Positions 1 through 33,686 of a stretch of 33,686 nucleotides of DNA are shown here, piece by piece (the stretch's first letter is position 1; each line of letters opens with the position of its first letter). The notes below the pieces were generated by a model. The model had not been told where the DNA came from. It saw only the letters and a list, made by a program, of their open reading frames with translations, and ran no database searches. A program made the translations under genes and the position numbers. The stretch is from contig CAINLR010000067.1 in NCBI GenBank assembly GCA_903850425.1, positions 1-33,686 on the forward strand, in the 5' to 3' direction. This DNA is from an uncultured Verrucomicrobia subdivision 3 bacterium (lineage in GTDB: Bacteria; Verrucomicrobiota; Verrucomicrobiia; Limisphaerales; UBA11358).

Positions 1-66
1 GGGGATGGCACCACGGAGACGGGGGACGATTTCTTCCTGCAGAATCCAACCAGCTTGCGGGGACAT
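1..66 (-). CDS. Start of an unidentified minus-strand gene, cut by the window edge
   Basis: Reading the minus strand from position 66 gives ATG and an open frame of 22 codons to the window edge, beginning MSPQAGWILQEEIVPRL. A GGAA-type ribosome site lies just upstream. The residue mix looks like a real protein start, but the fragment is too short to name. It lies left of the tRNA fragment, so it is probably chromosome flanking the island. A competing plus-strand frame is also open here (1-264) but looks like non-coding translation. Confidence 0.45.
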   Translation of the reverse strand, partial: MSPQAGWILQEEIVPRLRGAIP

Positions 67-93
67 GATGATTCCTTTCGGTGGAGGGTTATA

Positions 94-130
94 AACGAAA
101 AATCCCCGGCACTTGAAAAGCGCCGGGGAT
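94..130 (-). terminator. Terminator-like hairpin ahead of the left-edge gene
   Basis: The arms ATCCCCGGC (102-110) and GCCGGGGAT (122-130) are perfect 9-bp complements around an 11-nt loop. On the minus strand the stem is followed by TTTTTCGTTT, as in an intrinsic terminator. It sits only about 30 nt upstream of the start codon at 66. It either ends transcription coming from the former tRNA-Ser gene or acts as an attenuator in the leader of the left-edge gene. Confidence 0.5.
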
Positions 131-428
131 GTGACAGGGACACGGGGTCTCTATCAAAACTTCATAACACAAAAGGCGGGGGCTGTTGCAAGGAACACAG
201 TTCCAGGCATCGCTTTGACTTCAGCACAGGCGGGGAGGGAGACCGCCGGCTAAATCTCGATTAATGTTTAATCCAAATCAACATTGCAAGGGGTGCGCGA
301 CTGGCTATTAACTACAATGCACAATGGTGAGTATTTGAACTTTTCGCACACAGTTTACACACAGTTGCTGAGGAAAAACAGGCAGAAAATCCCTTTGAAA
401 GCTTTAATTTATTGGGAATTAGTGAAAG
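131..428. other. Non-coding interval left of the att site
   Basis: I see no convincing gene here. On the minus strand there is a short frame ending ...GTVFLATAPAFCVMKF just before the terminator-like hairpin at 94-130; it could be a leader peptide or chance. No known riboswitch consensus was recognised. Confidence 0.4.
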
Positions 429-470
429 TGGCGGAGAGAGGGGGATTCGAACCCCCGATACCACTCCGCC
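429..470 (-). other. 3' fragment of tRNA-Ser, probable attachment site
   Basis: Read on the minus strand, this is the T-arm GGGGGTTCGAATCCCCC followed by acceptor strand TCTCTCCG and CCA. That matches the 3' end of bacterial tRNA-Ser. The bases before the T-arm end in GGTATC, fitting part of a long variable arm, but no anticodon arm or 5' half follows at higher coordinates. A truncated tRNA 3' end about 110 bp from an integrase start is the usual att scar of a tRNA-targeting island. The intact tRNA-Ser should lie at the far end of the island, outside this window. Confidence 0.75.
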
Positions 471-577
471 TTGTAAATATGCTGTTTTGTTGGCTTTCTG
501 ACACTTAAAAACTTGCTGGACACCCGCAAATGTTGCCATTATTGTTGCCACTGAAACCTTAACCAAAGGCATTTTTT

Positions 578-1741
578 ATGGCATCGCTCCGCAAAAAAGA
601 TCGTTCACCGTTCTACTTCGCGTGCTACACCCTGCCGGATGGCCGACGCACGCAACGCTCCACCGGCACCGCCGACCGGCGCAAGGCTCTGACCATCGCC
701 CTCAAATATGAGGACGCCGCCCGCGAAGCGTCAGCCGGACGCTTCGTGGAATCGCGTGCCCGGAAAGTTATCGCAGACATTTACTCGCTCGCCAATACCG
801 AAGTTTTGCCAAATTCCTCCACCCGCGCCTTTCTGAAGGTCTGGCTCGACCGCAAGTCGCTGGAGGCCGACGAGGGCACGCACTCACGCTACACCGGCGT
901 CGTCACCCAATTCCTTGAACACATCAAGCACAAGGCCGGCGCGGACATCAAGAAGGTCACGGCGTCGGATATTGCCGGTTTCCGGGATGCCGCCGCGCAA
1001 CGGCTGTCCGTGGGCACGTCCAACCTGATGTTGAAGATTCTCCGGTCGGTGTTCGCCACCGCCCGCCGCGAAGGTTTGATGGACGATAATCCCGCCGAGC
1101 GCGTGATGATCTTGAAACGCAAAAAGGATGCCATTGAACGCCGTCCATTCACCATGCCGGAATTAAAACGCATCTTGGAAAAAGCGGATGATGAATGGCG
1201 CGGCATGATTCTGTTCGGTCTCTACACCGGCCAACGGCTGGGCGACATTGCGTCGTTGACCTGGCAGAACATTGACCTGTCCCGCGAAGAAATCCGGCTC
1301 ACCACCGGCAAGACGGGCCGGCGGCAGATTCTACCGCTCGTCGGGCCGCTGCTCAAATTTGTGGAAAAACTTCCGGCCGGTGACGATCCGGCCGCTCCCC
1401 TGTTCCCCCGCGCCCACGGCATTTTGCAGCGGCAAGGCCGCGCCGGGAATCTGAGCAACCAGTTTCACAAGATTCTGGTGGATGCCGGCTACGCCACCAA
1501 ACGGAGCCATCATAAAACCAAGGATGGGAAAGGCCGCAACGCCGCGCGTGAACAGAATGAAATCAGCTTTCACTCGTTGCGGCACACGGCGACCACGTTG
1601 CTCAAGTCCGCTGGTGTCTCGGACGCGGTGGCGCGGGAATTCATCGGCCATGATTCGCCGACGGTGTCCAAGCATTACACGCACATTCCAACGGACACCT
1701 TGCGGCAGGCGGCGAACAAGCTGCCAGACGTGTTCAATTAA
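578..1741 (+). CDS. Tyrosine recombinase / island integrase
   Basis: A 387-aa phage-type integrase that would insert and excise the island at the adjacent tRNA-Ser. The N-terminal 60 residues look like an arm-type DNA-binding domain, residues about 75-180 fit the SAM-like core-binding domain, and the rest is the catalytic domain. All catalytic residues are visible: R220 in LYTGQRLGD, K245 in TTGKTGRRQ, H332 and R335 in FHSLRHT, H358 in IGHDSP, and nucleophile Y367 in SKHYTH. Full length, so probably active. The start is the ATG at 578, 8 nt after an AAAGG site. It is transcribed away from the tRNA fragment and converges with the kinase gene 27 bp downstream. Confidence 0.95.
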   Translation: MASLRKKDRSPFYFACYTLPDGRRTQRSTGTADRRKALTIALKYEDAAREASAGRFVESRARKVIADIYSLANTEVLPNSSTRAFLKVWLDRKSLEADEGTHSRYTGVVTQFLEHIKHKAGADIKKVTASDIAGFRDAAAQRLSVGTSNLMLKILRSVFATARREGLMDDNPAERVMILKRKKDAIERRPFTMPELKRILEKADDEWRGMILFGLYTGQRLGDIASLTWQNIDLSREEIRLTTGKTGRRQILPLVGPLLKFVEKLPAGDDPAAPLFPRAHGILQRQGRAGNLSNQFHKILVDAGYATKRSHHKTKDGKGRNAAREQNEISFHSLRHTATTLLKSAGVSDAVAREFIGHDSPTVSKHYTHIPTDTLRQAANKLPDVFN

Positions 1742-1768
1742 CCGGATGCGCCGGGGCTTCCGGCGGTG

Positions 1769-4618
1769 TCACTGGCGCAAACGTTTAGCCTCTTGGAGGC
1801 AAGCCATCGCTTCGGATTGCTTGCCGATGGCGAGCAGGGCACAGCCTTTGTTGTTCCAAGCGCTGGCATCGCGTGGATCGAGGGCAATGGCCCGGTCAAA
1901 GCAGACGACAGCCTCCTGCCCGCGTTTCAAAGCAAGCAAAGCCGCGCCTTTGTTGCTCCAAATGATTGCGTTACCGACCGGGTTGAGGGCGAGACCCTTC
2001 TCGTAGCAGTTGATTGCCTCGGTGTTATTGCCTTCCTGCTGATACACTGAACCAAGCCGGAAATACCATTCAGCGTGCGCCGTTCGACAACGCGCCATGT
2101 GGCCGGCGGCGCTCGCGTCGCCCATCTTCTCCGCCTGTTGAAAGCAATCCATTGCGTCCCGGAAACGCTCCATTGAAAGGAGGGCAAGTCCTTTCAGAAT
2201 CCAGAGTGGGGGAAAATACGGATTGATCTCCAGCGCACGGTCGCAACATTTGACGACATCCTGATGACGCCCAAGGAACCCGATTGAGTGGCCCATGTTG
2301 AACCAAGCAGCCGCGTTTTTTGGATCGAGTCTGAGACCGGTCTCGTAACATGAAACCGCTTCTGCGTGCTTGCCCATTTTCGCCAAGCCTGCGCCTTTTG
2401 AAAAATACTCCTGTGCGCCATCCGCGTTTGCTGCCGACGCTCCAAGATGATCTCCGTCGGTTTTCAAAAGTCTCCGGCATTGCTCGACGGAACTGGCGGC
2501 CTCTGGGTGTCCGAGTTCTTGCGCTTGCTGAAAACAAACGAGTGCATCCTGATAACGCTCCTGTGCGGCGAACGCATTTGCTTTGTTGAACCATGTCTTT
2601 ACATCGTGCGGGTCAAGCGCCAGCGCCTTGTCGTAGGATGCAACCGCCTCGTCCAGCCTGCCGAGCGCTTTTAGTGCAACACCTCGGTTGCACCAAGATT
2701 TCATGTTCTTTGGATTAAGTGCGACGGCTCGGTTAAAGCACAGAAGCGCTTCTTCCAATTCTTTATTTTGCCAATGCTGGTGCGCTTTGTTGGTCCAGAT
2801 TTCCTCACAAGCTAATCTGCCTTCGACAGCCGGAAGTTTATTCAACTTGTCGCACGCTGCGATCGCTTCCTCATACCGCCCTTGGTCAACCAAAGTCTGC
2901 ACCAAGCAGACCAACGCCTTTTCGTCGGTTGAATCCCATTCGAGTGCCTCATTCAGCGCGTCTATTTGTCCGGCAATGTCTCCGGTTGCCAAGCGGCACT
3001 GGGCGAGAATGAGCCACGAATTGGCGTTCTCGGGGTTGAGCGCCAGCACTTGCTCAAAACATGGAATTGCTTCGGCGTAACGCTCCAAGGCTGCAAGGGC
3101 CACGGCTTTTCTGTCCAAAGCCACTATGAGTCGTGGATTGATGGCGAGTGCTCGTTCGAAACTCTCTAGCGCTTCGACATCCCGGTTCAGGCCAAGGAGT
3201 GAAAGTCCACGATTGTGCCACCCGTTTGCTAACCTGGGGTCAATCACCAAGGCTTGGTCGTAGCAATTCAACGCCTCCTCGTGACGCTCCAACTTGGTGA
3301 AAACGTTGCCTCGCCCTTGCCATGCCTCTGCATATTGGGGTTCGGAGGACAGGGCGCGATCGTAACACCGTAGGGCTTCCTGATGATTCCCGCGAACCAT
3401 CAATTCGCGGGCTTTGTTGTCGAGGGCCATGGCGAATCGTGGATTCTTGGCAATCGCTTGATCGTAGCAGCGAATCGCCTCATCGCCTCGGCCAAGAGCA
3501 CTGAGCGCGCTGCCTTTGTTGTTCCAGATTTGTGCAGCACTTGGATCAATTGCGAGAGCCGCGTCGTAACAACGAATCGCTTCATCATGTCGTCCAAGTG
3601 CGGCAAGCGATCCGCCCTTGTTATTCCAAAATGTCGCGGTCTTTTCTCCAACTCTTGGAATTTGGAATCTCCGTCCTGCCCTTTGCTCATAGAGCGGTTG
3701 CAAGTCATCGCGCAACTCTTGGAAGCTGCCGTAGCGATTCTGCGGGTTCGGATGCAGGCAACGATTGATTATTGATGCAATCGGTCCGTCCACCAAAGGG
3801 GCTCGCCCACACATCTGTTGTTCGCATGTGCCCTTTAGGTAAGCTTCGTAATCTCCTCGCCACGGCACTGCGAACGGTGGCGTTGGATTTCGCATGGCCA
3901 TTTGCCATAGCACCAACCCAAAGCTGTAGATATCGCTGCGAATACCTGCTCCATCTCGGCGATAAACTTCGGGGGGCATGTATCCTGGCGTGCCACACCT
4001 CGCCTTGCCTTCAGCTTCGACAAAGCTGAAATGAAAGCCGACGCCAGCGCCACCCGTTACAGCAGGATCGCCTTGCTTACTCGCGCCATGCCAGGCGGAC
4101 TGCGCGGCTAGTGCCAAGCCAAAGTCGCTAATTTTGAGTGTCCCATCTTGGGAAATCAGAATATTGCCGGGCTTGATGTCGCGATGGCATTTAATGCCGC
4201 GCGACTGCGCGTGTTCCATGCCGAGACAGAATTGGATTCCCCATTCCAGTGCTTGATTCGTGTCCAAGGAACGATCTGGCTGAACCAAATGGTCAGCCAA
4301 AGTCACCCGACCTTTTGAATCGGCGGCGATGTGTTCCATCAAAACGAACAAACGTCCCGAAACTTGTTCGACCCATTGCGCCGCCACGATGCAAGGATGT
4401 TTCTCCAAGTTTACCCACAGTAACGCCTCTTTCTTGAATGCATCTTGCGCTGCTAAATCGGCCATCCGCTCATCAAGAAAGGTCTTCATCGCGAACGCCT
4501 CGCCCGTATTGAGCATCCGAATCAGGTAAACGATGCCGAACCCGCCTTGCCCCAATACGCCATGGATTTCATACTTGCCGTTGAAGACATCGCCTTTCTT
4601 GTAGCGGCCTGCGTTCAT
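1769..4618 (-). CDS. Hanks-type Ser/Thr protein kinase fused to a long TPR array
   Basis: A 949-aa protein. Residues about 14-290 are a complete eukaryotic-like kinase: glycine loop GQGGFGIVY (23-31), ATP lysine K45, catalytic HRD with D147, DFG with D165, and GTPGYMPPE (209-217). An insert rich in Gly/Ala/Ser lies between DFG and the P+1 loop. From about residue 330 to the end there are at least 14 tetratricopeptide units, with the recurring pattern W-N-N-K-G-x-A-L-x-x-L-G-R-x-x-E-A. No membrane segment or PASTA domain is evident, so it is probably cytoplasmic, and the TPR array is likely a sensor or partner-binding surface. Its ATG overlaps the stop of the Clp gene by 4 nt, so the two are translationally coupled. 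Substrate unknown; phosphorylation of the Clp or PLD partner is a guess. Confidence 0.93.
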   Translation of the reverse strand: MNAGRYKKGDVFNGKYEIHGVLGQGGFGIVYLIRMLNTGEAFAMKTFLDERMADLAAQDAFKKEALLWVNLEKHPCIVAAQWVEQVSGRLFVLMEHIAADSKGRVTLADHLVQPDRSLDTNQALEWGIQFCLGMEHAQSRGIKCHRDIKPGNILISQDGTLKISDFGLALAAQSAWHGASKQGDPAVTGGAGVGFHFSFVEAEGKARCGTPGYMPPEVYRRDGAGIRSDIYSFGLVLWQMAMRNPTPPFAVPWRGDYEAYLKGTCEQQMCGRAPLVDGPIASIINRCLHPNPQNRYGSFQELRDDLQPLYEQRAGRRFQIPRVGEKTATFWNNKGGSLAALGRHDEAIRCYDAALAIDPSAAQIWNNKGSALSALGRGDEAIRCYDQAIAKNPRFAMALDNKARELMVRGNHQEALRCYDRALSSEPQYAEAWQGRGNVFTKLERHEEALNCYDQALVIDPRLANGWHNRGLSLLGLNRDVEALESFERALAINPRLIVALDRKAVALAALERYAEAIPCFEQVLALNPENANSWLILAQCRLATGDIAGQIDALNEALEWDSTDEKALVCLVQTLVDQGRYEEAIAACDKLNKLPAVEGRLACEEIWTNKAHQHWQNKELEEALLCFNRAVALNPKNMKSWCNRGVALKALGRLDEAVASYDKALALDPHDVKTWFNKANAFAAQERYQDALVCFQQAQELGHPEAASSVEQCRRLLKTDGDHLGASAANADGAQEYFSKGAGLAKMGKHAEAVSCYETGLRLDPKNAAAWFNMGHSIGFLGRHQDVVKCCDRALEINPYFPPLWILKGLALLSMERFRDAMDCFQQAEKMGDASAAGHMARCRTAHAEWYFRLGSVYQQEGNNTEAINCYEKGLALNPVGNAIIWSNKGAALLALKRGQEAVVCFDRAIALDPRDASAWNNKGCALLAIGKQSEAMACLQEAKRLRQ

Positions 4619-6930
4619 AACGCTCCCTTGTGTTTAATTTCAAAAGTGAGTGCCTCGGCCCTCAAGCCGACAACAACTTGATCTCCTGATTTGATTTCTG
4701 CCCGCACCAACATGGCGGCAAGCGGATTTTCCACGGCCTGCTCAATCGTGCGGCGCATGGGCCGGGCACCGAGTGATGGGTCGCGGTCTTGGGCACAAAT
4801 CCATGCGACCGCCTCCGGTGTGATTGTAAGTTCAATGTCTTGTGCGGTCAGCCGTTCTTTGACTTGGCCGAGCATCAACTCAGCAATCTTTGCCACATCA
4901 CCGCTGGACAGCGGATTGAAGGCCACGACCGCGTCGAGCCGGTTGAAAAATTCCGGGCGAAATGCGCTACGGACGGCCTGCTCCGGGTTTGGCGGCGGCT
5001 CGACGCCGCCGACTTGACCGAAACCCATTGCCGGGCGAGACCGAGTCTGGCCCAAGTTTGACGTGAGAATGAAAAGGGCATTGGATGCGTCGGCGGTGCG
5101 GCCTTTGGCATCTGTCAGCCGGCCATCGTCAAATACCTGGAGGAATAAATTGAGGACATCCGGGTGCGCCTTTTCAACTTCATCCAGAAGCACGACGCAA
5201 TACGGGGTGCGACGCAGTGGCCCGGATAACTGCCCTTCTTCATCGTGGCCGACGTAGCCCGGCGGCGAACCGATGAGCCGCGAGACGGTGTGTTTCTCCA
5301 TGAACTCGCTCATGTCAATCCGCAGCATGGCGCGTTCGCTATCGAACAAAAATGACGCCGTGGCCTTGGCCAACTCGGTCTTGCCGGTGCCGGTTGGCCC
5401 GGTGAAAAGGAGCACGGCTACTGGCCGATTGGGGGCTTTCAATCCGGCACGAGCGCGCTGGACTGCCTGCGCGACTGATTCACAGGCTTTGTCCTGACCG
5501 ATAACCCGGCGTTTGAGCTGGTCTGCCATGCCGACAAGGCGCTCGCGCTCGCCTTCATTCATTTGTGCGAGCGGAATCCCGGTCTTCTCGGCGACCGCCT
5601 GGCGGATGACGTCAACCGTCACGACTGCGGCCTCGATTTTGTCCCCCGGCTGCGCGCTGAGGATGGGGACGGCAATCCGCGCACACGCCTCGTCGAGCAC
5701 GTCCACGGCTTTGTCTGGTAGTCGCCGGTCACGCATAAAGCGGATGCTCAAGGCAACGGCGGCCTGAATCGCCTCCGGCGCAATCGTGACGCTGTGTTTT
5801 TCCTCGAACCGCTTCAAATAACCGTTGGTGAGGATTTCAACCGCTTCGTCGGCGGTCGGTTCGCTGACGGTGATGGGTTGGAAACGGCGTTCCAGCGCCG
5901 CGTCCCGCTCAATGTATTTCCGATACTCGGCCTGTGTGGTCGCGCCGATGCACCGCAACTCGCCGCGCGCCAGTGCCGGCTTCATAATGTTTGCGGCGTC
6001 CAATGGGCCGCTGCCCGCGCCTGCGCCCACGAGGGAATGGATTTCATCAATGAATAAAATCACGTCCGGAGACGCGGCGACTTCGCGGAGTATTCCTTGC
6101 ATCCGAGCCTCGAAATCTCCGCGTGATGATGCACCCGCCACCAGATCGGCGACGTTAAGTTGCACGAGGCGCTTGCCGGCGAGCGCGGCATCTTTGTTTT
6201 GCGCGATGCGCCACGCCAAGCCCTCGACGATGGCCGTTTTGCCGACGCCGGCGTCGCCCAAAAGGAGCGGGTTGCTTTTCGTCTCGCGACTGAGGGCGCG
6301 GATAATTTGCAGCAATTCGTCCCGGCGCCCGATGCACGGTGAAATTTTGCCATCGCGTGCCAGTTGCGTTAGGTCTTTGCCAAAATGTTGCAGGAAGCTG
6401 GCTGCCGCAGGCTGTTGTGGTGAGGGAGAGGCGGCAATCCAATTAAGAATCGCTTTCTTCATTGTTTCTGCCCCCGGAGTTTTTTCTGCCAATGCCGCAG
6501 CAATCGCGGATGACGGCGTTTCGATGAGGGCGAATAGCAGATGGAGCGAAGTGACTATCGGCATATTCGCCGCGAGTTTGCCCGCCCGTTCAAATATAAG
6601 TCTGCTGGCCGGCGACCGGCTGATTTTCTTCCGGCCCTTGTCGGTGTGCTTCCCGTCACCTAATTGTTTGCGAACTTCCCGATATAATGCAACCCGGTCG
6701 CAGCCTGTCTGCTGAAAAACTGCGGCCACCGCTTCAGCCTCAAGTTTCATGACCGCCGCCGCGTCAGGAGAAATTCCGATGTTGTTCCAATCATTCAGCG
6801 ACAGCAGATTGCCGAGTTTGCAGACGCCAATGAATAGATGTTCCGGCTCAATGAACTCATGCCGCGTGCCGGTTACCTCGTTGGCGGCTGTTCGCCAGGC
6901 GTAGTCAAGGCCGATGGAAAAATCAGGCAT
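4615..6930 (-). CDS. ClpA/ClpC-type double AAA+ unfoldase
   Basis: A 771-aa Hsp100 ATPase. It starts with a Clp-N-like region (EPEHLFIG at 29-36). Domain D1 has Walker A GDAGVGKT (225-232) and Walker B ILFIDEIH (291-298); domain D2 has Walker A GPTGTGKT (511-518), Walker B VVLLDEVEKAHP (579-590) and pore loop GYVG (558-561). No ClpB-type coiled-coil middle domain is present. Two details stand out. The D1 pore loop reads SSRGDFEAR where the family normally has KYRGEFEER, so the substrate-gripping Tyr is lost. AMGFG (634-638) sits where ClpA and ClpC carry the tripeptide that docks ClpP. The gene lies 27 bp after the PLD-like gene and overlaps the kinase start, so the three form one operon. It is probably a specialised paralogue, not the housekeeping Clp. 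Confidence 0.92.
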   Translation of the reverse strand: MPDFSIGLDYAWRTAANEVTGTRHEFIEPEHLFIGVCKLGNLLSLNDWNNIGISPDAAAVMKLEAEAVAAVFQQTGCDRVALYREVRKQLGDGKHTDKGRKKISRSPASRLIFERAGKLAANMPIVTSLHLLFALIETPSSAIAAALAEKTPGAETMKKAILNWIAASPSPQQPAAASFLQHFGKDLTQLARDGKISPCIGRRDELLQIIRALSRETKSNPLLLGDAGVGKTAIVEGLAWRIAQNKDAALAGKRLVQLNVADLVAGASSRGDFEARMQGILREVAASPDVILFIDEIHSLVGAGAGSGPLDAANIMKPALARGELRCIGATTQAEYRKYIERDAALERRFQPITVSEPTADEAVEILTNGYLKRFEEKHSVTIAPEAIQAAVALSIRFMRDRRLPDKAVDVLDEACARIAVPILSAQPGDKIEAAVVTVDVIRQAVAEKTGIPLAQMNEGERERLVGMADQLKRRVIGQDKACESVAQAVQRARAGLKAPNRPVAVLLFTGPTGTGKTELAKATASFLFDSERAMLRIDMSEFMEKHTVSRLIGSPPGYVGHDEEGQLSGPLRRTPYCVVLLDEVEKAHPDVLNLFLQVFDDGRLTDAKGRTADASNALFILTSNLGQTRSRPAMGFGQVGGVEPPPNPEQAVRSAFRPEFFNRLDAVVAFNPLSSGDVAKIAELMLGQVKERLTAQDIELTITPEAVAWICAQDRDPSLGARPMRRTIEQAVENPLAAMLVRAEIKSGDQVVVGLRAEALTFEIKHKGAL

Positions 6931-6957
6931 ACAATTTGGTTCGATTATTTAGTCCCG

Positions 6958-7752
6958 TCAGGAAAATATCACTGCGCAACCTGCGATCCAACTTTGAGCA
7001 AAAGCTTTCCTAAGCGCGTCCCGATTTGCCTCGTCCTCTAGCTCACTGATCATGAACGTCTTGCCTCCCGCATCTTTGATTGATGCACCGATGTGCCAGC
7101 ACCGGTGGTTATCAGCAATAATAAATCGGTCATGAAAATCGGCTGTCTTGCGTGCTTCGATTGAAAAATTGGAGAACTGCTTTAGGAACTTACCTCCTTC
7201 TAAAGCAAAATCAGATGGCACTTTTGCGGTCAGGAGCATGACCGCTAGAGTCGGTGCTGACATAGTGGCAAGCATCGTGAAAATCGTGCTGTCGAGGTAT
7301 GGGTCAACGACCGCAATGGTTTGTTTCGCTTCTTGGATGACCTGTTTAATGGCGCGATAGGAATCGTATTCGGTGCCTTGGGTTAAAAACAGTTCGCGAG
7401 TCGGACTTGATCCCGGGACCAGTTTCCCAGCATCAATTTGCCACCCGATTTCGGCCAGCTTGGCGCGGAGTGGCTCCTCAACTTGTGGTCGGCGCTGCAA
7501 GAGATCCTTCGTGAGTATCCATGCAACTCTCAATTGAGTATCTTCGGCGAGTCCTCGGAACGCTTTATCAATCCGGGGACGATATGCCCGGTTGCGAGTC
7601 TTGTTTGAAAAAGCATCATTTCCGAACAGTTCCCAATCAACGGTTATACCCGTTCGGTCAATGAGGGAGACAACGTCCGTGCTGTCGAGATCTAGGACGA
7701 AGGCGAGCAGCGGTGGCCACGGATGCAACTCGGTTGGAATTTGGAAATTCAT
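6958..7752 (-). CDS. PLD-like (HKD-type) protein, first gene of the Clp-kinase operon
   Basis: About 264 aa from the ATG at 7752 (MNFQIPTEL). An ATG at 7770 and a TTG at 7815 are possible longer starts. The C-terminal half has the layout of phospholipase-D superfamily nucleases/phosphodiesterases: a strand VVDPYLDSTIF, then a single catalytic-type motif HDRFIIAD (H207, R209, D214) followed by HIGASIKD. The usual HKD lysine is Arg here. With one motif per chain, activity would need a dimer, as in Nuc-type nucleases. The N-terminal 120 residues are unrecognised. It could be the effector of the operon, cutting nucleic acid or lipid, or the Arg substitution may have turned it into a binding domain. 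Divergent from the small gene at 7890. Confidence 0.75.
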   Translation of the reverse strand: MNFQIPTELHPWPPLLAFVLDLDSTDVVSLIDRTGITVDWELFGNDAFSNKTRNRAYRPRIDKAFRGLAEDTQLRVAWILTKDLLQRRPQVEEPLRAKLAEIGWQIDAGKLVPGSSPTRELFLTQGTEYDSYRAIKQVIQEAKQTIAVVDPYLDSTIFTMLATMSAPTLAVMLLTAKVPSDFALEGGKFLKQFSNFSIEARKTADFHDRFIIADNHRCWHIGASIKDAGGKTFMISELEDEANRDALRKAFAQSWIAGCAVIFS

Positions 7753-7779
7753 GGCATCTAAATTATGCATTTCATAAAT

Positions 7780-7793
7780 CACATCATGATGTG
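7780..7793. promoter_or_regulatory. Perfect 14-bp palindrome upstream of the PLD-Clp-kinase operon
   Basis: CACATCA/TGATGTG is a perfect inverted repeat 28 bp upstream of the ATG at 7752. On the minus strand a TTGCAC at 7803-7798 could be a -35 box just before it, which would place the palindrome in the spacer, a typical repressor position. No regulator gene is obvious in this operon. Confidence 0.4.
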
Positions 7794-7889
7794 CTTGGTG
7801 CAAGGATGCAGCCAAGCGATTCTGGCGGCAAGGTCAGGATCAACATTTTCGGCCTTCAGTCGGGTGACGTTTCGTGGCAAGCTGCAGGC

Positions 7890-8054
7890 ATGGCAACAAA
7901 ATCCAAAAAGAATCCAGCGGCGGTGGCGCTTGGGCGGCTGGGTGGATTGAAGGGCGGGCCGGCGCTGGCGGCGAAAATGACTCCGGCGCAACGCAAAGCT
8001 GCCGGTCGGAAGGCCGCTCTGGCCCGCTGGTCGAAAAAGCCTAAAAAGCCCTAG
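7890..8054 (+). CDS. Small basic AGR-rich protein
   Basis: The ATG at 7890 opens a 54-aa, Lys/Arg/Ala/Gly-rich protein with the motif AVALGRLGGLKGG and the end AAGRKAALARW-SKKPKK. This short pattern recurs in many Verrucomicrobiota, Acidobacteria and other genomes (family knowledge); its function is unknown. The charge suggests nucleic-acid binding. A longer in-frame extension to 7713 exists but is not protein-like and would overlap the PLD gene start. Confidence 0.6.
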   Translation: MATKSKKNPAAVALGRLGGLKGGPALAAKMTPAQRKAAGRKAALARWSKKPKKP

Positions 8055-8061
8055 ATTGTTG

Positions 8062-8090
8062 TTGTTTATGCGCGAGCGGTCGTGCATAAT
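8062..8090 (+). promoter_or_regulatory. Putative sigma-70 promoter of the 8114 gene
   Basis: A -35-like TTGTTT (8062-8067) and a -10-like CATAAT (8085-8090), preceded by TG, are separated by exactly 17 bp. They lie 24 bp upstream of the start codon at 8114, with a GAAAGG ribosome site between. Confidence 0.45.
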
Positions 8091-8113
8091 AACAGCAATA
8101 CGAAAGGCCATTT

Positions 8114-8638
8114 ATGGGACTGACTTACCATTACGCTTTCAGCGCACCCGGCACCACGCCGGCGGCGGTGCTGGAGGATTTTCTGCATGATGTCGAGGCC
8201 GACGCGAAGGCGCTGGGCTTTGATCCGGTGATGGTGCTGGACGCGGCGTTTGACACGCCGGAGCGGCAGAAGTTCGCGCGGCAACTGACGACGGGCGCAA
8301 GGCTGGAAAGCGAAAAGCTCAAGGGCGTGGTGCTGCTGCGCGACGGGCAGGTTTGGCACCATGATCCGGTGACAGGTTCGTGCCGCGTCATACCCAAGCG
8401 TGGGGTGGTGCTGGTGGTGACGGACGCGCAGAAGCGCGAGACGGTTTTCGGTTTTTTCCAATTCCCGGCGACGCTGCAAGATTTGAATGGCAGAGATGTG
8501 GCCACGACGCACCAGGGCGCCCGGTGGACTTTCCAGAGTTTTGTGAACAGCCCCGATCCCCGGTTCCGCCAGATCGTGAAGCGGTTCGCCGCCGCGGGTT
8601 ATCTGGACGCGGAGCGGGATGAGTTTGTCACGGCCTGA
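8114..8638 (+). CDS. Conserved-looking hypothetical protein, 174 aa
   Basis: Starts at ATG 8114 after GAAAGG. The soluble 174-aa product has no signal peptide or membrane segment. The N-terminal MGLTYHYAFSAPG and the alternating hydrophobic pattern look like a small folded alpha/beta protein, but no catalytic motif was recognised. Its last 40 bp overlap the 3' end of the vsr gene on the opposite strand. It sits between two probable defence operons and has its own promoter-like sequence, so it is probably a separate unit. No function is proposed. Confidence 0.65.
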   Translation: MGLTYHYAFSAPGTTPAAVLEDFLHDVEADAKALGFDPVMVLDAAFDTPERQKFARQLTTGARLESEKLKGVVLLRDGQVWHHDPVTGSCRVIPKRGVVLVVTDAQKRETVFGFFQFPATLQDLNGRDVATTHQGARWTFQSFVNSPDPRFRQIVKRFAAAGYLDAERDEFVTA

Positions 8639-9027
8639 ATCTTCCGAATGCACGCCCCGCCCCGCTTGGCGAGGTCGTGTTCCCAAATCCGCACAACCTG
8701 CCAGCCGAGCCGACGCAACTCACGATTCACGCGCCGGTCGCGTGTCTTGTTAGCGGCAAATTTCTTTTTCCAAAATACACGGTTGCCAGCGGGAATTTTA
8801 CAATGCTTGGGGCAGCCGTGCCAGAAACAGCCGTCCACAAAGAGCGCCAGCCGGTTCTGCCTAAAAAGAAAATCAGGATTGCCGAAAACTTTTTGATTCC
8901 TCCGCCAGCCGGTGATGCCGTGACGGCGTAGCAGTTTTATCAGGGCCAATTCGGTGTCCTTGTTGCCGCGTCCGCGAATCAGCGACATCACGGCGGAGCG
9001 TTTCGCCTTGGTAAAAACGTCAGGCAT
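8599..9027 (-). CDS. vsr: Very short patch repair (Vsr) endonuclease
   Basis: 142 aa from the ATG at 9027 (MPDVFTKAKRSAVMSLIRGRG); a non-conserved extension to 9060 is possible. The Vsr signatures are clear: the RSxxMSxIRGRGNKDTE start, VFGNPDFLF with catalytic-type D52, FVDGCFWHGCP with H70, and WQVVRIWEHDL. Vsr proteins nick beside T:G mismatches left by deamination of 5-methylcytosine, or act as the nuclease in MutL/MORC-type restriction clusters. It is the last gene of the operon that also encodes the C5 methyltransferase, which fits either role. It overlaps the preceding gene by 8 bp and the convergent 8114 gene by 40 bp. Confidence 0.93.
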   Translation of the reverse strand: MPDVFTKAKRSAVMSLIRGRGNKDTELALIKLLRRHGITGWRRNQKVFGNPDFLFRQNRLALFVDGCFWHGCPKHCKIPAGNRVFWKKKFAANKTRDRRVNRELRRLGWQVVRIWEHDLAKRGGACIRKIQAVTNSSRSASR

Positions 9028-9391
9028 GGGCGCATTGCAACGAAAGTCCTGCCAACTCACGCCGCCGGTGGTTTTCGTCGGGTGTGGGGTCTTTTATCTG
9101 GTCGAATAGACCGGACCATTGGGCGTCGGACGGATAAAGTTCCTCGTCATTGAGTTCGCCGGCTTCTGCGCGCCGCCATGCTTCGGCGGCAAATCGGCGC
9201 AGGACGCGCGGCCAACCGCTTTCGGCATCTTCAAAACCATCGGGATGAAGGCCGGGAAAAAGATATGCAATGGATGACCATGCCCGGATGAAACTGGATT
9301 TCGGCAATTGATCCAGCGGACAGGCCAGCGCATGACGGATCTGCGCGCCGGCATCTTTTGAAGACTTGGGAATATAGATCACGTTTTTCAT
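9020..9391 (-). CDS. Unknown 123-aa protein inside the restriction-modification operon
   Basis: Starts at ATG 9391 after a GGAAG site, 47 bp beyond the methyltransferase stop, and overlaps the vsr start. It is a small soluble protein beginning MKNVIYIPKSSKDAG, rich in Trp, Arg and Glu in the middle, with no recognised motif. Because it is wedged between the methyltransferase and vsr with overlaps, it is probably functionally tied to one of them. It could be a specificity, inhibitor or loading subunit, but nothing in the sequence shows which. Confidence 0.7.
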   Translation of the reverse strand: MKNVIYIPKSSKDAGAQIRHALACPLDQLPKSSFIRAWSSIAYLFPGLHPDGFEDAESGWPRVLRRFAAEAWRRAEAGELNDEELYPSDAQWSGLFDQIKDPTPDENHRRRELAGLSLQCAHA

Positions 9392-9438
9392 GACTTCCAG
9401 GCTACCAGGCTGGATGCATCACGCCAGGAAGAAATTCA

Positions 9439-10968
9439 TCAAAATATCTCGGCCACGATTTTTGCGATCTGGTGGGCCAGCAATGGCGGCACGGCGTTGC
9501 CGACCTGGTGATACTGCGCGGTGCGCTCACCCTCAAAAAAATAATTGTCTGGAAATGTCTGCAACCTTGCCGCCTCCCGAACGGTCAGACTGCGGCATTG
9601 CGCCGGGTCGGGGTGGATGAAATAGTGGCCGTCCTTGGAGATGTGGGACGTGATTGTGGTGGCGGGACGGGAGGCCACCTGCACGCGGAACCGGTCGTTG
9701 AATTTGGTTTCTTTCAAAGCCGCCGCGACGTTCTCGTGATCCGGGAGCAATGCACTTGGAAAATCGTTGAGCAACGGCGAACGGCCATGAACCAACCCGA
9801 AAGCTGAAACAAAAAAGTAACGGTGTAGGTCCGCTCGAATGTGCGAGCGGGTGGCATGATTACAAACCCCTTTCAGCCGGCTATCCAGAAACCAATCTTT
9901 ATTCATCCGGATGCCCCGACGCGAAGGTCGAATCCATTCAGCTCCACGGTTCAACCCGTTCGTGACCATTTGAAGCTGAAAGCGAATTTCTCGACGCACC
10001 AGATCGTCCACTTTCAAGTCTTTCAACCATGCAGCTTTTCGGATTGAGCGGACAGCCTGATACCACTTGTCCGGTGAATCTGGTTCCTTTGACAACCCGC
10101 TGCGGAGCACGGGCAGATCGCTGATGGCTTCTGCAACGGAAACTTTTGGTTTTGGGACAAGCTGAGTCGGTGATGTGTTCACACCATCGGCGATGCCAAC
10201 GATGATCAAACGGTGGCGGGCTTGGGGTATCCCGTAGTTTTCTGCGTGGACGATGTAGGCACCAGGATCGGGGTCTGCAAAATCTTCCGACGGTGGGACT
10301 GACACCGAAACCAATCGGTAAGATAATTTTCCCCGACGATGATGCACGCCATAAATGGCCTCGAGTGGCTGCTGAAGGTCAGACAAGATGCGGCTGAAAA
10401 TCCCCTCGTTGTTTATTCTGGCGGAAAGCAACCCTTTCACGTTCTCCATGACGAACACGCGCGGGCGAAAATCTGCGATGATGCGAAGATATTCGCGATA
10501 CAGGAAATGCCGGTGATCTGCCTCATATTCCTTGCGGCCCCGCTCGCCGATGATCTTTGACCGGCCAACAAGCGAGTAGGCTTGGCAGGGCGGACCGCCG
10601 ATGAGAAGCCAATCATCCCGACCTCCCAAAGCGGCAGTGATGCAAGCATCGACTTTTGCCGGGTCCGTCACGCCGAGAGTGGCGTTCCAAGCCTCATTCC
10701 TAGCAGCCTTGGCTTCCTTGCCGTAGGCACTGAATAGGTCCTCGCGGGAAATTTTTTTATTGTCGAGATATTGGTAGTATTCTGGCGGAGCACCATTGGG
10801 AAATTGACGGTAGAAAGCGCGCAGTTCCAGTGTTTTATGGGCGACCGGGTCTTTTTCAATGGATACTCCGATTTTGAAAACGGGCCGGCCACCGCGCCGC
10901 AGCGCAGAAAACCCCTCGCCCAAGCCGCCTGGACCGGCAAAAAGATCAATGATGGGAATGGCTGACAT
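9439..10968 (-). CDS. C5-cytosine DNA methyltransferase (Dcm family)
   Basis: 509 aa. Motif I DLFAGPGG (8-15) binds AdoMet, motif IV GGPPCQAYS carries the nucleophile C128, motif VI is ENV (175-177), motif VIII is QARHRLIIVG, and motif X is YHQVGNAVPP near the end. A long inserted region between motifs I and IV (about residues 45-115) and the segment before motif X make it larger than minimal Dcm enzymes. The target-recognition domain gives no site by inspection. It starts 9 bp after the AIPR stop, so it is in the same operon. It likely protects host DNA from the nucleases in this cluster. Confidence 0.95.
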   Translation of the reverse strand: MSAIPIIDLFAGPGGLGEGFSALRRGGRPVFKIGVSIEKDPVAHKTLELRAFYRQFPNGAPPEYYQYLDNKKISREDLFSAYGKEAKAARNEAWNATLGVTDPAKVDACITAALGGRDDWLLIGGPPCQAYSLVGRSKIIGERGRKEYEADHRHFLYREYLRIIADFRPRVFVMENVKGLLSARINNEGIFSRILSDLQQPLEAIYGVHHRRGKLSYRLVSVSVPPSEDFADPDPGAYIVHAENYGIPQARHRLIIVGIADGVNTSPTQLVPKPKVSVAEAISDLPVLRSGLSKEPDSPDKWYQAVRSIRKAAWLKDLKVDDLVRREIRFQLQMVTNGLNRGAEWIRPSRRGIRMNKDWFLDSRLKGVCNHATRSHIRADLHRYFFVSAFGLVHGRSPLLNDFPSALLPDHENVAAALKETKFNDRFRVQVASRPATTITSHISKDGHYFIHPDPAQCRSLTVREAARLQTFPDNYFFEGERTAQYHQVGNAVPPLLAHQIAKIVAEIF

Positions 10969-10977
10969 GCGGGGGAT

Positions 10978-13083
10978 TTAACGTGTCAAAATGCCTGCTG
11001 ATCGGGCGGCTTCGATGATGGCGGCACCATGTTTGGCCTGCTTGGGTGATGGCATTCTTGTCCAGCCTTGAGCGGCATACCCAGCCAAGGTAGCCGCAAC
11101 ATTCATGGTCAGGTCTGAAAATTTACCCGACTGCCTGGCCCAATTAACGCCAGCCAACCAATTAGCAGCGTCCACTTCCAAGCAGCGTGCCACGTTATTG
11201 TGGTCGCGGGTGCTGAGTTCCTGACCATTACCGGAAGTCGCAGCATCCCTCAAAACACTGGCCGTTGTAGCCGATGACTGGCGCAATTCTTTTTCGCTCG
11301 CGTGGTTGATTTGGAGATCAAGAGAGAGCATGTGTTCCCATGTGGCCTGACTCTTCAGAATGTTGTCAATGTGGACTGTTTGCGATTGGGAGTAATCCAG
11401 CAACGCTTTGAAAATGACCGGCGACCAAAGGCTTGCCGTATTGGCAAGGGCGGGACTGATTGCCTGTCGTTTCCAAATGGCATCAAGATCAATCCGCCGG
11501 GCGGTTTTATCCGCCAGCAGCGAAACGGTGTAGTTGGTGACGTTAATCCGGTAAGCTGTGATGGACTCCTGGGCCTTCACGATGCGCTGGACATCGCGGA
11601 ATAAGATGGCCTTGCCAATATATTGTTTGAACTCCTCCGATGTTGGCATCCAGTTTTCAGGAAGTTCACCAAGTTCCTTCTTGATGAAAGTCATGAATTC
11701 CGTGAAGTTCTTCTGTCCGCCACGATTGACCACATAAGGCAGTCCGCGCCAGCAATTGACGAATTTTGCCAGGTCTTCCTTGCTAAAGCGCTGATGACTT
11801 GGAAATTCCCTGTCGAATTTCTTCTTAAGACCCTCGGTCGTTCCTTCCCGGTTTCTAGCGGTCTGGTAACTGCCGCGCGCTCGTTCATAGAACCACTTGC
11901 TTGTCTGGTCTGGAGTCCATTCACGTTTAGCCACGAGATCCAAACCGACGTGGAACCGATGGTTAGCCTGAAGATCGGTGTCTGTCACCTTGTTCTGACT
12001 GTTCGCGTAACGCGAGATTAACGGGACAACCTCGTTGAATCTGGTGGGATCCACGGTGACAATTTTACCCTGCACATAGACCTTTGAAAGATCCGCCTCA
12101 AATTCCTTGGCGGCACGATGGATTGAGGCAGTCGTCTGTCCACCGTTGACGATTTGCATCCCCTGCAACTCCAGGATTCCTCTTGTGCCATCCTTTAACT
12201 GGCCAAACACGATTTTCTCGGCAACAACGGTTATGCCATTATTATAGGCCATAAAATCCGCCGGGTCATTTCGCAGAGTATCCAAGATGCCCATGTTGAT
12301 CTTCCCTTTTGCCTGAAGGTAGGAACGGACGTTGAGCTCAAGCAATCGTGACCCGTGCTCGTCGTAGAGATCGCGAAGCAGTGAACCGGGGAAAATTGCC
12401 ACGCAAGTGCGATACCCTTCGTCCCCGGCGTCAAGCCGAACACATGGCAATCCACCATCGGGTTGTGTCCGCAAGTCAACAGTCAGCGCTTCGTAACCTG
12501 CGCCACTTTCCCGAAGTCGTCGAAATCGTTCAATGTCCCATACTTCATAGGCGGCGGGAACTCCTTGAATCTCGGCCTTGCGCTGCTTTTCCCGTCTCAC
12601 CGCCAAGCGACTGTTGGTGAACAGAAAAAAATTAACCCGGTCAAATTTCCCCTGAAGCTGCTGGATTCGCTCCGCCATGTAACGCTCGGGCAGCGCCGGT
12701 TCAAGTTCCTCATGCAGCCCATCCAAAGCCCGTCCGAGAAAACGTTCAAGTTTGTTGAACGACGTATCAATTTCCGATGCGTTTAGGGTTGGAACTTCAG
12801 AGTGTGGTCCGGCGTTGTAAATCGTAAGAAAAAGGTCGAGTCGGCTATCTTCGTCTGGCACCCCATAGCCGCTTACTTTGAAGGCCGCAGTAGATTTTCC
12901 ATGCTCACAATGGCAGACGACCGGCGACTCAAGAACGCCAGCGGCGTCCAATTCATCGGCGAGCATCCGGCTGAAGGCGAGTTCGCGGAAATCAGCCGGA
13001 TTGCCGGCATTCGGCTGCACATCGGCAGTGATGTCGTTTTCAATCTCGTTCAGGAACGTGAGGAGTTCGGATGGGTCAGGCAT
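10978..13083 (-). CDS. AIPR family protein (abortive-infection/phage-resistance domain)
   Basis: 701 aa from the ATG at 13083 (MPDPSELLTF), which overlaps the previous stop by 8 nt; longer starts would run deep into that gene. The AIPR signature is plain in the middle: NVRSYLQAKGKINMGILDTL, FMAYNNGITVVAEKI and LQGMQIVNGGQTTASI. AIPR proteins were first linked to phage abortive infection and are common in Z1/DUF4420 clusters. Their biochemical activity is not settled from sequence alone. The C-terminal 250 residues are helical and unassigned. Part of the seven-gene operon. Confidence 0.93.
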   Translation of the reverse strand: MPDPSELLTFLNEIENDITADVQPNAGNPADFRELAFSRMLADELDAAGVLESPVVCHCEHGKSTAAFKVSGYGVPDEDSRLDLFLTIYNAGPHSEVPTLNASEIDTSFNKLERFLGRALDGLHEELEPALPERYMAERIQQLQGKFDRVNFFLFTNSRLAVRREKQRKAEIQGVPAAYEVWDIERFRRLRESGAGYEALTVDLRTQPDGGLPCVRLDAGDEGYRTCVAIFPGSLLRDLYDEHGSRLLELNVRSYLQAKGKINMGILDTLRNDPADFMAYNNGITVVAEKIVFGQLKDGTRGILELQGMQIVNGGQTTASIHRAAKEFEADLSKVYVQGKIVTVDPTRFNEVVPLISRYANSQNKVTDTDLQANHRFHVGLDLVAKREWTPDQTSKWFYERARGSYQTARNREGTTEGLKKKFDREFPSHQRFSKEDLAKFVNCWRGLPYVVNRGGQKNFTEFMTFIKKELGELPENWMPTSEEFKQYIGKAILFRDVQRIVKAQESITAYRINVTNYTVSLLADKTARRIDLDAIWKRQAISPALANTASLWSPVIFKALLDYSQSQTVHIDNILKSQATWEHMLSLDLQINHASEKELRQSSATTASVLRDAATSGNGQELSTRDHNNVARCLEVDAANWLAGVNWARQSGKFSDLTMNVAATLAGYAAQGWTRMPSPKQAKHGAAIIEAARSAGILTR

Positions 13084-14098
13084 AGGAGGAAATGATGCGG
13101 GGCCAGAAATCAGGTTCCAGGATATGGAAAGGGGCTGCCGCTGAGAGATTAAGGATGTAGGAAACTTCCGACACTCCCGATGGCAGGCTTGATTCAAGGA
13201 GACGAGGAAATCCATCGCCAACATTATACGCGTCGAAGTGGCGGGGGGTGAATCCCCAGATGTCAAACTCGTTTGGCACGCCTTCCACGAATCCAGCTTC
13301 CAACAACCGGTCGTTGAAAACTGATAGCGCGTCGGGTGAATTTGCGGCGAGCGCCGTTTTCAAGGACGTGACGAGCTGCGGTAGCGTCCTGCCGCTTCCC
13401 TGGCGAAAATCAAACGCGTAGCGAGTCAGAAACAAACTCTGGAGGCCGGTGGAATCCAACTGGCGTGCATTGGTGATTCGGACTTTGTCCAGTTCATTAC
13501 CGGTGGTCGTCTTAACCTCCACTGCCAGCGGCCCGAAAAGAAAATCCTGATTTGTTCCGAGTGGACCCTGCCACGCGCTTACAATGGGCAGACTAGCGGC
13601 ACCCGCTTTTATTGACGCCTCGATGAAGGAGAGTTCGCCATACAAACCAACATAATCCTCACGGCTCAAACCAAACTGTGCCCCCCGCTGAAAGAATTTT
13701 TTCCAGCGCGCAAGCCGGCGGCTCAATGATTTGAGAGAATCGGAAGCGCCCGCATGTGGAATCCAATGCTCCAAAATATCCGAGCAAAAAATCGTGAATA
13801 TCTCCCGATAGCCCGCGCTCGTTTCCTGAATCCGAATCGTGGCCCGGTCAGTCCGTCCGGCTTCGTCCGGGCCAACGTCAATTGAATAGCCCTTGGTTTC
13901 ATCCGCTAAGCGGAGTCCGCGAGTTGAACCGAGATCGGTTTCAAGAATGAGAATACGCGCATCCGTTGGACGGTGAATGCCAGCGTGCGCGGGCCACATG
14001 CATGTCAGCGGGATGCGGCGGTGGTAGTAGCCATCGGCTTGCGACGCCTCGGTAACGACGGTGCCCCATGTCTGAGTGAGTATTTCAGAGACTGTCAT
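13076..14098 (-). CDS. PD-(D/E)XK motif protein (DUF4420)
   Basis: 340 aa. The conserved core LYGELSFIE (E155), NQDFLF (D185) and AVEVKTT (E194, K196) is the restriction-endonuclease-like fold with all acidic and Lys residues in place. DUF4420 proteins are the nuclease partners that travel with Z1 and AIPR proteins. It overlaps the Z1 stop by 14 nt and the AIPR start by 8 nt, so the three are translationally coupled. Likely role: cutting DNA brought by the Z1 motor. Confidence 0.92.
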   Translation of the reverse strand: MTVSEILTQTWGTVVTEASQADGYYHRRIPLTCMWPAHAGIHRPTDARILILETDLGSTRGLRLADETKGYSIDVGPDEAGRTDRATIRIQETSAGYREIFTIFCSDILEHWIPHAGASDSLKSLSRRLARWKKFFQRGAQFGLSREDYVGLYGELSFIEASIKAGAASLPIVSAWQGPLGTNQDFLFGPLAVEVKTTTGNELDKVRITNARQLDSTGLQSLFLTRYAFDFRQGSGRTLPQLVTSLKTALAANSPDALSVFNDRLLEAGFVEGVPNEFDIWGFTPRHFDAYNVGDGFPRLLESSLPSGVSEVSYILNLSAAAPFHILEPDFWPRIISSYA

Positions 14099-16931
14099 TG
14101 TCGCCGCCCCTAGTGGTGAATACGTTGTTGACTGTATAGGTCACTTCCGTCGCCGTATCGCTCTTGGGAAAACTTATTGCCAACCCTATTACCGGGGGAC
14201 TGCCTTCCGGCAAGCCCGCGTGTTGTGGGTCCAGGGGATAGATCAGTAACATGCCCCGTTTCTTGGGCCGTGACTGGCGGATATCCTTGCCGCCCGGTGC
14301 TGTTGGCGGTTCTTTTGCCTTTGATGGGCGCTTGTCTATATGCCAATTAGCCACCGCCAGCGCGACCGCGAACGCCATTTCTTCATCCGAAAGGTCAATT
14401 TGCTCGTCGGTGGGGCTGACTAGACGCCGGATTGTGTATCGATCATTCCTCTGTTCTTCCGGGAATGGGGCACGTCGGACCAAGCCAACGTCAAGGCCAC
14501 GAATGTTTTTCTGACCAGCTTCGGCCAAGCCCGAGGAAACAAGGCGAATGGTCCAATCTATCAGTTCGTCGTTTTTGGTTTGAGCCTTGATGTAACGAGC
14601 GAGCAGTTCTGTGTCAGCTCTTCGGGCATCTTCGTGTGACTTATATCTACCCAACAGATCAAGAACGGCGGGAGCAGCTATGTGCCAAGTATAACCACCG
14701 GCCTTGCTTCCGGCCGCGTCACATGGGCCGAGTGATGCGAGCCATGATTCAATCGCACCGAAGTTCGACGCGAGCCATTTGGGGTCGCGTTTGAATATGA
14801 TGGTTTCACTGATATCGCCGGAGAATGAGAGGCGCATTTCCGTGCCGTTACGCATTTTCACCGCCGATGTGACGAGCATCGCGGAATGAGACCGGACTTT
14901 TAGTCCGTAATCCTTTGGCGTTGCGCCGACATTGACCATGTGCTGAAACTCACTCTGGAGTTCTTCGCTCGCGGCGGCGATGTGGGTAAACCACTCAAGT
15001 AATTCTGCGGTCGTGTAGAGGCGGCAAACATCGATGTATTTTTCCTTGTAACCGAACCAGCGACCCATCTGCATGAGCGTGTCATACATCCGGGAAGCTC
15101 GGAGAAAGTATGAAACTGAAAGTCCCTCCAGTGTCAGTCCGCGCGAAAGTTTGTCGCCGCCGACGGCAATCAAGTCCATGCCGGTTTCCCGGTGCTCTTC
15201 ATAGTCGAGGATGTCGCCCGCGCTGCCGTTTATGATTTTGATACGGATTCCTGATGCGACGCCCTCCAATTTTGGGTGAATTGTTTCCCATTCCGGCAGG
15301 ACTAGGTGGGAGCCTTTAAGAATGTCAGCACACCTGTTCGACGTTGGCACGAAGTCGCGCCGCCACAAATCTGCAAACTCATCAATGATTGTGGGTTTAC
15401 GGTCGCCGTCACCATTTCTCAGACGTTGGTGAATCTCCCTGAGCGCAATTTCAACCTGGGCTGCCACCTCCTTCTGTATCTTGGTGAAGCGAACAACATG
15501 GACGAGCATGGAGTTAAACAACGCGCCTTTTTCCCGCTGCTTGCGAACCGCAGTTGCCAGAAGAAATGCCATGATCGCTTCGCGCAGTGATGGTGGGACC
15601 GCACGGCTCCCATTAAATCGTGGAATGTGGTTGGTTTTTGCTTCCAGTTTTGGCGGCATCCAACCTGATGTTTCGTCAACATTGTCGGAATTGGCATGGT
15701 CACTGACAGGGCGAACAATTGGCAGGGGTGAAACTTCACCCAACCCTGCATCCTCGTCTTCTTGCAGACCAAAGATTCTAGCTGGCCCCATGTAGTTGCT
15801 GGGTGGCGGGATGTTGACGATGAAACTGCGCGGAAAAAGATCATCCCCCAACTCTCGAGTGGAACCCTTTTCATGGATATAGATATTCGCAAATGGCGTG
15901 GCGGTGTAGCCAACGTAGGCAACTTTCTCGAACGCGCGAAGTAGTAGTCGAATGTTCCGATTTGTCTTGGTTGGATCGTGGTCTTCGTCAGGTTTTCCAT
16001 CCTCATCAAATTCTTGTTGCCGAGTGTCAACGGAAGCCAAGTCGGCTTCGTCATCAATGATGAGCGCCGGCACATTGCGCACAAACTTCCGGCCTGTGGC
16101 TTCGTCCTGTGCGTCCGCGCAAGAACGAATCCATTTGATGAGATTATTCAATACGCTGACGTTTTTCTTAACCACAAAAACCAGCGGCAGGCCGCCGGGA
16201 TGAATGCCAAATTGCTTGGCAACTTTTTCATTAAAATCGCCAAGCTGGGTCCGGTTCGTGCCTGTGTTTGCACGGATTGAAGCGTCAATCATACCGACGC
16301 CAACTGGCTTGAAAGTCTGCTGGCCATCACCAAGCACGTCGTTCATGAAGCCCAAGAATCCTTCGTCCAAGCGGATTTGCGTCTGACTTCTCAGACTGTT
16401 GTGAACACCGGACAAAACGATAATTACCTTGTAGCCAGCATCAGCGGCTTTGCAGACGAGGCCGCAATAATTCGCAGTCTTGCCGGATTGCACATGCCCC
16501 ATCACCAAACCGCGCCGGTCCCATGATCCTTGGCGCTGGGGATCTTCAATCCTTTCGAGGACATCGCTTGTGACCTTATCCACGCTATCAACCGCCGATC
16601 GTGGGACTCGCTCTTCCAGATAAAGAAGGTAACGATCCCAATAGCGCCAAGCAATTGTGGTGCGACGTGCCGGCAACCATGCTTTGTGGTCGTCGTTGTT
16701 GCCAAGTGTCTGGTGTTCACCTGTAACGACGGTGAACCTTTCCTCCAGCTCGGCGGCTAATCTTTCTTTGTCGAGTCCCGCAAATGATGGCATCGCCAAA
16801 ACTTCGTTCACCACTTCAAGAATATCCGCTGTCTTCAGAAAACGTCCGGCGGTGGCCGCCCGTTGCTTCAGCATCATCTGGCACATCGCCAGCACCGTGG
16901 CGAATGTGGCGTTTGAAAGATTAGAGCTCAT
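14085..16931 (-). CDS. Z1-domain superfamily II helicase-like ATPase
   Basis: 948 aa. Walker A is GHVQSGKT (145-152), in the characteristic 'MGHVQSGKTANYCGL' context of Z1 proteins. A DEAD-like ALIIDDEADLAS, the motif YVGYTATPFANIY, and the C-terminal motor motifs GGDKLSRGLTLEGL and LMQMGRWFGYK (arginine finger region) follow in order. This is a complete two-lobed motor, expected to translocate on DNA and power the DUF4420 and Vsr-type nucleases. It overlaps the GHKL ATPase stop by 11 nt and the DUF4420 start by 14 nt. Confidence 0.95.
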   Translation of the reverse strand: MSSNLSNATFATVLAMCQMMLKQRAATAGRFLKTADILEVVNEVLAMPSFAGLDKERLAAELEERFTVVTGEHQTLGNNDDHKAWLPARRTTIAWRYWDRYLLYLEERVPRSAVDSVDKVTSDVLERIEDPQRQGSWDRRGLVMGHVQSGKTANYCGLVCKAADAGYKVIIVLSGVHNSLRSQTQIRLDEGFLGFMNDVLGDGQQTFKPVGVGMIDASIRANTGTNRTQLGDFNEKVAKQFGIHPGGLPLVFVVKKNVSVLNNLIKWIRSCADAQDEATGRKFVRNVPALIIDDEADLASVDTRQQEFDEDGKPDEDHDPTKTNRNIRLLLRAFEKVAYVGYTATPFANIYIHEKGSTRELGDDLFPRSFIVNIPPPSNYMGPARIFGLQEDEDAGLGEVSPLPIVRPVSDHANSDNVDETSGWMPPKLEAKTNHIPRFNGSRAVPPSLREAIMAFLLATAVRKQREKGALFNSMLVHVVRFTKIQKEVAAQVEIALREIHQRLRNGDGDRKPTIIDEFADLWRRDFVPTSNRCADILKGSHLVLPEWETIHPKLEGVASGIRIKIINGSAGDILDYEEHRETGMDLIAVGGDKLSRGLTLEGLSVSYFLRASRMYDTLMQMGRWFGYKEKYIDVCRLYTTAELLEWFTHIAAASEELQSEFQHMVNVGATPKDYGLKVRSHSAMLVTSAVKMRNGTEMRLSFSGDISETIIFKRDPKWLASNFGAIESWLASLGPCDAAGSKAGGYTWHIAAPAVLDLLGRYKSHEDARRADTELLARYIKAQTKNDELIDWTIRLVSSGLAEAGQKNIRGLDVGLVRRAPFPEEQRNDRYTIRRLVSPTDEQIDLSDEEMAFAVALAVANWHIDKRPSKAKEPPTAPGGKDIRQSRPKKRGMLLIYPLDPQHAGLPEGSPPVIGLAISFPKSDTATEVTYTVNNVFTTRGGDNDSL

Positions 16932-18429
16932 TTATGAGTTTTGGGTATCGGTCGAACGGTTCAATTGATCGGAGACGTTCAATCGCGGTTGCGCGGTTAA
17001 TGCCAGATTTAACCAGAAACTCAACCACACGGCGCATGTCGGCCTTGATGATGGTAAATTCGATGCCGGCATACGGTGGTGCGTGATCGCGTGATTGTTC
17101 CGCCGTGTCCAGCCAGATTTGTTCGACAGGGACCGTTTCTTCAAGCAAACGGAGCAAGGCTGTTAGTTCCGGCGATTTTCCGGGAAAAGCGCTCATCACG
17201 GCCTGGACTGTAGGATGATCGCGGTTGATCGAGTAAACCCGACGATTTTCCCGGACCACGGAAAGCCAGGGACGTTCGGTGTTTGTAGTCGTGGGCGGTC
17301 TGCGTCCGTATTTGCCCCGGTGCGCAAAAACGCTGCGGGCATTGGCACGCACATTCTCGGCCAGGTCGGTAAGGCGTTCGCGTATCAGCACCGGTGGCCT
17401 TGCCGTGGATTTTTTCACATCCAAATGCCACTCAGCGTCGGCGTCATTCAAAATGTCCAGCCGGATGCGCGCCAATCGGTAGTGTTCCTCCCTTGTCCAT
17501 GCCGATGGACGGCCGAGGCGAAGCCAATCGCCATAAACCAAGAGACGCTTATTGCGATAGACATAAAAACCTTGTTGAGCTGTCCATCCCCGCGGCCCGC
17601 GATTTTTCTGAAATTCTTCTTCGGTGAGGGCGTCCTTATGTGGAAGAACGAATCCTTGGAACGTGACGCCGGACTTGCCGAACTGGATGAACTCTTCCGG
17701 TGTCAACGACGATGGGGTGCGTCCATCACGCATGAATGGATTCCAAGGCGGAACGGATTTTTCATTCAGGAAAAGTTTTACCGACCGGTCTTCAAGAAAA
17801 CGGTGAAACGTCAAACCCAAGTGTTCGCGAACATGGTCTATTGCGTCATTGAATCTGGCATGGGCAACGGCATCACCCGCCTGCTCGTCGCCGATGAGAC
17901 GGTCTAGTGCGCTCCAAATGACTGCCGACCCTTTCGGCATGGCTTCAAGTTTTTTGATTGCTGCACCCGCCGCACTTGGGGGTTGAAGAAGGAGACGCCA
18001 TTCAGGGCAGTTTATGAGAGCATCCAAGTCCCATGTGCGGACATTTAATGCGCCTTTGGCAGTTTTAGAAGCGACGCAAAGATTGCGGCACTGTGAAAGC
18101 GAAGCTGTTTTTAATCCCAGACCAAAACGTCCCAAGTCTTCCGGCCTGCGTTCTTCCAACGGGTTCCGGCTCCCTGGCTTCATGGCATTTCGCAACTCGT
18201 CTTCGGTCATGCCGCATCCGTCATCGAGGATGAGAACGTAGGATTCCTTTCCGGCCCAGTGGAATGTGACGCGAATGTTTTTTGCGCCCGCAGCAATGCT
18301 GTTGTCAATGATGTCTGCGACGGCGGCGGGTAGCGTGTAACCAACTGAACGCAAAGACTCAATCAATGCGGCTGGTTCCGGCGGAACAATGTCATATTCC
18401 CGGGGCGATGTGCGCGACATGTTTTGCAT
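16921..18429 (-). CDS. MORC/MutL-like GHKL ATPase
   Basis: About 502 aa from the ATG at 18429 (MQNMSRTSPREYDI); the ATG at 18420 is equally good. Upstream codons to 18507 look non-coding. The Bergerat ATP-binding fold is clear: ADIIDNSIAAGA (38-49), where the usual catalytic Glu of the ExxxN box is Asp; LDDGCGMT; and GRFGLGLKTASLS. The C-terminal half carries the S5-like and unassigned helical regions of this class. Such ATPases lead the MutL/MORC restriction-modification clusters described by Iyer, Abhiman and Aravind, where they are thought to act as ATP-gated clamps on DNA. First gene of the operon. Confidence 0.92.
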   Translation of the reverse strand: MQNMSRTSPREYDIVPPEPAALIESLRSVGYTLPAAVADIIDNSIAAGAKNIRVTFHWAGKESYVLILDDGCGMTEDELRNAMKPGSRNPLEERRPEDLGRFGLGLKTASLSQCRNLCVASKTAKGALNVRTWDLDALINCPEWRLLLQPPSAAGAAIKKLEAMPKGSAVIWSALDRLIGDEQAGDAVAHARFNDAIDHVREHLGLTFHRFLEDRSVKLFLNEKSVPPWNPFMRDGRTPSSLTPEEFIQFGKSGVTFQGFVLPHKDALTEEEFQKNRGPRGWTAQQGFYVYRNKRLLVYGDWLRLGRPSAWTREEHYRLARIRLDILNDADAEWHLDVKKSTARPPVLIRERLTDLAENVRANARSVFAHRGKYGRRPPTTTNTERPWLSVVRENRRVYSINRDHPTVQAVMSAFPGKSPELTALLRLLEETVPVEQIWLDTAEQSRDHAPPYAGIEFTIIKADMRRVVEFLVKSGINRATAIERLRSIEPFDRYPKLINEL

Positions 18430-18483
18430 GATGCACTTGGGAACAATAACTTCACAGGAAAAATTGGTGAATTTGAAGGAAAG

Positions 18484-18505
18484 GAAAAATCGGCACCGAT
18501 TTTTC
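18484..18505. promoter_or_regulatory. Perfect 10-bp inverted repeat in the leader of the restriction operon
   Basis: GAAAAATCGG (18484-18493), spacer CA, then CCGATTTTTC (18496-18505). It lies about 55 bp upstream of the GHKL start in a divergent promoter region. The arms are perfect and the spacer short, which favours a dimeric-repressor operator over a terminator. Confidence 0.5.
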
Positions 18506-18615
18506 AACGCGGGGCGAGCCGGGGGAAAAGATAAAATCGTAAATGCTCAAATCAGGAATCGGAAATATGATAATTAGACAGATTAAATTCATGCCCAAAT
18601 TATCGCACAGGGGGT

Positions 18616-18663
18616 TGGACATTGGCTGTCCATGCGAATAAAAAAGAATAACTTTTTTTATTC
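18616..18663. promoter_or_regulatory. Two further inverted repeats in the divergent promoter region
   Basis: TGGACA (18616-18621) and TGTCCA (18627-18632) flank 5 nt. Immediately after, GAATAAAAAA (18636-18645) and TTTTTTATTC (18654-18663) flank 8 nt. They lie 70-120 bp upstream of the plus-strand gene at 18735 and about 200 bp upstream of the GHKL gene. They may be operators, or for the A/T-rich one a bidirectional terminator-like hairpin. Confidence 0.4.
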
Positions 18664-18734
18664 CCGTCTCGGTGTTTTTTTCGGATTTTTTAGGGGTCAC
18701 AAAAAACGATGAAGCAATAAAACACAGGAGCATT

Positions 18735-19964
18735 ATGAAATTCAGAAAATTCACGAAACGGCAGTTTTTGGAGCAGATTGGACGGGGAATGCTGGGCAAG
18801 TTGTTCGGCAAATTCGACGGGGATTTAACCGCGCACGGGCTGAAGCTGCCCGCCACCGACGCGCCGGATGATGTTTATTTCGCGTCGTTGTCGCGGATCA
18901 CCCTGGCGCCGGATGCGCTGCCGGATAATCTGATTGAAGCGCTGTTCAAGATCGAGGAAATGGCGAACGACGAGGGGCACGACCGTTTGCTGGCGGCGGC
19001 GCAACTGGCAAAGGTGGATTTGAAGCTCGGCGACGAAACTTCCTTCGGCGACGTGGCGGTGCAGGTGTATCTCGCCAATCCCGATTTGCTGGCGGAGAAG
19101 CACAATGAGCAACGGCTGATCCGGCTGGCGAAGTTTGAATACCACGGGTCCGTGCCGGACGGGCCATCATGCGTGCCGACGGTTGTGGCGAAACTGGACG
19201 AGCCAGCGGAAATACTCACCCTGTTGACGGCGGATTTGGATGCGTGGTTCGTCAAAAACAATCGCGGTGAGCAGACGGCGCACGTCGAGGTTTATCCGAT
19301 TGACGGCGAGTTCTGGTTTTTGATCCGGCACGGCGATGCGTTTGCCCGCACGACGAAGTTGATGCGCAAGACGTCGGAGGTGCTCCATTTCCGTCCGGCG
19401 AAGGATGATGTGGTGGTGTATTCGCCGAAGCGGGATGAAATCCGCATTCACGCGAGCACGAAGGGCGAGCGGGAACTTTATCGCACGACGTTCGGGTTGC
19501 GCCTGTTCGGCGATGACAATTATTTCTGCAACCGCAAAACCCTGACGCTGGAACCGCTGCGGCTGCTGGGCATTGACGCGCTGGACGTGTCAGGCATCGC
19601 CGGTCTGGCCAAGATTGTCCTGCGCGAATTGGAAATCGCCTACGACAACAAGCACCATGAATCCGTGATCCGGCGGGCGGATGATTTGTTTGCGGCGGCG
19701 GCGGATGCGCCGTTTGAGCGGGCCGCCATTCCGGCGGGCGGTCGGCTGGTGTGCGCGAGTTTCGATTTTTATTTCACCGGCTGCAAGACGCCGCGCAAGG
19801 TGCAGGTGAAGCCGTCGAACACGCTGAAGCTGGGCCGTCATTGTGATGCCCGCATTGTGCATGAGTTTCTGGCCGAGCGATCCTTCCGGATGGGCAATGG
19901 CGGTGACCTGAACCGAAACAATCGCGGAGGCATCACCCATGTCGGACCCCTGGCGCTGTCTTGA
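18735..19964 (+). CDS. Unknown 409-aa protein, first of a two-gene unit
   Basis: The ATG at 18735 has a clean AGGAG site 4 nt upstream; the open frame extends to 18672 but without a better start. The soluble protein begins MKFRKFTKRQFLEQIGRGML, has acidic and basic stretches, and no recognised catalytic or DNA-binding motif. Two Cys near the C-terminus (CASFDFYFTGC) are the only notable cluster. Its last 26 bp overlap the next gene, so the two are co-translated. It sits directly beside the restriction-modification operon but is transcribed divergently. I do not recognise the family. Confidence 0.8.
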   Translation: MKFRKFTKRQFLEQIGRGMLGKLFGKFDGDLTAHGLKLPATDAPDDVYFASLSRITLAPDALPDNLIEALFKIEEMANDEGHDRLLAAAQLAKVDLKLGDETSFGDVAVQVYLANPDLLAEKHNEQRLIRLAKFEYHGSVPDGPSCVPTVVAKLDEPAEILTLLTADLDAWFVKNNRGEQTAHVEVYPIDGEFWFLIRHGDAFARTTKLMRKTSEVLHFRPAKDDVVVYSPKRDEIRIHASTKGERELYRTTFGLRLFGDDNYFCNRKTLTLEPLRLLGIDALDVSGIAGLAKIVLRELEIAYDNKHHESVIRRADDLFAAAADAPFERAAIPAGGRLVCASFDFYFTGCKTPRKVQVKPSNTLKLGRHCDARIVHEFLAERSFRMGNGGDLNRNNRGGITHVGPLALS

Positions 19965-20982
19965 AACGCTGGCGGCTGGTTATCAGCTTAACACTTCGCT
20001 GGCAGCCGTGCCGGCGAAGTGGCGCGAGCTGGCGAACGGGCATTATGACGCGATGCACAAAGGTTTCCTGCGCACGACGGACCAGCCCGCTTTTTCTTAT
20101 CCCTGTCCGCTGGAATGCGGCTGCGCCCATGAAATCATCCGGCATGACAGCGACCGGATCGTGGCGGTGTGCCGCTGTGAGCCGTGGAATTGCGACGACA
20201 TTCCCCTGGAACCAGCCGACACGATGCTGGTGGAATTGAATTGGCCGAAACTTGGCCGGGCCATCGCAGCCGCTTTGGACTGTGACATTGCAAACTGCAC
20301 GGCCCTCGGTGCCGGGACATTTCAGGTGGCGACGTTCGGCGGCGCGGGTCTGCCGGTGGTGCTGACGATCCAGCAGGACCGCGCCGGTTTTGCCGGCGTG
20401 GTGGCTCATCTGGTAGCGACGTTGAAGGAGCGTTTCATTCTGCTGGCTCCGACGGGCCGGTTTTATGACGCGCATTCGCAATCGTTGCTCAAGGGGGCAA
20501 AGGCCGGCTTCTTCAGTTTGGAGGCGATCCTCGCCTTGGCACCATCGGGGCGGCTGATTGCCGCGAAGCGGGCCGGTGAATTGTTTGCGCCGTTCCTGCC
20601 GGAGCAAACCGGCGTCGTAAAAGAGGCGAAATCCAAGCTGGTCTTCCGGCTGTTTGGAGAATTGATGTCCCTGGGCACCCACTTGAAGGCCCCGCCCGCG
20701 CAGGTTTTTGACCTGATGATTCTCAAAAAATTGACCCACGCGGAAACTGCCGTGGCCTGCAAGTGCGCCCCCTCGCTGATCACCCGGCGGGTGGGGGTGA
20801 TTGAGAGGCATTTCCAGATGACCATGCTTGAACTGCTGGACTTTGCCTCCGATCTGAAGGAGCGGCAAACGACCGTCAAGGCGGACAAGTATGCCAAAAA
20901 GAAGCATGGCAGCCCCCAGATTGACGCCCGCGAATGGGATGCGGACGCGGACCGGGACGAGGATGACGAGGGCGATGAGTGA
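19939..20982 (+). CDS. Unknown 347-aa protein with Cys cluster and C-terminal HTH
   Basis: Overlaps the upstream gene by 26 bp. Residues about 52-85 carry YPCPLECGC and then CRCEPWNC, a spacing that suggests a small zinc-binding or Cys-rich module. Around residues 268-290, LTHAETAVACKCAPSLITRRVGVIERHF has the shape of a sigma-70 region-4-like helix-turn-helix. The tail is Lys-rich and then strongly Asp/Glu-rich. It could be a DNA-binding regulator or sensor paired with the 409-aa partner. It converges on the Ig-like gene with a 39-bp gap and no clear terminator. Confidence 0.8.
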   Translation: MSDPWRCLETLAAGYQLNTSLAAVPAKWRELANGHYDAMHKGFLRTTDQPAFSYPCPLECGCAHEIIRHDSDRIVAVCRCEPWNCDDIPLEPADTMLVELNWPKLGRAIAAALDCDIANCTALGAGTFQVATFGGAGLPVVLTIQQDRAGFAGVVAHLVATLKERFILLAPTGRFYDAHSQSLLKGAKAGFFSLEAILALAPSGRLIAAKRAGELFAPFLPEQTGVVKEAKSKLVFRLFGELMSLGTHLKAPPAQVFDLMILKKLTHAETAVACKCAPSLITRRVGVIERHFQMTMLELLDFASDLKERQTTVKADKYAKKKHGSPQIDAREWDADADRDEDDEGDE

Positions 20983-21021
20983 GGGTGCCCGACTGGCTCA
21001 ATTCATCAGTTCACTGCTACA

Positions 21022-21843
21022 TCATGGCACCGAGCGGATGCGCCAGAAATTGTTGGTGGACGGATCAGGCGTATTGGTCAGCACGAGTGCGCCACCGGCA
21101 CCGACGGGATTGGTGCCCTGCGGAATCCAATTGGGTGGAGAGAGACTGAAAGAACGGTCCAAGGCATAATTTCCGCCAGCATTTCCCACAAAGGAAAATC
21201 GCATTTTGTCGCCGCCCAAATACTGACCGGTCAATTGATTGTAACCCGGAGGCAATGTGATTGTGAGGCTCGCCACACTGCTCGTCACGCTGCCGGAACT
21301 GTTGGTGATGACCACATAGTAACTTCCCACATTATTCGTGGTGATAGTGTTCAAGGGGAGGTTTGCATTGGTCTGACCGATCAACAATCCATTGGGCGGA
21401 TCAAACACGACTGCCGGCGAGTTGGTGTAACCACTACCGGTGTTCGTCACGGTGGTTTCTGTTACATAGCCATTGCTGACAGCGTTTGTGGCAGCGGCAC
21501 CGCTGCCGCCGCCGCCGATAAAATGCACCTGCGGTATGGTGGTATAGCCAGCTCCGCCATTGGTGACGATGACCCCATAAACAAACCCCCATGGAGGAGT
21601 CAGATAAGTTAGCGCCACGCCCCCAGCAGTGACCTGGAGATTCGAATTACTAAAATACCATTGGTATTTGAATGGCCCAGCGCCGGAAACGGAAATTGCA
21701 AAGCTGGCATTGCCGCCCGCGAGAACCGTTTGATTCGTCGGTTGCTGTGTGATGACGGGCTGAGCCAGAGTTGAGCCATCCGCCACCAGCAATGCGGCCA
21801 GAAGGCAAAAAATTAGTCGGTTATTCATGCTCATTTGTCCCAT
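21022..21843 (-). CDS. Secreted Ig-like domain protein
   Basis: 273 aa with a signal peptide: basic MNNR, hydrophobic LIFCLLAALLVA, and likely cleavage near STLAQ. Starts at 21843, 21834 or 21828 are all possible. Residues about 30-60 open an Ig-like domain (PVITQQPTNQTVLAGGNASF...YQWYF). Two Gly-rich segments, GGAGYTTIPQVHF and GSGYTNSPAVVF, interrupt it. The C-terminus (YNQLTGQYLGGDKMRFSF...FWRIRSVP) resembles the small beta domain that ends many Verrucomicrobiota exported proteins. Extracellular or surface role likely, ligand unknown. It is out of place between defence and phage genes, so it may be a passenger or a boundary gene. Confidence 0.8.
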   Translation of the reverse strand: MGQMSMNNRLIFCLLAALLVADGSTLAQPVITQQPTNQTVLAGGNASFAISVSGAGPFKYQWYFSNSNLQVTAGGVALTYLTPPWGFVYGVIVTNGGAGYTTIPQVHFIGGGGSGAAATNAVSNGYVTETTVTNTGSGYTNSPAVVFDPPNGLLIGQTNANLPLNTITTNNVGSYYVVITNSSGSVTSSVASLTITLPPGYNQLTGQYLGGDKMRFSFVGNAGGNYALDRSFSLSPPNWIPQGTNPVGAGGALVLTNTPDPSTNNFWRIRSVP

Positions 21844-21932
21844 TAAAGTTTTTTTATTCCGGCCAAATTCAACCCCGAACTGCCCCGTTCGTCCACCCCA
21901 AACTGACTTCAGTCCGTCAAAATGACTGATTC

Positions 21933-21958
21933 GTGAACAGTTTGTGAACTGTTCACAA
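21933..21958. promoter_or_regulatory. Palindromic operator-like site with GTGAAC boxes
   Basis: TTGTGAAC-T-GTTCACAA (21942-21958) is a perfect 8+1+8 palindrome. A further GTGAACAG at 21933 and the 10-mer TTTGTGAACT, present at 21941 and again at 22007-22016, add half-sites. It lies upstream of the XRE gene at 22071, so it is a good candidate for autoregulation by a phage-type repressor. Confidence 0.5.
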
Positions 21959-21962
21959 GCGT

Positions 21963-21990
21963 AAAGCGCCTGTATTTACAGGCGCTTTTT
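21963..21990 (+). terminator. Intrinsic terminator-like hairpin
   Basis: AAAGCGCCTGTA (21963-21974) pairs perfectly with TACAGGCGCTTT (21977-21988) and runs into TTTTT. It points to the right although no plus-strand gene ends nearby. It may be left from a lost gene, or insulate or attenuate the phage operon that begins 80 bp on. Confidence 0.6.
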
Positions 21991-22070
21991 CATTTCCCCC
22001 ATTCGGTTTGTGAACTCGCCCCACTTTTTAGGCAGCTATCGCATGACGCGAACAGCCGCTGAAGAAAAAA

Positions 22071-22274
22071 GTGAAGACGAAGACAATCAAATGCCCGGCC
22101 ATGCGCGACTCACGCCGTCGCCTCGGCCTGACTCAACTGGATCTGGCCCAGCGCGCCGGCTGCACGGAATCGCTGATCACCAAGATTGAAACGGGCCGGT
22201 GCCTGCCGGAAGCAGAATTGAAGCAGCGCATTGCCGAGTTGCTCGGCATCCACACCTGGGAGGTCGGGGTATGA
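22071..22274 (+). CDS. XRE-family helix-turn-helix regulator
   Basis: 67 aa from GTG 22071; an internal ATG at 22101 would lose the first ten residues. The whole protein is a Cro/C1-type HTH: RRRLGLTQLDLAQRAGCTESLITKIETG is cited here by its hallmarks only, namely LTQ, the A-x-x-A-G-C turn, and KIETG. It probably controls the downstream operon and may bind the palindromic site at 21942. Its stop overlaps the next start (ATGA). Confidence 0.85.
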   Translation: MKTKTIKCPAMRDSRRRLGLTQLDLAQRAGCTESLITKIETGRCLPEAELKQRIAELLGIHTWEVGV

Positions 22275-22537
22275 GCGCCGCCACTCCCAAAAAACCCGCG
22301 TGCCTGTCGGCTGCGCCCGCCGACGTGATGCTCAGCAAGGAGGAACTGGCGCCGAAACTCAGGGTCTCGGTTCGCACAATTGAAAACTGGCAGCGCAAGC
22401 GTTACCTGCCGTTCATCAAGGTTGCCAACGTGGTGATTTTTTATTGGCCGACGGTTCTCGCCCATCTGCAAACCCATTTTTCGGTCAGTCCGCGTGGGGT
22501 CGTCAGTCCCAACGCCAACGGAAAGGTCACGCCATGA
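22271..22537 (+). CDS. Excisionase/MerR-like helix-turn-helix protein
   Basis: 88 aa from ATG 22271, overlapping the previous stop by 4 nt. The central LSKEELAPKLRVSVRTIENW, followed by RKRYLPFIKV, is the winged-HTH (HTH_17) pattern of phage excisionases and small DNA-binding adaptors. It may act as directionality factor for the distant integrase, or as a second regulator. It overlaps the resolvase start by 4 nt. Confidence 0.8.
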   Translation: MSAATPKKPACLSAAPADVMLSKEELAPKLRVSVRTIENWQRKRYLPFIKVANVVIFYWPTVLAHLQTHFSVSPRGVVSPNANGKVTP

Positions 22538-23043
22538 AAGTTGTCATTGCGATTGATCCTGGTGTTTCCGGTGGCATCGCCGTCACGGTGTTCGGCAAAA
22601 CGGTTTGTCATCCGATGCCGGGCACCGAAGGCGACCGGCTCGAATTGATTCGCGACCTCAAGCGCACGGCGGACACCGAAGGTGCGGACTGCCTGTGCGT
22701 GTTGGAAGAAGTGAACGGCTTCGTGGGCAAGGCGCAACCCGGCTCGGCCATGTTCAAGTTTGGCGAGGGCTACGGTTTTCTCAAGGGCATCGTCCAAGCG
22801 CTCGGCATCCGGCTCGTGCTGGTGCGGCCGCAAGTCTGGCAACGCGTTTTCGGCCTCGGCACGGCGTCGCGTTGCGCCAGCAAAAGCGAGTGGAAAAACA
22901 AACTCAAGGCGGAGGCGCAACGGCGCTTTCCTGAACTCACCGTCACGCTCCAGACCGCCGACGCGCTGCTCATTCTGGATTGGGCACTGCGTGCCGGCCA
23001 ATGCGCTGACGCGCAGACGGCCCAGCGGTCCGTCCCCAGCTAA
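22534..23043 (+). CDS. RuvC-like Holliday junction resolvase
   Basis: 169 aa from ATG 22534 (MKVVIAIDPGVSGGIAV); longer in-frame codons belong to the upstream overlap. The RNase-H-like fold carries acidic residues D8 in AIDPG, E58/E59 in VLEEV and D143 in TADALLI, the expected set for RuvC-type nucleases. Aromatic and basic stretches (RPQVWQRVF, KNKLKAEAQRRFP) match phage versions. It resolves branched intermediates during phage replication or before packaging. The last residues are encoded by a copy of a REP-like repeat, so the C-terminus may have been extended by insertion. Confidence 0.85.
   Translation: MKVVIAIDPGVSGGIAVTVFGKTVCHPMPGTEGDRLELIRDLKRTADTEGADCLCVLEEVNGFVGKAQPGSAMFKFGEGYGFLKGIVQALGIRLVLVRPQVWQRVFGLGTASRCASKSEWKNKLKAEAQRRFPELTVTLQTADALLILDWALRAGQCADAQTAQRSVPS
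23016..23036. repeat. REP-like palindromic repeat, copy 1
   Basis: A 21-bp sequence identical to 24024-24044. It is an imperfect palindrome with outer arms GACGG and CCGTC around CCCAGCGGT. It forms the 3' end of the resolvase gene and encodes TAQRSVP. Confidence 0.7.
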
Positions 23044-23112
23044 AAAATTTGGCCGGGGATGTGTGTCCTCGGCCAGCAGTAAAACAACAACCAAAACGAA
23101 AGAAAAAATAGT

Positions 23113-23721
23113 ATGAACAACCTCACATTAACCTGCAAAGACAGCGGCGATTTCAAGCCGCATCCCGAAGGCATCCATCCCGCCGTTTGCGTGGATGTCA
23201 TGGATCTCGGTCTCGTCGAGACGGATTTCCAGGGCGTGAAGAAAATGGTCAACAAGGTGAAGCTCACCTTCGAGTCGGAAGCCAAAGGCGACGATGGCAA
23301 ACCCTGCACGGTGTCGAAGAACTTCACCGCCAGCCTCCATCCGAAAGCGAAGCTGTCGGAGTTCCTCGGCAAATGGCGCGGTCGCCAGGTCGCGCCGGGC
23401 GAAACCATCGGCCTCGACAAGCTGATCGGTGCAAGCTGCACGCTGGTCATTTCCCACCAGCAAAATCTGTCGGGCAAAACCTACGCCGCGATTGATGCGG
23501 TGAGCAAGCCGACCAAGAAGGTGACGCCCAGCGGCAACTACGATCCGGCGGCGGCGCGTCAGCGTTACGCCGACTGGAAAGCCAAGCAGACGGGGTCTGC
23601 ACCCACTGCGGCTGCGCCGGTGGCAGCGCCACAGGCATCTTCGCCATCGGCTCCGGCTCCCGTCAAAAGTGGCGCGGCGACCACGCCGCCCGACGACTTC
23701 GATCCTGAAGTCGGCTTCTAA
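23113..23721 (+). CDS. SSB-like phage single-strand DNA-binding protein
   Basis: 202 aa from ATG 23113. Residues 1-130 have the alternating beta pattern of an OB-fold-like phage protein (EGIHPAVCVDVMDLG, KVKLTFESEA, KTYAAIDAVSKP). They are followed by an Ala/Pro/Ser-rich linker and the acidic tail DDFDPEVGF, which mimics the DDDIPF partner-binding tip of SSB proteins. Its position between the resolvase and the exonuclease supports a recombination/replication role. Assignment by pattern, not by a clear family signature; a DUF669-like family is the best guess. Confidence 0.65.
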   Translation: MNNLTLTCKDSGDFKPHPEGIHPAVCVDVMDLGLVETDFQGVKKMVNKVKLTFESEAKGDDGKPCTVSKNFTASLHPKAKLSEFLGKWRGRQVAPGETIGLDKLIGASCTLVISHQQNLSGKTYAAIDAVSKPTKKVTPSGNYDPAAARQRYADWKAKQTGSAPTAAAPVAAPQASSPSAPAPVKSGAATTPPDDFDPEVGF

Positions 23722-23733
23722 ACCTCATCCCGT

Positions 23734-23756
23734 CTCCCTCCGCCCGGCGGAGGGAG
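23734..23756. repeat. Strong GC-rich hairpin after the SSB-like gene
   Basis: CTCCCTCCGCC and GGCGGAGGGAG are perfect 11-bp complements separated by a single base. No T-run follows. It is an intergenic palindrome, perhaps protecting the mRNA end, or a REP-type element. Confidence 0.5.
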
Positions 23757-23781
23757 CGGGAGAATCTTACGACATCATCCC

Positions 23782-24072
23782 ATGAAACATTTGAAATTAC
23801 TGGATACGGCAGCGGCCAAGGCGGCGGGTTTTCGTCCGCTGACCATCGGCTATCAACTGCCGCAAGAGCGATCCATGCTCGACAACGTCCTCGCCGATAT
23901 GCGGCGCGGAAACATCAACCATTGCCTCGTCGAATCGAACGGCAGTGTTTCGGTCTGGCGCGGGGGCATCGCCACCGCTTCCGTCCCCAGCCGGCCTTGC
24001 CTTCAAAAAAATAAACCAAGCCGGACGGCCCAGCGGTCCGTCCCTACCACGCGGAAAGGAAAACGCTCATGA
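23782..24072 (+). CDS. Small hypothetical protein, 96 aa
   Basis: ATG 23782. The first 60 residues (MKHLKLLDTAAAKAAGFRPL...VWRGG) look like a real small phage protein: GFRPLTIGYQLPQERSML and the strand pair SNGSVSVWRGG. From about residue 64 the reading frame runs into repeat DNA and becomes Ser/Arg/Thr-rich, so the C-terminus is probably not original. It overlaps the next start by 4 nt. Function unknown. Confidence 0.6.
   Translation: MKHLKLLDTAAAKAAGFRPLTIGYQLPQERSMLDNVLADMRRGNINHCLVESNGSVSVWRGGIATASVPSRPCLQKNKPSRTAQRSVPTTRKGKRS
24024..24044. repeat. REP-like palindromic repeat, copy 2
   Basis: Identical over 21 bp to 23016-23036. Here it encodes TAQRSVP in the 3' end of the 96-aa gene. 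Nearby CCGTCCCCAGC (about 23986) is shared with the sequence right after copy 1, so the original unit may be longer. Confidence 0.7.
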
Positions 24073-24860
24073 AATTATTCGCACCTGATTCGGCCCATTG
24101 GTATCAGCGCGACGGTTCGCCGTTGCACACGGTTCTTTCGGCCAAAGGCGAGCCGCGCGCAACGACGTTGCGCGATGCCCGCAAGCTCGGCCTGTTGCCG
24201 AGTGTCACCAACATCCTTGGCGTGATCGCCAAGCCGGGGCTCACGTCCTGGTTGCAGGAACAAGCCGTGCTGGCCGCACTGACGCTGCCGCGCATTGCCG
24301 GCGAAAGCGAAGACGCTTTTGCCAAGCGCGTCGTCGAGGACTCGCTGACGACGCGCGACGGCGCGGCGGATTTCGGCACGGCGTTTCATCACGGCGCGGA
24401 ACAAATCGCCAAGTCGCTGGAGGTGGACCGCGCCGATTTACTCACGTCCTGGCTCGACCTGTATCGCGATTGGTTCCAGCAAAACGTCGTGGACTGTCGT
24501 TGGACGGAACAGCGCGTGGTTTCCTCCCTGTTCGGTTATGCCGGCACGGCGGATTTGCTGATTGAGCATCGGGTTCACGGGCTGTGCCTCGTGGATTTGA
24601 AAACCATGAAGCTCAATCCGAAATACAAGATCAAGCCGTATTCGACTTGGTGTTATCAGCTCGCGGCGTATCGGGCGGCGCTCGGTGTCCGCGCCACCTG
24701 CATCAACCTCATCGTCAATTCGGTCACGCCGGAAATGCCGGTGGAACACGTCTGGACCGAGTCGGAAATGGAGTCGGGCCTGCGGGCTTTCATGGCGGCG
24801 CGCGAGCTGTGGATGACGGAGAACGATTACGACCCAACCGTGACGGTCGTGGATGTTTGA
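24069..24860 (+). CDS. PD-(D/E)XK exonuclease (phage RecB-like)
   Basis: 263 aa from ATG 24069. The nuclease core is visible: GTAFHHGAEQI, then GYAGTADLLIEH with the metal-binding D, LVDLKTMK with the D-x-K pair, and the RecB-type helix YSTWCYQLAAYRAAL. This is the layout of phage and Cas4/RecB-like exonucleases. It probably resects double-stranded ends for recombination together with the SSB-like protein. It overlaps the previous gene by 4 nt. Confidence 0.85.
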   Translation: MKLFAPDSAHWYQRDGSPLHTVLSAKGEPRATTLRDARKLGLLPSVTNILGVIAKPGLTSWLQEQAVLAALTLPRIAGESEDAFAKRVVEDSLTTRDGAADFGTAFHHGAEQIAKSLEVDRADLLTSWLDLYRDWFQQNVVDCRWTEQRVVSSLFGYAGTADLLIEHRVHGLCLVDLKTMKLNPKYKIKPYSTWCYQLAAYRAALGVRATCINLIVNSVTPEMPVEHVWTESEMESGLRAFMAARELWMTENDYDPTVTVVDV

Positions 24861-24872
24861 AAGGGTAAAACC

Positions 24873-25019
24873 ATGCTTCGCAAACTCGATAAGCTGTATT
24901 TCCGACTGCTCGGCGTCGTCCATCGCTGGACGATTCGGCAAGCCTGCGCGCATTGCCAGCGGGAAAAGCATCGCCGGTTCCAACGGCTAATGGCGTCCAG
25001 CCGCAACCACCTGAATTAG
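24873..25019 (+). CDS. Small CxxC protein, 48 aa
   Basis: ATG 24873 opens 48 codons ending at TAG 25017-25019. The protein is very basic (MLRKLDKLYFRLLG...EKHRRFQRLMASSRNHLN) and contains ACAHCQREKH, a possible half zinc site. Evidence that it is real: its stop overlaps a GTG start in the next frame by one base (TAGTG), a coupling common in this module. Confidence 0.5.
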   Translation: MLRKLDKLYFRLLGVVHRWTIRQACAHCQREKHRRFQRLMASSRNHLN

Positions 25020-25279
25020 TGCGAGCCGCACTGGCAATTATGGACATCGCCCTCAATCCCGAAACCGGCCGGCTGCCGGTGCAGGTGGTGGAACATCTGC
25101 ACCGGGTGGTCGGCGGCGATGCGCGCGTGGAAAAAATGGTGCTGGATTACATCGCGTTTCGCTGGGGGGCGAAAAACCTTTTTTACGTCCCGCCGAAGGC
25201 CGCGGGCGAAATCATCCGCCGTCCGGCGGACTTTCTGACGGCCGCAAAGAATTACGCTGAACCTGAACTGCAATTTTAG
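25019..25279 (+). CDS. Hypothetical phage protein, 86 aa
   Basis: GTG 25019 is the best start, sharing a base with the upstream stop. A TTG at 24953 would overlap the small gene. The product is helical: AALAIMDIALNPETG, VQVVEHLHRVVGGD, DYIAFRWGAKNLFYVPPKAAGEIIRRPADF. No known motif. Probably a replication accessory protein by position only. Confidence 0.6.
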   Translation: MRAALAIMDIALNPETGRLPVQVVEHLHRVVGGDARVEKMVLDYIAFRWGAKNLFYVPPKAAGEIIRRPADFLTAAKNYAEPELQF

Positions 25280-25295
25280 ACACGAAAGGAAAACC

Positions 25296-25703
25296 ATGAA
25301 AATGACACTTGAACAACACCTTGAACTCGGGGAGCGGGTCAAAGAATTCCGCGAGACCTTGATGCAATCGCATGTGATTAACATTGGGACAAAATCGTCC
25401 CGTGAAAGTCGAGCGGTGCGGCGGGCGCTGAAATATATCGACCTGATGAAAAGCGATCTGGATAGCGTCGTGTGTCACGACTTTCCCGGCTATCCCGACG
25501 CGACCCAAATCTATTACGGGATGTCGAAGGCATGGATTGCGCGTGACTCCGGGCTTCAAAACGAAACACGCGCTAATGACGGGGTTAGCCTCGCCATTTG
25601 CCCCAGGACGGTGCGTGCCGCACGGGCCACCATAATACAGCCGCCAATCGCTACAGAGGCTCCTACGTCAAAAGTCGGGTCTGATTTGTCCTCAAATGAC
25701 TGA
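25296..25703 (+). CDS. Hypothetical protein, 135 aa
   Basis: ATG 25296 after an AAAGGA site. The N-terminal 80 residues (MKMTLEQHLELGERVKEFRETL...YYGMSKAWI) are a helical domain that could be a small DNA-binding or structural protein. The rest (after about residue 85) is low in hydrophobic residues and looks disordered. It overlaps the primase start by 8 nt. No family recognised. Confidence 0.6.
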   Translation: MKMTLEQHLELGERVKEFRETLMQSHVINIGTKSSRESRAVRRALKYIDLMKSDLDSVVCHDFPGYPDATQIYYGMSKAWIARDSGLQNETRANDGVSLAICPRTVRAARATIIQPPIATEAPTSKVGSDLSSND

Positions 25704-26685
25704 TCCCCGCCAAACTGCCGCCGCGCTATTGGGCAAAATCGACTGGCAATCCGAGGTCAGCGGTTTTTGCCGCTGTCCGGGCGAGTCGCTGCACACGCAT
25801 CCCACCGGCAAGAAGGATTGCCGCGTGAACGTGGATGGTGCGCCGACGATCTATTGTTTCCATGCGTCGTGCGCGCCGGCGGTGGCGGCCAGCAATCGCG
25901 CCTTGCGGCGGGCCATGGGACAAAGTCCATGGGAAATCACGCTGCCCGGCGGGCGCGTGCTGCGGAGCGGCGATGTGCTGCAACCAAGTGGCACGGTTTT
26001 ACCGCGCGCGGTCATTCAGGCGAAGGCCCGCGCCGAAGGTCGCGATGCCGGCGAGGCGGTGTTGCTGGCCAGCATCACCATGCTGGCGACGCGGTTTGCA
26101 TCGGAGATGTTCGCGACGTTCCGCTGGCCGTTCGCGCAGATTTTATCTGATTCGCCATTGCTCGTGGCCGACCGCGATCCCGATCACCAGTTCCGCACCT
26201 GGCTGCGGCTTTGGCCGGCGCACAGCACGGTCTGGATCGGCGATGTGTATTCCACCGGCAAGCCGGAGCATCGCACCCATTTCCGGCCGGTGGCCGACTG
26301 GTATCAGATCGGGCCGGTGATGGGGAACTACACCTGCGGCGCGGCGTTCAAGCCGGGCTCTTTCCAACGCAGCAACGCGAACATCGTGGGTGAGCGTTTC
26401 ATGGTGGTGGAATCGGACACGCTGGCGAAGGATGAGGTGGGCGCGATCTTTGCCTATCTCCATCGCCGGCTGAAATATCCGCTGCACTGCATCATTGATA
26501 CGGCGGGCAAGTCGCTGCACGCGTGGTTTGATGCCCCCAAAAACCCATTGTTGGAAAACCGGCTCAAGGCCGGCCTGGTCGCGCTCGGCTGCGACCCGAA
26601 AGTCTTTACCCACTCCCAGCCCGTGCGTGTGCCCGGGGCTTACCGGGAGGGGAAACTGCAACGACTGGTGTGGCTGAAGGACTGA
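25696..26685 (+). CDS. Phage primase of the archaeo-eukaryotic (AEP) type
   Basis: 329 aa. The N-terminus has a zinc-finger-like set (C25, C27, H33/H35, C54, C59 in FCRCPGESLHTHP and YCFHASC), as in phage primases. The C-terminal part shows AEP features: motif I RFMVVESD (E239, D241), motif II GKSLHAWF with the S-x-H pattern (H275), and the conserved VRVPGAYR before the end. It would make primers for phage or element replication together with the ATPase at 27005. The middle third is unassigned. AEP assignment is by motif reading and would gain from a structural comparison. Confidence 0.7.
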   Translation: MTDPRQTAAALLGKIDWQSEVSGFCRCPGESLHTHPTGKKDCRVNVDGAPTIYCFHASCAPAVAASNRALRRAMGQSPWEITLPGGRVLRSGDVLQPSGTVLPRAVIQAKARAEGRDAGEAVLLASITMLATRFASEMFATFRWPFAQILSDSPLLVADRDPDHQFRTWLRLWPAHSTVWIGDVYSTGKPEHRTHFRPVADWYQIGPVMGNYTCGAAFKPGSFQRSNANIVGERFMVVESDTLAKDEVGAIFAYLHRRLKYPLHCIIDTAGKSLHAWFDAPKNPLLENRLKAGLVALGCDPKVFTHSQPVRVPGAYREGKLQRLVWLKD

Positions 26686-26687
26686 TT

Positions 26688-27008
26688 ATGAAAACAAAAC
26701 ACAAGCAATTGGGAGATGAAGTCTCGCGGGAATGGGCGGCCTCGGACCCGGCAACGGAGCTGGAGGCACGGACGTTCGCCCGGACGTGGATGGAACGTGT
26801 CCGGGTCAAGGACATCGTGGCCGACTTGAAATGCCTGGAGAAACATTCCCGCCACCGCGCCCATTACTTTGAAGCCTGCCAGTTGGGGCATGTGTTCACG
26901 GCGGCGGAGTTGGCGGGGATTTTCCAGAAGCTGGAAAAGGATCAGCGAGCGCTGACGGAACAATTCCGCCGGATGCACGAACAACTCGGCTTGAATCTAC
27001 AGCCATGA
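26688..27008 (+). CDS. Hypothetical protein, 106 aa
   Basis: ATG 26688, 2 bp after the primase stop, overlapping the next start by 4 nt. Highly charged, all-helical protein with a possible C-terminal coiled coil (AELAGIFQKLEKDQRALTEQ), His-rich middle (EKHSRHRAHYFEA). Its place between primase and ATPase suggests a replication accessory or loader role; no motif supports this directly. Confidence 0.65.
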   Translation: MKTKHKQLGDEVSREWAASDPATELEARTFARTWMERVRVKDIVADLKCLEKHSRHRAHYFEACQLGHVFTAAELAGIFQKLEKDQRALTEQFRRMHEQLGLNLQP

Positions 27009-28036
27009 GCGAGCCGATTGACATCGCCGTGGACCTCGGGGCCGTGCCGGCGGCTCTGCCGCCGATGCAGACGGAGACGGAATTCATGAGCACGGTCGCG
27101 CCCGCGCCGCCGCAGATAATCCGTGGCGTGCTGCATCAGGGCGGCAAGATGATTCTGGCCGGCACCAGCAAGTCGAACAAGTCGTGGAGCCTGCTCGATC
27201 TGGCCATCTCGGTTTCCAGCGGTCAGGAATGGTGGGGCAACCGCACCGAAAAGGCGCGGGTCGCCTACCTGAACTTCGAGCTGGCGCCGTGGGCCATGGC
27301 GGAACGGATCCGCGCCGTGCGCGCCGTCCGCCCCGAGTGCGCCAGCGGCGTCGAGCGGCTGCACTTCTGGCATCTGCGCGGGCATAACGCCGACCTGACC
27401 GTGCTGCGGCCCCAGCTCGAAACGGAACTGGCGCGCCACGAGTTTGGCCTGATCATCCTGGACCCCGCCTACAAACTGCTCGGCAACCGCGACGAAAATT
27501 CCAACGGCGAGATTGCCAGCCTGATGAATGAGTTTGAGGCGCTGGCGCAGAAGACCGGGGCCGCCATCATCATCGCGCATCACTTCGCCAAAGGCGACAG
27601 TTCCGCCAAGACTTCGATTGACCGGATGAGCGGGGCGGGAGCCTGGGCGCGGGATCCGGATTCGCTGTTCATCCTGTCGCCCCACGAGGAGGACCGGTGT
27701 TTCACCGTCAGCCCGACCCTGCGCAACCTCCCCATGATGCCGGAGTTTGTGCTGGAATGGGATTTCCCGCTGATGAAGCTCGCCAAGGATCTGAACCCGG
27801 CGGCGCTGCGCCGGCCCCAGGGTAAAAACAAGGTCTGCACCGACCGTGAGTTTGTGGAAACGGTCCTGGCCGGTGACTCCATTCCGACCAAGACCATCCG
27901 GGAGCGCGCCAAGCTGCTTCTGGACCTGTCGCCAAGGTCGGCAGACCGGTATTTGGCGCGGAATTTGGCCGGTGGTGTGATCCGCCAGCATGGCGGGTTG
28001 TATTGGGCTGAAAACAAGGGGGATACAAACAATTGA
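27005..28036 (+). CDS. RepA/RecA-like replicative ATPase (AAA_25 type)
   Basis: 343 aa. Walker A is the variant GTSKSNKS (53-60), typical of RepA-like hexameric helicases in plasmids and phages. Walker B is LIILDP (149-154), followed by IIIAHHFAKG, the DnaB/RepA-type sensor. The segment DRMSGAGAWARDPDSLFIL is also diagnostic. The C-terminal 90 residues look like a winged-helix DNA-binding domain (TKTIRERAKLLLDLSPRSADRYL). It probably unwinds DNA or loads the replisome, working with the primase two genes upstream. ATGA overlap with the preceding gene. Confidence 0.88.
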   Translation: MSEPIDIAVDLGAVPAALPPMQTETEFMSTVAPAPPQIIRGVLHQGGKMILAGTSKSNKSWSLLDLAISVSSGQEWWGNRTEKARVAYLNFELAPWAMAERIRAVRAVRPECASGVERLHFWHLRGHNADLTVLRPQLETELARHEFGLIILDPAYKLLGNRDENSNGEIASLMNEFEALAQKTGAAIIIAHHFAKGDSSAKTSIDRMSGAGAWARDPDSLFILSPHEEDRCFTVSPTLRNLPMMPEFVLEWDFPLMKLAKDLNPAALRRPQGKNKVCTDREFVETVLAGDSIPTKTIRERAKLLLDLSPRSADRYLARNLAGGVIRQHGGLYWAENKGDTNN

Positions 28037-28042
28037 AACGAG

Positions 28043-28141
28043 TTGCGCCATTTGCGCCACATCCCTTTAAAGGATATGGCGCAATAGCAGAAAACAGGCA
28101 GGGGGGAAGACCACCCTCCTTGGGGTCGGGTGGTTCTTCCC
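28043..28141. promoter_or_regulatory. Tandem hairpins and TTGCGCCA repeats upstream of the terminase genes
   Basis: TTGCGCCA occurs twice in direct orientation with 9-bp period (28043, 28052) and once inverted (TGGCGCAA, 28077-28084), giving a hairpin around CCTTTAAAGG. Next, GGGAAGACCACCC (28104-28116) pairs with GGGTGGTTCTTCCC (28128-28141) with a single bulge. They fill the only sizeable gap in the operon, just before the small terminase. That is where pac or cos recognition sites and late-operon controls usually lie. Confidence 0.55.
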
Positions 28142-28190
28142 TCACTGCCATAGGATTGACGGTTAACGAAAATTGAACATGGAGAAAATT

Positions 28191-28799
28191 ATGACGAACA
28201 CACTGGAACAAAAAGACCGGGCCGGTCAGGCCCCAACCGCGCTGGCCTTTGAGCAGCAAAACCGGGAGAGCAGCAAAGCATTTGCGGCTTTCAAAACCTA
28301 TCTCGACCTGGGGCCGAACCGGTCGCTGGTGTCCGCTGCGACGAAGTTGGGCTGCAGCAAGCGGCGGCTGGAATGGCTCAGCCGGAAATATGACTGGCCT
28401 GCACGGGTGGTCGCTTTCAACCGGCATTTTGCCGAGTTGGAGCGACAGGCGATTGAACGGCTGGCGTGTGAAAAAGCCGTCGAGTGGTGGCAGCTTCACG
28501 AACCAGCCCGCCGTCAGGCGTGGCTGGAGGCCGAGGAAGCCATCACGATGGTGCGCGAGGCGCGGGAGCGCTGGCGCAAGTCGGGTCGGACGGTGGGCTT
28601 TGAAGGCATGGCGCGGATGCTGGATCTGGCGTTCAAGCTAAAACAATTCGCCGCCGGTATGCCCAGCGAGATCAAGGAGGTTCACAACTTGCACGCCGGT
28701 AAGGTTTCGATCGAATGGGAGGAAGCCATCCGCAAAGCGTATGCGGTGGCTGAACCGACTGCCCCGGCCATCGTGGATGTTCAGGAGGTGAAGCCATGA
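28191..28799 (+). CDS. Phage terminase small subunit
   Basis: 202 aa from ATG 28191, which has GGAG 6 nt upstream; an ATG at 28179 is possible. An N-terminal helix-turn-helix (SLVSAATKLGCSKRRLEWLSRKYDWPARV) is given here by its core LGCSKRRLEWLS. A long helical, probably oligomerising middle follows (residues about 80-150). This is the plan of DNA-recognising TerS proteins. It overlaps the large subunit by 4 nt, the strongest support. TerS should recognise the packaging site, perhaps the hairpins just upstream. Confidence 0.85.
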   Translation: MTNTLEQKDRAGQAPTALAFEQQNRESSKAFAAFKTYLDLGPNRSLVSAATKLGCSKRRLEWLSRKYDWPARVVAFNRHFAELERQAIERLACEKAVEWWQLHEPARRQAWLEAEEAITMVREARERWRKSGRTVGFEGMARMLDLAFKLKQFAAGMPSEIKEVHNLHAGKVSIEWEEAIRKAYAVAEPTAPAIVDVQEVKP

Positions 28800-30178
28800 A
28801 CGCTTACGACATTCTGGCCAAGGCGGCGGTAGCCGCCGGCTGTCCGATGGATCAGACATTCAACCTGGTGAAAGGCGAAGCCTGTTTGCAGGAACGGCAA
28901 CTGCTGGCCTGCGCGGCTGCGCGCCTGTGCGACCAGCCGAACGGTCCGACCGCCGTGGGTTACGGCGGCGCGCGCGGCGGTGGCAAGAGTCATTGGTTGC
29001 TGGCGCAAATGGGGGTGGACGATTGCCAGCGCGTGGCTGGATTGAAATGCCTGCTGCTCCGCAAGGTCGGCAAAGCGAACCTGGAGCACTTCGAGGATCT
29101 TCGGCGCAAGCTGTTCAACCGTCTGCCGCACGAGTTCTCAGCTTTCCGTGGCATTCTTACGTTTGCCAACGGGTCCCGCATCATCGCCGGTCACTTCCAG
29201 AACGAGAAAGATATTGATGCTTACCTCGGGCTCGAATACGACGTCATCGGCATCGAGGAGGCTACCACCCTCACCAGCCGGAAATACCAGGACATCACGA
29301 CGTGCTGCCGCAGTTCAAAACCGAACTGGCGTCCCCGGATTTATTCCACGACCAATCCGGGGGGAGTCGGTCACGCCTGGTATCGCACGAAGTTTGTGGC
29401 GCCGATGTTGGAACGGCGCGAGACCGACACGCGGTTTATCCCGGCGCGCGTCACGGACAACCGCTGGAATAATCCGGATTATGTCCGTGTGCTCGAAGGT
29501 TTGACCGGCTGGCAAAAGCGGGCTTGGCTCGACGGTGATTGGGATATTGCCGCCGGCCAATATTTCACCAACTTCCGCCGCGAAATTCACGTTCTGAGCG
29601 ACTTCGACGATGCTCGTGGCGTGGAATGGTTCGCCGCCCTGGACTATGGTTTCGCGCATTACACCGTGGCGCTGCTTGGTTGCCGCGACGGCGATGGCAA
29701 CATCTTCATCGTGGACGAACACGCGGAGCGGCTTTGGCTCCCGCAGCGCCATGCCGCCGGCATCCGGGCGATGCTCGCCCGGCATGGTCTGGAGCCTGAG
29801 CGTCTTCGCCGCTTCTCTGCCGGCGCGGATGTGTTCTCCCGTCAGGGCGATGGTTCCACCGTCGCCAGTCAGTATGAACGGCTGGGGATCCGGCTGAAAC
29901 CGGCCAGCATGGACCGCATCAATGGGTGGCCAGAACTGATGCAAGGCTTCGGTGATCCAGAAAATGGTGTAAAACCGACATTATTCATTCACCAGCGGTG
30001 CAAACGGCTGGTGGAAACGATTCCGACGCTGCAACACGACCCGAACCGGCCTGAAGATGTGCTGAAAGTGGATGCTGATGACGATGGTGTCGGCGGCGAC
30101 GATGCCGCCGATTGTCTGCGGTATCTGGTGGCGACGAAAATCCGCACGGTGACGCAATGCAAGTTGCGGGGGTTCTGA
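28796..30178 (+). CDS. Phage terminase large subunit
   Basis: 460 aa packaging motor. The ATPase domain has Walker A GGARGGGKS (57-65), Walker B VIGIEEAT (150-157) and the coupling motif YSTTNPGG (183-190). The C-terminal RNase-H-like nuclease has acidic residues D283 in ALDYGF, D345 in GADVFSR and the cluster around D435-D439 in GGDDAAD. All are intact, so the enzyme may be functional. It would translocate and cut DNA into a prohead. It is the last gene of the module: no portal follows. Confidence 0.93.
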   Translation: MNAYDILAKAAVAAGCPMDQTFNLVKGEACLQERQLLACAAARLCDQPNGPTAVGYGGARGGGKSHWLLAQMGVDDCQRVAGLKCLLLRKVGKANLEHFEDLRRKLFNRLPHEFSAFRGILTFANGSRIIAGHFQNEKDIDAYLGLEYDVIGIEEATTLTSRKYQDITTCCRSSKPNWRPRIYSTTNPGGVGHAWYRTKFVAPMLERRETDTRFIPARVTDNRWNNPDYVRVLEGLTGWQKRAWLDGDWDIAAGQYFTNFRREIHVLSDFDDARGVEWFAALDYGFAHYTVALLGCRDGDGNIFIVDEHAERLWLPQRHAAGIRAMLARHGLEPERLRRFSAGADVFSRQGDGSTVASQYERLGIRLKPASMDRINGWPELMQGFGDPENGVKPTLFIHQRCKRLVETIPTLQHDPNRPEDVLKVDADDDGVGGDDAADCLRYLVATKIRTVTQCKLRGF

Positions 30179-30251
30179 CGACGGGACAGTTTTCACTCTA
30201 AAAGCGACGGTGTGGTTACGCGGTCGGCTGCCGCAACACATGGGGGCATGG

Positions 30252-30609
30252 TGATAGCTGTCCGGCGCATGAGGACAGAAGCCGTCCGAAGGACAAAAGC
30301 GAGTCGGCGAGCGTGCGGTGGCTGGCGTGAGACAGCCACAAAAGCGGCCGGTGGCCGCGTGAGTGGAACACAAGAGCGCGTCTTTCGCGCGTGCGTCCGA
30401 GCTATCAGCGAGGACAGAAGCGGAGCGTGGTGCGCAGTCCCCCCTTGGGGACGGAAGGGGGGACGAGCATCGGGGGGATGGGCGGGGGCCTGGGGAAAGA
30501 CGCCCCGACCAAACTTCCAAAACAGCGGAGCGGCGACGTTGGCGTGAAGGATGCCTGCAAACTGGCGCGATGACTGCCCGCACGAATGCGAGGTGCGGAT
30601 TAGCAGTCA
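30252..30609 (+). ncRNA. Candidate structured RNA: multi-helix domain after the terminase
   Basis: The 8-mer TGATAGCT (30252-30259) is complementary to AGCTATCA (30400-30407). The enclosed 140 nt hold a row of perfect hairpins: GTCC/GGAC (30284/30291), GTGGCTG/CAGCCAC (30318/30333), GCGGCC/GGCCGC (30344/30353) and GCGCG/CGCGC (30376/30386). Further stems follow: GTCCCCCCTT/AAGGGGGGAC (30437/30455), with a competing GTCCCC/GGGGAC, and a two-part stem TGACTGC+CCGCAC with GTGCGG+GCAGTCA (30571-30609). No open frame here looks like protein. The strand is assumed from the flanking operon. Confidence 0.4.
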
Positions 30610-30627
30610 GCGTGACAGTGCGGCAGC

Positions 30628-30748
30628 GGGATTGTCACACAACGCCATATTGTGCGTCATTTACTTCCAGCACAGGGTCTCGGGGTTCCCTGTGCGCCCG
30701 GAATAAATGACCGAAGGGTCACGCACAATATGTGTTGTGTAATGTCCC
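30628..30748. repeat. 121-nt imperfect palindrome / giant hairpin
   Basis: Reading inward, the paired blocks are GGGA/TCCC, ACACAAC/GTTGTGT, a perfect 12-bp CATATTGTGCGT/ACGCACAATATG (30646-30657 with 30721-30732), CATTTA/TAAATG, TTCC/GGAA and apical GCACAGGG/CCCTGTGC with a 10-nt loop. One side carries an extra small hairpin ACC-GAAG-GGT (30710-30719). About 41 of 60 positions pair in register. It could be a folded RNA, a single-strand DNA recombination or replication site, or a palindromic MITE. Confidence 0.65.
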
Positions 30749-31520
30749 GGAAGCATCCTGCATGACAATGGAGCCGCGAAGCTCGCGATATTTTGTCGGG
30801 GCGTCTGGACTCGTTGCCTATCTTTTCCGGCGTCCAGGCGAATCAGCGGAGCGGAATGACGGGCGTTTTTGGGGTGGCAGGGCAAAATGCCAACGGCAGG
30901 CCGTGAAGCGATTCGACTGGTGGCCGGACTGACTAATTCGGGGCGACAAGTCCGGCGGTTTTTCGTAGCGGTGAACGAAGTGGCCGCGAAGAAAAGGCCG
31001 CCGGTCTTGGAGCATAATGCTGACGCCTTGCACCGGGCGCAGCCTCGCGGTGCTTTCGTCTTCGGCGACAGGCAACGCCTCGCGCCGTATTGCTGTTCCT
31101 GGCCGGACGAAGTCGCGCGGCCATTTTTGTTCTGAGCCGCCTCGCGCTCGCGGCTGTTGCACATCAGGCGAACCCCGACGCAGGAGGGGTTCGCCGCCGC
31201 GAGCCGCGCAGCGGCGAGGTCTTTGCAGCTTGTCACCTTTGGGCGCGGCCGGTTTCATCCGGTCTCGCCAGTTTTCGACCGTCGGAACGAAACGATAGCG
31301 TCCGCGCAGCGGTTCGCGGCAGTGAAGTGGAGCGGTCGGAAAGCTGGCGAGTCCGGCCAGGCCGCGGGCGGAAGCGTGCCGAGCCAGATCGAGCGACGGG
31401 CGGAGTTTGCGCAGTCCCTGAGCGAAAAGATGGCGAGGCTCGCTGACGCCGGGGTGCGTGCCGAACTGGCCATCATTGGGTGGAGCGATAGCGACAGGGA
31501 ATCAATCCACTAACTTTTCT
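30749..31520. other. Gene-free, hairpin-rich interval
   Basis: No convincing gene. Notable structures are CGCGA/TCGCG (30775-30787), CTGGAC/GTCCAG (30805/30832), CCGGCGG/CCGCCGG (30952/30998), AGCCGC/GCGGCT (31135/31150) and a perfect 10-bp GGCGAACCCC/GGGGTTCGCC (31167/31186). A plus-strand frame ending at 31513 has a protein-like tail (SQIERRAEFAQSLSEKMARL...IGWSDSD) and may be the 3' remnant of a decayed phage gene. Confidence 0.4.
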
Positions 31521-31614
31521 TGCCGACCCCGCGCCAAAATCATCCGCCAACCTGAACGGTCGGCAGGAACGAAAACCGTTCGATAACCTGCGACGTCCAT
31601 GGCGCGCGCGGGGT
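31521..31614. repeat. Nested inverted repeats downstream of the IS110 transposase
   Basis: ACCCCGCGC (31526-31534) is complementary to GCGCGGGGT (31606-31614). Inside, GAACGGT (31554-31560) pairs with ACCGTTC (31575-31581), and TGCCGACC (31521) with GGTCGGCA (31558) as an alternative. The position 20-110 bp beyond the transposase stop suggests the right end of the IS or the sequence it jumped into. Confidence 0.4.
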
Positions 31615-31635
31615 AGTTGTTCTCTGTTTTGTAAA

Positions 31636-32922
31636 TTAGTTTTTTTCTGATTTATTCACCACCTTTTTTTGGGTGACTTTGACCGTTTGCAAGGTCAGCA
31701 CCCACGACCCATGCTTGAGTTGGTTTTGTTGATGCAGCTCGGCATCGTAGGGGCGGTGTGTGGACTGCATCTTCCAGATGATTTTCAGCCAGCGTTGCGC
31801 CAAACACCGTAGCGCACAGGCGTGGCTTTTGCCTTCGGCACGCTTGTGCTGATAGTAGATGGACGCCCAGCCACATTTCCGTCGGCTGTTGTTCGTCCAC
31901 AAGTGCAGGACGCACCGCAGGTGTTTGTCGCAGTGGCGCCGGATTTTGGTCCGGTGGATCTGGCCGGACTGGTAGCTGACCGGCGCGGTGCCCGCGATGG
32001 CTTGCAAGGCTGCGGGATCGGAAAAACGTTCCGGATTGAGTGACAGTTCGGCCAACAGCCGTGGTGCCAGCAATGGCCCCGCCCCTGGCAAGGATTCAAA
32101 CAACGGATAGTTGGCGTGCTGACGATAGAGCGCCTGGATTTGCTCATGATAGTGATCGATCTGGAGCTGCAAAGTTTTGAGCAGGTGGGCCAGACTGAGG
32201 GCGAGCTGACTTTTGGCCGCGGTGACAGGAGCGCGACCACAGAACTGGTCGGCGCGGGCAAACACTTCCAAACGAGGCCCGGCAGTTTCCGGTCGCCAGA
32301 GCCGGTGCGTATGCAGGAACTTTTCCCACCGCCGCTTCCCCGCCGCAACCAGTTGTTGCGGCGTGGGGAATTGGAGGATGAAATCCCAGGCGGCGGGCAG
32401 GGTCAACCGGTCAAACGCCTCCACCGCTGCGGGATAGTATTCTTTGAGGGTCGCTTCGAGTTGGTTGACCAACAGGGTGCGCTGTTGGATGAGGCGCACT
32501 TCGTCGCGGCACAACAACCGGAGTTGCTCGGCCTGCGGATCGTTGGGGGCGATGGCTTTCCAGTCCTGCCCCTCGGTGCGCAGGGCGGCGGCAAGCGCCC
32601 ACGCATCAATGGCGTCCGTCTTGCACCCGCTGGGAGCCTTGCGTTTGCGGTAGCTGGCGGCACTGATGGGATGGACGGGATAAACCGTGCAGCCGCTGGT
32701 GACCAACTGGTCAATGACCAGTCCATGGCGGGTTTCGACGGCGAAGGCCAGGCTGGGATAAGCCTGAATGCGTTCGCGGAACTGTTCCCAGCCAGCTTGT
32801 GAGTGCGCGATGCGGAAGTCGGTCACGATCGCGCCTTCGGCATCGATGATCACGATGTCGTGATGGTCGTCGGCCCAATCAAAGCCGGCGAAGTGAGTCG
32901 TTGCGGACCAGTTGTTTTTCAT
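31636..32922 (-). CDS. IS110-family transposase (DEDD/serine recombinase)
   Basis: 428 aa from ATG 32922, with AGGAG 6 nt upstream; the open frame to 33141 is non-coding IS sequence. The N-terminal RuvC-like domain has the full DEDD set: D15 in GFDWADDHHD, E63 in AVETRHG, D103 and D106 in KTDAIDAW. A coiled middle region follows, then the C-terminal Tnp domain with LFESLPGAGPLLAPRLLAEL and GTAPVSYQSGQ, where S318 is the likely nucleophile. Both domains are intact, so it may be active. IS110 enzymes are guided by a bridge RNA that pairs with donor and target DNA. Confidence 0.95.
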   Translation of the reverse strand: MKNNWSATTHFAGFDWADDHHDIVIIDAEGAIVTDFRIAHSQAGWEQFRERIQAYPSLAFAVETRHGLVIDQLVTSGCTVYPVHPISAASYRKRKAPSGCKTDAIDAWALAAALRTEGQDWKAIAPNDPQAEQLRLLCRDEVRLIQQRTLLVNQLEATLKEYYPAAVEAFDRLTLPAAWDFILQFPTPQQLVAAGKRRWEKFLHTHRLWRPETAGPRLEVFARADQFCGRAPVTAAKSQLALSLAHLLKTLQLQIDHYHEQIQALYRQHANYPLFESLPGAGPLLAPRLLAELSLNPERFSDPAALQAIAGTAPVSYQSGQIHRTKIRRHCDKHLRCVLHLWTNNSRRKCGWASIYYQHKRAEGKSHACALRCLAQRWLKIIWKMQSTHRPYDAELHQQNQLKHGSWVLTLQTVKVTQKKVVNKSEKN

Positions 32923-33120
32923 AGTTGCTCCTTTCGTTTGGCGCATCGCGTTCCTGTCACCAGTCAAGCTGATACAAGGAGCCTCATGGGCAATTGTTCT
33001 CTCAGACTTTTGGACAGGCGCTGCCCGGCGGACCGGTGAACTACAGCAGGTCTTCGCGAGACTAGCGAAAGGCAACCGTGTTCCGCCGGGGAGCGATGCG
33101 ATGGGAGATATTATTCCCAC

Positions 33121-33135
33121 CGCAAAAGTTTTGCG
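33121..33135. promoter_or_regulatory. 15-bp palindrome in the IS110 leader
   Basis: CGCAAAA-G-TTTTGCG is a perfect 7+1+7 palindrome between the candidate bridge RNA and the transposase start. It may be a protein-binding site or the end of the RNA. Confidence 0.3.
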
Positions 33136-33144
33136 CGGCACAGT

Positions 33145-33299
33145 TATTCACCGGTGGCTGCGGGGAGTTCGTGCGCTCTCCTCGCCACCGGTGAATATCT
33201 GTGGAGAACGTATCAGCGAAAGGCCAGCCGTGACTGATCATCGTAAACCGATGATGGCTGGCCGGTGCTGGCCTGTGGGATAAAGGGTTTACAGGCCAG
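33145..33299 (-). ncRNA. Candidate IS110 bridge RNA
   Basis: Read on the minus strand, three hairpins follow in order upstream of the transposase. (A) CTGGCCTGT/ACAGGCCAG with a 14-nt loop (33299-33268). (B) GGCCAGCC/GGCTGGCC enclosing ATCATCG/CGATGAT, with a 7-nt one-sided bulge (33263-33222). (C) a 14-bp stem TATTCACCGGTGGC/GCCACCGGTGAATA enclosing an internal loop and GGAG/CTCC (33197-33145). One 5' stem-loop followed by two large looped stems, about 155 nt in all and on the transposase strand, is the layout known for IS110 bridge RNAs. Guide pairing could not be proven by eye. Confidence 0.55.
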
Positions 33300-33342
33300 T
33301 CATGAGCGCCGGCGTCCGCGCGCGGGAAATGATCATCGTAAA
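33235..33342. repeat. 13-bp direct repeat linking hairpin B to the outer IS region
   Basis: TGATCATCGTAAA occurs at 33235-33247, inside hairpin B, and at 33330-33342, outside all three hairpins. In IS110 elements part of the guide loop matches DNA at the element end, so the outer copy may mark the left end. Confidence 0.55.
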
Positions 33343-33376
33343 TGGAAACCGTGAATTTGCCGCGCGATTCGTCCTG

Positions 33377-33422
33377 TTGAGCAAAGCGAACTAATTTCCT
33401 ATTGAGCAGGGCGAACTAATTT
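33377..33422. repeat. Two near-identical 21-bp direct repeats
   Basis: TTGAGCAAAGCGAACTAATT at 33377 and TTGAGCAGGGCGAACTAATT at 33402 differ at 2 positions and repeat with a 25-bp period; both end in a further T. Tandem terminal repeats of this kind are seen at the ends of IS21-like elements, where they bind the transposase. No such transposase is inside the window. Confidence 0.6.
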
Positions 33423-33659
33423 TGCGTTTCGAGCGCAATCGAATTACCGCCAGCATCCGCATTGTCCACGGCACACGACTTCACCTGGTTGCATGTGGCA
33501 CGAATGGCAAACACCGCACAAATGATCAAAACGCGGGCAAATTACCGGGCCAGGCCGGAAACAGACGCTAAAACAGCGAATTGACTGGTAATGATTTTTC
33601 TGGCAAACCGCCTGAAAATAATGAATTTTGTGAGCCGGTAACGAATTTAATTTTTGACA
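33423..33659. other. Non-coding interval near the right edge
   Basis: I see no convincing gene. The sequence is A/T-richer than the rest of the window, and the short frames on both strands are not protein-like. Confidence 0.4.
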
Positions 33660-33686
33660 ATGGCGACTCAACCTGATCCAAGTGAC
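33660..33686 (+). CDS. Possible start of a gene cut by the right edge
   Basis: ATG 33660 opens MATQPDPSD to the window edge. The codons look plausible, but there is no ribosome site, and nine residues cannot be identified. Confidence 0.15.

What the first reader, a model, noticed from the sequence alone, without database searches (positions are those of the whole stretch)
30252..30609. Multi-helix non-coding domain after the terminase
An 8-bp long-range pairing encloses a row of perfect hairpins, with further strong stems and one competing pair (GTCCCC/GGGGAC against GTCCCCCCTT/AAGGGGGGAC). No protein explains it. It may be a large ornate phage RNA comparable in style to other prophage-borne large RNAs, but not one I recognise.
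Basis: partly seen in the sequence, partly recalled or inferred. Interest (0 to 1): 0.7.

Follow-up and report, generated by a model that had tools for sequence, protein, structure and literature searches.

The report
Giant structured RNA in Verrucomicrobial phages

Summary
Window 30252-30609 is the 5' part of a larger noncoding element, about 30179-31616 plus 33214-33540, split by an IS110 insertion. Homologues of its 3' domain occur in 37 of 320 genomes of the order (14 of 118 genera) and in 8 distinct IMG/VR viral contigs. No Rfam family matches. Structure is strongly supported: 27 of 35 pairs of the 3' domain show two-sided changes and 96.5% of cells pair; three further long-range helices covary. 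Domain I folds 9.7 SD below shuffles here and 12.8 SD in another phage copy. No reading frame is conserved. The usual phage order is TerS-TerL-(minus-strand genes)-RNA-portal-capsid, TerL and portal never on the opposite strand. Best reading: a new class of giant phage RNA acting in trans like GOLLD/ROOL. Function is inferred. Transcription and termini are untested.

The parts
28173..28799 (+). terminase small subunit (TerS), context
   Evidence: phrog_6299 E 7.4e-15
28796..30178 (+). terminase large subunit (TerL), directly upstream of the RNA
   Evidence: Terminase_6N, phrog_979
   Evidence: homologues of this stretch found in L084 (same contig as L048), L098 and L033 only, among the loci compared; fold z -1.02
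   Evidence: kept with wobbles in L084 and L098, lost in L033 (by eye); weak
30437..30464 (+). conserved C-rich/G-rich hairpin, loop GGGGAYGG, arms 30437-30446 and 30455-30464
   Evidence: 97.4% paired in 27 sequences
30498..30806 (+). domain I, closed by helix Z 30498-30509/30795-30806; inner arms 30571-30577/30603-30609, 30627-30631/30745-30749, 30637-30644/30733-30740, 30646-30655/30723-30732
   Evidence: z -9.68; covariation
30826..30928 (+). second structured arm: 30826-30831/30923-30928, 30833-30837/30917-30921, 30851-30854/30901-30904
30946..31010 (+). stem 30946-30950/31006-31010
31058..31125 (+). highly conserved module C hairpins, incl. 31101-31105/31118-31122
31245..31365 (+). module E stem 31245-31249/31361-31365, with inverted repeat 31259-31276/31339-31356
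31520..31614 (+). module G: strand Y 31520-31527, strand X 31526-31534 pairing with 31606-31614; entry strand of the 3' domain
   Evidence: X and Y covary in 41 homologous copies; the window itself was not in that set
31617..33213 (-). IS110 element inserted in the RNA gene (ends approximate); transposase ORF 31636-33141
   Evidence: DEDD_Tnp_IS110 and Transposase_20; homologues run from G to H without it
33214..33540 (+). 3' domain H on the far side of IS110: hairpins 33222-33229/33256-33263 and 33268-33276/33291-33299; helix-1 3' strand near 33316-33324
   Evidence: cmsearch R1 33198-33328, 61.7 bits, E 2.7e-13; blast of H to 33502; 3' limit inferred from conservation

Best explanation
It is one copy, broken by IS110, of an undescribed class of giant structured RNA carried by phages, prophages and phage remnants of one order of Verrucomicrobiota (probably Limisphaerales; inferred from titles of close TerL relatives). 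Shown: a modular, largely collinear, noncoding element, by conservation about 1.4 to 2.3 kb in most intact copies, with many compensatory base changes, a pseudoknotted 3' domain, and a usual place between TerL and portal on the late-gene strand. Inferred: it is transcribed with the phage late genes as one RNA, folds by itself, and acts in trans as a structural or scaffolding RNA in the lytic phase, most likely in head assembly or DNA packaging, in the manner proposed for GOLLD and ROOL. The identity as a structured RNA class I hold at about 0.95, the trans-acting scaffold role at about 0.5.
For: Covariation: 27 of 35 pairs two-sided, 395 cells against 112.6 shuffled, in 90 distinct sequences (on an alignment fitted to the model; 16 of 35 in the unfitted alignment of 25); helices X and Y beat 500 of 500 permutations each (18 and 23 distinct strand pairs); helix Z beats 1000 of 1000 (31 rows). 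Folding z -9.68 in the window and -12.77 in L089. No conserved frame. Synteny: of 22 contigs with both TerL and portal, 18 have RNA blocks between them, 2 weak pieces, 2 none; of 93 R1 hits TerL lies upstream on the same strand in 29 and opposite in 0, portal downstream on the same strand in 46 and opposite in 0. Trans action: in L101, L106 and L289 a copy ends facing minus-strand genes; short P-C-G-H forms keep the block order.
Against: No transcript data. No sigma-70-like promoter in L089; terminator-like sites not above shuffles. G-U over A-C excess favours the plus strand in the 3' domain (83 against 21, alignment fitted to the plus-strand model) but not in Watson-Crick-selected stems of the whole alignment (46 against 47). 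Permutation controls ignore relatedness. No convincing helix joins domain I to the 3' domain; one search lists only short candidates (mostly 5 bp, at most two covarying pairs), so one molecule is inferred from constant order. 33 of 93 R1 hits, and 12 of 33 with at least 5 kb on both sides, show none of the head/packaging markers used. In L049 a plus-strand ORF follows the upstream copy, and plus-strand frames overlap the minus-strand genes in L101 and L106, so convergence rests on judgement by eye. No partner protein is known.
Confidence: 0.6

Rival explanations
1. It is a packaging-motor RNA or packaging signal: the RNA (like phi29 pRNA) or its DNA binds TerS/TerL or portal and is needed to start or drive packaging.
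For: Usual place between terminase and portal; copies also in loci with primase-like genes, one with an integrase, and no relative of this TerL found, as a satellite would need (L049, L033).
Against: Far larger than needed; many copies per genome (15 R1 matches in the own genome); no match to any Rfam family.
Confidence: 0.2
2. It is a very long cis-acting leader that controls the portal/capsid operon, for example by antitermination.
For: 46 of 93 R1 hits have portal downstream on the same strand, 200 to 2,887 bases away.
Against: Copies after TerL that end facing minus-strand genes (L101, L106) and a like copy in L289 (partly by eye); hits without portal nearby, though contig ends explain some; size and pseudoknots exceed known leaders (recalled).
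Confidence: 0.12
3. It is a DNA-level element: hairpins used in recombination, as a mobile module or as an insertion target.
For: Paralogous pairs flank minus-strand genes and appear to recombine (L045 carries helix-Z halves that do not pair; the window's 3' part is 86% like a downstream-type copy and at most 73% like upstream-type copies); IS110 sits in it in the window and in L090.
Against: Many compensatory changes including a pseudoknot; constant orientation relative to TerL and portal; deeper plus-strand folding.
Confidence: 0.08

Closest known systems
GOLLD RNA
   Same: Large structured noncoding RNA of phages and prophages; conserved 3' region and less conserved 5' region (PMC12286853, section 7 read).
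   Different: No Rfam match; about 1.4-2.3 kb by conservation, while GOLLD is given as 'many members exceeding 800 nucleotides'; not near tRNAs (1 tRNA in 27 loci; none in the window); lies between terminase and portal.
ROOL RNA
   Same: Large prophage/phage RNA of unknown function (PMC12286853, passages read).
   Different: No Rfam match; larger (ROOL size recalled); no tRNA island; seen in one Verrucomicrobiota order in the genome draws searched.
phi29 packaging RNA (pRNA)
   Same: Phage RNA with a packaging context (recalled).
   Different: Much larger (pRNA size recalled); no Rfam match.
OLE RNA
   Same: Large ornate bacterial RNA (abstract of PMC12054373 seen in the listing: about 600 nt).
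   Different: Phage rather than host context; no Rfam match.

Membership tests
GOLLD | match to the Rfam covariance model | tested here: not met
   no GOLLD hit at gathering score over the window, at E up to 5 over 30150-33686 or at E up to 1 over the L089 copy
GOLLD | phage or prophage encoded | tested here: met
GOLLD | often near tRNA islands | tested here: not met
   1 tRNA in 27 loci, 0 in the window
GOLLD | conserved 3' and variable 5' region | tested here: met
GOLLD | homo-oligomeric nanocage | not testable with these tools
   needs cryo-EM
ROOL | match to the Rfam covariance model | tested here: not met
Group I/II intron | match to Rfam intron models | tested here: not met
   no hit to any family at gathering and no intron family among relaxed hits; that Rfam holds these models is recalled
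phi29 pRNA | match to the Rfam model | tested here: not met
   that Rfam holds this model is recalled
phi29 pRNA | binds portal and drives packaging | not testable with these tools
   needs biochemistry

The most novel reading that the evidence does not exclude
A new class of RNA, among the largest structured bacterial noncoding RNAs outside rRNA, that self-assembles into a particle and takes part in phage head assembly or packaging; some phages carry two paralogous copies, and terminase-less elements carry it to use a helper phage.
Probability: 0.2. Interest if true: 0.95.

Novelty: new variant of a known kind. Interest (0 to 1): 0.8.

Why it matters
Few very large structured phage RNAs are known, and for GOLLD and ROOL no function is established (PMC12286853, passages and sections read). 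This one appears bigger, sits in an informative place in the head and packaging gene cluster, and comes in tens of divergent natural copies. That makes structure determination and tests of what giant phage RNAs do directly possible.

Tried and rejected
Known RNA families: no Rfam match at gathering in the window, none credible at relaxed E. Protein coding: rejected. Phage records: no blastn match, so homologues came from whole genomes, GTDB contigs and IMG/VR. tRNA island link: not seen. Promoter scan of L089: 0 sites; terminator-like sites 2 against 2.6 in shuffles. Strand from G-U excess: inconclusive overall. In the stem scans the null that pairs like bases is inflated by repeats and gave 27 and 6 stems with at least two covarying pairs, against 29 and 14 for the true rule; the other two nulls gave 0 and 1 and 0 and 0. 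With at least three covarying pairs it was 16 true against 6 and 8 against 2. So stem counts alone were not relied on. Spread beyond the order: two phylum draws (387 genomes each) matched only the own genome and one of its genus; a class draw (384) matched 9, all of the order. These used stricter filters that lose weak matches. Literature: searches listed no paper that appeared to describe this RNA; I read only passages of PMC12286853 and PMC8040213 and two sections of the former. bioRxiv and most subscription papers are not in the library.

Rows dropped or chosen before counts: 2 of 40 rows by a length filter (L058, L101). Of 33 hairpin matches, 27 went into A4; left out were four that are not this RNA by eye, one near duplicate (L196) and one that looks like a truncated copy whose outer pairs do not form (L013), so A4 leans slightly towards the helix. 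A2 used 25 copies and A5 41 of the 93 R1 hits, both chosen by hand. One search lost 2 of 24 rows of one type (L063, L173) and 3 of 12 named rows of the other (L043, L101, L102); of its 31 rows six pair over 6 bases or fewer (L045 counted twice, L100, L192, L199, L099). The 93 R1 hits include loci fetched through TerL (L092, L188, L196 among the sources), which may favour the synteny count a little.

Full report
What was checked. Rfam gave nothing in the window and nothing credible at relaxed E. A DNA search of the own genome with 30180-31640 returned 20 matches, the window itself included, on several contigs; of 59 genomes (own included) 22 had matches.

Anatomy. Forty neighbourhoods were fetched and compared. 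The matches fall in largely collinear blocks, which I call P-A-B-C-D-E-F-G-H. In the window A-G run from 30432 to 31616; H resumes at about 33213, after an IS110 transposase gene (31636-33141). Homologues run from G to H without a break, so IS110 interrupts the element. A short form with P, C, H and usually G (about 500-700 bases) exists at several loci (L039, L040, L042, L048, L049). Extent is judged from conservation, not from transcript ends: the stretches aligned, flanks included, were 1,450-2,898 bases, one of 24 above 2.3 kb; from the helix-Z start to the last conserved columns L089 spans about 1.4 kb. The window's part beyond IS110 is 86% identical over 289 bases to the downstream copy in L049, and at most 73% to five upstream-type copies; the window ends in the start of an ORF (MATQPDPSD) like the Fic gene after that L049 copy. 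I infer that the window copy is a hybrid of two paralogues joined at IS110.

Structure. A covariance model of the 3' domain (R1; 25 sequences, 16 of 35 pairs with two-sided changes) finds the window's 33198-33328 at 61.7 bits, E 2.7e-13, well below the 100-157 bits of many other copies. Over 93 matches in 87 sources searched, 27 of 35 pairs have two-sided changes, 96.5% of cells pair, and the covariation score is 0.340, against 0.097 in shuffles and at most 0.068 when the partner is slid; this alignment was fitted to the model. Two further helices tie module G to H: X (ACCCCGCGC/GCGCGGGGT and variants) and Y (CGCCTGAC/GTCAGGCG and variants). Own-partner pairing was 8.67 against 6.39 permuted for X and 7.43 against 5.79 for Y, each above 500 of 500 permutations. 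Y crosses the helix that closes H, so the domain is pseudoknotted; X shares up to five bases with that helix, so parts of the two may exclude each other. Helix Z (30498-30509/30795-30806) closes domain I, with very different sequences in different copies; own pairing 9.87 against 6.93 permuted, 0 of 1000, although 6 of 31 rows pair over 6 bases or fewer. These permutations do not allow for relatedness. In window coordinates 14 stems with at least two covarying pairs were found in 38 sequences, against 0, 0 and 6 under three false pairing rules; in 24 loci of the other type 29 against 0, 1 and 27. The rule with 6 and 27 pairs like bases and is inflated by repeats. Domain I folds with z -9.68 in the window (minus strand -7.83) and -12.77 in L089. 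The remainder 30807-31616 has z -2.41 (20 shuffles).

The C-rich/G-rich hairpin is conserved in its long form. The 8-bp pair and the hairpin row before 30437 belong to a variable insert found, among the loci compared, in L084 (same contig as L048), L098 and L033; the pair survives in two of these three (by eye), and the stretch folds like shuffled sequence (z -1.02).

Noncoding. None of 18 stop-to-stop frames of at least 60 codons in 30179-31616 aligns over 80% of its length without a stop in more than 5 of 37 homologues.

Context. The usual phage order is TerS, TerL, two minus-strand genes (mn, a DUF6573 protein, and mk, no family), RNA, portal (phrog_145), capsid (phrog_247). Of the 63 loci scanned, 22 distinct contigs carry both TerL and portal; 18 have RNA blocks between them, L194 and L195 have only weak pieces, L108 and L197 none. 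Of 93 R1 hits, 60 show upstream TerL/mn/mk or downstream portal/capsid. With at least 5 kb on both sides it is 21 of 33; the other 12 include copies near integrases and copies upstream of mn/mk. TerL and portal were never on the opposite strand. Some loci carry two copies, before and after the minus-strand genes or in tandem. After the upstream-type copy the genes that look real by eye are on the minus strand in L101, L106 and L289, but a plus-strand ORF of 180 residues follows in L049.

Distribution. R1 matched 22 of 49 genomes of the genus, 37 of 320 of the order in 14 of 118 genera, 2 of 387 in a phylum draw, both of the own genus (the same with R2), and R2 matched 9 of 384 in a class draw, all of the order. 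A TerL search of GTDB genomes found close relatives titled Verrucomicrobia, many of them subdivision 3, and some titled Limisphaerales; that the order is Limisphaerales is my inference. R1 was in 12 of these 52 TerL loci and in 0 of the 16 distant ones from Clostridia and relatives or Proteobacteria (L120-L135). In IMG/VR it was in 12 of 90 loci, 8 distinct contigs; 15 of the 90 had been fetched by an RNA pattern (6 confirmed) and 75 by TerL.

How it most likely works. A long plus-strand RNA folds into several domains with a conserved pseudoknotted 3' core and swappable 5' modules, is made with the late genes, and acts in trans as a structural RNA. Shown: conservation, structure, place, orientation. 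Inferred: transcription, single molecule, trans action, link to head assembly. Copies whose 3' ends face minus-strand genes speak against a leader role, with the L049 caveat. GOLLD is the nearest working analogue by size class, phage location and the conserved 3'/variable 5' layout (PMC12286853: sections 7 and 9 and found passages read), but it is not the same family.

Novelty. No match in Rfam and no description noticed in the paper searches made. I rate it a new class within the known but small kind of giant phage RNAs.

Noticed in passing
window 32920-33215, minus strand: Noncoding end of the IS110 element folds with z -6.6; by position it may hold the bridge RNA of the IS110 family (recalled).
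   Followed up: partly
L090 3414-4814: A second IS110 relative lies between two pieces of module C in another copy of the RNA: the RNA gene may be a recurrent IS110 target.
   Followed up: partly
L084, L107, L088, L049, L289: Two paralogous RNA copies or 3' domains in one locus, in some cases flanking the minus-strand mn/mk genes; L045 mixes helix-Z halves that do not pair, suggesting recombination between paralogues.
   Followed up: partly
L049, L033: RNA copies in loci with primase-like (DUF3854) genes, and in L049 an integrase, with no relative of this TerL detected: possible satellites or remnants.
   Followed up: partly
L047 3797-8490 (coordinates on the reverse complement of the locus): RNA copies downstream of a gene that reads like purL (by eye) and around a Fic-domain gene, away from the phage genes searched for.
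   Followed up: no
L119: A TerL relative (54% identity) in a genome labelled Planctomycetota; no R1 match there.
   Followed up: no
window 9439-16931, minus strand: C-5 cytosine methylase and a Z1-domain protein, possibly a restriction or defence cluster.
   Followed up: no
window 1769-4618, minus strand: Protein kinase with many TPR repeats.
   Followed up: no
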